From Tubulanus polymorphus (Eukaryota; Nemertea; Palaeonemertea; Tubulaniformes; Tubulanidae), in assembly GCF_964204645.1 (NCBI RefSeq), contig NC_134032.1, forward strand, positions 15,748,775-15,812,774: a stretch of 64,000 nt of DNA, read 5' to 3'. Shown in pieces: positions 1 through 64,000 of the stretch. Every line of letters starts with the position of its first letter. Position 1 is the stretch's first letter. Made by a program: the position numbers and the translations under genes. The notes beneath the pieces were generated by a model. It saw nothing but the letters and a program-made list of their open reading frames with translations, was not told where the DNA came from and searched no databases.

Positions 1-620
1 AGATCAGTCATTTAGAATTAACGGACTTTACAAGCAGGGTCTTTACAGATCAGTCATTTAGATTTAACGGACTTTACAAGCAGGGTCTCTACAGATCAGT
101 CATTTAGAATTAACGGACTTTACAAGCAGATAACATTTAACAATCACTGCAGCAAAATACAACAGAATTCAGCAGGGTCTCTACAGATCAGTCATTCTAG
201 AATTAAAGGACTTTACAAGCAGATAACATTTAACAATCACTGCAGCAAAATACAACAGAATTCAGCAGGTTCTCTACAGATCAGTCATTCTAGAATTAAA
301 GGACTTTACAAGCAGGGTCTCTACAGATCAGTCATTCTAGAATTAAAGGACTTTACAAGCAGGGTCTCTACAGATCAGTCATTCTAGAATACAACAGAAT
401 TCAGCAGGGTCTCTACAGATCAGTCATTCTAGAATACAACAGAATTCAGCAGGGTCTCTACAGATCAGTCATTCTAGAATACAACAGAATTCAGCAGGGT
501 CTCTACAGATCAGTCATTCTAGAATACAACAGAATTCAGCAGGGTCTCTACAGATCAGTCATTCTAGAATACAACAGAATTCAGCAGGGTCTCTACAGAT
601 CAGTCATTCTAGAATTAACG
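1..620. repeat. Minisatellite, 45-bp unit with longer variants
   Basis: Tandem units containing CTCTACAGATCAGTCATT. From about 350 to 605 the period is a regular 45 bp; the left part mixes units with a longer insert (taacatttaacaatcactgc). The array extends past the left edge. Confidence 0.9.
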
Positions 621-1080
621 GACTTAACAAAGAGAAAATTTCAAATTTTGACAAGTGTATGCATCACTTTCAAATCTCAATTACTGTTGACTAATCCTAA
701 ATCGTTTTATCTCAGTAAACTGTTAATTCAGTGGAATCTGTGTGTATAATAACTAGGCCTAAAACCTTGAAATTTTCTAATTGCTTATTAGGAGTTTTCA
801 AGGATTTTTGGGCATTTTGTTCAAATTCAAGTATTCATGAACTTTGAATTTGAAAACAATTCTATTTTAGAAACAGTTTTCAAGGAATCAAGGAGTCGTA
901 GGGACCCTGCTAAGGGGCAGATTCAGCGTTTTTAAAAAGGGGAGTAGAAATGAAAGCAATTTGATGGTGAAGCCGTTGCAGAGCAAGGCATGAAGCCATC
1001 CTCGACCAGGAAACTGGGGGATCTGATCAACTGGGGAACTGCATCCTCATGGATCTAAACAATAGTAAATCTTAACTTAC

Positions 1081-1290
1081 CCAACACGATCCACAGGAAC
1101 CCTGATCTCTGACCTCGCGTAAGGTCGGACAGTGCGGCCATTTTGTTCGCGCGTCGAACGCCTGCGGTAATTCGTCGATATCGTTCGATGGTTGTTTCAT
1201 TGGCAGACGGTTTTTAACGGGATCCGGTAAAACTCCACATAAACGTTTTAATTCCTGAACGGTGACGCCCGGTTTAAAATTCTTACCAGC
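1081..1290 (-). CDS. ctsb: Cathepsin B coding exon 2 (propeptide end and active-site Cys)
   Basis: 70 codons between ataacag|GCT and TGG|gtaagt. It contains [19 protein letters not shown] and the catalytic DQGSCGSCW. The frame joins exon 1 exactly (phase 0 to phase 0). Confidence 0.93.
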
Positions 1291-1635
1291 CTGTTATATA
1301 TATAAATACACATCAATATATATTAGGCAATACTGGGATCTCAGACTTTGGAACTGAGGAACTGGATTCAGAACTGTGGAACTGGGTCTAGAACTGTGGA
1401 ACTGGGTCTAGAACTGTGGATCTGAGACCTGAACTGTGGAACTGGAATTAAGACTGTGGAATTCAATGCTTAGCCTTAGGATAGAGCTGTCTAGTTTTAC
1501 CTTCCATGTAGTTTTAGCAATGTTGTTGACATAATTAATCAACTCATCAGATTCTGGTAGGTGTCCGGGAACAAATTTCAGCGGGGTAGACGACGCCAAC
1601 GCCACAACAATCGACAATAAAATTACAACGTTCAT
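1081..1635 (-). CDS. ctsb: Cathepsin B-like cysteine protease, 5' part (two coding exons; gene runs off the left edge)
   Basis: Lysosomal/secreted papain-family (C1A) protease. Seen: coding exon 1 (1635 down to 1501, 45 codons) and exon 2 (1290 down to 1081, 70 codons), both phase 0 with GT-AG borders. Exon 1 starts with a hydrophobic signal peptide ([16 protein letters not shown]) followed by a propeptide containing [10 protein letters not shown] and TTW, typical of the cathepsin B propeptide. Exon 2 carries [11 protein letters not shown], the mature N-terminal LPQAFDAR, and DQGSCGSCW with the catalytic Cys. Exon 2 ends exactly after this Trp with a GTAAGT donor. The His and Asn catalytic residues and the occluding loop must lie in exons outside the window; I found none between 1 and 1080. 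The ATG is the first codon after a splice acceptor (attgcag|ATG). The assignment to cathepsin B rather than L or K rests on the propeptide and the spacing to the Cys motif. Confidence 0.93.
1350..1460. repeat. Short tandem repeat in cathepsin B intron
   Basis: About five copies of a 20-25 bp unit around GAACTGTGGAACTGGGTCTA. The same words recur in the much larger array at 30.6-31.1 kb and in foldback repeats at 39.6-40.4 kb, in the opposite orientation. Confidence 0.75.
1501..1635 (-). CDS. ctsb: Cathepsin B coding exon 1 (signal peptide and propeptide start)
   Basis: 45 codons, ending at AAG|gtaaaa in phase 0. Residues 1-16 form the signal peptide core and the rest is propeptide with the [10 protein letters not shown] segment. 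An in-frame TTG lies upstream, but ATG at 1635-1633 is the natural start. Confidence 0.9.
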
Positions 1636-1924
1636 CTGCAATAAACCAACCGCAATAGTTTTTCAGAACGAATCAAATGAACTCGCTACCGATTCTAGCC
1701 CTACCCGCCAAGGCCCATCGGCCAAATTTTAGCAAGAGTTACAAAAACCAAACTTTTTTTGGTTTTTGATTGAAAAAGAAAGTGAAATTGATTTTATTTT
1801 CATCACACGATTTTATAAGATCGAAATCAGTTGAGCAAAAAAAACTTATCGATCGTAAATGGTTAAATATCGATCATTCATATGAAATAAGGTTCACATC
1901 CATATTAATTAAAACTGTTCTTAC

Positions 1925-1988
1925 CTCGAGCGCCGAATAAAACTGCAGCAGTCAACTTCTAAAACTGAAAGTCTTGATTGTATTTATA
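1925..1988 (-). promoter_or_regulatory. Putative cathepsin B core promoter and 5' UTR exon
   Basis: On the minus strand TATAAATA (plus coordinates 1981-1988) is followed about 25-35 bases later by the likely transcription start. A short leader exon then ends at CTCGAG|gtaaga (exon end 1925). The next acceptor is immediately before the ATG at 1635. The TATA sequence and splice donor are seen; the transcription start is inferred. Confidence 0.5.
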
Positions 1989-1999
1989 ATCTAAGTACG

Positions 2000-2985
2000 G
2001 ACATCACTTGACAGATCACATGCCAGTCATGTGACCGATCTACCGGAACACCGTCCGGTGCTGCCACCTCTCGAGAGGAGTGCCGGTGCTAAGAACGGTT
2101 GGAGAACGGACATGGAGGACTCCGCGGCTCACTCGGGGATTTCTGAGTCCCAGTTTACAAAGCTCTCTGTGAATTGACGCCAGACCTTTTCTAAAATTGA
2201 CGTAAAAATAACATTAAAAAGCCAAGCCTGAAATTAGATGGTGCATATTTCGATTTCTTCATTAATTAACCTACGTTGAACTTTTCAAAATTAAATTAAG
2301 ATTTTATTCCCGACTCTATACTAAATACCGTCCGGTGCTGCCCTCTTACTACAATTTTATTTCCGGATTAATGAAAATTTTCTCAGATTTTTATCGAATT
2401 TCTGTCTGTTTACTGTAAGTATCGCATTGTTTTATAGACCGTCGATTCCTGATCCACTGCGATCAACTCTCTGTTCCACCGTATCCACTTTTTAATTGAG
2501 TAGATTCCTCTGAAATAATTGATCGATGATGACGATTTTCCCAATTCCACTCCGTCGTCAACAGGCCTACTACTACTACTATCGTCTATAAGTAACTTCC
2601 AAATTTTCAATCGTCACCATGTTATTGTTCATTCCGTTCAGTTTTGGTGTTGTTGATATGTCTGTTTCTGCCACCCCACCCCTCCTCACTTCACCCCGCA
2701 CAGCGGTTGTCTCCACCCAATCAGTGATCTCTCTCTCTGTCACTACTACAATCTTATGGTACATCAGACACTAAGGTTCTTGGTGAACCCTTTACCTACT
2801 CAGCTGTCCACTGGTCCCTACAGATTTAGACCAAGCACAGGACATTCATTTAGTCTGCATGATCAGCAGCGTCCAGTTGCACAAAAACAAGCCCTGCCTG
2901 CAGTGAGGGCCGATCTGTGAAATTGATTTTATTGTACAATTCCTTTTTTCATGAAACTGGACCCAGTTTTCCTCCATTATTGTCC
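2000..2985. other. Intergenic region, no gene seen
   Basis: No supported exon. CCGTCCGGTGCTGCC occurs at about 2049 and 2329. Bases 2690-2800 (AGCGGTTGTCTCCACC, then CATCAGACACTAAG) belong to a dispersed repeat with relatives at about 43.35 and 43.94 kb. Confidence 0.6.
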
Positions 2986-4615
2986 ACTCTCCCCGGACCG
3001 ACGGAGGAGCCTCCATAGGCTCAGGATGATTTCAGGTTTCCTCGGGGTCCACTCTCCCCTGACGGAGTAGCCTCTACAGGCTCGGGATGATTTCAGGTTT
3101 CCTCGGGGTCCACTCTCCCCGGACGGAGGAGCCTCCACAGGCTCAGGATGATTTCAGGTTTCCTCGGGGTCCACTCTCCCCGGACGGAGGGACCTCCACA
3201 GGCTCAGGATGATTTCAGGTTTCCTCGGGGTCCACTCTCCCCGGGCGGAGGAGCCTCTACAGGCTCTGGATGATTTCAGGTTTCCTCGGGGTCCACTCTC
3301 CCCGGACGGAGGGACCTCCACAGGCTCAGAATGATTTCAGGTTTCCTCGGGGTCCACTCTCCTCGGGCGGAGGAGCCTCTACAGGCTCTGGATGATTTCA
3401 GGTTTCCTCGGGGTCCACTCTCCCCGGACGGAGGAGCCTCTACAGGCTCAGGATGATTTCAGGTTTCCTCGGGGTCCACTCTCCCCTGACGGAGTAGCCT
3501 CTACAGGCTCAGGATGATTTCAGGTTTCCTCAGGGTCCACTCTCCCCGGGCGGAGGAGCCTCTACAGGCTCAGGATGATTTCAGGTTTCCTCAGGGTCCA
3601 CTCTCCCCTGACGGAGTAGCCTCTACAGGCTCAGGATGATTTCAGGTTTCCTCAGGGTCCACTCTCCCCGGACGGAGTAGCCTCTACAGGCTCAGGATGA
3701 TTTCAGGTTTCCTCAGGGTCCACTCTCCCCGGACGGAGTAGCCTCTACAGGCTCAGGATGATTTCAGGTTTCCTCAGGGTCCACTCTCCCCTGACGGAGT
3801 AGCCTCTACAGGCTCAGGATGATTTCAGGTTTCCTCAGGGTCCACTCTCCCCGGGCGGAGGAGCCTCTACAGGCTCAGGATGATTTCAGGTTTCCTCAGG
3901 GTCCACTCTCCCCTGACGGAGTAGCCTCTACAGGCTCAGGATGATTTCAGGTTTCCTCAGGGTCCACTCTCCCCGGACGGAGTAGCCTCTACAGGCTCAG
4001 GATGATTTCAGGTTTCCTCAGGGTCCACTCTCCTCGGACGGAGTAGCCTCTACAGGCTCAGGATGATTTCAGGTTTCCTCGGGGTCCACTCGCCCCGGAC
4101 GGAGGAGCCTCTACAGGCTCAGGATGATTTCAGGTTTCCTCGGGGTCCACTCTCCCCTGACGGAGTAGCCTCTACAGGCTCAGGATGATTTCAGGTTTCC
4201 TCAGGGTCCTCTCTCCCCTGACGGAGTAGCCTCTACAGGCTCAGGATGATTTCAGGTTTCCTCAGGGTCCACTCTCCTCGGACGGAGTAGCCTCTACAGG
4301 CTCAGGATGATTTCAGGTTTCCTCGGGGTCCACTCTCCTCGGACGGAGGAGCCTCTACAGGCTCAGGATGATTTCAGGTTTCCTCAGGGTCCACTCTCCC
4401 CGGACGGAGGGGCCCCAACAGGCTCAGGATGATTTCAGGTTTCTTCAGGGTCCACTCTCCCCGGACGGAGGGGCCTCTACAGGCTCAGGATGATTTCAGG
4501 TTTCCTCAGGGTCCACTCTCCCCGGACGGAGGGGCCCCAACAGGCTCAGGATGATTTCAGGTTTCTTCAGGGTCCACTCTCCCCGGACGGAGGAGCCTCC
4601 ACAGACTCAGGATGA
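2985..4615. repeat. Minisatellite, 61-bp unit, about 27 copies
   Basis: Units contain GGTCCACTCTCCCCGGACGG followed by AGGCTCAGGATGATTTCAGG. Variation is mostly at a few positions (GGA/GTA/GGG, cctc/ccaac), giving recognisable unit types in runs. Confidence 0.95.
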
Positions 4616-5350
4616 TTCCTTCGAAGTTCAACTGAATATTTTGTCATGAAAATAAACTCAATCATTTTAATCATATTCAGTACAGTTGAAATAATGAGTA
4701 AAAATTCATGGCTTCATCTCAATTTCAATGATGATATGTTGCCGTTAAATATTTTCCTGCCCCTGTCCCACCTTTGCCCCCGCCCGCCCTCTATTGAGGA
4801 TATCCTTTTCCACTTTGTGCAGTTCATTCTCGAACTTCGGTTTCAATTTGTCTGTAAATTCTCACCGTTATTTTACAGAATTTCTTGCACGGGGATTTTA
4901 CTGCTGGATACACAGCTTGGATACCTGGCCTAACCCTGGATACCTGGATACCTGAGTTCTAGTCTCGCATTGACGATAAGTACAGAATTCTACTGCTTCA
5001 TAATTTCATTAAGGTAAGAAAACTTTCAAACTGAAATACGTGATTAAGTGTGAATGTAATTTTGATTTTTGTATCAGTTGACATTGTTAGAGATATAGAT
5101 TTGTCGGGACTCGAGGTTCTAGTGTTTTAGGGGAGTCGTAGAGCTTATCAAATCGGGTCTAAATGCTACTTGTTTATGGGGCAGGGAGGGAGAATTCTAG
5201 TATTTTATTCGGGGGTATTTAGAAAGAGGAGTTTCTAGTGTTTTATGGATGGAAGTTAGAGGAGTTTCTAGTGTGTAATGATTATTGATATTGATTTGTC
5301 AAGCGTGTGATTGATAAACAATCAATACTGTATGATATCAATACTGTATA
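4616..5350. other. Intergenic region, no gene seen
   Basis: The small open frame at 4646-4933 has no domain, signal or splice support. Around 5100-5270 the phrase 'tctagtgttttat' recurs four times as a decayed short repeat. Confidence 0.5.
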
Positions 5351-5354
5351 ATAT

Positions 5355-6150
5355 CCACATGCATTGCCCCACGCGCTGCCCCGTACATTGCCCCACGCGC
5401 TGCCCCGTACATTGCCCCACACACTGCCCCGTACATTGCCCCACGCGCTGCCCCGTACATTGCCCCACACACTGCCCCGTACATTGCCCCACGCACTGCC
5501 CCGTACATTGCCCCACACACTGCCCCGTACATTGCCCCACACACTGCCCCGTACATTGCCCCACACGCTGCCCCGTACATTGCCCCACGCACTGCCCCGT
5601 ACATTGCCCCACACACTGCCCCGTACATTGCCCCACGTGCTGCCCCATACATTGCCCCACGTGCTGCCCCATACATTGCCCCACACACTGCCCCGTACAT
5701 TGCCCCACACACTGCCCCGTACATTGCCCCACACACTGCCCCGTACATTGCCCCACACACTGCCCCGTACATTGCCCCACGCGCTGCCCCGTACATTGCC
5801 CCACGCGCTGCCCCATACATTGCCCCACGCGCTGCCCCGTACATTGCCCCACGCGCTGCCCCGTACATTGCCCCACGCGCTGCCCCGTACATTGCCCCAC
5901 ACACTGCCCCGTACATTGCCCCACACACTGCCCCGTACATTGCCCCACACGCTGCCCCGTACATTGCCCCACGCGCTGCCCCGTACATTGCCCCACGCGC
6001 TGCCCCGTACATTGCCCCACGCGCTGCCCCGTACATTGCCCCACACACTGCCCCGTACATTGCCCCACACACTGCCCCGTACATTGCCCCACGCGCTGCC
6101 CCGTACATTGCCCCACACACTGCCCCGTACATTGCCCCACACACTGCCCC
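5355..6150. repeat. Minisatellite, 24-bp unit, about 33 copies
   Basis: Unit GCCCCGTACATTGCCCCACR with a variable CGCGCT/ACACT segment. Because 24 is divisible by 3 and units lack stops, five frames stay open for about 270-310 codons (for example HCPTRCPV and VWGNVRGS repeats). These are repeat artefacts: no start context, no flanking conserved sequence, and equal openness on both strands. Confidence 0.95.
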
Positions 6151-6589
6151 TCACGATCTGCATATCAAAATTAGAAAATAGATCAATTTGTTGAAGAGGA
6201 GAAAGAAACATATTCGCCGTAAACCCAATTCACTCGGTGGTTTCTAGATCAAGAGATTCTTACTGATCAAGCAGCGAGTGATTTCTATTGTCACGAGTTT
6301 TATTTGCGTAACACCCTCTTTTAAACCTCCAAAACAGTACGTTTTATACGTACAGTAAAATAAAATGAGATTCTTACTGACTAGCGACAGCGATTTCTAT
6401 GGCCACGAGTTTAGTCCCTTTCTGTAGTGTAATATACAAAACAGTCACCTCTGAGAAAGTGTGAACAACAAACCCGACTGATTATTACAACATAGATTAG
6501 ATAATACTCATTGCTTGTTTGTTACGAGGATATATGAAACGATAGTTCACTCGCTCACTCGCTCGCTAGGAATCAGGAATTGCATCGCG

Positions 6590-7585
6590 ATGATATCTTT
6601 AGCGCGTACCGCGTTTAGTGTTATCCGGATGTGGTTACCGAACCCTTGTCGCCATCGTAAACTCATCGCGATCGTCATAGCGATCATCGTTACGTCGTTC
6701 GCGGTCGTCGTCGTTAGATTGACGACCGTCCCGCGATTCAGACATTTCGAAGACGTGAATCTACGCGATGAGATTCTGAATCTGGAATCGAGGAATCATT
6801 CCGATTCGGCGGTGATTCACTCGCGCCCCGTGGTGCCGCGTATTCTACACTTGGCGTGGTACGGTAACCCGACGATGCGGTTTCATCACTACGTCAGTTT
6901 CCTCAGCGCGTACCACATTCTGAAACCGGAGCGGATTCTATTCTGGTACGGCGTTCGACCGAGCGGCGCGTGGTGGCGCCGTCTACGCGAGAATATCACC
7001 GAATTCGACCGCGTGGTAGAGATGCGATATCGCGCGGCGCCGACAGAGATACACGGACGCGCGATCCAACGCCCGGAGCACTCCTCCGACGTCGTGCGTC
7101 TCGAAGCGATCCTAGAATACGGAGGAATTTATCTGGATCTGGACGTGATCGTTCTGCATTCGTTCGATCGTCTGCTCCGATATTCCGTCACTCTCGGACG
7201 CGAACACTGGTTCGGACTGTGTAATGGTATTCTGATCGCGCGCCCGAACGCGTTGTTTATGCGTATTTGGCGCGCCGAGTACCGCACGTTCGACTCGTGG
7301 CGTTGGGCGACTCATTCGGTGGTGTTACCTCATTACCTCGCGCGTCGTTATCCGTACCTCGTACACATCGAGGAGCGAACCCTCAACCGTCCGAACTGGA
7401 TGGAACTCGATAAGATATACGCCAACGCCCCCTGGAACTGGCGCGAGAACTACGCCGTACATCTGTGGTATCGGAAATACGGAATAGATCATGATTTCGA
7501 TTCGATTAAAAATTTGGATTCGAATCTCGGGCGTATTTTCAGATTCATCTTATACGGGGATTCCGATTTGTTCGATAGACACTAA
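6590..7585 (+). CDS. Type II membrane glycosyltransferase with DXD sugar-binding domain (single exon)
   Basis: 331 residues from the first ATG; the open frame upstream starts only with TTG. A short cytosolic N-terminus rich in R/H is followed by one hydrophobic segment (about 25-42), giving the Golgi type II layout. The lumenal domain begins at PRILHLAWYG (about 83). It has the DVVRLEAILEYGGIYLDLDV block (about 167-186) with DLD at 183-185, the metal and nucleotide-sugar binding motif of the DXD-type glycosyltransferase family (Gly_transf_sug, GT32-like; relatives include alpha-1,4-GalT and alpha-1,4-GlcNAcT). CNGILIARPN follows at 211-220. No intron is seen and the coding GC content is higher than in its flanks. 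Donor sugar and acceptor cannot be told from sequence. Confidence 0.88.
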   Translation: MISLARTAFSVIRMWLPNPCRHRKLIAIVIAIIVTSFAVVVVRLTTVPRFRHFEDVNLRDEILNLESRNHSDSAVIHSRPVVPRILHLAWYGNPTMRFHHYVSFLSAYHILKPERILFWYGVRPSGAWWRRLRENITEFDRVVEMRYRAAPTEIHGRAIQRPEHSSDVVRLEAILEYGGIYLDLDVIVLHSFDRLLRYSVTLGREHWFGLCNGILIARPNALFMRIWRAEYRTFDSWRWATHSVVLPHYLARRYPYLVHIEERTLNRPNWMELDKIYANAPWNWRENYAVHLWYRKYGIDHDFDSIKNLDSNLGRIFRFILYGDSDLFDRH

Positions 7586-7660
7586 AATATGGATTCGAAC
7601 CCGGGATGTCCTATACGGGGATTCCGATTTGTTCAATAAACACTAAAATATGGATTCGAA
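7551..7660 (+). repeat. Tandem duplication of the glycosyltransferase 3' end
   Basis: The last codons and stop (GGGGATTCCGATTTGTTC ... ACTAAAATATGGATTCGAAC) recur about 60 bp downstream. In the second copy GATAGACAC has become AATAAACAC. Confidence 0.85.
7635..7640 (+). terminator. Polyadenylation signal AATAAA for the glycosyltransferase
   Basis: Canonical AATAAA 50 bases after the stop, located inside the duplicated copy of the gene end. Use is inferred. Confidence 0.5.
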
Positions 7661-8210
7661 CCTATATGTCCTAAATGTGTAATAGAATAATAATTTAATA
7701 ATGATAATAATAATAATCTATTAAAGATAATGAAATTATCAATACAAACACAGTTTACAAGTGAGGGTGCAGTCACAGAGCCCACGGGCTGTAACAACTT
7801 TGAACCGTGCCAAGTGGTGACTGTACCCAAATTTTTAATACAAAGTTTATGAGATGTTTATTTGTAGTGTTTTGATTGTTTCAAATACAGAATTTTTGAC
7901 AGTTTGAATTCAGACGTAAATTTCCAAAATTGTTGTTGTTTTTGTGGTTTATTGCTCATTGATTTCTGACTCATGTTGAGGAGGGGAGGAGAGCGTGTTA
8001 GGGGGAGACAGGATAGGGGATTAGATTTATGGTATAGATGAAGAGGGGGGTGTTATGGTATAGATGAGGAGGGAGGGGGTTATGGTATAGATGAGGAGGG
8101 AGGGGGGGTTTAATGTCTAGTGGTGTAGGTGAGAAGGGGGTCTCCTGTCTCGGGATGTTCAAACCTCTGATTCTAGAATTAATATTCAAAATGATGATAA
8201 TTATAATTTT
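7660..8210. other. Intergenic, with short purine-rich tandem repeats
   Basis: No gene seen. Bases 8025-8110 hold three copies of a roughly 27-bp unit (GGTATAGATGAGGAGGGAGG). Confidence 0.6.
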
Positions 8211-8238
8211 GCAGGATTTAAACGAACTGATTAAACGA

Positions 8239-8394
8239 GAGTCTATTCTCCGCACAACCGAGCGGCAACAATGCCTGCACCGTCGCCGCCGGAAACAACG
8301 CATTGACCGGTTACTGCGACGACAGCAATGAAGACATCGATTTCAAGGAACGTCGGCGTTATAGGTGGCAGCACTTGCAGTTAAAACCCAGAAT
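8239..8394 (+). CDS. Possible alternative upstream exon of the TMCC gene
   Basis: Open frame ending KERRRYRWQHLQLKPR+AT before a good donor (AAT|gtaagt). The exon ends in phase 2, the same phase as the 16.76-kb exon, so splicing to 27465 would give [12 protein letters not shown]. Vertebrate TMCC1 has a comparable basic PPKMKRG at this place (from memory). Weak points: the frame has a stop at 8228-8230 and no ATG, so a further upstream exon is needed. The obvious acceptor (ttttgcag at about 8213) leads into the wrong frame, and the 5' border given here is a guess. Confidence 0.35.
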
Positions 8395-8859
8395 GTAAGT
8401 AAATCGAGCTCGGATTGAAAAATCATCTTCATTTTAGGCTGGATTTACGAAAATAAAGCATGAATCTCGTCGACTCTCTCGCCCCCTATTACTAAATGCC
8501 TGCACTAACCAATTTCGATCCATCCTTCAAAATTATTATCATTATTATTATTATTATTTATGCATTTTGTTGCAGTCAGTATTGTGCTATACTCCCCCCT
8601 TCCCCCCTCTCCCCTCTCCCCTCTCCATCTCTTTGTAATGTAAACAATATCTGTGGTGTTTTTAAGTGTCTACAATCCTCGATATTTTCATTATTTCCAG
8701 CACTCCACACGTGTTAACTCATCGTTTAATCACCGAAAATAAGTTTTATTTTGAAAAAGTTTCGTTGTTTTTCTTCCTTCTTTTCGTGATAAAATAAATT
8801 TCGCAGGAATTTTCTACTATGGATCGGTTTTAGTTTTAACCAAGTTTTTTATGAAGAAA

Positions 8860-9490
8860 ATGCCTGTGCTGGTCGTCCAGTCGGCCGGTTGACCTGTCTG
8901 TGCTGGTCGACCTGTCTGCCTGTTGACCTGCCTGTGCTGGTCGACCTGTCTGCCTGTTGACCTGCCTGTGCTGGTCAATCTGTCTGCCGGTTGACCCGTC
9001 TGTGCTGGTCGGCCTGTCTGCCGGTCGACCTGTCTGCCGGTTGAGCTGTCTGTGCTGGTCGGCTGGTTGACCTGTCTGCCGGTTGAGCTGTCTGTGCTGG
9101 TCGGCTGGTTGACCTGTCTGCCGGTTGACCTGTCTGTGCTGGTCTGCCGGTTGACCTGCCTGTGCTATCGGCTAGTTGACCTGTCTGCCGGTTGACCTGT
9201 CTGTGCTGGTCTACTGGTTGATCTGTCTGTGCTGGTCGGCTGGTTGACCTGTCTGTGCTGGTCTGCTTGTTGACCTGTCTATGCTGGTCTGCTGGTTGAC
9301 CTGTCTGTGCTGGTCTGGTGGTTGACCTGTCTGTGCTGGTCTGCTGGTTGACCTGTCTACCCGTCGACCTGTCTGTGCTGTCAGCTGGTCGACCTGTCTG
9401 TGCTGGTCGGCTGGTTGACCTGTCTGTGCTGGTCGGCTGGTTGACCTGTCTGTGCTGGTCGGCTGGTTGACCTGTCTGTGCTGGTCGTCC
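8860..9490. repeat. Minisatellite, about 25-bp unit
   Basis: Units built from GTTGACCTGTCTGTGCTGGT and CGGCTG, with a variant lacking part of the unit. About 25 copies. The reverse-strand open frame (QTGQPADQHR repeats) is an artefact. Confidence 0.9.
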
Positions 9491-9499
9491 TGCATCACT

Positions 9500-10020
9500 A
9501 CCGCTTACAGTTCTATGTGATCGTGCTTTAATTGAATCTCTTCATTATTATAATTATCAGGATGATCTTATATTTATATATATATATATATATACACTGA
9601 CAGGCCCAATACTATAATACTATCATGAGAAGGAGCAGTTTACCAGTAATCAGGTGAGACACATAATATACATATATCAAACTCACAAAAAAACAGCCTG
9701 CCTGTGTAGCCTGTAGCCTGTAATCTGTAGCCTGTTACACTCACAATGCATGGACCGTTAACATAACCCCTCCCCCCTCTTTCTCTCTTTTTTCTCTTTG
9801 ATGGTCATACTAAATGTAGTTAGTGGCATTGAATAGATGTCGACCCTTCCGTAGGTAAAGGCTAAGGACCGTTAAAACAACATACACAAATAATATTAGA
9901 TGATTTAATGAATCTCTGTTGATATTTATCGCTTGTTTATTGGTTGTTTCTCAGTAATCATTTCTGGCAATCTTTAAATGTGTTTTTTTTTTCGTTCGTT
10001 TAACTTTTCATTAATACGAC
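9500..10020. other. Non-coding stretch with a TA microsatellite
   Basis: A (TA)n run at about 9570-9594; otherwise no gene or clear repeat seen. Confidence 0.6.
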
Positions 10021-10480
10021 TCTACAGTCTGTTACACATGCTCTTCGTGCGACGTTTTGGTCCGTAATTTCGTTAATAACAGTTCATCTACCTTTATTAC
10101 TCATCAATTTGTTCAGTGAGGAATTTGCATTCAGAAATAAACAATAATTTCTACTAAAGTTGTTTTTGTTTTCATTTATCAGCGATAATTTACTTAAGAA
10201 ACTGATCCGCTCGGAAACGTTACAGTGAAGTAATCACCTGCTCATTAGCATATCAAAATACAGTAGGTGGCGCCACGTGACGGGCCATAAAAGCCGTTTT
10301 TCAGCATTACGCGAGCGTATGCTAGGTAAACTATCGCTGATAGAAGAAAACTCAAACAAATTTCTGCCAGTTCATGATTTATTTCTGAATGCAAATTCCT
10401 TACTGAATAGATTGATGCATTATATTTACAGATCAACCGATTATTAACGAAATTACAGACAGTAACAGATGACAAATATC
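10020..10480. repeat. Imperfect inverted repeat (foldback element)
   Basis: Left arm words GTAATTTCGTTAATAA (about 10061) and GAGGAATTTGCATTCAGAAA (about 10118) appear reverse-complemented and in mirrored order at about 10440-10460 and 10382-10405. The outer parts (CAGTCTGTTACACATG against ACAGACAGTAACAGATG) also match. The loop is about 230 bp. Confidence 0.7.
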
Positions 10481-10684
10481 ACGACAAATATCACTGTATA
10501 TTTTCACCTGTAAAAATGGTGTCCGTCCATTTTTTATTTTCGATGTCGACTTCAATTTGTTCTCGTAATATTTTTGAAATATTGTTTGCACGATTCATTG
10601 ATTCATTCACGTTGTGTATACGTGGTTCATAATTATTCCAATAGATGGCATTAGTGTTACCTGGGATTCGAATAGAATGTTAGA

Positions 10685-10765
10685 CCGACTCCCCCTCCCC
10701 TCTCCCTCTCTACTCCCCCTCCCCTCTCCCTCTACTCCCCCTCCCCTCTCCCTCTCTATCCACCT
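10685..10765. repeat. CT-rich tandem repeat
   Basis: Three copies of CTCCCCCTCCCCTCTCCCTC with one strand nearly all pyrimidine. Confidence 0.8.
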
Positions 10766-10879
10766 GAAATCATTCTCGTGACAGCTTATAGTTTAGAGCT
10801 TTTTTCATACATGTCTCGCCCACCTCCCCTCCCCCCAGTTGTGGTTCCTCAAATTTAGAATGAAAGCTTATTGATAACC

Positions 10880-11110
10880 CCCAGCCCCTGTAGCGGGTAT
10901 CCCCTCTTCGTAGCAGGTATCCCCGAGCCTTTGTAGCAGGGATTCCCCACCATGTAGCAGGTATCCCCGAGCCTCTGTAGCAGGGATTCCCCACCATGTA
11001 GCAGGTATCCCCGAGCCTCTGTAGCAGGGATTCCCCACCATGTAGCAGGTATCCCCTGAGCCTCTGTAGCAGGGATTCCCCACCATGTAGCAGGTATCCC
11101 CTCTACGTAG
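10880..11110. repeat. Minisatellite, about 44-45 bp unit, five copies
   Basis: Unit contains TAGCAGGTATCCCCGAGCCT and AGCAGGGATTCCCCACCATG. Reverse-strand open frames across it are artefacts. Confidence 0.9.
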
Positions 11111-11187
11111 CAGGAGTTTGATAGTAGTTGCGGTTTCGGTTTTTAGACGTTTGCTGAAAATATTCAAAAATTATCCACACATCAGGG

Positions 11188-11302
11188 CTCGGTTTTATAG
11201 ACTGGTATTACCTTTAACCCGGGGGCTAACTCAATTGAAAATGAATGAAGTTAGCCCCCGGGTTAAAGGTGATACCAGTCTATAAAACCGAGCTCAGGAT
11301 TT
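11188..11302. repeat. Near-perfect hairpin foldback element, copy 1
   Basis: Arms of about 45 bp (CTCGGTTTTATAGACTGGTA ... ACCCGGGGGCTAACT) are separated by about 20 bp containing AATTGAAAATGAATGA. A second copy is at 34.81-35.10 kb. Confidence 0.9.
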
Positions 11303-11379
11303 GTGTCGATACCAACAATATTAAAGATTTGACAATGAAAATTTGTTTATCTTTTATTTCTGGCAGAATGGTTCTTACC

Positions 11380-11640
11380 ATCTGAGATTTGATGATATAA
11401 ATTTTCAGTGACTACTGACATCATCAGTTCTTGTGTAGGGTAGTGATGTCATCGATGATATAAAGTTTCAGTGTATTACCTCAAGCAGACGACTACTGAC
11501 ATCATCAGTTCACGTGTAATGATGTCATCAGTGCTTATCAGATATCAGAAGTTGTTTGAAGATCGGCCTTAGACGATTAATGACATAATCGATGACATCA
11601 TCAGTGACATCATCAGTATTATAACGACAGACGGTCTCAA
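11380..11640. repeat. Dispersed GACATCATCAGT repeats
   Basis: Short words (GACATCATCAG, GATGTCATC) recur with irregular spacing, including the longer duplication GACTACTGACATCATCAGTT at about 11408 and 11490. Confidence 0.6.
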
Positions 11641-11997
11641 TAATGCGAGCTGTTTGATATAAACTGCGTCGGTTGCTACGGGATACAGTAACCTCCTCGT
11701 CTGTTAGGTGATGAATCGAGATCACAGTTGAATCTACGTCAAAACATTCAGTTCTATAGTCTAGAAAGAGAAACAGTGAATTTGAATGTGAGGGTCGTTT
11801 AAAATGACCCACATGATGTGATCTATTGATACCTGGGGCGCTGGAGGAGGGAGATTAGTGGTTATGAGGGAATAGGGTGTGCAGATATATATGATATCAT
11901 TGATGTTCTTTTTTATATTTTATCGATTGAAGTTTGAATGAGACTTTGAAATAAATCTCTATCTGTATTGATGCCATGAAGGCCTGGGGGTAGGGGT

Positions 11998-12132
11998 ATA
12001 TAGATGTATTTGGGGATGTATAAAGATGTATTTGGGGAGGTATATACACGTATTTGGAGAGGTGTATACATGTATTTGGGGAGGTATATACATGTATTTG
12101 GGGAGGTATATATACATGTATTTGGTGAGATA
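11998..12132. repeat. Minisatellite, about 22-bp unit
   Basis: Six copies of a unit around GGTATATACATGTATTTGGG. Confidence 0.85.
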
Positions 12133-12695
12133 ATGGTTTGTTATAGGTTGATAGTATTATCTGCTGTCCATTGTATCAGTGAAGATCAATAGTGCTGCCT
12201 GATCCATTCATGCAGTCTCTCAATTTGATACAGCATTTGTTCGTCAGTCACCCGGGTCGGTAATCCTGTCTATCGGTCCATCATTCAGTGCTCCTGGGAC
12301 TAAGATACTGACCTCAAGATGCTAGTCTCCTGAGATGATGATGTCAGACTCAGCCATTCCTCAGATACTGACCTCAGACTCATAGCCATACCTTCAAGAT
12401 CTGTCCTCAGATGCCGACCTCAAACTTTTAAGCCATACCTCAGATGTTATACTGAAGATAATAGCCTTAGATATCGACCTGAAACCCAGACTTTAAACTC
12501 AGCTTTTTAAGCGTAAAATTCATATAGATATTTAAAGCCGAGATCAAACCTTACGTAGTGTATAAAACTGACTGGTGCTGCTCGCGTTAGACACTCGTCA
12601 GACACTCGCGAGTGTGTGAGCTACTGATTCCATTCACATGCAGGTATGAGGAGTGAGCGTGCTAGCACCTCGTCCGTGCTATAGCTGTGTGTCTA
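12133..12695. other. Non-coding stretch, no gene seen
   Basis: Irregular repeats of 'cagatactgacctcagactc' type occur at 12300-12500. Nothing codes convincingly. Confidence 0.5.
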
Positions 12696-12699
12696 TCAT

Positions 12700-13115
12700 A
12701 CGTATTTCTGATATATCAGTTAGTATTTTTGATATATCAGTCAGTATATCTGATATATCAGTTAGTATTTTTGATATATCAGTCAGTATCTGCAGTATAT
12801 CTGATATATCAGTTAGTATTGTTGATATATCAGGCAGTATATCTGATATATCAGTTAGTATCTCTGATATATCAGGCAGTATATCCGATATATAAGTTAG
12901 TGTCTCTGATATATCGGTTAGTATTTGATGTATCATTCAGTATCTCTGATATATCAGTCAGTATATCCGATATATCAGTTAGTGTCTCTGATATATCGGT
13001 TAGTATTTTGATATATCATTCAGTATCTCTGATATATCGGTCAGTATCTCTGGTATATCGGTCAGTATATCTGATATATCAGTTAGTATATCCGATATAT
13101 CAGTTAGTAGCGAAG
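12700..13115. repeat. Minisatellite, 21-bp unit with palindromic GATATATC core
   Basis: Unit GATATATCAGTTAGTATNTC, about 19 copies. Long open frames on both strands here are artefacts of the 21-bp period. Confidence 0.9.
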
Positions 13116-13989
13116 CGAAATATCATCATTAAAGAATTTGTAGACGTAATCGAGAGTCGACGACAGATACAAACAGTGGATTTAATTAGTTAAAAGTTCT
13201 GCGTTTGACGCTGCTGTGATTATTCTACACAATCAGGGATATATATATATATGGAATAATACAATTTCACGCAGGTAGAATTATCATGTATTTGTTTCCT
13301 AACTTTGAATATATGCCGGTAGCTAGGCACCGGTTGAGTTTATCTGAGTCAGTTTATCCCGGTGTTGGTCAATTATACTTGTTGAGGTTCCCAGTAAATC
13401 GGTATCCGGGCTTCCTCTTCTTCGGACAGTTCTGTGTTCTGAACCTCTGTCTCCTCCTCAGTCTCCTCCTCGTCAGTCTCTCCTCATTGGTTTCCTCCTC
13501 GTATTGTTAGTATAAAATGTGCATGACTAGAATTGAATCATGTATTGAGTTTATAGACTGTTTATAGACTGTTTATAAACTGTTTCACCCATTATTCGCC
13601 CATCTCTAGGATTACATCAATCTTATTACACGTTCAAACTCCTGCCGCTGCTGCTGTCGAGCCACCCTAGAGTCTAGAGTAACTCTGGAGCCACCCCTAG
13701 AGCAGCCCTGGAGCCACCCCGGTACAGTTTTTGAAGTCAACTGTCAGAGTACTGCCGCTGTGTGTTACCGATGACGATGACAACAATTATGACACTTAAA
13801 GAACGTTGTAAGGCTTTGATTTGATTCATTCGATCTCGTGGAGTTGTTTTTTATCGCGTTTTGTTTACATTTCACTTCACACCCTGTAAATACAACACAA
13901 CGCCCTTCAGTCAAACACATACACACACACCTGTTACCTTCATTACATTACCCTATGATATTACAACCAGGAGGGAGGGTAAATGCCTT

Positions 13990-14175
13990 CATAACCTCCC
14001 TTAATGGAGGGAGAGGTGAGAGATGGGAAGAGAGGAAGGGAAGAGGGAGAGGGTGAGAGGAGGGAGAGAGTGAGAGGAGAGAGGGTGAGAGGGAAGAGAG
14101 AGGTAAGAGAGGAGAGGAGGAGAGAGAGGAGGTAAAGATGGTGAGAGAGAGGAGGGGAGAGAGAGGGAGACGAGT
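13990..14175. repeat. Purine-rich GAGAGGG low-complexity tract
   Basis: About 180 bp almost entirely A/G on the plus strand, mostly GAGAGG and GGGAGA words. Confidence 0.85.
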
Positions 14176-14864
14176 TGATTGATGATGTGGTCTCTGTTGA
14201 TACTCTGGTGGTGAATTGGTAATTTTTCTCTGATCAAACAAACAGTTTTTATTCTAGTACAGACTTTATTCATATCATTAAATGGTATTCAGAGATATCA
14301 CTTCAGAGAGTTCACCTTCATTTCAATATTTAGTTGTTCAGATTAGTCGATCGCTCTGTATTTCTACATGAAAATCTTTGAGTTGTCTCTGAGAAGAGCT
14401 AGGTCTATGCGGTCTACGCTGATTCAATTAAATTGAATTTGAAATAACCTCCAGACTTGTTGTTTAATTGATATCCGGCTTATCCATGTGTAAGTAACAT
14501 ATCTATTGAATACAAGATTTACGTAAGACAAGGAATGCTTATCTTATCACTAAAACAGTATAGGAACCGCTGATCTTCTCAATGTGTTCACTTCCTGGTT
14601 GTATGTGAATCTGATATACATTGTGTCATATCTGGATGTATTTTAATATTGGTTGTATGGAAATCTGATGTATGTCATCTCTGGATGTATGTCATCTCTG
14701 GATGTATGTCAATCTGATGTATGTCCATTGAATATGTCAATGTAATTTAAATGAGCTGTGTTATGTTTAATTCACAGTCTCCAAAATAAGTCAGCTACAC
14801 AGATTTCAGTGGGTATCTAGGTCAAGGTTATTGCTTTGACGTCATCAGTTATGTCTGCGTCAGT

Positions 14865-15290
14865 GAGTGGAGCATGTCAATGGTGGTCATGTGACCTAGG
14901 GTTAGGGTTTGATTGGCTGGCTAGAGTCATGATGTCACTGGTGGTCACCTGACCTAGGGTTAGGGTTTGATTGGCTGGCTAGAGTCATGATGTCACTGGT
15001 GGTCATGTGACCTAGGGTTAGGGTTTGATTGGCTGGCTAGAGTCATGATGTCACTGGTGGTCATGTGACCTAGGGTTAGGGTATGATTGGCTGGCTAGAG
15101 TCATGATGTGACTGGTGGTCATGTGACCTAGGGTTAGGGTTTGATTGGCTGGTTAGAGTCATGATGTCACTGCACCTGACCTAGGGTTAGGGTTTGATTG
15201 GCTGGCTAGAGTCATGATGTGACTGGTGGTCATGTGACCTAGGGTTAGGGTTTGATTGGCTGGCTAGAGTTATTATGTCACTTGTGTTTA
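14865..15290. repeat. Minisatellite, about 60-bp unit with telomere-like core
   Basis: Seven copies of a unit containing GTGACCTAGGGTTAGGGTTT then GATTGGCTGGCTAGAGTCAT. Each unit holds GGGTTAGGGTT, nearly two TTAGGG telomere words. Confidence 0.9.
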
Positions 15291-15799
15291 CATGTGACAT
15301 GCTCATGTAACATGTGATCAGTGATAATGAATGGTGCTAGTACACACACTAGTGACCAGTCATAGTGTAGTTTATACAGTGTAATCATGTGACCTCATTT
15401 GACTGAATAGTTTCATATTGCTCAATGCTGTAATTATCTGTTATAATATAACATGTTATACATTGTAATCCACATTACACTTGTGAACTCTTCATTTGGA
15501 TAAAATGAGAATTGAATTTTCTACTGTCCTAACACTGATTTTCACATGGGTTTGAAAGAATTTGTTCAAATATGAAATAAACTCAAACTTTTACTCCATA
15601 ATTTAAATCCCCAAAGCAACGGATCTAGCTACTACTGTCTACTGTATAAAACGAGAATTGAATTCTCAACTGTCAAAACACAGATCGTTCAAATATTAAA
15701 TTCCCTGAGATAAAATCAAACTAGAACTGACATCCCCCGTTCACTGGTACGGCATCCCCCCTGACCTGGGACGATATCTTGATGACAGAGTCTACAGTA

Positions 15800-16380
15800 T
15801 TTCACAAACTCTTACTTAGTATTTGACATCAACTTGGGGTAGAATTTTACCGGTCTCAACTTTACCGCAGTAAGAGACAGAGTCTACTGTATTTCATTAA
15901 CTCTTACTCAGTATTTGACTCCAACTCGGGGTAGAATTTTACCGGTCTCAACTTTACCGCAGTAAGAGACAGAGTCTACTGTATTTCATTAACTCTTACT
16001 CAGTATTTGACATCAACTCGGGGTAGAATTTTACCGGTCTCAACTTTACCGCAGTAAGAGACAGAGTCTACTGTATTTCACAAACTCTTACTCAGTATTT
16101 GACATCAACTCGGGGTAGAATTTTACCGGTCTCAACTTTACCGCAGTAAGAGACAGAGTCTACTGTATTTCACAAACTCTTACTCAGTATTTGACATCAA
16201 CTCGGGTAGAATTTTACCGGTCTCAACTTTACCTCAGTAAGAGACAGAGTCTACTGTATTTCATTTACTCTTACTCAGTATTTGACATCAACTCGGGGTA
16301 GAATTTTACCGGTCTCAACTTTACCTCAGTAAGAGACAGAGTCCACTGTATTTCATTAACTCTTACTCAGTATTTCACTG
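15800..16380. repeat. Minisatellite, 92-bp unit, about six copies
   Basis: Unit includes ACCGGTCTCAACTTTACCGC and AGAGACAGAGTCTACTGTAT; ACCGGTCTC starts at 15849, 15941, 16033 and 16125, giving an exact 92-bp period. Confidence 0.95.
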
Positions 16381-16756
16381 ACCCGGGATAGCATCTTGAT
16401 GACAGAGTTTATTGTATTTCACAAATTGACCAACCCGGGATAGAGAGTATTCAATCCCAGTATTGCAATGTATAAAGTCACAGTAAACAGTTTCAGGATG
16501 CTGACGCACTGATGTCACAGTAAATAGTTTCATTTGGTCAGATCTTCTTGTTGCGGTGGTGACGTCATCAGTTTTCGTGTACGAGTTTTCACTGTTCGGA
16601 AAGTAGGTCAGATAGCGCAGCGACATGTACGTGATGCTGACGCTCTGATGTCACAGTGAATAGTTTCAGGATGCTGACGCTCTGATGCTGATGTTTGTGC
16701 TTTGTCTGTGAAATGTGTATTTGAACGATATTAACACTGGCCGGAATCATTTAAAA

Positions 16757-16914
16757 ATGGATCCGATTTTGAAACGTGTATCGTCCTCGAGTTCGAATCC
16801 GTCATCACCTGTCGACCTGGCTGCCGTGAATGAGAATGAGTATCTACCCGTATTCATTGACTCGCCGGTCGGCACGCCCCCTAGTGGCGGCTCTGAGAAT
16901 AACTACTTATTCAG
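16757..16914 (+). CDS. TMCC: TMCC exon 1 (start codon, Ser-rich N-terminus)
   Basis: First ATG after an in-frame stop at 16709. It encodes [20 protein letters not shown] and an acidic/Gly tail, and ends TTATTCAG|gtaggc in phase 2. It probably carries a 5' UTR and acts as an alternative first exon. Confidence 0.8.
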
Positions 16915-19900
16915 GTAGGCTATGTACAACTGGTCGGTTTAAAGCAGAAATTCATTCATATACTTGATATACAATTGATTAAAAACACAGTTCCACGCCG
17001 GGTGGAACTGGATCCAGCATTTAGTTCCATACCGCATGAAACTGTGGAACTAGATTCATGATTCCGTTCTTCCACAATGGGTGGAACTATATGAACCTAG
17101 TTTATTGGGTGTTAATCAATGTTTCATGTTATTGTTGAGCTATAAATTTCATTTTCTATACTTCAGAATTATTTCTACTTTCTAACTCATTCAAAGAGTT
17201 TTATAATATTATGGACTCGCCTGAGTTTCACGTGAACTCGTTATAGAGTTGTATAAGTCACCTGCACGCTCTCAAGGACAGCCAGCCCGATATGGGGTTA
17301 ATGAATTTGTCCCTATGCTGGACGCTCTCAAGGACAGCCAGCCCGATATGGGGTTAATGAATTTGTCCCTATGCTAGATGCTCTCAAGGACTGCCAGCCC
17401 GATATGGGGTTAATGAATTTGTCCCTATGCTGGACGCTCCCAAGGACAGCCAGCCCGATATGGGGTTAATGAATTTGTCCCTATGCTGGACGTGGTGTCT
17501 TCGCGTTGGTCTGGTGAATCATTAGTCAGTCGTGTTGTGCGTATCCGATATAGAAACCTGATAATGATTGTTTTTGCTGGAGGTTTTTATTAATCGATTC
17601 TTTACCCGCAAACGTGATCGACATTTTTATCATCCCTCCTCCAAACTTATTGAATCAGTCTCATCTAAAGAAACAAAATTCAGTGCGGTTTAGTTTTTAT
17701 ATTAGTTACTGTAATGATGCGAGTGGCTGATTCTTTAAAACTAGAACCTGATTTATTGAGCAGTGAGTATCAGACCATGATTTATTGCGAGTATCAGACC
17801 CTGATTTGTTGTGAGTATCAGACCCTGATTTATTGCGAGTATCAGACCCTGATTTATTGCGAGTATCAGACCCTGATTTATTGCGAGTATCAGACCCTGA
17901 TTTGTTGCGAGTATCAGACCCTGATTTGTTAAGAAGCGAGTATCAGACCCTGATTTGTTACGAGTATCAGACCCTGATTTTTTTGCGAGTATCAGACCCT
18001 GATTTGTTACAAGTATCAGACCCTGATTTGTTAAGAAGCGAGTATCAGACCCTGATTTGTTGCGAGTATCAGAACCTGATTTGTTGCGAGTATCAGACCC
18101 TGATTTGTTGCGAGTATCAGACCCTGATTTGTTGCGAGTATCAGACCCTGATTTGTTAAGAAGCGAGTATCAGACCCTGATTTGTTACGAGTATCAGACC
18201 CTGATTTGTTGCGAGTATCAGACCCTGATTTGTTACGAGTATCAGACCCTGATTTGTTGCGAGTATCAGACCCTGATTTGTTAAGAAGCGAGTATCAGAC
18301 CCTGATTTGTTAAGAAGCGAGTATCGGCTACTGGTTGTGTGTATATTCTGTATCGCCCGACTCGAAACGCACTATACCTGATTACGTCTCATAAATCACG
18401 AGAGAACATTGAGAAAATGTGGCATTTCTTCATTACAGCAACATTGAGCGGTGAGCTGAGAGATTGGGGGGAGAGGTGAAGGTGAAGAGCGAGGAGAGTG
18501 AGGAGGCATGTTAGAGGATAGGGAATAGAGAGCAGAGAGAGGGGAGGGGTGGAGGGGAGAGGGGTGGAGGCGGAGAGGGGTGGAGGGGAGAGAGGGGTAG
18601 AGGGGAGAGAGGGGTGGAGGGGAGAGAGGGGTGGAGGGGGAGAGACAGTGGGGGTTAAAGTCCAATTTCAACATTGAATGATCAAAATCATATTGTAGAT
18701 ATAAAAATTAACAAGTTTACGCCGAAAACTTAAATTCGATTGTTGTTAAATTTCCTGACGTCACAAACAACAATAAGAGACAGAGACAGATGTGACACTG
18801 AATGAGTGACATTTGGTGATATTGAGTAATGAATAACTAGATGAGTCATCAGTAGAGTTTGTCGTCTGTGTTACACACACTCAAACTGCTGTAGGTGTTC
18901 CGTGTATGCGTGCGTCGTCAGAATTACCGAGAATTCCTCGATTCTGACCGATAGGAAGGACACTCGTTGATGGCTTTAGTTTCCGGAATCTTTACACTTT
19001 TATCTGGTCGTATCTCTATACGATCGGTTAATTGTGGCCCGTGCTTTGTTTAAACGCTCGGTTATAGCAAATAGGAAATACCGTCCTGATAATGTATTTA
19101 TACATGCATAACAGTAATATTGACTTCATGCGGACTAAAACTAAAATGAATATTTCTCGTATTGGATTTATTTCGGCGATCAATTACTGGTGATACTGGT
19201 GATCGTGTCTACTAGGAGTTTATTTGAATAAGACCTGATATGGATCTATATATCAATCACTTGGATCTGTGCGTCAATTAATCTATTCAGTAGTCTCTTT
19301 CTCTCGCTATAGGCCCTAGCTGATGTTTGAATAACGCTTATTCTGGATTGTATATATAGTAATTTTGTTATAACTCTAGTTTTCTGGAACATGTTAAACA
19401 GGAAGGAAACATTTCCGACTCTTGGATTGTTTTCTGATTGTCTCGATAGTGTTTCATCAATGATTATTCGTGTTTAAATGATCGTATGTATAGACTTATT
19501 GTCAGTGATTCACCCGTTTGAGAATAGACGGTTTTGTCGCTCGTCTCGTTCAGGGGTCAAGTTTCTCAATAACGATTAGAAGAAAAAAAGAAAGCATTCG
19601 CATTTGTGAAATAAAACCAGTTTTCCGCAATCAGCGATGAATCATCGTTTCGTCGACCAGACCTCGATTGTTAGATAACAATCGGATTCGCGCGGACGAT
19701 CGTTTCGTAAAATTTGATATTTTTTGTGAAATATCACGATGGAATATCAGTTTAAATAGATATGATAGGATTAAGCGGTTGTAGGCCGGCTGCCGGTGGT
19801 GATGTGGTCGGTGTTCAACAGAAATACTGGCTTCAATATTCAACTGATAAACAATACTTTCATACCCTGTTTAATAGTGATAGGTGAGAGTCATTTATTA

Positions 19901-20097
19901 AATCATATATTGCAGCAGGCTTTATCAATAGTTGAGGGCTGGAACTGGGCACACTTACTCCTTACTTAGCACTTGACTTTGGTGATCCATCAGAGAGGAA
20001 GGTACAGGGGGTGTGCATCCCCCCATCCTAAAGATGTCAAATTTTGCCCAAGAAATTTTACAGTTAGATTATATATATAAACTGATCACTAAAAAAG

Positions 20098-20138
<41 letters not shown>

Positions 20139-23100
20139 ATGAATTCAGCGATGGATGTTTTTGTAAAAAGCGGGAAGGACAGTCGGCAAGGCTGTGCTCG
20201 AGTGGAGGCCCACTGCCCAAAGTGTTTATTTTTGCCCTTTGAATAATGTGATATGCCCTATTTTTTTTCACGCACCACTCCCCTAATCGGACCCTAGATC
20301 CGGCCCTGTAGTATGTCCCGATATCCAGAGGCTACTGGATTTTTTGTCAGGATACTAATAATCGAAGTGAAACAATTCGGCGGACGGGATACTAGGAATA
20401 TCTGATATCACCGTGAAACATGTTTCTGATGCAGTTTCAATTTCAAAAACTAATTATGAACGTTATTGTAAAATTCATGCGGAACTGTTTGTCAAATATA
20501 AGTCATAAAATGATTCACTCGAATATACGCGTAGCTCAGTCGAGAATATTCAAATCAAATATTTATGAATTCCACTTGAAAAAAATTGCATCGAGGCACG
20601 AGTCCCTGATGAAACCAGGAGCGTTTAAAACATCTGTGATTTGTAATTGAATATCAGTGATATTTCACTGGGTCACAGACCCTCTCGACCTTCGCAATTT
20701 AGAATCTGATTTATATATCAGATTAGACAGTTGAGGGTAAAACAATCCACTAATACCCTGAGATTGCCCTCAGCGGGTTATGGTTGCTCTGACTTGTGCT
20801 AAGTGGGTTAAGGTTGCCCTGCATGGCCCTAAGCGGGTTAAGGTTGCCCTGCATGGTGCTAACTAAGTGGGTTAAGGTTGCCCTGCGTGGCCCTAAGCAG
20901 GTTAAGGTTGCCCTGCATGGTGCTAAGTGGGTTAAGGTTGCCCTGCGTGGCCCTAAGCGGGTTAAGGTTGCCCTGCATGGTGCTAAGTGGGTTAAGGTTG
21001 CCCTGCATGGCGCTAAGCGGGTTAAGGTTGCCCTGCATGGCCTTAAGCGGTTAAGGTTGCCCTGCATGGCGCTAAGCGGGTTAAGGTTGCCCTGCATGGC
21101 GCTAAGCGGTTAAGGTTGCCCTGAGTGGTGCTAAGCGGGTTAAGGTTGCCCTGCATGGCGCTATGCGGTTAAGGTTGCCCTGAGTGGTGCTAAGCGGGTT
21201 AAGGTTACCCTGCATGGCGCTAAGGGGGTTACAGGATGAAAAGTTTGGGCGTTCTATCAATCAGGCTGTCTGTACAATGATAGTTCAGCAGATCACAATA
21301 AATCTCTAATAAACACAAATCTAGATTCTATAAATAACCCTCAATCAGCACATGTGGAATACAGGCTGGTGACCATGCAGCATAATTTTAATTGATAATA
21401 GCATACAGGTCTATAGATGTATGATTATGATAATTACTGTGTACATAAAGTTTTTACTGGGCCTCACAATGTCTCAGTAGATATTCCATGCAATGTCTCA
21501 GTAGATATTCCAGGCAATTACTGTCTGTCTGTCATATGTTGTATGGCGATAGTTGAATACAAATAGAGATATATCGGGGAAAAAAAACATCAATATCCTC
21601 TACCTCTCCTTACTGCTCCTTAGGGTGCCCTGTTGCTCCTTACATCTCCCTCCTCTGTTCTGGATCGTAATTCAATTCATTATGAATTCTATGATTTGAT
21701 GCCGGGTTCACATGGAGGGACGTGAAGTAAAACACCAGTAGGAATTAGGATAAAAGAAACATGTATCGATACCATGTAGATATCATTAAGTATTAACGTG
21801 AGGTTACCTAATTATATTTCGTGTTAACGGTGGAGAGGAGGGTTGATATTTTCCCGTTGCCCGGCGACTCCGGCTCGAGTCATGTAGTCGTTTGTTGTCA
21901 TTATGAGGCATTTTAAGGCATGTTTAACTGAATACAGGTTTAGCGGAGCTGACCATTATCGACGGTTAGAGAGATGACTTAATCAGGGGGCGTCTTGAGT
22001 TGTTTTTAGTTTTCGCTGCATAAAATATGACTAATATCCTAAGAGAAAAAGCCACTATTTAAAATTAGAAGAATTTAAAACAAGAAATTTAAAACACAAC
22101 GTTTCGATCTCATCCTAGAAATCATCGTCAGGTGTCACCACCTGACGATGATCCCTAGGATGAGATCGAAACGTCGTGTATTTGATATATTTTAGATTGA
22201 ATAAATACATTTCTTGTTTTCAAATTCTTTTAATCTGTAGATAGTGGGTTTTTATCTTATTATCCGTTCACCACGTTGAGTGTGGTTATCGTTCTGTATC
22301 CTATTTGAATGTGATGTCCGGAATCCAGTCCACTCGTCGTCAATGATTCCATACTCAACGTTCCCACATTCTGAAATGAGAATATTTAGAACTAGAATTC
22401 GTTATTTCATACAAACTAATACAACACTATCTGATACGTCGCCGTCATCGGGGATGAATAAAATCAATGGATGATTTTAATGAGTTTTTCAAGTGGCACT
22501 TCAACAATCCCCCCCCCCGCCCCGGAAACCGGTCAATATTTATAACTACTGTATTGTAGCTATTGTTGATATCGAACATTTTAAATAATTACAATTTCGC
22601 TAAAGTTAATATCGAAATTTAAATGGTAGCTACAGTGTCTCGGGTTCGAACCCTGTTTAAGCGCCGCCTAGTGCCTCGTTTATTAACCCTTGTTTGTATC
22701 ATTTCTTATCACTGAATTGACTTAATTAGTCTCTATGTTGTCGAATGCGAATATGTGAACCGTGTTAGGCTAGTGATCGACGTCTGAGGCGTTACAAGCA
22801 ATTTATGATTGTCGCGGACAGTTGCCGATATTGCTACGGCGAATTTACTTCAATTTCCTCAAAAACATGGTATAAAAAAAAAATGTAATTCAGTAAATAG
22901 CTATCATAGTTCAAACACTGCTGATCTATACTCACCACTATTGTTTATTCAGATATAGCTGCTTCTTAATGCACTAATAGCGAAAGCTTCATGCTTCAGA
23001 TGAATTTAGTTAGTCTGTTTGTGTTCATTATTGTTACAGATTTAATATTAGATTTCTGTGGATACTGTGATATTCCCGTACAAACAGTACAGATCAACGT

Positions 23101-26100
23101 AATTCAAAAAGCTTCGAGGTTTTGTTAATTAACTGTTGGCACCTGTTGTTTTAGTGAATAGATTGAACACATATTTGTTGTAGTTGTGTCGTGTTGCTAT
23201 GAGTTCTAATTTCATTGTCGATGCTTTCTGATGATCTTACGACATTCCTGTCTGAAGACTTAAACGATTACTCTCAATAACTACAGTAGATTCTAATCTC
23301 ACTCGACCGAGCCTCGCCAACCCTCTCCACGGTCCGTGAGTTTCGGGGTAGTCCGAGCTAGCAGGGAAGAGTCCTTATCACAATATAAATTGGACTCTGT
23401 ATTATATTGTAACCTGGGTAATCAATTCCAAGGTAAACAGATTCTGGGACACCTTGGTGATTATCAGAGGCCAGGGTAGCAGATTCTGGGACACCTTGGT
23501 GATTATCAGAGGCTAGGGTAAACAGATTCTGGGACACCTTGGTGATTATCAGAGGCTAGGGTAAACAGATTCCGGGACACCTTGGTGATTATCAGAGGCT
23601 AGGGTAAACAGATTCTGGGACACCTTGGTGATTATCAGAGGCCAGGGTAAACAGATTCCGGGACACCTTGGTGATTATCAGAGGCTAGGGTAAACAGATT
23701 CCGGGACACCTTGGTGATTATCAGAGGCCAGGGTAAACAGATTCCGGGACACCTTGGTGATTATCAGAGGCCAGGGTAAACAGATTCAGGGACACCTTGG
23801 TGATTATCAGAGGCCAGGGTAAACAGATTCCGGGACACCTTGGTGATTATCAGAGGCCAGGGAAAACAGATTCAGGGACACCTTGGTGATTATCAGAGGC
23901 CAGGGTAAACAGATTCTGGGACACCTTGGTGATTATCAGAGGCCAGGGTAAACAGATTCAGGGACACCTTGGTGATTATCAGAGGCCAGGGTAAACAGAT
24001 TCCGGGACACCTTGGTGATTATCAGAGTCCAGGGAAAACAGATTCAGGGACACCTTGGTGATTATCAGAGGCCAGGGTAAACAGATTCTGGGACACCTTG
24101 GTGATTATCAGAGGCTAGCGCTGAGTCTACTGTATTTGTCTTAGGAACATTTTAATATTTTACTAAAACATCTTTATTTATTTATTTGTTTTTACTTATT
24201 TGTTTATTACTGCTTGTTTTCAGAGTGCATCCCAGTTTTGAAAGCTCATCGTCCGGAACCACAGCCGCTGCCATCGGTACTATACAGCGTAGTGGTTCCC
24301 CGTGGGGCTGGTAAGAGTCCGGGGCTCCTGCCCCGAGGCTGATTGTTGTAGTCAGTCTGAACACTACCGCTATAACTCTTACACCAATACTATCAATCTC
24401 TTGTATTATAATATTAACATTGCTTATGTGATAATCATTTCTTCACATTTCACATTATTTTGAGTGCAAATATTACCTGCATATGTCCGATTTATTTATA
24501 AGTTTGTTTGACTGCATGAAGTAACTGTCAATATCTAAACATTCTATCGACGAATCGAGCCTAGATTTGGAGCCAGCTCCAGACCTGCCAGGAGCCAGCT
24601 CTAGGCCCTAGAACCAGTCACAGGAGCCAGCTCTAGACCCTAGAACCAGTCACAGGAGCCAGTTCTAGACCCTAGAACCAGTCACAGGAACCAGTTCTAG
24701 ACCCTAGAACCAGTCACAGGAGCCAGTTCTAGACCCTAGACACGGTCAGGAGCCAGTTCTAGACCCTAGACACGGTCGGGAGCCAGCTCTAGACCCTAGA
24801 CACGGTCAGGAGCCAGCTCTAGACCCTAGACACGATCAGGAGCCAGTTCTAGACCCTAGAACCAGTCAGGAGCCAGCTCTAGACCCTAGACACGATCAGG
24901 AGCCAGTTCTAGACCCTAGAACCAGTCAGGAGCCAGCTCTAGACCCTAGACACGTTCATGATTGCCCCTCTCTCCCCTCCCCTCTCAACTCTCCACTCTT
25001 TCTATTTTGCTGTATTTAATGTTGTTGAATAACGCTATAATTAGTCTTCAATAATTGCACAGGGTTTGGTTCTTACTCAGCTCTGATTGAGATCAGAATG
25101 ACCAATTGATTACAGCCATTAGGTCAGTCCAGGTCAAAGCCAAAACAGACAGCTGACCAGTAGAATGGGTATGTAGATGTTGGCCGTAGCCGTTTAGGTC
25201 CAACTGCCTGAGCATTGATTGACCACGTTAGGATCGCTGGTCATTAAGGATTTAGGTCGTTAAGTATAGCTGACCGGTGGAATTAGCACATGATGGTCAT
25301 AGCAATTGGATACCGGCAACACCAGATGGCGCAACAAAACACTGGGTTACTCGTAGTGAAAATCAGTTCGTTTTCAATGAAATTTGAACATTATTTTTAG
25401 GCTTCCAAATCCGGAAATGATCAAACGAGTCATCGAATTGATGAATGGATTTCCTTTCTCACTCAGTGGATGGTTTTGATTTCACTGAAAATTCATTTAC
25501 TAATCAGAAAATTTGACTCGAAGTTTATTGAAATGTAGAAGAAATTAAAGCGCAGTAACCCAGTGCCACTAGCGACACCTGGTGGATTATCGGCTAATCC
25601 TCGCTCCCCAAAGTAGCCTTGCGGGTATCCCATTCAGGTGCAACTGACCAGTGCTTTCTATGGTCATAAGGAAAGCTGACCAGTAAAATGACATCACATG
25701 AGGGTGTAGACAGTTAGGTCTGCCAGACTATCGTGAGATAAAAGTTATTTCGAGGAGGAACATTCAAACATTTAGAGAACCATTGATTAGATTACTAAAT
25801 ACTCTATATACCTGTTACATACAATATATACCAGTATATGTAAGTAGAAAGCTTTTTATTTGGTTCCGTCTCGGAAAGAAGAACATTTTAAGCCGCTTAC
25901 AACAGAACAATTAACAACCAACAGTTGGGGGTTTTTTATTCATAGACGTAAAATAATCTTACTCAACAGGCTGGTGTAAAGGTGCTGTTCACTCACTCTC
26001 TCTTGTAAACAATGTCTGCCATAGATACTTATATATGAATATATGTGTGTCAATTAAACTCGTCGAGATGAAACCTTGACCTATTATTTGAACTACGTCG

Positions 26101-29100
26101 AAATGAACCATTTTATCGCCCATGACGACTCTTATCAACCGTTTTTGAAGTGTCGTTGTTATTTTGAAAATGATTCTACACTTCGGGAATTAATGCTGCG
26201 AATTATTTCTGAATGGTTTTATGGTTTTATACCGTTGAGCGCAGATAGGTTTCATACCATGAAATGCGAGGGATAATTTTGAAATTTTGAAGAATTTCCC
26301 GAGTGCCATGTATAATGAGCTTACCACTATAATGTGTTAACCCACAGTGCGGTGTATAACATATGTAATGATATATTTTATCTACCCCCCAGTGCGATGT
26401 ATAACGAGCTTAATGCTTTGTTGTTTCTACCCCGCAGTGCAGTGTATAACTGGTGTAATGCTAAATTGAATCTACCCCACAGTGCAGTGTATGACCGGTG
26501 TAATGCTAAAATGAATCTTCCCCACAGTGCAGTGTATAACAGCTTTACCGCTATATTGAATCTATCCCACAGTACAGTGTATAACGAGCTTAATGCTTTG
26601 TTGTTTCTACCCCACAGTGCAGTGTATAACTGGTGTAATGCTAAATTGAATCTACCCCACAGTGCAGTGTCTAACAGTTGCAATGCTAAATTGAATCTAC
26701 CCCACAGTGCAGTGTATGACCAGTGTAATGCTAAAATTAATCTACCCCACAGTGCAGTGTATAACAACTTTACCGCTATATTGAATCTACCCCACAGTGC
26801 AGTGTATAACATGTATAATGCTATATTGAATCTACCCTACAGTGCAGTGTATCATTTCTTACTAATATGAACAATCTTATGATTAATTGATATTAATAAA
26901 GGTACATGGCACGATGGGTAAGGGGCAATATAGCGTCAGCGGATTATACACCGCACGACAAGCACACAAACCGAAATAGTTGTTAAATGTATGAGAAATA
27001 CAAACTTGGAAACCATCTGGTTAGTGTTATCATTGATACGTATTTTTGTATTGATAAGGCTGGGATTGAATAAATCTGTGGAGGTTTTTATATAGATATC
27101 TATAGATTGACTCACTGGAACTGTTACAACAAACTGAATGAGCACTAGAAAATCTGTTTGTTATAACTGATATAGTTCTACTGTATTCACATGGATAAGA
27201 CCGGTCTTAGCTCGAGTATAAACCCTGCCCTTAGAGTCAGATCGCACGGTAACTGAACCCTGCCCTGAGAGTCAGATTGCGTAGTAACTGAATCCCTGTG
27301 GATCCCTATTTCATTGTTAACATTTGTTAATTATCGTTTTTTCATTTTTCACCAATGACTGTACTGTAACTAACTTCTGATTCGATTTGGATTTTTACTT
27401 GGAAATATGTTTGAAGCAAATTAATAATTTTATTTCTTGTTAAGATTTTGAGTTTGATTTTCAGGAAGAAGGCTTCAGATCCGAAGGGAATTCGAACGAA
27501 AAAACGAAGTCCTCAACTTTTAAAGAAGCCTACCGATCCTCAACAACAGGGGGCGCTGCGAGGAAGGGGTGCCAGTACAGACAGTTCGGTGTCGTTCGGT
27601 TTCGATCAGCATTTCTCAGAGGATGATTCAACGGTAGGTGGCATTGGTGCATACCTCACTCGCCATAAGTGAAAATATTTGATCTCTTATTGCACACTAG
27701 CGACATCTGGTGGATCCTCACTTTCCTCAAGTAGAATCCTTTGATGTTGTATAATACAATAGCAACAATGGTGTTCCTCACTTGCCACAAGTGGAATTCT
27801 TTATTGCTGCAGTAGTTGATGTCGTACTGCACACTAGCGACACCTGGTGGATCCTCTATCGTCGCAGTAGTTGATATCCTACTGCACACTAGCGACACCT
27901 GGTGGATCCTCTATCGTCGCAGTAGTTGATATCCTACTGCACACTAGCGACACCTGGTGGATCCTCAGTTAGCTGATAGTAGTAATTGTATATTTGTAGA
28001 TGGAGTCTAGTCAGACTAACGGAGGAGGCTCAGCCAGCGCCGGAGGTGATAGTTCTGAGAACATGTGTAGCGGAGATGATACGACAGATAGTGCAGTCGC
28101 TGATGCTGAACGCACGAGATCCGCAATCATACATCTACAGGAAAAAATCAATCGAACAAAAGAGTTAATTTCACAGGAGCAGAAAGCTAAAGAAGGTAAA
28201 TAAACTGTCTGCAGCCTTACTCTCGGTCAGACAGTATCCAGCCTTACTCGGAGACTGTCTGGGTCAGACAGTATCCAGCCTTACTCGGAGACTGTCTGGG
28301 TCAGACAGTATCCAGCCTTACTCGAAGACTGTCTGGCTCAGACAGTATCCAGCCTTACTCCAGAGACTGTCTGGGTCAGACAATATCCAGCCTCACTCAG
28401 AGACTGTCTGGGTCAGACAATATCCAGCCTCACTCAGAGACTGTCTGGGTCAGACAGTATCCAGCCTTACTCGGAGACTGTCTGGGTCAGACAGTATCCA
28501 GCCTTACTCGGAGACTGTCTGGGTCAGACAGTATCCAGCCTTACTCGAAGACTGTCTGGCTCAGACAGTATCCAGCCTTACTCCAGAGACTGTCTGGCTC
28601 AGACAGTATCCAGCCTTACTCGGAGACTGTCTGGGTCAGACAGTATCCAGCCTTACTCGAAGACTGTCTGGGTCAGACAGTATCCAGCCTTACTCGGAGA
28701 CTGTCTGGGTCAGACAGTATCCAGCCTTACTCGGAGACTGTCTGGGTCAGACAGTATCCAGCCTTACTCGAAGACTGTCTGGCTCAGACAGTATCCAGCC
28801 TTACTCCAGAGACTGTCTGGGTCAGACAATATCCAGCCTTACTCCAGAGACTGTCTGGGTCAGACAGTATCCAGCCTTACTCGAAGACTGTCTGGGTCAG
28901 ACAATATCCAGCCTTACTCAGAGACTGTCTGGCTCAGACAGTATCCAGCCTCACTCAGAGACTGTCTGGGTCAGACAGTATCCAGCCTTACTCGAAGACT
29001 GTCTGGGTCAGACAATATCCAGCCTTACTCGAAGACTGTCTGGCTCAGACAGTATCCAGCCTTACTCGGAGACTGTCTGGGTCAGACAGTATCCAGCCTT

Positions 29101-32100
29101 ACTCGGAGACTGTCTGGCTCAGACAGTATCCAGCCTTACTCGAAGACTGTCTGGCTCAGACAGTATCCAGCCTTACTCGGAGACTGTCTGGGTCAGACAG
29201 TATCCAGCCTTACTCAGAGACTGTCTGGGTAAGACAATATCCAGCCTTACTCCAGAGACTGTCTGGCTCAGACAGTATCCAGCCTCACTCAGAGACTGTC
29301 TGGGTCAGACAGTATCCAGCCTTACTCGAAGACTGTCTGGGTCAGACAGTATCCAGCCTTACTCGAAGACTGTCTGGCTCAGACAATATCCAGCCTTACT
29401 CGGAGACTGTCTGGGTCAGACAGTATCCAGCCTTACTCGGAGACTGTCTGGCTCAGACAGTATCCAGCCTTACTCGGAGACTGTCTGGGTCAGACAGTAT
29501 CCAGCCTTACTCGGAGACTGTCTGGGTCAGACAGTATCCAGCCTTACTCGGAGACTGTCTGGGTCAGACAGTATCCAGCCTTACTCGGAGACTGTCTGGG
29601 TCAGACAGTATCCAGCCTTACTCGGAGACTGTTTGGGTCAGACAGTATCCAGCCTTACTTGAAGACTGTCTGGGTCAGACAGTATCCAGCCTTACTCGGA
29701 GACTGTCTGGCTCAGACAGTATCCAGCCTTACTCGGAGACTGTCTGGGTCAGACAGTATCCAGCCTTACTCGGAGACTGTCTGGGTCAGACAGTATCCAG
29801 CCTTACTCGGAGACTGTCTGGGTCAGACAGTATCCAGCCTTACTCGGAGACTGTCTGGGTCAGACAGTATCCAGCCTTACTCGGAGACTGTCTGGGTCAG
29901 ACAGTATCCAGCCTTACTCGGAGACTGTCTGGGTCAGACAGTATCCAGCCTTACTCGGAGACTGTTTGGGTCAGACAGTATCCAGCCTTACTCGGAGACT
30001 GTCTGGGTCAGACAGTATCCAGCCTTACTTAAAGACTGTCTGGGTCAGACAGTATCCAGCCTTACCTAGACATTACCCGACAAAACACAGTATCTGGCCT
30101 TAATCGGACAGTTATGAGCCTTAACCAGACAGAGTCTGGCCATCTTGTAGGTCTTGTAATCTAAGGGTTCATTTCGACAATTGTGGACCCAGTTCCATAG
30201 CTCTAGGTTTTGATTTGACTTTAAAAGTGGAAAATGAACCAATTTCAAATTTAGAGTCAAACTAAATTGAGAGCGGTGGAACCGAGTCGATGATGGTGAC
30301 GGTGACGATGTTACCGGTGCCGTTCTAAATCAACTGTTTACTGTATATATGATTGTAGATAATGTGAATGAATATCTGAAACTCGCTCAAAGCGCCGATA
30401 AACTACAGGTCGGGCGAATAAAAACCGTGTTCGAGAAAAAGAATCAGAAATCTACGCAAACGATCGCGCATACGCAGAAAAAACTCGAGAATTATCAGAA
30501 AAAGCTACGAGAAGTTGAACAGTTCGGTGTAACTAGTCATAAACAAGCGAAAGAGGTTCTACGGGATATGAGTCAGGGTCTCAAGTAAGTCTCAATCATT
30601 CACAACCCAGTTCCACAGGTCTGGATCCAGTTCCACTGTTCTGAACTCAGTTCGACTGTTCTGATCTCAGTTCGACTGTTCTGAACTCAGTTCCACAGTT
30701 CTGAAACCCAGTTCCGCAGTGTTCTGAACCCAGTTCCACAGGTCTGAGCTCAGTTCCATAGTTCTGGACCCAGTTCCACAGTTCTGAATCGAGTTCCACA
30801 GTTTCTGAACCCAGTTCCACAGTTCTGGACTCAGTTCCACAGTTCTGGACTCAGTTCCACAGTTCTGGACCCAGTTCCACAGTTCAGGGCTCAGTTCCAC
30901 TGTTCTGAACTCAGTTCCACTGTTCTGAGATCAGTTCCACAGTTCTGAAACCCAGTTCCGCAGTTTCTGAACCCAGTTCCACAGTTCTGGATCCAGTTCC
31001 ACAGTTCTGAGCCCAGTTCCACAGTTCTGGACCCAGTTCCACAGTTCTGGACCCAGTTCCACAGTTCAGGAGTCAGTTGCACAGTTCAGACTATTCACTT
31101 TCAATAGTAACCCCCCCCCCCTTAGCCCTGTAGAACTCGGCCCCTTATCATTAGATTGGAAATACACATATTCAACCTTTTTAGAATACAAATTTAACCA
31201 ATAATCTTGGTATCGTAATGTAATCGTATTTTGATATTGTTTTTGTAGAGGGGTTGGTGCTAATATAAGAGATGGTATAACTGGGTTTTCAGGGTAAGTA
31301 GTATATAAATAGTTTAACACTAACTACGTTACAGGATAGATCAAATCTAAGATAGCTACCAGGCAGCTTTATCATTTTTATCGCGGGTGTTTGGTTACTG
31401 CATTTTGTGAACTAGGATTGTTAGAAGTCTGTTAATAATGGTAGCATTGACTCATCATCATTTCATTAACACCTCAAATTGTGAATGGGCCCCTGCGTAA
31501 CTAAAGGTCCAAGGTATCCACTTATATCTTGGTTTCATCGTTTCTTATGTAGCGTGCTTATATATTATGAAAAATATCTAAAAAATTACAGAGATTGTTT
31601 GAAGTCTTGGTTTAAGATATTTTCCTACGAAATGCTTGAGTTCGGGTTCGTTCACGCTCAGCTGGTTTAGTCGGTTCACCGGTTGTCAGGGGTGATATAG
31701 ATCAGTCAGATTTTGCACCGTTATTTTGTTTCGAGAAATAATTGCCTGCTCTGTTTCACTTAGTCTCTCTCCTTCCTTCCTCTCACCGATGACGATAGTT
31801 AAGGTAGTTTCTAATAATGAGCATGTTTGATTGTTTTTGTTGTTTGCAGTGGTGTCGTTGATAACATAAAGGGGGCGAAAGAGTAAGTATTCAAAATAGT
31901 CGTTTTCCATTATTGCTAATCGCCCGGTATGCTGAATCCCACAGTCTGTTGTCCAGGACTCAGTTTCACAGTTGTGACTTAGAGTTAACTCTGAGTTAAA
32001 TTTAGTTCAATTTCAATGTTTTAACTCTGAATCAAATCTTAACTCACAACTGTGGAACTGGTTCCAGGGGCTGGTTTCATAGTAATTAAGGCTTAGGCAT

Positions 32101-35100
32101 AAGACCGGTCTAAGACTTTCTTACTTTCACTCTAGAGTCAATCCAACAACTTAAGACCATTTTCAAGAATTGAGACCAAGTTTCGACTTAAGTCTCGATT
32201 ATGGAACCAGCCTCTGGACTCACAGTTCGGAGTCAAGATTTGACTCAGATTTTTGATTCAAAACAAACTACATTAATTCAACTCAGAGTTAACTCTGACG
32301 ACTCAAATTTAGAACTAGATCCGGGACCAAGTTTCTGGAAGTTTTTCAACGCAAATTTCTGGTGTAATCGCTATTGGTTAATTCATGTTTTCAATGAGGA
32401 CAACAATTCAAACTGAACCATTTTAAGCCTAAACTTTAGAAATCTGTTCATGTTTCGTTTTGTTTTTCAGGACGATAGTCTCGAAGCCGAGAGAGTTTGC
32501 GTCATTGATTAAAAATCGTTTCGGCAGCGCGGATAATATATCGAACTTAAGTAAGTACGAATCATACTGTTATTCTGTAACATAACGAACTTCAGTAAGT
32601 ACGAATCATGCTGTTATTCTGTAACATAACGAACTTCAGTAAGAACGAATCATACTGATATTCGGTAACATATTGAACTTCAGAAAGTACAGGTTATGTT
32701 TACGGAGAACAATAGAACCAGATTTAAACCCTGGCCTCAGTTCAGTCCACAGTTGTACATTCAGTTCTACCCCTATCACTGAATGTTTGACCGAGTAAGA
32801 ACGATATTGAAATGAGTCCCTAATGAGTCCGTAGTTTACCGAAAGCCTGGATGTAACACGTTTCTACTATTTTGTAATTATTTTATTTCGATGAGATCAG
32901 TAACAGATGTTTTATCCAGGTTTTTAGTCGAATATAAATTTCAATGATTAAACCCTGGTTTTATTCAGGTATTTTTTTTTAACTGACGTGCACCGATGAT
33001 AAACACGACTCAGGCGCATACATCAAAGTTTTACAATTACATGTACAGATACATGAACCATTAACGGCTGTATTCCAGATTTAGAAAGGCTTTTTATAGT
33101 ATCATGCGCAGGGCAACTTTTTACGGCCAACAAAATCATATATGATTTCAAACATTCCATTTTTATGAAAGTCAGTGACTAGATAGGTGTACACGTGTTT
33201 AATGTTCCCGATGGAAATATTTTGTAGAATTGTTTGTATACGGCAGAAAAGGCAAATTTCGGGGTGAAAAATGGCTGTATTCTTGAATACATGGAATACA
33301 GCAATTTCAGGGTGAAAATGGCTGTATTCTTGAATACATGGAATACAGCAATTTCAGGGTGAAAAATGGCTGTATTCTGGAATATATGGAATACAGCAAA
33401 CGCCTATATGTATCTATAGACCGTTCCCATTTATTCAGATTGCGTATTTTTTTTCTGTTTCAGAACTAGAACACGAGAATCAAGCTTCGACTGATTCCGG
33501 AGAGCGTAGTCACCATGGTAGCGGAACTCTTCCACCGAGGTAACTATAGCAACGATTGTAGTCGCCATAGTAATGCCTTTTTTTGCGGTGTATTTCATAC
33601 TTAAATCGATGAATTTTTTTCTGCCGTGTGTTTTTTACGCTTTGTATTATTAGATTTTGATGACTGTAGTTGATTTTATGATTTTAACATTCGGGGCCTG
33701 GTTTCCAGGGGTTCCAGCGTCCGTACACAGCAGAACATGTTCGTAATTATTTTTTCAAGATTTGGAAAACTTTTCAGTTTTGTATCTGAAGTTATAAAAA
33801 AGCTATGGAATTTAATAAATGTGGTCTAGATGATTTTTTCTCAATTCACAAAGTTACAGTCAACTCATTTAAGTGTTTATAAGTTGTTTGTCATCAATGT
33901 TGGGGCCAGTTTTATAGACTAATATAAGTTGGTGCTAGTCTATGAAACTGACCTTGATGACTTATCTAAATGACTTAAAATTAGTTAATTTAATTAGAAT
34001 TATAAATATGGACCGAAATTAGAGACAACTTCAGTAATTGACGACTTTTCAGATGACGGCGAGTTGACTATATTTTAAGATGTAGCCTGGGCCCAGTTTC
34101 ATGAAAAAGTCTAAGCCTAAAACGTTTAAGTTTGAATTGTTGTCCTCATTGAAAACATGAAGTAACCAATGGCCGATTACACCAAAAATTTGAGATTAAC
34201 TCTTTTGTGAAACTGGGCCCTGGGTTTGACGGTAAGTTAGAACTGGCCCATGTTAGAACCAGGTTCCCGCTGAAACGTTTTCCTAGTGTGGTTATTTGCG
34301 CTGCTTTTAAAGTGATTTTGATACTTTTTAACTTCTTTTTTTGGCGCGAATTAATTATAATAGAATTTCATAAAACTCGTACAATCCACTCGTGTGATGT
34401 CGTCATAAACTGTGTTTTCAATCTATACTGATTTGCGATGAGTCTATGCCTGATTTTTTTAAATTTTATTTCCGTCTGCCAATCCCCGAGATCCGGGGTT
34501 CATCACTCACGTATTTTAGAAAAGAAAAAACACGAATATTTTTTTCTATCACTATCTTTTCGAAATCTTCAGTATGAAACTTGGCGGGAGCACGTTTTAT
34601 CTGCAACTGCCGCATCACGGTAGCATCACCGGCGGCGGCGGCCATCACAGGTACGTAGTTACACCAGCGGTCACTAGAGGGCGTGCCTGCTGCTTACCTT
34701 CCAAACATCATTACGGGGGCAGATCTGGGAAAATAGGAAGGCGCCATCAGCCTTAATTTTAGCCATCTTTGAAGAGATGTAATTTCTAAGACGATCAGTG
34801 TCCAATTTGCGGGACCCGGTTTTATAGACTGGTATTATCTTTACCCGGGGGCTAACTCTATTGAAAATGAATCTAGTTAGCCCAGGGACATTGGAAGCAG
34901 TTTTTGATCGCTGCGGCCAAATGTCGATTTTGGACAGGTTCTAAATATTGCTGCGGCGAATTTACTTAATTTCTTCAAAAATGTGATATTCGAAGAAAAA
35001 AAAATGTCATTCAGTAAATTATTGCCGCAGCTTTTGCTGCTGCAGTCGCTACTGCTCCAATGCCACTGTAGCCCCCGGGTTAAAGTTAATACTTCTTATG

Positions 35101-38100
35101 AAAAGAAGAGGATCCTCAATTCAGATCTGGCTAAGACTACTATTTGAGAATAGTTTCTGCACTTTTGAAAGAACTCGAATACCCATCCCAATAATATGAA
35201 GACACTCTCAAAATCAAAATCTAGGTCATTTCATTTTTATATGAACTACTATTTTTATTGAAACTACTATTTTTGGTGAAAAACATTACAATTAGAGATG
35301 ACAGGTAGGCCCTAGTCTGATCTGCTCGGTGGATCTGGAACCCGACAACCCTCCCCTCCCCCTCCTAGATCTGCCCCTGGATTATGATATCATTCATTCA
35401 CACATACAAAAACTGCCATTATCATAAATAATCAATATTTCTTACTATGTTACATCATACTAATCATAATCAAACATTCTTCTGATTGACCACTTCTCTG
35501 ATTGACCACTTCTTTTATTGACCACATCTTTAATTGACCACTTCTTTGATTGACTTCTGCAATGTTTCTTCACACCAAAAAAAAAGCTGAATATGTTGGA
35601 CGCCGTTTTAATGCGGCCATCTTGAATCACGGTTTATAGCCTCGCGCAATCCAAGATGGTCGTTTTGATATAAATCTCAGGACGGTTAAAGTTCTATAAT
35701 AAACCAAGTAGGTTTAGACTAGGTTTAGACACATACACGCACAGATAGGCACATACCTCAAGGAGATGAGGAATGAAATCCTGCTTTGCATGACACAAAT
35801 AGATTACACATTAAACTCCTCCATTTCTGTCTCTGTTCCGTCATCTTGTAAAGAAGTTTTTATATCTGATGAAGCTTTAACTCCTCTTTGGTGATTAGGT
35901 CTCATAACCGGTGGCATGGTGATTAGATCTCTTTACTGGTGGCATGTTATCTTGTATCGAAGTAGTTTCTTGTAAAAAATGGTTTTGATTTTTTCAACCA
36001 ATATTTTCTATTCTCTGTTGAAATTTGTTTTTGCTCATTTTTGTATATTTCATTTGCTCATGTTGTTTCATTATTTCAGCTTTTTGTTTTCATTTTACAT
36101 TTGTTGTGGTCTAGTTTGTCCCACAGTTTGAGGAGCTAGGCTCCGAGTTCCACAGTTTTTGGGAACTAGATCCTAAGTTCCACAGTTGTGAGGACCACCC
36201 AAATACTGCGTATTTTTGAGAATGGCTTCTGATTTTGTGTTTGATCCATATATCTTTCAACTTTTATTCAGCTTCAACTAGAAAAAGCCGGAAACTAATG
36301 AAAATTTGAAAATTATTGAAATTCTCAAGTCAATTCTGACTGAATATGAGTCGAAATATTTATCATTTCAGTTATAAATATACATCAGATGATGAGGCTG
36401 CATCTAGCGTAACGTCCGGGTCAGGTCCGAGTGCCGGAGCTCAGAGCAGTCCTCATCCGACTTCTCAACAGAGCTTCTCGCAATTCGCTTCATCGACCGC
36501 AGCAGCGCCACCTATGAATATGGAACCGTTACTCAATGAACTACAAGAGAAATACACGGAGGTTAAAGATATGAATCAACGAACTCAAGACAATTATGAA
36601 TCGATTAAGGTATGAATCGGAGGTTCCCGATTCTATCCGATTTTATGTCGGATATTCACAGATTTATCATCTTCAACTGAACTACAAACTCTATATCTAT
36701 AGCAAATACAGCCATCAGGCAGTCAGTTAACAAATATAGCAATCAGGCAGTCAGTTAACAAATATAGCAATCAGGCAGTCAGTTAACAAATACAGCAATC
36801 AGGCAGTCAGTTAACAAATATAGCAATCAGGCAGTCAGTTAACAAATATAGCAATCAGGCAGTCAGTTAACAAATACAGCAATCAGGCAGTCAGTTAACA
36901 AATATACAATCAGGCAGTCAGTAAACAAATATAGCAATCAGGCAGTCAGTTAACAAATATAGCAATCAGGCAGTCAGTTAACAAATACAGCCATCAGGCA
37001 GTCAGTTAACAAATATAGCCATCAGGCAGTCAGTCACTAAATCTACCTACTAAGTAATCTATTTGTATGTTTTCATGTAAAACTGAGCTGCTTATGATAA
37101 CATTTCAGGGCCAACTGACCAACGACTATGCATTCTATAAACAATCATTGGAAGAAGAACGATATAGATATGAACGCCTTGAAGAACAAATCAATGATTT
37201 GACTGAATTACATCAACACGAAATAACCAACCTCAAACAGGTATTTGAATATAGTCATCAGGCAGTCAGTTAACAAATATAGCCATCAGGCAGTCAGTTA
37301 ACAAATATAGCCATCAGGCAGTCAGTTAACAAATACAGCCATCAGGCAGTCAGTTAACTAACACAGCCATCAGGCAGTCAGTTAACAAATATAGCCATCA
37401 GGCAGTCAGTTAACAAATACAGCCATCGTTAGCCAATGTGTTTATCGTTAATTCTAGGAATTGAGTAGCATGGAAGAGAAAATGGAATATCAGTTAGAAG
37501 AGAGAACGAGAGACATGCAGGAAATGTTAGAAAGTTGTCAGACTCGGGTAGGTTTATACAGCATAGCCGACCAGTTGCCTGAATTCAACTGATGTTTCAT
37601 TAACGAATAACGTATTTACAGATAACGAAGATGGAATTGCAGCAACAGCAACAGCAGTTAATATCGATGGAAGGCGTAGAGAACGCGAATGCTCGAGCTG
37701 TTATAACTAAACTAATAAACGTCGTTTTAGCCATCCTAGCGGTCGTCCTCGTTTTAGTATCAACCATCATAAATTTGATATCACCGTTTTTAGTTTCACG
37801 GTACGTCATTGTCGACATCGTTTCAGTTAAAAGTTTGACTCTTTCATCCATTTGGTTCATGTTGATCTACCCGGCAGTGCGATGTATAACAGCATACCAC
37901 TGAATTGTGTGTACACCGCAGTGCAATGTATAACAGGCATACCACTGAATTGTGTGTATCCCGCAGTCCGATGTATAACAGGCATACCACTGAATTGTGT
38001 GTACACCGCAGTGCAATGTATAACAGGCATACCACTGAATTGTGTGTACACCGCAGTGCGATGTATAACAGGCATACCACTGAATTGTGTGTACACCGCA

Positions 38101-38664
38101 GTGCGATGTATAACAGGCATACCACTGAATTGTGTGTACACCGCAGTGCGATGTATAACAGGCATACCACTGAATTGTGTGTACCCGGCAGTGCGATGTA
38201 TAACAGGCATACCACTGAATTGTATGTACACCGCAGTGCGATGTATAACAGGCATACCACTGAATTGTGTGTACACCGCAGTCTGATGTATAACAGGCAT
38301 ACCACTGAATTGTGTGTACACCGAAGTGCGATGTTTCGTTAGATACTATTATTTCACTTCGTCAAATTGGTGCTGCCATCTTTCAATAGAAATATTAACT
38401 AATTGATAACGTGGATACGCCGCACTGCGGGGTAGGTGCAATATAGGATGGGTAGATTATACACTGCATATCGGGGTCGACGCAACGAAAGGGTTAATAT
38501 CAATGACTATATTTTTGATTTGTATTTTTATCTTCAGATTTCGTATCGTTTCGACAATAATACTTATCGTTGCCATAGTGATCGCCGTACAGAATTTCGA
38601 ACAGATCGAACACTGGACGAACGACGTCATCGATTTCTATAAACGACGAGTTTCGAAACAATAA
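16757..38664 (+). CDS. TMCC: TMCC1/2/3-family ER protein (transmembrane and coiled-coil domain; Dementin homologue), 14 exons
   Basis: Membrane protein of the endoplasmic reticulum with coiled coils and two C-terminal membrane spans; vertebrate TMCC1 acts in ER organisation (family knowledge). Exons: 16757-16914, 27465-27633, 28000-28195, 30359-30584, 31249-31293, 31850-31882, 32471-32550, 33464-33539, 34573-34650, 36372-36609, 37109-37240, 37458-37547, 37622-37800, 38538-38664. All have GT-AG borders, all phases join, and the sum is 1827 nt (608 residues plus stop). Landmarks: Ser-rich disordered N-terminus; coiled coil about 150-235 with [29 protein letters not shown] (about 251-259); [20 protein letters not shown] (about 279-298); second coiled coil about 415-530 including [10 protein letters not shown]; membrane spans about 538-558 and 569-585. 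Length is close to vertebrate TMCC1. Whether it is orthologous to TMCC1, 2 or 3 individually cannot be told; invertebrates usually have one gene. Confidence 0.96.
17258..17490. repeat. Minisatellite, 56-bp unit, four copies (TMCC intron 1)
   Basis: Unit contains ACGCTCTCAAGGACAGCCAG and CCCGATATGGGGTTAATGAA; period 56 from 17285 to 17341. Confidence 0.9.
17750..18330. repeat. Minisatellite, 24-bp unit, about 24 copies (TMCC intron 1)
   Basis: GAGTATCAGACCCTGATTTG unit, with AAGAAGC inserted at intervals. Open frames (CEYQTLI repeats) are artefacts. Confidence 0.95.
18460..18655. repeat. Purine-rich tract, GGTGGAGGGGAGAG repeats
   Basis: About 190 bp, nearly all A/G on the plus strand, with a recurring GGGGTGGAGGGGAGAGAG unit. 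Confidence 0.85.
18660..20755. other. TMCC intron 1, unique-looking AT-rich sequence
   Basis: No exon supported. Contains an (AT)n microsatellite at about 20103-20136. Confidence 0.6.
20760..21230. repeat. Minisatellite, about 30-bp unit, 15 copies (TMCC intron 1)
   Basis: GGGTTAAGGTTGCCCTGCAT plus GGCGCTAAGC; period 30, with some 29- and 34-bp variants. Confidence 0.92.
21240..22030. other. TMCC intron 1, no feature seen
   Basis: Only a short duplication of CAATGTCTCAGTAGATATTC at about 21467 and 21492. Confidence 0.55.
22093..22135 (-). ncRNA. Hammerhead-ribozyme-like motif (minus-strand copy)
   Basis: Reads CACCTGACGATGATTTCTAG on the minus strand, then GATGAGATCGAAACGTTGTG. CUGANGA and GAAAC boxes are present, the cleavage triplet would be GUU, and stem I is ACAC with GUGU. 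Confidence 0.5.
22138..22179 (+). ncRNA. Hammerhead-ribozyme-like motif (plus-strand copy)
   Basis: CACCTGACGATGATCCCTAG, then GATGAGATCGAAACGTCGTG. CUGACGA and GAAAC boxes, GUC triplet at 22173-22175, stem I of three pairs (CAC with GUG), stem II weaker than in the 42.4-kb copy. Confidence 0.5.
22500..23400. other. TMCC intron 1, with relic of a MITE-like repeat
   Basis: Bases about 22825-22910 (TATTGCTACGGCGAATTTAC ... AATTCAGTAAATAGCTA) are related to the insert at 34.95-35.03 kb. No exon seen. Confidence 0.55.
23430..24115. repeat. Minisatellite, 43-bp unit, 16 copies (TMCC intron 1)
   Basis: GGGACACCTTGGTGATTATC plus AGAGGCCAGGGTAAACAGAT; very homogeneous copies. Confidence 0.95.
24565..24955. 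repeat. Minisatellite, about 30-36 bp unit (TMCC intron 1)
   Basis: CAGGAGCCAGTTCTAGACCC followed by either TAGACACGGT or TAGAACCAGT; two subtypes in separate runs, then alternating. Confidence 0.92.
24960..26330. other. TMCC intron 1, no gene seen
   Basis: GCGACACCTGGTGGAT at about 25572 is the same word that makes up the 27.7-27.97 kb array. No exon supported; the small frame at 26076-26276 has no support. Confidence 0.55.
26335..26855. repeat. Minisatellite, 45-bp unit with CAGTGCAGTGTAT core (TMCC intron 1)
   Basis: About 11 copies of CTACCCCACAGTGCAGTGTA with a variable middle. Period 45 keeps frames open on both strands (178 and 144 codons), which are artefacts. The core resembles arrays at 37.87-38.34 and copies at 60.4-60.57 kb. 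Confidence 0.92.
27465..27633 (+). CDS. TMCC: TMCC exon 2
   Basis: Acceptor tttcag|G joins the phase-2 remnant to give Arg, then [17 protein letters not shown]. Ends TCAACG|gtaggt in phase 0. Basic and disordered; matches the position of the 'MKRGTSLHSRRGK' region of vertebrate TMCC1. Confidence 0.9.
27690..27970. repeat. Minisatellite, about 55-bp unit (TMCC intron 2)
   Basis: Four copies of GCACACTAGCGACACCTGGT followed by GGATCCTCTATCGTCGCAGT. The array fills most of the 366-bp intron between exons 2 and 3. Confidence 0.9.
28000..28195 (+). CDS. TMCC: TMCC exon 3 (start of first coiled coil)
   Basis: Begins ATG directly after tttgtag. Ser/Gly/Asp-rich stretch, then [20 protein letters not shown], the conserved start of the coiled coil. 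Ends AAAGAAG|gtaaat in phase 1. Could also provide an internal start for a short isoform. Confidence 0.93.
28207..30066. repeat. Minisatellite, 37-bp hairpin-forming unit, about 50 copies (TMCC intron 3)
   Basis: Unit GACTGTCTGGGTCAGACAGT plus ATCCAGCCTTACTCGGA. ACTGTCTG and CAGACAGT are reverse complements around a 3-base loop. The array begins 12 bases after the exon 3 donor and fills most of the intron. The open frame at 29659-30069 is an artefact. Confidence 0.97.
30359..30584 (+). CDS. TMCC: TMCC exon 4 (conserved coiled-coil core)
   Basis: Encodes [32 protein letters not shown] and [11 protein letters not shown], the family signature. Phase 1 in, phase 2 out (CTCAA|gtaagt). Confidence 0.97.
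30600..31085. repeat. Minisatellite, about 21-bp unit, 22 copies (TMCC intron 4)
   Basis: CAGTTCCACAGTTCTGAACC and variants. Reverse-strand open frames ([11 protein letters not shown] repeats) are artefacts. Confidence 0.93.
31249..31293 (+). CDS. TMCC: TMCC exon 5 (45-nt micro-exon)
   Basis: Encodes [14 protein letters not shown] between tttgtag and TTCAGG|gtaagt. Phase 2-2. Confidence 0.9.
31850..31882 (+). CDS. TMCC: TMCC exon 6 (33-nt micro-exon)
   Basis: Encodes [12 protein letters not shown] with its neighbours, matching the family GVVDSVKG segment. Phase 2-2, borders tttgcag and GA|gtaagt. Confidence 0.9.
31950..32420. repeat. Foldback repeats with GAGTTAACTCTGAGTT arms (TMCC intron 6)
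   Basis: ACAGTTGTGACTTAGAGTTA and later TTAACTCACAACTGTGGAAC form an inverted pair at 31960-32065; a related, partly inverted copy follows to 32330. Same family at 39.6-40.37 and 53.57-53.65 kb. Confidence 0.7.
32471..32550 (+). CDS. TMCC: TMCC exon 7
   Basis: Encodes [20 protein letters not shown] then DNISNL, highly conserved in TMCC proteins. Phase 2 in, phase 1 out (CTTAA|gtaagt). Confidence 0.96.
32541..32690. repeat. Triplication of exon 7 end with its splice donor
   Basis: About 44-bp unit containing CGAACTTCAGTAAGTACGAA, three copies; the first copy is the exon 7 end and its donor (CGAACTTAA|gtaagtacgaa). Confidence 0.85.
33225..33415. repeat. Tandem repeat, about 48-bp unit, three copies (TMCC intron 7)
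   Basis: GGTGAAAAATGGCTGTATTC then TTGAATACATGGAATACAGC; the TGTATTC and GAATACA parts are complementary, so each unit can fold. Confidence 0.85.
33464..33539 (+). CDS. TMCC: TMCC exon 8
   Basis: Encodes [20 protein letters not shown] and GTLPP. Phase 1 in, phase 2 out (CCGAG|gtaact). Confidence 0.9.
34573..34650 (+). CDS. TMCC: TMCC exon 9 (78-nt phase 2-2 exon, probably skippable)
   Basis: Borders atcttcag|TATG and CATCACAG|gtacgt. Reads [20 protein letters not shown], then Gly4 and His2. It enters and leaves in phase 2 with an AG remnant at both ends, so transcripts with or without it keep frame. I recall no matching segment in vertebrate TMCC. Confidence 0.7.
34805..35100. mobile_element. 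Foldback element copy 2 with a nested insertion (TMCC intron 9)
   Basis: The left arm and centre of the 11.19-kb hairpin (CGGTTTTATAGACTGGTATT ... GGGGGCTAACT) are followed at about 34885 by roughly 180 bp of foreign sequence (to about 35070). The right arm then resumes with TAGCCCCCGGGTTAAAGTTA. The insert contains GCTGCGGCGAATTTACTTAA and ATTCAGTAAAT, a small inverted-repeat element also seen at 22.83-22.91 kb. Confidence 0.75.
35100..36365. other. TMCC intron 9, no exon seen
   Basis: A few ATTGACCACTTCT repeats occur at 35484-35545. Otherwise AT-rich unique sequence. Confidence 0.55.
36372..36609 (+). CDS. TMCC: TMCC exon 10
   Basis: [20 protein letters not shown] matches the family YGSEEDCSSATSGS segment, followed by a Ser/Ala/Pro linker and [17 protein letters not shown] opening the second coiled coil. 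Phase 2 in, 0 out. Confidence 0.95.
36695..37040. repeat. Minisatellite, 28-bp unit, left half (TMCC intron 10)
   Basis: About 12 copies of ATCAGGCAGTCAGTTAACAA plus ATATAGCA. Confidence 0.95.
37109..37240 (+). CDS. TMCC: TMCC exon 11 (second coiled coil)
   Basis: Encodes [20 protein letters not shown] and [15 protein letters not shown], a family hallmark. Phase 0-0, 132 nt. Confidence 0.97.
37243..37428. repeat. Minisatellite, 28-bp unit, right half (TMCC intron 11)
   Basis: Six to seven copies of the same unit as 36695-37040, starting directly at the exon 11 donor. Exon 11 sits between the two halves. Confidence 0.95.
37458..37547 (+). CDS. TMCC: TMCC exon 12
   Basis: Encodes [20 protein letters not shown] and LESCQTR. 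Phase 0-0, 90 nt. Confidence 0.96.
37622..37800 (+). CDS. TMCC: TMCC exon 13 (poly-Gln and first membrane span)
   Basis: [12 protein letters not shown], then [12 protein letters not shown] and the hydrophobic span [20 protein letters not shown]. Phase 0 in, phase 2 out (TTTCACG|gtacgt). Confidence 0.97.
37865..38340. repeat. Minisatellite, 45-bp unit, 10 copies (TMCC intron 13)
   Basis: CCGCAGTGCGATGTATAACA plus GGCATACCACTGAATTGTGT. Open frames on both strands (about 145-154 codons) are artefacts of the 45-bp period. Confidence 0.95.
38538..38664 (+). CDS. TMCC: TMCC exon 14 (second membrane span and stop)
   Basis: Acceptor atcttcag completes Arg, then [20 protein letters not shown] and a basic end ...KRRVSKQ-stop (TAA 38662-38664). 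Confidence 0.95.
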
Positions 38665-38744
38665 CAAAGGATTTAAAATTAGAGGACTGAAAAAAAACTT
38701 GTGATTTCGGGTCGTAGATATCGGCATTGTATCGTTTACTGTAA

Positions 38745-38895
38745 CACGGGCTCAGTATGGTTCAGCATGGTTCATCAGGGCTGCGTATGGTTCAGCATGG
38801 TTCATCAGGGCTGCGTATGGTTCAGCATGGTTCATCATAGCTGCGTATGGTTCAGCATGGTTCATCATAGCTGCGTCTGGTTCAGCATTGCTCCA
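38745..38895. repeat. Short minisatellite, 30-bp unit, about five copies (TMCC 3' UTR or downstream)
   Basis: TATGGTTCAGCATGGTTCAT plus CAGGGCTGCG. Confidence 0.88.
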
Positions 38896-39594
38896 TATGG
38901 CTCGAAGTTCGGTTGTAAAATCAAGAGACTCTGAAATCTGTCTGAAGATTTAAAGCGGTATCGTTTGATTTTTTCGAGATATGAATTCTTTTTTTTTTCG
39001 CGAAAATACAGAAAAATTTAAAAAATTGTATTTCGTTCGTCGAATTCATCGAAAAAAAATATAAAACGTCGATACTCGTCGGAAAACAGCTCTAAAAACT
39101 CAAACACCTCGCGTAACTCAAATTAGTTGATCGAGTTTTACGAATTTGATCGTGAAATTCTTTTGAAATTCGGCGAATTCGAATTTTGCGAGTTTGAGAG
39201 CTGTTTGTAAATAGATGAATTTAAGTAATTAATTATATTAACGGGAAGAAGAGTTGAGGAGAGTAATGTACGTCACGCGCGCTCTCTCTTTCTCAACCCC
39301 TGTCTCGTAACATTGGAAAAAAATGATTTTAAAGAAAACTATGAAATTCATACAATCGTAACTGGAATTGATTATTTTTAATTCATCCCTCGAAGTCTGA
39401 CCTATTTTCATGTTATCGCTGATCGTTTTTATGCGTGTTTTAATTTAAACCCGACGTTTTTTAAAAATTCGGCCAAAATTTGATGAATTTTACACACGTT
39501 TATTTGCTCATGGATAGATCAAGTAATGTGCTATCTTCCTGCTCACCCCTGCCCCTCGCCAAGTCCAGGGGCCAGTAGCTCAAAAGTTTAAGAA

Positions 39595-40375
39595 GATAAC
39601 AGGATCCAGTTCCACAATTGTGAATTAGAGTTAACTCTGAGTTAAAGTTAGTTCATTTTCAATGTTTTAACTCAAGAGTCAAATTAAACTCACAACTGTG
39701 AAACTGGATCTGATTCCACAGTTGAGAGTTAGAGTTAAAATTAGTTCATTTTCAATGAGTTAACTCTGAGTCAAATTTAACTCACACTTGTGGAGAACTG
39801 GACCCAGTTCCACAGTTCTGAGTTAGAGTTAACTCTGAGTTAAAGTTAGTTCATTTTCAATGAGTTAACTCTGAGTTAAATCTTAACTCAACAACTGTGG
39901 AACTGGACCCTGTCGGACAAATACCATAGTAACATTGAAATTTTAATTGTCGCTATGTCAATTATCCACTGGTTAACTCTAAACAACCTTTCAGCAACTA
40001 CAGCCTCTGACTGCACCAGGATCCAGTTCCACAGTTGTTTTGTTGATTTGAGTTAAACCAATGAAAAAAGAACTGATCTTAACTCAACAACTGTGGAACT
40101 GGACCCTGTCGGACAAATACCATAGTAACATTGAACTTTTAATTGTTACTATGTCAACTATCCACTGGTTAACTCTACATGTTGAGCAACTGACTCCTGC
40201 AGTTGTTTTGTTTTATTCTCATTTGAGTTTTTTCTTATATCCAAGTGTGATACTGGACTCAGTTCCACAGTTGTGAGTTAGTGTTAACTCTGAGTTAAAA
40301 TTAGTTCATTTTCAATGAGTTAACTCAGAGAGTTAAATCTTAACTCACAACTGTGGAACTGGACCCTGAATGTTA
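39595..40375. repeat. Cluster of foldback repeats, CAGTTCCACAGTTGTGAGTT family
   Basis: Four to five elements of about 110 bp, each with complementary ends (CAGTTCCACAGTTGTGAGTT and AACTCACAACTGTGGAACTG) around TTAGTTCATTTTCAATGAGT. The stretch 39900-40140 also contains a direct duplication (CTGTCGGACAAATACCATAG). Confidence 0.85.
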
Positions 40376-40379
40376 GAAT

Positions 40380-42155
40380 TGCAGATTTAGGAATTTGAAT
40401 TCAATGCACTGATTCCTCGCAGCGCGTGTTTATCTAGTTTTAGTCATTATTGATTTTTACGGCAGTGAGCCTTTTAAAATCGTATCTTACGCCAAATGCA
40501 AACGAAATAACATGTTTTAAATAGTTTTTATATGCGCTTCGTGTATTTTTGAGTCTCTGTCTCTTCTTTCTTTTGTCAAAAATCTGCTTATGCTTTCGCA
40601 CGCGTGTTACATCATTAATAGATGCATGCTCTCTCCGAGGTCAGGAAAACTCTTTAACCCATTCCCCCTGATGCAACTATCCGTAACTGTTGGTAACAGT
40701 CTCCGAAAATGGTTAACTGTCCCCCCTGATGCACACAGTGCTGTCCACCATTCCTGATAATTGTATAAATATCCATATATAAGCAATTTTTGTATTTGCC
40801 AAAAAAAACTGGTTCTGTTATTTCTGTTTTGGGAACGCTGTGAGGCTAGAATTAATTTGTACCGTTAGAAGTGTACATATGTGTATTCATTCGTGTAAAT
40901 ACCGTAAATGTGGTGGTACAAATGAATTCATGTATATAAATGTTGAAGAAATGGTGTAAATAACCTTAATAAGAAAGTACTTTAGTTGTTAAACGATTTG
41001 ACGATGATGTGGAATTAATGCACTTTAAACCGACCGAAATAAAACAATAGATTTATCATCACAAATGAGGGATGTGGTGAAACGTTGCGTTTCACCAGAA
41101 TTTCCAAATCTACTGATTTTAACTTTGATGATTTAAATGTCTCTGCTGTAGATCTCCTTTGTATTTCACTAAGTTAGGCTTCCAATGCACCGGTTTTATT
41201 TTGTAACGAACTGTGTTTCATGCAACACCACCAGCTAATTCCTTCAGATGGCGTGACGAGCACTCGGCCAAAATAAATTCATTAGGTTAAAAAATGATAC
41301 CTCATTCTCAGCATATGGAGAAATAAGGCCTCCATTTTTAGCCCTATCGATGAACTATGAGTTGAATTTTTAGGCTGCTGAGTCGATAGATTATCTCACA
41401 GGAACCAATAACTATTTCATCTACTCAAGTGTTTTTGTGCGTCGTTATATCAGCCATATTTGAAATTCAGTGTTTTTATGAAACTGGTCTCAGAATTCCT
41501 TCTATAATTCACTACGACCATGTAGACCCATCTTCTGAATGTCGAGGTAGCTTTATAGTCTGCCCAAAAGGGGGCGTTTAGGTATATTTAGCCTAAAAGG
41601 GTCATCGTCAGGTAAAATGATGTCATTCATTTATTACTTGATTCGTGCGTAGCACTTATTTATTAATTCCATCGGTGATAATCAAAGATTTATTAATTGT
41701 GAAATTAATGAAACTTCAATTGATACATAAACTGATTGATTGATTATTGATTATTATTGATTAATATTGATTATTATTATTATTATTATTGTTATGATGG
41801 AAAAACGATAAGATTGTAAATAAATATAATTTAAAAAAGATGATAGAATAAAAGTATTACGTTGTTACGACTGTGATAGTAACATCAACTACATTAGTTC
41901 ATGTATATCTGTTCGTTATTCCATTGTCCCGGGTTTAAACCTGGTCTATTGACGTTGATAGCCGGTGAAAAAAGGTGTCCCTGAATAGAAGAGCATGAAT
42001 AAGGAGACACCGTCCAGACTGGAAGAGTGGTCTTCTCATGCGTTACGCAGATGAAAAATGGGATACACGGGTTTCCAACACAACTAACACTGATTCTGAG
42101 TGGTCCTGATGCTGATTAGAGGATGTACAGGGGGTGTCACGACCGTACGGTGCTG
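40380..42155. other. Intergenic, AT-rich, no gene seen
   Basis: Several AATAAA words and an ATT microsatellite near 41760-41790; no coding evidence. Confidence 0.55.
41038..41043 (+). terminator. Candidate TMCC polyadenylation signal
   Basis: AATAAA about 2.4 kb after the stop. The intervening 38.67-41.0 kb is AT-rich with foldback repeats and has no competing gene, so a long 3' UTR is possible. Inferred only. Confidence 0.3.
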
Positions 42156-42162
42156 TCCCTAT

Positions 42163-42312
42163 GCTCAGCGTTAGCGGGATTTTCATACACTAATGTAAGT
42201 CAACTCTGGCAATCGAGTTGCTGTCCAGTTATACTTCGTGACCCTAGCATGCCAGAGTAGACTTACGTTAGTTTATGAGAATCCCGCTAACAATGAGCAT
42301 AGCGGCAGCACC
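42163..42312. repeat. Foldback (MITE-like) element with about 55-bp arms
   Basis: GTGCTGTCCCTATGCTCAGC and GCGGGATTTTCATACACTAA on the left return as reverse complements on the right (GAGAATCCCGCTAACAATGA, ATGAGCATAGCGGCAGCACC). Central spacer about 40 bp. Confidence 0.85.
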
Positions 42313-42436
42313 ATAGGAACCCAGTAATTACTGACAATTTACCACCAATTTACTCACCCACTCACCCATTCACTCACCAATTTACTCAATTAACCTGTCC
42401 TCCTCTGTATATATACCCCTGTTTTTAGTCTATTTC

Positions 42437-42480
42437 TCACACCTGACGATGATCTCTAGAGTGAGATCGAAACGTCGTGT
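42437..42480 (+). ncRNA. Hammerhead-ribozyme-like motif, best copy
   Basis: Layout of a minimal type I hammerhead: stem I strand ACAC (42439-42442), CUGACGA (42443-42449), one extra U (42450), stem II GATCTC/GAGATC (42451-42456 with 42463-42468), GAAA (42469-42472), palindromic ACGU as stem III (42472-42475), GUC (42474-42476), stem I strand GUGU (42477-42480). Cleavage would fall after 42476. The extra U before stem II departs from the consensus. Such minimal hammerheads with very short stem III are known from Penelope-like retroelements (established knowledge) and may work as dimers. Confidence 0.55.
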
Positions 42481-42560
42481 CTTTTAAATATTTTAGATTT
42501 AATAAATAAATTCTGGTTTTTAAATTCTTTTAATCTGTAAATAGTGGGATTTTATTTGAA
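42481..42560 (+). mobile_element. AT-rich 3' tail shared with the 22-kb elements
   Basis: TAAATTCTTTTAATCTGTAA and ATAGTGGGATTTTAT match the tails next to the 22.1-kb motifs, showing that motif and tail travel together. Source element (possibly Penelope-like) is inferred; no reverse transcriptase of that type is attached here. Confidence 0.6.
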
Positions 42561-42779
42561 ATGTACATCAAACTCGCCATCTATCGGAATATGTAATAAG
42601 TTTTTTTAAATAAACACAACCGAGTAATTACACTGATACAGTGGTTATGGTGCTGAATAGGTGATGTACAAGGGCAGTACCAAGCAGTAGGACCTGAATA
42701 CGAAGAAAACTCAACAGCTCTAAAACTATGAGTAAATAGCCGGAGTGCTCCTCCGCACGCTCACGGCGAGTCGACGTTG

Positions 42780-45060
42780 AGAAATCAACACCGAAAAACA
42801 AAAAGGACGGACATTTTTATTTAACAATTTTGTATTGTGTTGTATAAAATTAACAACAAAATTTGAAATACATCAATCAGTTATCTGACTACAACTTCAA
42901 TATTGTTTTTGAAATCATTGAAAAACCGATTATTACGAGGTGGTCGGTTCGGTAGAATGATCTCAAGTTCAAGTCTGAATATTATGGAATTGTTGCCGGT
43001 CTCTACCTTCTATTCTGACTGTAGACTGGTTACCGGTCCAATGATCCAATCAGATTTCAGTATTTCATCACGTGAACTATGAAACATGGCCGCCTACACT
43101 GTGTCTCGATTTACGTTCCATGGACCTATTTAAAGTCGATTTTTATATCAATGAAGAAAGAAACTGCATTAGATCTGCCAGGTAACGCTTCTGCGGGCAC
43201 TTGTTTAGCGTGTGCCCTGAAAATACTGGTATACAATTCAGGACGTCTGCGTATACGGTGCCGTAAAAACCTCTCCTGCTCAAAGGAACTGTCGTCAATC
43301 GACTGAAAAAACAATGGCCACTGACATACTGACCTGAACTTCACCCAGCACTGGCAGCGGTTGTCTCCACCAGTGATCTCCGTCGCTCTACGATCCTAGT
43401 GTAACCAACCACCCAGACGCGTGCATTCAAATTCGCTGTACAGTTGCCGACCAGAATTTGGTCGGCTTTTTTGTCCGTGTTCAAACTGCGATATCTCAGC
43501 AAATAAACAACCGATTTTGATGAATAAACTATCTACACTAACCTTATGATGTCTTACGTTTGTTCATTATAACATTTTGACGATAAATCTGATTTTAGTA
43601 CGATTAAATTTAAGATACAAAAATGATGCGCTGTTTAGCGATGAGACACGCATCGCTCAAGTTGTCTTGTTGCTAACGAACTACAGTGTTACAATGCCTA
43701 GTTTCAAAGTGAAAAAATGGTGTCATTTTTGCTATTTCTGTATTTATATCGCATCAAGCACGGACTATGATGAATGAACCTCCAAATGAATATAATAATA
43801 AGAAAACTGAATGTATGAGGTTTGTAACGATAGTTTATTTTTCACAATCGGTTTAGTGAAACTGGATTTCTGGTGGTTTAAAGCTGCAGTGATCTAAAAG
43901 TATCGAGAAAATGTCGTTCGCATCTTAGTGTCTGTGGTACATCAGACACTAAGATTCTTGGTGAAACCTGAACCAGCTATGCAGCAGAGCGAGAGGCTGG
44001 GATAATGGATATTTGTCTGTTCACCTAAGGTGACACTGATTGATTATTGTGAAAGTGACTTGAGCATGAGCAGTCAGTGTGGTGAACCCAGGTAACTTCA
44101 CTTAGGCCTCCTTCAAAACTTGTGAACATTGTAGTGAATACTTACTCACAAATACTCCATTGCTTGTCTATTATTGTAGGTGAATGTTCTGATAATGATT
44201 TTCTGAGATACAACTCAGGATTTCTTAAGAAACGGAACAGAGGTGTATCAAATTAGCTCAACATGCAAAGAGAATAAAAGAATCCAACACTAACCGTCAT
44301 GAGATGAGATTCCAAATAACAGATGGTGCAACTCCTGGATTCTGATACAGTGATGAGGTTTAATAGAGCTGGATTTTGCGAATTACTACACGAGTGAGCC
44401 TTCAATTGGAATTGTGATTAAGGCCCAAAAAAAACATTATGTGGTAAAATACATAACATGTCATCGTCTTGTCAGGCTATGTGTATATCGAACAAGATTT
44501 TGTACTAGAATTGGACAATAAATATAGAATTGCCAGTGAAAAAGAGTTTGTCGTGATGGATTTCATACTCAATTTCTAGCAGATCGTATTATGACATTGA
44601 GTGGTCAATGAGACGAGAATATTGCGAATATCCAGATGATCTGGATTACTGGTCTTTCCCAACTCACTGTCTGTATCGAGAATATAAATAAAGATGCTGC
44701 AGTGGATCCAAATATCTGATCTCACAAAACACTGACAAGGAGTTCAACTTTTGTAAACTTTATTCAGATAGAGTATAGTCATCTGGTAGGGACCGGCAAC
44801 CAGTCTAACTGAAAGTAGAGACTGGTAACTAGTCTTTGAGGCAACGTTGAAAAATAATGGATGGAAATATTCATTTTTCAATAAATTTTGAATTGTTTTA
44901 TAACATTTACAACCAAATCTAAAATATGCCAATCATTAATTCGATTAAAACTTCACTATCGATTTTGAAATCAGTGAAAACCGATTTTTTGCGAGGTGGT
45001 CGGTTCAGTTGAATGATCTGAAGTTCAACTCTCAACGAACCCTTCTGCGATTCAAAAAGC
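42780..45060. repeat. Intergenic region with diverged duplicated segments
   Basis: Bases about 42820-42990 and 44840-45030 are diverged copies (shared: GCGAGGTGGTCGGTTC / ACGAGGTGGTCGGTTC). The 43.35- and 43.94-kb parts match the 2.69-2.80 kb repeat. The open frames 43079-43306 and 43577-43777 have no domain or splice support. Confidence 0.55.
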
Positions 45061-45738
45061 CACCATTTTTGCTTTTAGTCGGTGTTACTTCCGTTTGTCG
45101 ATGATTTCAACATTAGCCAAATTGCGTTGAGCATTTGTATGAACGTGGATTTGAATGGAAAATGCACGAAGACGCGTGTTGATTGGTTGAGGTTGGTGCT
45201 GGTCACTGGACAGTGACCAGCGGTCAGCTTATCGAATCATTCGTTTCACAGAACTTTATTTGAGAAGACGTGAAAATTATAGCAGAAAAAGTACGCTGTT
45301 ATCGTAAGTATCATACAGATGTATTAGAGGCCTAATGAATGATTAACTGATGAAAAACACATTAGATCAGCTCCTAGCTCCAGTTAGTAATGATTAGATA
45401 TCACATATACTTGGTCATGGTTTATCATTTTAATACATTTGCTGGTGGAAAATTTTAGCCATGTCTCTAGATGGGCGGCCATATTTATTGTATGCCAAGG
45501 TCAAATGGGCGGCCATATTGAGTCAGGCCAAGGTTAAATAGCACTCGTTTTTGATGCTATCAGGGCAAACGTGGGTTACAGTCAGTCAACCATGTGTGAA
45601 CTAAGTGAACCAATGTTAGTTAATGTTAGTTAGTTGAAACTAGAAGTCCCAAAATTTTTGACCACGTGATTGAGTACGGCTGCCTATTTCCAAGATGGCC
45701 GACACTTTGAAATGCTCAACGACCGAACTATAGCGCGT

Positions 45739-46041
45739 TCAGTTAGCTCCGACCACTATAGTTTTGTAGAGCAGTTTAAATGTTTTCATATCAAGTTTTT
45801 CGAAGGATCTTTTGATTATGCCAATTATTTCGTTCCCTTTATTAGTTGCCGTTGCGTATTGTGCTTGGAAATTCAGATTTCTATCTATGACAATTCCGAG
45901 GTCTTTTTCCTCAGTGACAACTTTCAACTCATGTCGGTGGTTTCCTACTTCCATTGTGTATTGTGCTGGGTCTTTGTTATTGCCAATATGAAGTACTACG
46001 CATTCTCCGGATGAAACGACATTTGCCACATTTTTGCCCAA
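45739..46041 (-). pseudogene. CR1-like LINE reverse transcriptase, C-terminal fragment (element C)
   Basis: Encodes VVTEEKDLGIVIDRNLNFQA, IGIIKRSFEKLD and FKLLYKTIV, the conserved post-catalytic (thumb) part of LINE reverse transcriptases of the CR1/L2 type. No catalytic domain is attached; clearly a 5'-truncated dead copy, also cut at its 3' side. Confidence 0.85.
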
Positions 46042-46464
46042 CTACATAAACTGCCAAGGACGTCAGCCTGCAGTATCCAAGACTTTCCCGATAAGTTTCT
46101 TCTGCACTTTGGAGTTTCTTGTGCCAATAACGATTTGCTCATCTCATTTTCTTGTCGCTCATCATATCAAATCTTTTTGATAAGGTTCTGCATTCTGTTT
46201 TAAAATCGTCGCGCTTTCGTTTTGTCATTGTTTCAATTCATATGTGAAACATAGACATATCAATATCAATGTGAAGATGCGGATGACAAAGCGTTGGATG
46301 AACTACCATTTATTACGGACAGACGACATTTTGGAACAGATACGCCATTTGGCGATGCATCATACAATTATTACAAGTATACAATATCATAGCATCCGCA
46401 TTTCACTGGACTTTCTGAGATGATGTCTAGCGCATATATCCTATTATCACTCGTTTCAACTTTG

Positions 46465-46620
46465 CTACGCCTTTGAATTGTTTGTGTGCCCCGGGAAAGG
46501 CTTTATTCGCACAATGTCACCTTCTTGTAACGATGTTAGGCATTTGGTAGAGCGATTGAAATGTTCTGCCTGTTTGCGTTTATTCGCGGAACTATCCGAG
46601 ACAACTTTTGGTCACAGTGA
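46465..46620 (-). pseudogene. Ty3/gypsy-type retrotransposon pol C-terminal tail
   Basis: Minus strand reads KRKQAEHFNRSTKCLTSLQE followed by GDIVRIKPFPG, the segment after the integrase core in Ty3/gypsy polyproteins. A one-base shift then moves the homologous reading to AHKQFKGVAKLKR in another frame, so the copy is broken. No LTR recognised. Confidence 0.75.
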
Positions 46621-46753
46621 CCATTTCAATTTGCTATCATAAGAGTAACAGTAACAGTAACATTAAGTGATGGACCGCTTTGGCGATCTTTACACTGTTT
46701 AACGATACACAGTTGTTAGATTTTAAAGTTAATGCACATTTGCCGAGGTATCA

Positions 46754-47590
46754 TTAGCGTCTGTATAGTTTGTAGTTAGTTTTTAGTTCATAATCTTTCC
46801 AATAATCGTCCAGCCGAGCCTTGAACGAATTCACAGATGGTGCCTCCACAACTTCTGTCGGCAGACTGTTCCAGTAACTGATAATTCTATTTGTAAAATA
46901 TTTCAGTCTAATGTTCTTGCGGCATCGTCTTTTTTCCAACTTGTAAGGATGTCCTCTGGTGAAACGGCGTCTAGCATCTAACATGATAATATCATTATCG
47001 GTGGAATATACGTTAGTTACTAGTTTGAAGGTCTCGATCATAGCGTCATCATCTATAAGTGAGACTAGGAATTTTAAGATATTTTAATCTTTTTTCTTCA
47101 TACGGCAAGTTTTTTACATTCACAATCATTCTCGTCGCTCTTCTTTGAATACTCTCTAATTTATCTATTTCTGACAGAGAAATATTAGACCACACTTGAT
47201 TGTTGTACTCCAGAATTGGTCGAACCAGTGTTTTGTACAGCAACACAAACGCTTTGCTATCGCGAACATTGATGGTTCTTTTTATGGTGTATAGCACCCT
47301 ATTAGCTTTCAGAACGACGTCGTTCACATGACGTTTGAAATTCAATTTATCATCAATTGTTATTCCTAAATCGCGTTCGTATCTCGATGTTTTGATGACA
47401 CTACCCTGAAGTTCATAGTTGAAAGTCGGTTCAACGCATCCAATTCCTAACCTATTTGCCTTATCAGGGTGGAATCTTAATATCCACTCATCCGACCAAC
47501 TCATAGCGCTATCAAGACTATGCTGAAGATCATTACAGTCGTCTAAAGACTTGATAACTTTGTATAATTTCGTATCATATCTGTGAGTCG
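46754..47590 (-). pseudogene. CR1/L2-like LINE reverse transcriptase, C-terminal half (element A)
   Basis: Two adjoining open segments. The upstream one (47590-47049) has TKLYKVIKSLDDC, MSWSDEWILRFHPDK, DLGITIDDKLNFKRHV, LLYKTLVRPILEYNNQVWS and LESIQRRATRMI; after a break, 47041-46754 has RGHPYKLEKRR, FTNRIISYWNSLP and SFKARLDDYW, the usual LINE end. The FADD catalytic box is lost or mutated at the 5' edge (reads RYDTKLY). Confidence 0.9.
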
Positions 47591-47649
47591 ATGTTCGATC
47601 TCCCCCTCACTCACAAATTTACCAAACTCGTTGAGATTTGAGTATTGAA

Positions 47650-49000
47650 CCTCAGCTAGTCAAATTTTAGGCGTCCCACATTTTCAGTTCTTTGTATCTT
47701 AAATATTCTTAATGTATTTAATCAGAATTAAACCCGAGTATCTGAAACCAGATCGACCTTTCACTGGCATTTAAACATTCTCTTTACATTTGATTTTAGG
47801 GTCAATGGTGTCCATATCATTATACCAATCATAAAGTGACAGTGTATATAAGTGAAATATAACATATTTAGGCAGGATGTTGGTACAAAATGTTTGATTC
47901 CGTTTTATCAGTACATTTTTCTAGATATCTGATTGCATAATTCGTTTACAAAACTATTCCAATTCTAATGTCGATCAATATCGATACCTAAAATATTTAG
48001 TGGACGTTGATAGTTTTTTGTCTTAATCATTTATTCTAATAGTATAGTCCTCGTTATTGATTCGATCATTGTTTCTAGGTCTAAAAAGAACGATCTCAGT
48101 TTTGTAAAATTGTTGGTGGTAAACCAGACGCGTAGGATGGTTAAGTCATGACTCAAATCGCATATAAGTGTATTTACAGATTTACCTTGAACAAATGCCG
48201 TCGTATCATCTGCAAATTGAATGGATTCATTTTTTTTTCAAAGCAAGATACATATCTTTTACATAGATTAGAAATAATGGTGGTCCTAAAACTGATCCCC
48301 GAGAAATTCCGTCTGATGAACGTAACTGGTAGTTGTAAGGGCCGTATTTTGGTGAATTCGGCACCTGCAAAGTACGGGACTTCATAAACACTGAATCTAG
48401 CTGTTATAATCGTTTAAGGGCGATAGTTCGAGAATATTTTTTATCGCTTTTCTAGTATAGATGGATAAATCTGGAGGTTTTCGGTACATCGGGCATTACA
48501 CCAATTTGAAAGGAATTGTTAACGATTTAAGCCAACGGTTTAGCAATGATAGCTTTTAATATAATATTGTTGATATTGTCATGCCCACACATGAAGTTTT
48601 ACAATCTAGAAATGAAATGATGTTATAAACTTCATTTTCATCCGTAGGAAAAAGGAGGAAACTGTTATCAAAGTTATTACGCATACAATTTCATTGAACT
48701 AGGTTATTTCTTAGAGAGATTTTTGATTTGGTAGAGGACGATTCCGTAACTCGAGTAGCTTTATCAATTATCATCTTCACCAGCTTGTCATTTGTTTTAC
48801 CTAGAATATCTTTCATAATACTTTACGAGTTTAAACGACTGTTTGTATTGAATTTTAGAAATTTTTTGCTGTAGTATTGCTGTTTAGCTTTTCTTTTGAT
48901 ACTGTTTTAAGTGTTCTTATGGTGTATATATGCAAGGTATTTCAGATTGGATTTATCTTCGCCGATGGCCGATTCATACAGTTGATTACGTTTGCGTGAA
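47650..49000 (-). pseudogene. Second LINE reverse transcriptase, degenerate (element B)
   Basis: Minus strand shows SSDGISRGSVLGPPLFLIYV (about 48250-48330), then, after a one-base shift in a run of nine A, SIQFADDTTAFVQGKSVN with the catalytic FADD at 48205-48216. Past 48050, LNILGIDIDRH recalls the thumb domain. Stops and shifts make it dead. Clade not assigned; distinct from element A. Confidence 0.8.
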
Positions 49001-49189
49001 CATCTGTCTAATCCATGCGTGTCATCCATAGTTCCTTAATCTCTATTTTACAACTTAAAGAACTTTCTGGTTACGAGCGTTAACTTTCAATTTCCTCTAA
49101 CAAGGGGTAGGTCTTAATCTACGACTAATACTAGGCCTACTTAGTACTTAGGCTCTTCTTAAATAGTACAAAGGTAGATAGTATTTATC

Positions 49190-49637
49190 TTATTTTGGTT
49201 GTCTTCCGCCTATATTTGCGTAGTCGAGATAGGGAGACACGTGCTGTAAGATCGTTTCAAATTTTGTTCTCAACATGCGAAAGAAACGTCTAAAATCATC
49301 CATTACATAGTTTGGAATTGTTTGCTCAACATAATTCGGTATTTTCATTCTTTCTTCTCTATCCTAAAACATAAAAGTAGAGATGTCCGGATCATACACA
49401 AATTATAAAGAATATTGACACAGGGGCTCGTCACAATTTGATGAATGGATGATACCAGTATCCCTGTATAAAAAAGAGAAGGGAGCTAACTAAATCGACT
49501 ATCTGTACATTACCTTCCCAATCCAATTTTGGTGTTGATGGTCGACTGAATATGCCTTTTTGTTGAAAATCATTTCTTGCATCTCGTAAATATGTGCCAT
49601 TTTCTACTTTTTCCACTAATTCATACCAAGACATCAA
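49190..49637 (-). pseudogene. PIF/Harbinger-like transposase, N-terminal fragment
   Basis: From about 49363 down to 49200 the minus strand reads REERMKIPNYVEQTIPNYV, MDDFRRFFRMLRTKFETILQ, HVSPYL, then a stop; this matches the DDEFRRFFRMSRETFEYLL-type N-terminal region of Harbinger/HARBI1 transposases (established family feature). An open segment upstream (49637-49431) begins MSWYELVEKVENGTYLRDAR and may be its first exon or a separate relic; the splice that would join them in frame is unclear. The DDE catalytic core is missing. Confidence 0.6.
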
Positions 49638-49639
49638 TC

Positions 49640-50220
49640 TTAGGCCTAGAGAGAGGGCAGGTATTCTTCTGAAAAATATTTTTACAATTCTAATTTACAT
49701 CAAAAAGACGAAACCTCTTCACTCACCAACTTTTCTTGAATAAATTGGCAGTATTCGTATTTTTTTCGCCGCCCTCGCTCTTTCTTCAAGCCTTCCCTTT
49801 CGGGCAGGTATTTTGCATGATTTAACAGCTGATGATAAAACAAACCATTCAACACGTTACTTTACGGGAAAGTGTTTCAGACGGTCTCTGTGGATACTTA
49901 GTGACGCAGAACACAAAATACAACGCCAGCGTAATGACAATAGATCAACTTGTAATTCAGTGTTTTCAATAAGAGCCAGGTCCCAGACCCGTGCGTCGTT
50001 TGTAAAGGACCCGCCTGTTTTTTCAAACCAGCCTTCGTTTCAGGGACTGTGACATATAATGGGACCCTCCTGTTTTTCAAAGGGACCTGTCTTGTTAATT
50101 TCTTTTTGAAAACACTGTAATTAGGAACCACCTATCAGCCTGTAACGAAAACGAACTTTTACGAGTTAATAACAAGAATTTGGGTTGATGAGCAGAATGA
50201 AACTAATTAATTAGGGGTAA
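49640..50220. other. Intergenic, no gene seen
   Basis: Overlapping open frames on both strands at 49.81-50.13 kb lack domains. GTCCCATTATATGTCACAG and CCTGTTTTTCAAA words look like an old duplicated segment. Confidence 0.45.
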
Positions 50221-50224
50221 ACTG

Positions 50225-51000
50225 GACTTTCATAAATGGTGCAATTAATTGTATTTTTCTGACCTTCTGATGAAAGGAGAGAGAATTTAAACCAATGAAT
50301 TAGCAATAGCGATTTTTCGAAAAATAGTGAATTTTTCTGACGATTTGATGAAAAGAGAGAATTTAAAACAATAAATCAAAAATATCGATATGATGCTCTG
50401 ACGAAAAGGAGAGAAGAAGAAGTTAAACCAATAAATTAGAAATAGCGATTTCTAGAAATAAGCGATTTTTTCTGACCTTCTGGAGCAAGCTGAGAGAATT
50501 TAAACCAATGAATCAGAAATAGTGATTTTTCAAAAAATAGTGAATTTTTCTGACGATTTGATGAAAAGAGAGAATTTAAACCAATAAATAAAAATATCGA
50601 TTTTTGGAAAAATATTGAATTTTTCTGATGCTCTGATGAAAAGAGAGAATTTAAACCAATGAATCAGAAATAGTGATTTTTGGAAAAATAGTGAATTTTT
50701 CGGATGCTCTGATGAAAAGAGAGAATTTAAACCAATAAATAAAAATATCGATTTTTGGAAAAATATTGAATTTTTCTGATGCTCTGATGAAAAGAGAGAA
50801 TTTAAACCAATAAATCAAAAATATCGATTTTTGGAAAAATAGTGAATTTTTCTGATGCTCTGATGAAAAGAGAGAATTTAAACCAATAAATCAAAAATAT
50901 CGATTTTTGGAAATATAGTGAATTTTTCTGATGCGCTGATGAAAAGAGAGAATTTAAACCAATGAATCAGAAATAGTGATTTTCAGAAAAATAGCAAATT
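50225..51000. repeat. Minisatellite, 76-bp AT-rich unit, about 10 copies
   Basis: Unit contains GATGAAAAGAGAGAATTTAA, CCAATAAATCAAAAATATCG and GGAAAAATAGTGAATTTTTC; period 76 measured at 50639 and 50715. Confidence 0.93.
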
Positions 51001-51346
51001 TAAGGGGACTAATTAGCACATAATACCTGTGTTCATTTCCCTCCACTGGCTTCCAGTACAGCAGCACATTGGCTATAGATTAGCTCCTCAGTATCTGTTA
51101 ATGTCGAGTATCGTCTCGCTCGCTTTGTTCCAGTAACAACAGACGGACGTCTCATTTTGCGTACAGACTAAAGTTCAGTGTCACAGCATTATCCCCCCTC
51201 AGGAACACTGCATAATAACTTCAGAATAATTCACAATTTCTATGAGACTTCAAGCGAGCGCTTAATCCCGGTGTAACTAAACTCTGCATAACTCATGTCT
51301 GGTGTATTTTCATATGATTTAATATTTTTATTTATTTTTTTAGAAA

Positions 51347-51409
51347 ATGCCAAAAACAAGACGAATGTGGGAGGGTGGCCCTGCTGCCACTTCGTCCCCG
51401 TATTCACCA
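51347..51409 (+). CDS. Micro-exon gene, exon 1
   Basis: tttttag|AAA ATG ... TCACCA|gtaagt. 21 codons from ATG: MPKTRRMWEGGPAATSSPYS then P. The full exon from 51344 is 66 nt, still in phase. Confidence 0.7.
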
Positions 51410-54400
51410 GTAAGTTCAAATTTAAACGTCTAATTCTTCTCCACGGTGACCGACACTATTTTGTACATAGTTTTGTATTAATATATTGATTTATTCATAC
51501 CATCCGTGTTAAATACCGAGTCTAAACAGATCATTTATTTTTCATTCAAATTGCTAACAAAAATTTAAAAAAAAAGAAAAGAATTTTAAGATAATGTTGG
51601 TGAAATTGTTGTGGATCGACAAAGTGTATCGTTCCCCTAAATATCAATATTCTGTAAAATGATGTATAGATGATACTAATTGTTTATCAAATGTTTGGTT
51701 GTCATTGCATGAATATGTTTTTCTCTCTTTTCTAGCAAACAAGAAGGCGCCACCTTGACGAAAGGGCGGAACAAGAGGCCAACTTGGACCGGATAGGTGA
51801 GCGGTCATTTCAACCGGTAAGTTTAAATCGGTAACGAGTCGATTTTGCTAGCATGTCTCTTACTTAACTACTTGTAACACAATTACATCATTTTGGTAGC
51901 TTTAACTTCTTGATTAAGTTCAAAAACTCAAATGTAGTTATAAAATCTCGGTTCCTTTCATTGTTGGTTATAATACGAGGCTTAGCGATAAGACGGGCAC
52001 TTATTCATACGCGTAGGCAGCTAGCGTCTTTCAGTTGAGTAAACCGGTTCATCCTACGTGAACTGCGGTTTTTGCCATCTATAAAAGTTATGAACAAGTT
52101 AAAATTATGAATTCTCATCTGATAAACGTCAACTAAGGCCACACCAAAAAAAATCCGGTTTCTCTGGCGGGGCAATCACCAAAATGAGTAGGTCGGTAGG
52201 GAATTTTTTTTTCTTTTTATAGAAAAAAAAAAATTTTGGGTTCTCTTCTAACAGTGGGTAGGTCGCCGTAAATAATTTTTGATGGGACCAAATTTCCAGT
52301 TGAAAATATGATTAGCAGCTTGTCGATGACAATAATAAAGGGAAGTTGATGTTTTTGTATTATATTTCACACTTGGAAACCGTTTATAAAACGAAAAACA
52401 TCAAAATCTTGCATAGGCATATAATATATTGTATACGGAATTCCTGGAATTATACAATCCAAGGTCGCCATCAATATGTGATTGGCAACGTTATCTGAGC
52501 ACACAAGTACCATATCCATTATAAAATTGTTAAATCCAATGTAATAAGATATTTTTATCATGTCGTCTCGGTGCCGACATCACGATTTCACGAAAAAGAA
52601 AAAATATTTACGAGAATGGAGAGCTTTGTAGTCGGTCGGCCATATATATATTTTTGAAAAATAGTTATTTCATCCACAATTTTGAAATAGGGTCGGTAGG
52701 CAATTTTATTTTATTTCGAAAATAATTATTTGAAATGTCGAAATATCGGGTCGGTCGGGCCCGAGAAACAGGGTTTTCTTTTGGTGTGGCCTAAACTTTA
52801 AGTTGTCTTAGTTTTAGTTGCTCTATGTCGTCCTCTCTCAGTATTCAACATTTGTTGAGTCTTAAAATTCTCGTTATCATTAATCTTTCAAAGATGTTAT
52901 GCAAGCAGTTTCACATTGACCAACATCGAGTTCATTTTAAGAAATTTTTTGCTTGTCAAATTTTCTGATGGTTGCATCAATTACACTCTGTTCTCAATTT
53001 CACAGTAATTAATGATTTTTTTTTTCAGTTTGAATTGACGCCCCCGGTCCAAGTTGAGCGCTCGGAATTCTCCGGTGACTGGGTAAGTTACAGCGAAATA
53101 CGGTTGAAGTCAATTGTTGGAACAAATATTAAACCCTGGATATTTTCACGAAATTGACTTCGCTTTGTTTGCTATTGAAATTTTTTTCCATCATTATATT
53201 GGTGGCGCCACCAAGGGGGCGTTTTGTTAAAACTGATATGCGAATTCGTAGAAACAATTGATAGGTATTGGTAGAATAACCCATACTCAAATGTGGAGAA
53301 CGGATAAGATGAAAACCCACTACAAATAAAAGTTAAAAATTGAGAATTTATTAAATTTAAAAACAACCGATCTCACGTGAGACAATGATCTCTAGTGTGA
53401 GATCTCACGTGAGACAATGATCTCTAGTGTGAGTTCGAAACGTCGTGTTTTTCAATTTTAATTCGATTGAATATTGATGTGGGTTTCATCTTGGTAAATT
53501 TGGTATCCTTCCCCCAATTTTTTGTTATTGAGGGAATTTTCGCTCGGATGAACGGGGTTGCCACCAGGACCTAGTTCCACAGTTGTGAGTTAGAGTTAAA
53601 TCTTGAGTTAAAATCAATTCATTTCCAATGAGTTAATTCTTAACTCGAAACTGGGCTTGAACTCTGAATCATCATCAGAAATAGAATATACTTAGATGTC
53701 TGGAATGTCAGCCATTTCAATCAACGTTTCGGCCAAAACCGATATTTGGTGGTCATCTTTGTTTTTCGTTTTTGCTTCTGAAAATGGTCCAAATTAAAAG
53801 TTTTTTAACAGAACTCCCGTCATAGGATTTGAAAAATTTTGAAACTTTGTACAATACTACTACTAATAAGCATTCATTTTTTTTTCTTCATTGCCAACAG
53901 GTGTGATTTTACTTGAAAAAAATACTACATTTTGTCCATTTTGGCCAAGTTTTAGAGTTTTTAGAACAGGACCTCATCTTAAATTCATTGCGTCAGATTT
54001 GTGCGTGTTGTTTTGGAAAATGACAAACATGATTGTGTCACCCGACCTGTGTACCATCATAAACCATGTCCTTATCCTCGAATCTCCTTGCTACAATCTG
54101 AGCGGATGATGTTAAAAAACGACAAAGACAGGACCGCCAAAAACTCTAAAACCGTGTTTACCGAATCAGAAATCAGATAATCATCATAATCCATTTAATT
54201 GCATAATAAAAGTTAACTCTCATTGTATTTTCAGTATGTTCCCCCTACACCACCGCGAAGGCGCCAGACGCTGGTGAGAACACCGGTAAGTTACAACTAT
54301 TCTCTAATAAACAATACTTATTTTGATTTATTAATTTGAAAATAGTGGGCAGTAGCTAGTTTGCATAAATTATGTAAATTAGAAATAAAATCATGGATTT

Positions 54401-57400
54401 AACACATAATCATTTTTGCAATACCAACAACTGCGATATGTACAAGTCTTTGTGTCCTAAGTGACAAAGATTGTTCCACCTGAGTTTAATATGATACGCA
54501 AATAATTGTTTGTAATCACTTGCAATGTTAATTAAATCAAATGTTCTTTAACCAGTCATCTATCAGTGAACTATCAATTAACTATCAATCAGTGAACTAT
54601 CAGTGAACTATCAATTAACTATCAATCAGTCAACTATCAGTGAACTATCAATTAACTAGTAAACTACATAACTAGATGATCTCTTAAGCCTAGCGCACAT
54701 CGACACTGCGATTGGAGACAACTAGTTTGACCAGTTTGACGAGTTTAGACTGGTCTTAAGTTGTTAGATTGGTTATAGAACCAAAATGAGCTTAGACTGG
54801 TCTTAAGTTGTTAGATTGGTTATAGAACTAGAATGAGCTTAGACTGATCTTAAGTTGTTAGATTGGTTATAGAACCAGAATGAGTTTAGACTGGTCTTAA
54901 GTTGTTAGATTGGCAATAGAACCAGAATGAGTTTAGACTGGTCTTAAGTTGTTAGATTGGTTATAGAACCAGAATGAGTTTAGACTGGTCTTAAGTTGTT
55001 AGATTGGTTATAGAACCAGAATGAGTTTAGACTGGTCTTAAGTTGTTAGATTGGTTATAGAACCAGAATGAGCTTAGACTGGTCTTAAGTTGTTAGATTG
55101 GTTATAGAACCAGAATGAGTTTAGACTGGTCTTAAGTTGTTTGATTGGTTATAGAACCAGAATGAGGTTAGACTGGTCTTAAGTTGTTAGATTGGTTATA
55201 GAACCAGAATGAGTTTAGACTGGTCTTAAGTTGTTAGATTGGTTATAGAACCAGAATGAGTTTAGACTGGTCTTAAGTTGTTAGATTGGTTATAGAACCA
55301 GAATGAGCTTAGACTGGTCTTAAGTTGTTAGATTGATTATAGAACCAGAATGAGTTTAGACTGGTCTTAAGTTGTTAGATTGGTTATAGAACTAAAATGA
55401 GCTTAGACTGGTCTCAAGTTGTTAGATTGGCTATAGAACTAAAATGAGTTTAGACTGGTCTTAAGTTGTTAGATTGGTTATAGAACTAAAATGAGCTTAG
55501 ACTGGTCTCAAGTTGATAGAATAGTTTTAGAATTAAAATGAGCTTAGATTGGTCTCAAGTTGTTAGATTGTTTATGGAACTAAAATGAGCTTAGACTGGT
55601 CTTAAGTTGTTAGATTGGTTATAGAACCAGAATGAGTTTAGACTGGTCTTAAGTTGTTAGATTGGTTATTGAACTAGAATGAGCTTAGACTGGTCTTAAG
55701 TTGTTAGATAACTTATAAAACCAGAATGAGTTTAGACTGGTCTTAAGTTGTTTGATTGGGTATTGAACCAAATTAGTTTAGACTGGTCTTAAGTTGTTAG
55801 ATTGGTTATAGAACTAAAATGAGCTTAGACTGGTCTTAAGTTGTTAGATTGTTTATAGAACTAAAATGAGTTTAGACTGGTCTTAAGTTGTTAGATTGGT
55901 TATTGAACTAGAATGAGTTTAGACTGGTCTTAAGTTGTTAGATTGGTTATAGAACTAGAATGAGCTTAGACTGATCTTAAGTTGTTAGATTGGTTATAGA
56001 ACCAGAATGAGTTTAGACTGGTCTTAAGTTGTTAGATTGGTTATAGAACCAGAATGAGCTTAGACTGGTCTTAAGTTGTTGGATTGGTTATAGAACCAGA
56101 ATGAGTTTAGACTGGTCTTAAGTTGTTAGATTGGTTATAGAACTAAAATGAGCTTAGACTGGTCTCAAGTTGTTAGATTGGCTATAGAACTAAAATGAGT
56201 TTAGACTGGTCTTAAGTTGTTAGATTGGTTATAGAACTAAAATGAGCTTAGACTGGTCTCAAGTTGATAGAATAGTTTTAGAATTAAAATGAGCTTAGAT
56301 TGGTCTCAAGTTGTTAGATTGTTTATAGAACTAAAATGAGCTTAGACTGGTCTTAAGTTGTTAGATTGGTTATAGAACCAGAATGAGTTTAGACTGGTCT
56401 TAAGTTGTTAGATTGGTTATTGAACTAGAATGAGCTTAGACTGGTCTTAAGTTGTTAGATAACTTATAAAACCAGAATGAGTTTAGACTGGTCTTAAGTT
56501 GTTTGATTGGGTATTGAACCAAATTAGTTTAGACTGGTCTTAAGTTGTTAGATTGGCTATAGAACTAAAATGAGTTTAGACTGGTCTTAAGTTGTTAGAT
56601 TGGTTATAGAACTAAAATGAGCTTAGACTGGTCTCAAGTTGATAGAATAGTTTTAGAATTAAAATGAGCTTAGATTGGTCTCAAGTTGTTAGATTGTTTA
56701 TAGAACTAAAATGAGCTTAGACTGGTCTTAAGTTGTTAGATTGGTTATAGAACCAGAATGAGTTTAGACTGGTCTTAAGTTGTTAGATTGGTTATTGAAC
56801 TAGAATGAGCTTAGACTGGTCTTAAGTTGTTAGATAACTTATAAAACCAGAATGAGTTTAGACTGGTCTTAAGTTGTTTGATTGGGTATTGAACCAAATT
56901 AGTTTAGACTGGTCTTAAGTTGTTAGATTGGTTATAGAACTAAAATGAGCTTAGACTGGTCTTAAGTTGTTAGATTGTTTATAGAACTAAAATGAGTTTA
57001 GACTGGTCTTAAGTTGTTAGATTGGTTATTGAACTAGAATGAGTTTAGACTGGTCTTAAGTTGTTAGATTGGTTATAGAACTAGAATGAGCTTAGACTGA
57101 TCTTAAGTTGTTAGATTGGTTATAGAACTAAAATGAGTTTAGACTGGTCTTAAGTTGTTAGATTGGTTATAGAACTAAAATGAGCTTAGACTGGTCTTAA
57201 GTTGTTAGATTGTTTATAGAACTAAAATGAGTTTAGACTGGTCTTAAGTTGTTAGATTGGTTATTGAACTAGAATGAGTTTAGACTGGTCTTAAGTTGTT
57301 AGATTGGTTATAGAACTAGAATGAGCTTAGACTGATCTTAAGTTGTTAGATTGGTTATAGAACTAAAATGAGTTTAGACTGGTCTTAAGTTGTTAGATTG

Positions 57401-60400
57401 GTTATAGAACTAGAATGAGCTTAGACTGGTCTTAAGTTGTTAGATTGTTTATAGAACTAAAATGAGTTTAGACTGGTCTTAAGTTGTTAGATTGGTTATT
57501 GAACTAGAATGAGTTTAGACTGGTCTTAAGTTGTTAGATCGGTTATAGAACCAGAATGAGTTTAGACTGGTCTTAAGTTGTTAGATTGGTTATAGAACCA
57601 GAATGAGTTTAGACTGGTCTTAAGTTGTTAGATTGGTTATAGAACCAGAATGAGTTTAGACTGGTCTTAAGTTGTTAGATTGGTTATAGAACTAAAATGA
57701 GCTTAGACTGGTCTCAAGTTGTTAGATTGGCTATAGAACTAAAATGAGTTTAGACTGGTCTTAAGTTGTTAGATTGGTTATAGAACTAAAATGAGCTTAG
57801 ACTGGTCTCAAGTTGATAGAATAGTTTTAGAATTAAAATGAGCTTAGATTGGTCTCAAGTTGTTAGATTATTTATAGAACTAAAATGAGCTTAGACTGGT
57901 CTTAAGTTGTTAGATTGGTTATAGAACCAGAATGAGCTTAGACTGGTCTTAAGTTGTTAGATTGGTTATTGAACTAGAATGAGCTTAGACTGGTCTTAAG
58001 TTGTTAGATTGGTTATTAAACCAGAATGAGTTTAGACTGGTCTTAAGTTGTTTGATTGGGTATTGAACCAAATTAGTTTAGACTGGTCTTAAGTTGTTAG
58101 ATTGGTTATAGAACTAAAATGAGTTTACACTGGTCTTAAGTTGTTAGATTGGTTATAGAACTAAAATGAGTTTAGACTGGTCTTAAGTTGTTAGATTGGT
58201 TATAGAACTAAAATGAGCTTAGACTGGTCTCAAGTTGATGGAATAGTTTTAGAAATAAAATGAGCTTAGATTGGTCTTAAGTTGTTAGATTGTTTATAGA
58301 ACTAAAATGAGTTTAGACTGGTCTTAAGTTGTTAGATTGGTTATAGAACTAAAATGAGCTTAGACTGGTCTCAAGTTGATAGAATAGTTTTAGAATTAAA
58401 ATGAGCTTAGATTGGTCTTAAGCTGTTAGATTGGCTATAGAACTAAAATGAGCTTAGACTGGTCTTAAGTTGTAAGATTGGTTATAGAACCAGAATAAGC
58501 TTAGACTGGTCTTAAGTTGTTAGATTGGCTATAGAACTGAAATGAGCTGAGACTGGTTTTAAGTTGTAAGATTGGTTATAGAACTAAAATGAGTTTAGAC
58601 TGGTCTCAAGTTGATAGAATGGTTTTAGAATTAAAATGAGCTTAGACTGGTCTCAAGTTGTTAGATTGGTTATACGTAGAACTTAAGCTGGTTATATAGT
58701 CTAATTGGTAACTAAATCAACTTCTTAATTTGCTTTATAGTCCAAAAACCTCTATCATAATTACTGGTTTTGTACAAATGTCAGAATTTGCTACAAAATT
58801 TACTAATTGTTCGTTAAACAGTTTTAATGAAGAATCTATGATACATGCATTCATGAATATCCATCTAATATTTTGTTTTATTTTATCTTTACAGGACATA
58901 ACACCAATTGATAAAACCGACGTAAGAGTTTAAACATTTATCTTGCAATTTAACATCTTGCAATTAAAACTAATTCATGCAATTTCAATGTTGATATTTT
59001 GATGATACATTAATATTTGTATTTGATAGAATATACTGATTGACAGTGCTTTAATGAAAACCTGACAATAATAATGGTCAATTCAATTTCTTTTAATTTT
59101 ACAACATCATTATCATTTTAGCTGCTTCGGCTAGAAATTTGCCATTTCACCATACTACATACTTAATCAAATAATAAAAAAAGTGATTTCTTGCTTTGAA
59201 TATTCATCTGAATCTATTGTTGAAAATCAATTGTTTGGCAAGTGAAAAATTGAAGTTAGGAAACAAAATTTTAACCTCGTTGCGTACCGGGTCATGTTTA
59301 AGATCCAGAATCCCGGGATTTTTTGGAAAATATATGAGTGAAATCCCATTGAACAAAGCTTTCATCAGTACGCCTGACATTTCGACATTTCGACATTGGC
59401 TAATATAGTGTAGCAGAAATACATATACATGTTTACATTTCTAATCAAGAATTTTTACATCTTTAGATTATTGTGGGATTTCTCTCATGTACACGTATAT
59501 CTTTGCATGTTTTTATTTCGGTTAATTTTGACACAATCAAAGAGTACATGCTTATCAAAGTCTTGAAACTTTAAACATTGTGTCTTCTATCAAAACTTGG
59601 TTGAGATGTGCTACTCAGATCAGCATTTGGATTTTATTTACACTCCCACTAAAACGTGAGCGGTGCCGTCTGTAGATATTCTATTTGTTCACAAGTGGCG
59701 CCATCTTTAAAGATGAGATGAATACCCATCAATACCAGCCAGTTAAAAATTCGCGAATTTCAGTCAGTGGAAAATATTGAACCCGATTAGAATTTCGGGT
59801 AGCAATACCCAACAAGAGATTAATAATATCGACAAGGTCTTGCTCTATGTTTCCAGATGACATACGTGTAGAGTTTTGAATTAAAAATGAACGGTACTAA
59901 GTTTTTGAACCCTCTGAACTCAAACTACGGATTGCCCAGGATACTTCTCTCTTCAATGAAAACCAGCACGTTGAACTAACTAACCTCGGAATAGAAATAT
60001 TTAGAAATTCAATTCTTAATAAATTTGACTGATGTGTTTATATTGTTGTCTTTTCTAGAGTTCGATGTCGATGTTGTCGGTGTCGGTATCACCGCCAATT
60101 TCAGCTGTAAGTATAAATATCAGTAAAGCTCCTGAACATGCGAAACTTTTTATCTTTCTATATAGCTAATAACATCAAGCTGTAGCTTAATTATGAAAAG
60201 GTTCCGCGTTAGGAAGAATTTTGTTGAACCAATAGAAATATTTAATTTCAACATGTAGCATCACGCCATAAACCGGAGAACTGCATCAAATTGTGCGAGA
60301 TCATGATGTCCTCCAATTTCCCTAGTGTCCGGGGGGGGGGAGGGGTTAGGGCCGGGGGGTGGTATTAGATAGATAAATCATCAATCTTATCTCAGTTTAA

Positions 60401-61776
60401 CCCTTTCAGTTCGTCTACACCGCAGTGCGGTGTATAAATCTGATGGATTTTGCTAGTACACCGCACTGCGGTGTATTGATGTAATTAGTAATTTGTAATT
60501 ATCTCTATTGAAAAATGGCAGCAAGTTTCAAACATAGTGAAATACTAGTACCTAACGATACACCGCACTGCGGTGTAGACGCACTAGGGTGGAATTTCTA
60601 AAAATTTTCAAATTTTCTCCAGCACTATAGGGTATTAATTAGTCAGCCCTGAAAGGGTTAATAGATGTCAGTTTCTTCGTACTAATAATGCAATAATGCA
60701 GCGTGTAATGTGTAGATTAAAATTGTCTTCTGTGAATTTGTATATTCTTCATTAATTTGAACTTATTTTATCTTTTTCAGACTTCAGGATTTGACATACC
60801 GTCCTTTCCGACGACCTTTGGAGCAGTAAGTTACAATTCTAGTTTGATGTTGTTCACTGACTGACTCTCTCTACGGATTAGATTTCTAGAAGAATCCAAA
60901 ACAAATTTCTAGTGTAAAACATAAAACTATTGAAGCCGTGAGACAATTTTTTATTACAGTAAATTTTTTCTGATCGATAAAACGATAGGCTTTCAATTTA
61001 TAATCAACTCTAAAGAAAGGTTCGCAAAGCATTTTTTCGCTGAAAATGAATTTCTACATTTGATCACGGATGACCTTCGCCCAACCTTGGATATTTTGGT
61101 TGATTTTCTTTGGCCACGCCGAACACAGGTTTATCAAAACTTAAATCTGGCTGTGCGCTTCACCAAGTTTCGACTTTGACGTATTATGCTTAATAAACTA
61201 CGCCGAAAAAGCATTTTTTAGCACACTCAAATGCAATTTCAGAAGCCTGTAATTTCACTACTAATGGGCAAATTGAACGGATTAAGCAAAAATACCTTTC
61301 TTTCTTAATTTGTTTTTCTTTATGGTGCCAAAGTTGAAAGTTGAAAGCCTTGGGTTTCATATATTTTGGGAATTTTACCAAAAATGGTAAAGAATTTTAT
61401 GTATTTTATCATGTTTTATTTATGCTGCATCTTTAACTGTCCAAAATTACACATGTGAACATTCAATATTATTTGTTATTAGAAGTAAGCTTACTTGTGT
61501 CGAAATCTGACGTCTTGTTCAGTTTCTAGGGGTTTTCTCGAAATTTCTGGTTCTATATAATTTGTGTTGACCCTGTTTGACCTCCCTCCAGCGCATGTGT
61601 ATTAAACAAAATGGTGGCATGATAGAATCGGTTGATATTCATAATTTCTGGCGCAATTACTGATACTCAAGGCGCATACAAATTTGGGTTCAAAATAACG
61701 AATAAATTTTTGTTAACTTCGGCTCGGTGATAACTTTAAGTACACTGGTGTCAGCAATATGGCCATGTGCACGACG

Positions 61777-61847
<71 letters not shown>

Positions 61848-63892
61848 ATGTTTATATGGTTTATAACAATTCAACTCATGATTTGACTAATATATTTATG
61901 TTGTTTTCATTTGTAGATTGAACAATATCCTTCCGGACAGACGCCTGTCATCAGTTCTGTAAGTATAGATACCAAGCACCTTTCCTCCTTGCATCTGATT
62001 AATAAGAGGCAAAATGATCCAATCAAAGAACTGCATTGAAAATTGTAAACTAATTGGGCTCCTGAATTGTGGACTAATTGGGCTCCTGAATTGTGGACTA
62101 ATTGGGCTTCTGAATTGTGATTTTTGAGGTTTTTGATTTCCCGCACAAATGAAGGTTACAAATTTTACAGAAATTTGCGAGAAGAAAATCGGAATTCAAT
62201 TTTTTGCACTGGGAATTCGCCCTGTAATCTAGCTTCAAATTGTGTTCTATGAATTTCAAATTGTGATAACAATGAATATTTTTCATTAATTTGTATTTAT
62301 TTTATTTTCTCCAGATTTCTTACAACCTACATGTGACGCCATCTCCGCCGATGAGACCCGTAAGTTATAATTATACTCTGATATTTTGTGTTTTATTGGA
62401 TCTAAAAGATTATCAGTGAATTATATCTCCCAGGTAGAAACTCAGGTCGAACTTCGGTTTTCGTTGCTAGTCGACTAGTGGTCGGAACTAATAACCGAAC
62501 ACACTATAGTTCGGTCGTAACGTATTTCACAGTGCCGGCCATCTTGAACCTAGGTCCGAACTGTAGCGACCGTGCTCAATCGCGTGGTCGACCATTACCG
62601 GACTATAATTCCGACTAACGGACATTCGGTTTCACTTAGTTCGACTATAGTCGACTGACTCCGATAACCGAAGGTGGCCTTGGGTGTTTGTATCTAGTCG
62701 ACTGATGGTCAGAACTAATAACCGAATGCGCTTAATTTCCGAATCATTTCCAGACCAGAGTTCCTACTAACGGACATTCGGTTTCATTTAATTCTACTTT
62801 TTAGTCGACTAACTCAGATAACCTTTCACTCTGTATCCGTCGTGCGCCATCACCTGACACCTCATTACAGCCAATAATTCTTGCGATTTCCATCTGTTGT
62901 TTTTCAAGCAACCACCAAGCAATTGATCGCTTGGCATTTCCTGTGTGCTATCACTAGAGATGGAGAGGCAATTAGCTTTCCCGCCAAATTGGAAGTATCA
63001 CATGATAATTATCCACTCATTCATTGGCTAGTTGATGAGTTGCTCGTCGCTTGGCATCTCCAGCTACGGCACACGGGCAACTCCCGAGCGATCGGTGAGC
63101 AATTTTCTGTCGCCCGATATCGTTTCATATTTGAAGGGGTTGACCTGAAAATTGGACTGGGCGCTCATTATGAAGGGGGCAGATTCTGCTTGTGAGGGCT
63201 GCAACAGGGCAACAGTTGTGGGCTTATTTTGGGCCCAGCATATATAGGAGCAAAAGGGGCATTTTATGCCATTTGGATTTATCGTTGATTCCTCAATTTT
63301 TTAATATCAAAGAATAATTTTTGAATTACACCAGTAAGATGAACCTTAATTTTCCAATCAATGTGACAGGTGTCCAGGTCTACATACATTTCACAAATGA
63401 ACGTCCTTTTTTAAAGTTTCTTTCGTCGATTTTTTCAAGAAATTTGGAGGGCGAGGGGAAAAAATTATCTGTTTATTTTTTATGATAGGCATTTTTAAAT
63501 TGAAGGAAAAAAATAACAATAATAATAAATAAAAACTGAAAAGTTAGATAGAATTGATGAATGCAGTTTCTCACACTAAAAATGCAGCGTGTAATGTGAT
63601 TGAAATTGTGTTTAAGAATTTGTATATTCTTAATTAATATGAAATCGTTTAATTTTTTCTAGAATCAAAGCATGGATATCGTAGATCCGACGCCAGATAT
63701 CGGACCTGTAAGTTAATAATTCTAGTTTGATGTTTTTCTGTGCGTGTTAGGACAGTATCAGTAATTGATAAAATATGTTATACTCGTCTTGAATTTCAAA
63801 GTGCGATTTCTATATTTTTCATTAATATGAAATCCTTTTATTTTTTCTAGAATCATAACAACATTCCGGTGCAGCGGTCGCCCGTTCAAGTG
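51347..63892 (+). CDS. Micro-exon gene: 11 consecutive phase-0 exons encoding a Pro/Ser/Thr-rich protein (continues past right edge)
   Basis: Not recognised. Exons: 51347-51409, 51736-51816, 53029-53082, 54235-54285, 58895-58921, 60059-60106, 60781-60825, 61917-61958, 62315-62359, 63663-63707, 63851-63892 (63, 81, 54, 51, 27, 48, 45, 42, 45, 45, 42 nt). Every one is a multiple of three, begins and ends on a codon boundary, and has ...AG acceptor and GTAAG donor; together 543 nt and 181 codons without a stop. The N-terminal part is charged (QTRRRHLDERAEQEAN, PPRRRQTL); later exons are short modules of 14-16 residues rich in Pro, Ser, Thr and Ile (SPPISA, PSFPTTFGA, TPSPPMRP, DPTPDIGP). No signal peptide, membrane span or known domain; predicted to be disordered. 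The ATG lies 3 bases after an acceptor, so translation may start there after an untranslated leader exon, or the exon may be internal. Coding status rests on splice sites and phase alone. Confidence 0.75.
51736..51816 (+). CDS. Micro-exon gene, exon 2
   Basis: ttctag|CAAACA ... CAACCG|gtaagt. 27 codons, charged: QTRRRHLDERAEQEANLDRI, then GERSFQP. Confidence 0.75.
52137..52791. mobile_element. Non-autonomous PIF/Harbinger-like DNA transposon (655 bp) in intron 2 of the micro-exon gene
   Basis: Terminal inverted repeats GGCCACACCAAAA.. and ..TTTTGGTGTGGCC, extended imperfectly to about 30 bp (CGGTTTCTC / GAGAAACAG). They are flanked on both sides by TAA (52134-52136 and 52792-52794), the 3-bp TWA duplication typical of PIF/Harbinger. 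Inside are GGTCGGTAGG-type subterminal repeats and no coding region. Confidence 0.8.
53029..53082 (+). CDS. Micro-exon gene, exon 3
   Basis: tttcag|TTTGAA ... GACTGG|gtaagt. 18 codons: FELTPPVQVERSEFSGDW. Confidence 0.75.
53374..53448 (+). ncRNA. Degenerate hammerhead-like motif (fourth copy)
   Basis: TCTCACGTGAGACAATGATC is tandemly duplicated (31-bp period), then GAGTTCGAAACGTCGTGTTT. GAAACGUC and part of stem II survive, but the CUGANGA box reads GUGAGACAA, so this copy should be inactive. Confidence 0.5.
53565..53655. repeat. Partial copy of the CAGTTCCACAGTTGTGAGTT foldback family
   Basis: Left arm and centre (TTCATTTCCAATGAGTTAAT) present; right arm reduced to TTAACTCGAAACTGG. Lies in intron 3 of the micro-exon gene. 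Confidence 0.7.
54235..54285 (+). CDS. Micro-exon gene, exon 4
   Basis: tttcag|TATGTT ... ACACCG|gtaagt. 17 codons: YVPPTPPRRRQTLVRTP. Confidence 0.75.
54540..54660. repeat. Short tandem repeat, AACTATCAATTAACTATCAA
   Basis: Several 12-25 bp units at the start of intron 4 of the micro-exon gene. Confidence 0.8.
54725..58680. repeat. Large 47-bp minisatellite, about 84 copies, with higher-order structure
   Basis: Unit includes TTTAGACTGGTCTTAAGTTG and TTAGATTGGTTATAGAACCA. A diverged unit type (GATAGAATAGTTTTAGAATT) recurs at 55514, 56266, 56641, 57815 and 58378 with spacings of about 16, 8, 25 and 12 units, so multi-unit blocks have been copied. Fills most of intron 4. Confidence 0.96.
58895..58921 (+). 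CDS. Micro-exon gene, exon 5 (27 nt)
   Basis: tttacag|GACATA ... ACCGAC|gtaaga. Nine codons, DITPIDKTD. The least certain exon because it is so short and follows a 4-kb repeat. Confidence 0.55.
58925..60055. other. Intron 5 of the micro-exon gene, no feature seen
   Basis: AT-rich; the open frame at 59196-59408 has no support. Confidence 0.5.
60059..60106 (+). CDS. Micro-exon gene, exon 6
   Basis: ttctag|AGTTCG ... TCAGCT|gtaagt. 16 codons: SSMSMLSVSVSPPISA. Confidence 0.7.
60408..60570. repeat. Three copies of the palindrome ACACCGCASTGCGGTGT (intron 6)
   Basis: Palindromic 17-mers at about 60418, 60457 and 60560, 40-100 bp apart. Same core as the arrays at 26.3 and 37.9 kb. Confidence 0.8.
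60781..60825 (+). CDS. Micro-exon gene, exon 7
   Basis: tttcag|ACTTCA ... GGAGCA|gtaagt. 15 codons: TSGFDIPSFPTTFGA. Confidence 0.75.
60830..61770. other. Intron 7 of the micro-exon gene, no feature seen
   Basis: AT-rich; the reverse open frame at 61190-61381 has no support. Confidence 0.5.
61776..61845. repeat. (TA)n microsatellite, about 70 bp
   Basis: Uninterrupted alternating TA in intron 7. Confidence 0.97.
61917..61958 (+). CDS. Micro-exon gene, exon 8
   Basis: ttgtag|ATTGAA ... AGTTCT|gtaagt. 14 codons: IEQYPSGQTPVISS. Confidence 0.7.
62040..62125. repeat. Short tandem repeat, 24-bp unit, three copies
   Basis: GGACTAATTGGGCTCCTGAA plus TTGT, in intron 8 of the micro-exon gene. Confidence 0.85.
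62315..62359 (+). CDS. Micro-exon gene, exon 9
   Basis: ctccag|ATTTCT ... AGACCC|gtaagt. 15 codons: ISYNLHVTPSPPMRP. Confidence 0.72.
62440..62825. repeat. Diverged two-copy tandem duplication with GTCGACTA words (intron 9)
   Basis: TAGTCGACTAGTGGTCGGAA at about 62467 returns as TAGTCGACTGATGGTCAGAA at about 62694, and CTAACGGACATTCGGTTTCA occurs at about 62614 and 62768. The second copy is shorter. Confidence 0.75.
62860..63640. other. Intron 9 remainder, unassigned repeat-like sequence
   Basis: GC-richer block 62860-63240 (ATCGCTTGGCATTTCC, later CGTCGCTTGGCATCTCC) resembles an old transposon, but no ends were found. The open frame 62881-63195 has no domain. Confidence 0.4.
63663..63707 (+). 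CDS. Micro-exon gene, exon 10
   Basis: ttctag|AATCAA ... GGACCT|gtaagt. 15 codons: NQSMDIVDPTPDIGP. Confidence 0.75.
63851..63892 (+). CDS. Micro-exon gene, exon 11
   Basis: ttctag|AATCAT ... CAAGTG|gtaagt. 14 codons: NHNNIPVQRSPVQV. The intron before it is only 143 bp. Further exons are expected beyond the window. Confidence 0.75.
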
Positions 63893-64000
63893 GTAAGTTA
63901 TAATTCTAGTTTGATGATAGTTCACGAAAATAAGAAATGTTTCCTTCGAGTACTGCATTGATAGTTTTTGCGAATATTCTCTGAATTTTGAATTGAACGC

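Follow-up and report, generated by a model that had tools for sequence, protein, structure and literature searches.

The micro-exon row

Is a row of very small exons, each of a length that leaves the reading frame intact, a real gene, and how has it changed? The question arises in the window, the whole 64,000-nt stretch of Tubulanus polymorphus DNA analysed here, where a sequence-only reading had claimed eleven successive phase-0 exons of 27–81 nt, all multiples of three, with GTAAG donors, no stop and 181 codons. We confirmed all of this at 51344–63892, where each exon also has an AG acceptor; the codon count is correct when taken from the ATG at 51347. The features are as follows.

51344..51409, + strand: exon 1, 66 nt, KMPKTRRMWEGGPAATSSPYSP; likely ATG at 51347; the first exons of C8 and C6 relatives are homologous to it
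51410..51735, + strand: intron 1, 88–92% identical (6–7% substitutions plus gaps) to its counterpart in 10 C8 array units
51736..51816, + strand: exon 2, 81 nt; relative to the C8 array units, saturated at synonymous sites
53029..53082, + strand: micro-exon 3, 54 nt, FELTPPVQVERSEFSGDW
54235..54285, + strand: micro-exon 4, 51 nt, YVPPTPPRRRQTLVRTP
58895..58921, + strand: micro-exon 5, 27 nt, DITPIDKTD; the C6 counterpart exon reads DLSPIQHVD
60059..60106, + strand: micro-exon 6, 48 nt, SSMSMLSVSVSPPISA
60781..60825, + strand: micro-exon 7, 45 nt, TSGFDIPSFPTTFGA
61917..61958, + strand: micro-exon 8, 42 nt, IEQYPSGQTPVISS
62315..62359, + strand: micro-exon 9, 45 nt, ISYNLHVTPSPPMRP; 5 bases changed, 4 synonymous, against its duplicate at window-frame 67547
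63663..63707, + strand: micro-exon 10, 45 nt, NQSMDIVDPTPDIGP; no difference from its duplicate at window-frame 68887
63851..63892, + strand: micro-exon 11, 42 nt, NHNNIPVQRSPVQV; 1 base changed against its duplicate at window-frame 69075
62250–64959 (62250..64000 within the window), + strand: 2.7-kb duplicated stretch; second copy at window-frame 67482–70156, 97.2% identical

One fixed rule, requiring a YAG acceptor, a pyrimidine fraction of 0.7 or more, a GTAAG donor and a length of 18–110 nt, gave 13 candidate exons on the + strand of 51000–64000, 11 of them multiples of three and all 11 of these open. The − strand of the same region gave none, and positions 1–51000, on both strands, gave a single open candidate of such length. 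Across 200 dinucleotide shuffles the mean number was 0.3 and the maximum 2, in line with the earlier judgement that the row is improbable as an accident. Since an acceptor precedes exon 1 (at 51344), a 5′ non-coding exon is implied, and none was found upstream of 51344.

The predicted gene and its protein

Past the window edge there are five further phase-0 micro-exons (window-frame 66857–69116), followed by four non-symmetric exons: 58 nt (phase 0 to 1), 66 nt (1 to 2), 227 nt (2 to 0) and a terminal exon with 393 coding nt, its TAG stop lying at window-frame 88842–88844. Joined, the 20 exons read as one continuous frame of 500 residues with just one stop, and the row in the window is, by this predicted structure, the front part of a larger protein-coding gene. 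The micro-exons make up 16 of the 20 coding exons and 254 of 502 codons, a count that includes the codon before the ATG and the stop. The initial proposal of a gene built only of symmetric phase-0 micro-exons was wrong, because the four 3′ exons belong to the gene, whilst skipping without frame loss holds for all 16 micro-exons. The splicing and isoforms of the locus are putative.

The micro-exon half of the protein is Pro/Ser/Thr-rich (P+S+T, 35%) and probably disordered, as had been suspected, and its micro-exon part has no cysteine. The rear half, from four ordinary exons, carries a basic nuclear-type stretch, KKKTKRKRK, which we take to be a nuclear signal of a familiar type, and a strongly conserved end. 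The translation starts MPKTRRMWEGGPAATSS; by eye it has no hydrophobic stretch and no signal peptide, in agreement with the earlier view, although a further upstream coding exon is possible. A nuclear role is more likely for this protein than an extracellular one. That no family could be recognised also stood: proteins of the micro-exon family gave no Pfam match above cut-off, and a search of PDB by sequence gave one match only (E 0.084). Neither the whole window nor four loci, in which 6 matches had E values no higher than 1, contained an Rfam family at gathering score. A viral origin of the terminal exon was rejected, as none of 238 pattern matches in a viral-contig scan was a relative by tblastn.

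A gene family on C3, C6 and C8

The end of the terminal exon is present at at least 40 places on C3, C6 and C8; 34 of the 40 copies are 95–100% identical. A C6 relative of 343 residues and nine exons has exon phases matching those of the window gene, and further C8 loci contain phase-0 micro-exons with GTAAGT. Taken together, the sequences place the window locus as a predicted member of a large micro-exon gene family, tandemly expanded on all three. Among 22 of 30 matches (those spanning at least 444 of 620 bases), family copies differ by in-frame indels of 6 and 9 nt. The terminal exon contains two strong hairpins (z −7.8 and −10.3), with no Rfam family at gathering score, and is nearly unchanged between C6 and C8; the C6 array also holds opposite-strand copies of it.

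Scrambled family fragments exist and could act as donors, but no donor copy for the changed exons was traced among those examined. No retrocopy or spliced copy was seen among 146 matches to a junction-spanning query, nor in C6:678300-687300 and C3:535400-538700, two stretches picked since some matches (e.g. 34–81 of 124) resembled junction matches. Both have exons that retain their intron flanks, those on C6 in scrambled order.

Exon and intron divergence

Exons usually change more slowly than introns; several micro-exons of this family show the reverse. Between the window gene and 10 C8 array units, pS is 0.69–0.78, which is saturated, and pN about 0.10, with the intervening intron at 6–7% (codons 1–5 of exon 1, rearranged in 8 of the 10 units, were dropped). 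Substitutions by codon position number 10, 3 and 21. A codon-like pattern, whose absence had been named as grounds against a gene, is therefore present in position bias, in synonymous saturation against about 10% nonsynonymous change, and in the in-frame indels. For E3+E4 in 22 copies, 18/66 bases changed, against 9/239 in the near intron and 35/293 in the deeper intron, and 12 of the 27 bases of micro-exon 5 differ from the C6 counterpart, whilst the 56 bases directly upstream are identical. The divergence step is located at the splice sites, with flanks almost unchanged.

Young copies, pooled, differ at 19.8/186.2 synonymous (10.6%), 23.2/551.8 nonsynonymous (4.2%) and 111/10466 intron sites (1.1%); the pool omits the C6 Q-repeat exon, C6 E7–E9 and the NTT exon of the L011/L012 pair (unequal length), includes one of ten possible array-unit pairs, and counts only 150-base flanks as intron for L011/L012. 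Of the five array units compared as younger copies, one has an in-frame TAG in exon 1 and was retained. Change comes in bursts: 35 of 43 changes sit in 5 of 15 exon comparisons, where the synonymous difference is 0.24–0.35. In exon 1 of L011/L012, 13/72 bases changed, against 2/290 in the flanks. C6 introns longer than 1 kb (9/1163, 15/1863 and 7/1134) are as alike as the exon flanks (11/1700), repeat-rich DNA of the C6 units differs more (142/6302 in the E6–E7 intron; aligned blocks 94–99% identical), and non-exon DNA of the 2.7-kb duplication changed at 34/2543. The C6 front exons changed at 15/346, against 178/11734 with the E6–E7 intron included (P 0.0004; excluded, P 1.5 × 10⁻⁷), and array units among themselves gave 13/132 in exons against 18/360 (P 0.06), although Fisher tests assume independent sites, which the exon bursts violate.

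Several micro-exons thus differ more than their introns, but not all exons follow. C6 E7 (0/66) and E9 (0/220; all 395 bases identical in a fuller comparison) showed no change, the Q and NLSP exons are identical between copies, and the GRAP exon is not raised. E8 showed no excess (19/227 against 41/192 in partly misaligned flanks; 22-copy set, two truncated copies dropped), and E7 could not be aligned in that set because its spacing differs. As a control, tandem P450 genes of the same genome kept the normal order in all ten comparisons (9 stretches in four tandem sets, from 84 matches; three of the ten pair the same three copies with one another). The cause may be conversion that homogenises introns, exchange or mutation bounded by exons, or selection on the mRNA.

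Discussion

We favour the reading that the locus codes for protein and belongs to a micro-exon family, its exon excess coming mainly from DNA exchange between copies together with purifying selection, and its protein being nuclear; we give this combination an even chance. The content of the front half, 254 codons in 16 phase-0 cassettes, would change by cassette gain, loss and skipping, with the frame kept. Excess exon change would arise mainly because copies exchange DNA: conversion would keep introns alike, single exons would stay apart or be swapped as units between diverged copies, and purifying selection would hold the protein sequence. Against plain conversion, the step at the splice sites is sharper than conversion should give.

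It is possible, though not probable, that the exons instead owe their diversity to a process whose limits are the splice junctions and which uses or judges spliced RNA (RNA-guided mutation, cDNA-templated replacement or small-RNA escape), which would randomise synonymous codons and leave protein and introns nearly constant. Were spliced RNA or its cDNA to guide mutation or replacement, borders would fall at splice sites, as they do, for instance in L011/L012 exon 1, and bursts limited to one exon and saturated synonymous sites adjoining an intron at 6–7% divergence would also fit. However, the matches and the two loci read yielded no junction-spanning retrocopy, and younger copies (15:7) lack the excess of transversions seen in the old comparison (10:24). 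To our knowledge no such mechanism exists in animals, and we think it quite improbable. Selection on the nucleotides of the mature mRNA is a doubtful alternative: family small RNAs, from hairpins and opposite-strand fragments, would silence copies that share exons, favouring synonymous changes that break pairing and leaving introns untouched. The excess is indeed greatest at synonymous sites and ends at splice sites, and the terminal-exon hairpins and opposite-strand copies could offer a source, but the hairpin exon itself is nearly unchanged, none of the hairpins reached the gathering score of an Rfam family, and single-exon bursts are not obviously predicted.

Constraint on introns, through micro-exon splicing signals or regulatory DNA, with silent sites in exons neutral, would account for the identical bases upstream of the 27-nt exon and for repeat-rich C6 DNA differing more than other introns. 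It is improbable, since long C6 introns are as alike as exon flanks, non-exon DNA of the duplication is equally alike, synonymous differences in burst exons surpass even repeat-rich DNA, and P450 introns lack such conservation. That the exons are chance open stretches with no gene is scarcely credible and in practice refuted by the eleven open exons against the shuffle maximum of two, the joined frame, the family and the codon-type change.

Exchange between copies, which we prefer, has a partial parallel in tandem primate L/M opsin genes, where, according to PMC3213168, exons diverge above introns, synonymous divergence is 6.1–6.4%, and the explanation given is intron conversion with selection against exon conversion. 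Exons, though not every one, diverge above introns between copies here too; unlike in opsins, the old comparison shows saturation at synonymous sites, and the effect extends over many copies and more than one tiny exon, several in all. Snake SSP genes (SSP-1/2 intron rate 0.0649; PMC6609765) and primate NPIP genes (PMC7419210) are young copies whose introns have diverged little and whose exons change quickly, but their excess consists of amino-acid changes, whereas in the present family change per site is greatest at synonymous sites.

Schistosome micro-exon genes (MEGs), to which the sequence-only reading had likened the locus, appear in PMC4350168 as multigene families whose coding region is largely very small symmetric exons; every product carries a signal peptide, and dN/dS is high. 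The layout is alike, but such exons are only narrowly the majority here (16 of 20 exons, 254 of 502 codons), because micro-exons are about half of the codons; the likeness fails at the signal peptide, with a nuclear-type C-terminal half, and at dN/dS (pN about 0.10 against pS about 0.7; young copies, 0.042 against 0.106). Aphid bicycle genes, in the account that PMC9168663 gives, are large fast-evolving families with many unusually small internal exons of uniform phase, nearly all phase 2, and candidate secreted gall effectors. The likeness is the many very small internal exons, 16 of 27–81 nt here, yet these are phase 0 and no signal peptide was seen. Bicycle proteins have a cysteine motif, which cannot be present here because the micro-exon part lacks cysteine. 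We reject membership of either group on signal peptide and phase.

The genes so far known to be rich in symmetric micro-exons mainly encode secreted effectors, in parasites and in gall-making aphids; a nuclear-type protein in this family would mean that such a layout may serve more widely as a route to variable disordered proteins. Synonymous and intron sites are usually assumed to change at similar rates, and the young copies, in which the two differ about tenfold, offer a test case for that assumption. Should the borders at splice sites be borne out, it would be possible to test for a process that reads spliced RNA.

The window gene and its reading frame

The sequence-only reading had placed eleven successive symmetric, open phase-0 micro-exons between 51347 and 63892, and all eleven are present at these coordinates and with these properties. 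A single fixed exon rule applied to 51000–64000 returned 13 candidates on the + strand, 11 of them open and a multiple of three in length, and none on the − strand; each of 200 shuffled controls gave at most two such candidates, and 1–51000 gave one over both strands. The first exon identified starts at 51344, and the gene continues past the window edge as follows.

Five further phase-0 micro-exons: 45, 39, 45, 45 and 42 nt; of these, the final three duplicate exons 9–11, inside a 2.7-kb duplication
Three non-symmetric exons: 58, 66 and 227 nt; phases 0-1, 1-2 and 2-0
Terminal exon: 393 coding nt

The gene had been described as built only of micro-exons. In fact these encode just the front half, because 20 exons, four of them non-symmetric, join in a single 500-residue frame with its sole stop at the end. 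A looser donor rule found no additional open 3n exon in 69117–83140 (window numbering continued). An acceptor precedes the ATG of exon 1, and a 5′ non-coding exon upstream is therefore likely; none was found. The protein begins MPKTRRMWEGG, and its micro-exon part (35% P+S+T, no cysteine) appears disordered from its composition. The last exon holds KKKTKRKRK, which we take to be a putative nuclear signal. Searches of Pfam and, by sequence, PDB with proteins of the window family gave no convincing match.

Numerous minisatellites and the following features also lie in the window.

6482–7585: intronless open frame of 367 codons matching Gly_transf_sug (PF04488; E 8.4e-10)
51418–51490, in intron 1: module of ∼73 bp, also at 29 scattered places on contigs C1–C12; most of the nine copies read follow a similar upstream stretch, often with TATAAATA; possibly a transposon end or small RNA gene
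54741–58674: 47-bp minisatellite, 84 copies, occupying most of intron 4
60397–60661: palindromic CACCGCAGTGCGGTGTA motifs occurring repeatedly; an 81% identical relative lies inverted at 85707–85996 (continued numbering)

A gene family on three contigs

Relatives occur elsewhere in this genome (267.8 Mb, 77 contigs), where the window occupies C8:15748775–15812774. Exon 2 has ten in a partly degenerate tandem array on the opposite strand of the window's own contig (C8:15044000–15066300), and other C8 loci have their own phase-0 micro-exon sets with GTAAGT donors, among them NMPKATKKSIGARGRPGPLTSSPS, HQQQQQQQQQQLGES, IVPPTPGQVAPPPPPTP, NLSPIPGPSA, GRAPPHQRQSPRLTP and NTTLDSTVPLSPVRP. Arrays of the same gene type lie on C6 and C3. 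The two C6 units examined are ∼30 kb each. In the C6 gene, five phase-0 micro-exons (66, 93, 39, 27 and 39 nt) are followed by three exons of 82, 66 and 230 nt and by the terminal exon, giving 343 residues in one frame. Its 27-nt exon, DLSPIQHVD, is the counterpart of DITPIDKTD in the window gene: 12 of the 27 bases differ between C6 and C8, against none of the 56 upstream of the exon.

The 88-base stretch surrounding the stop codon recurs in at least 40 places, window gene included (6 on C8, 10 on C3, 24 on C6), a lower bound with 40 of 48 candidates scored; 34 of the 40 are 95–100% identical. A related C-terminal stretch has 58 matches genome-wide, the final two weak and many no more than a few Mb from a contig end.

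Two C8 array units (L007:9572–10000 and L006:1996–2417) have exon 1 without a preceding acceptor and with an in-frame stretch upstream, NETDQAFIERSSAK-MPKTRR (letters read by eye), as though joined to a separate coding segment. Family exons are in scrambled order, with intron flanks retained, in L085:1–9001 (C6:678300–687300). A second terminal-exon type, VELVARGPGWSR..DPI..LRDVEGAF, with open frames of 240–313 codons in the seven loci read (L022–L028), has the 58 genome-wide matches noted above and matches no Pfam family.

Two RNA hairpins lie in the terminal exon: a long, strong one at its end, spanning the stop codon (L005:5288–5375; −46.3 kcal/mol, z −10.3 on C8; −51.1 kcal/mol, z −11.1 for the C6 copy), and a second within the coding portion (−50.5 kcal/mol, z −7.8 on C8 and C6 alike). 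Between C8 and C6 the first 150 bases of this exon are clearly different and the later part is nearly identical; among its few differences no compensatory changes were seen in the hairpins. They may have an RNA function or be a mere relic of an old inverted repeat.

Several exons diverge more than their introns

Intron 1 of the window gene differs from the ten array units at 19–22 of 318–321 aligned sites (K 0.062–0.072), whereas synonymous sites in the coding sequence flanking it are saturated (pS 0.69–0.78; nonsynonymous ∼10%), and the step lies at the splice sites. Further comparisons follow.

Changes or variable sites in exons and in surrounding sequence
Two C6 units: front six exons 15/346, all nine 20/862; introns 36/5432 without the repeat-rich intron, that intron alone 142/6302 (including it leaves a smaller contrast, still present)
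2.7-kb duplication: exons 6/132, remainder 34/2543 (P 0.012)
Another C8 array, five units: E1 13/72, NTT 7/45, GRAP 1/45, rest 59/2488
L011 against L012 (two family stretches), exon 1: 13/72; flanks 0/140 and 2/150
E3 and E4, 22 copies: exon 18/66; near intron 9/239 (Fisher 1.4e-7), deeper intron 35/293 (0.003); 7 of the 13 codons of E3 vary synonymously only
Ten array units among themselves: 13/132 against 18/360 (weak excess, P 0.06)
Pooled, 15 exon comparisons in four locus pairs: synonymous 19.8/186.2, nonsynonymous 23.2/551.8, intron 111/10466

The excess is bursty, with 35 of 43 changes in five of the 15 comparisons (C6 E3, exon 9, L011/L012 exon 1, array NTT and array E1). It is absent from C6 E7 (0/66) and E9 (0/220); between L011 and L012 the Q and NLSP exons show no differences, and divergence of GRAP is not elevated. 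E8 runs opposite to the pattern (20 copies; exon 19/227 against flanks 41/192), its nearest 50–60 flanking bases on each side being almost constant and its upstream flank partly misaligned by intron variants. Exons show a transversion excess in the old comparison (10:24, with 14:5 in the intron) that is absent in younger copies (15:7 and 24:20).

Tandem P450 genes in the same genome (four sets, chosen by position from one family search) showed the normal order, exon divergence being below that of either flank in all 10 comparisons. To the extent that a single family can tell, the reversed order is therefore not general to the assembly or to tandem genes here.

Possible causes and a possible mode of growth of the gene

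It is unlikely that positive selection acting on the protein is the sole cause, because synonymous sites show the most change per site. Exchange between copies is the candidate explanation we rank first; opsin genes show exon divergence above intron divergence in milder form, attributed to conversion (PMC3213168). Selection on RNA comes second among the candidates. Below it we place constraint on introns and a process directed at exons, with roughly equal odds.

Schistosome micro-exon genes, to which the sequence-only reading had likened the layout, and bicycle genes do resemble the family in layout, differing in signal peptide or phase (PMC4350168, PMC9168663). The literature searched, with few subscription papers or preprints, described neither a family of phase-0 micro-exon genes whose proteins are nuclear-type nor synonymous saturation adjoining introns so alike.

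Within the gene, several exons have common flanks and unlike exon sequences, a pattern consistent with growth through exon duplication and subsequent rapid exon change. The layout of the gene permits front cassettes to be added, lost or skipped.
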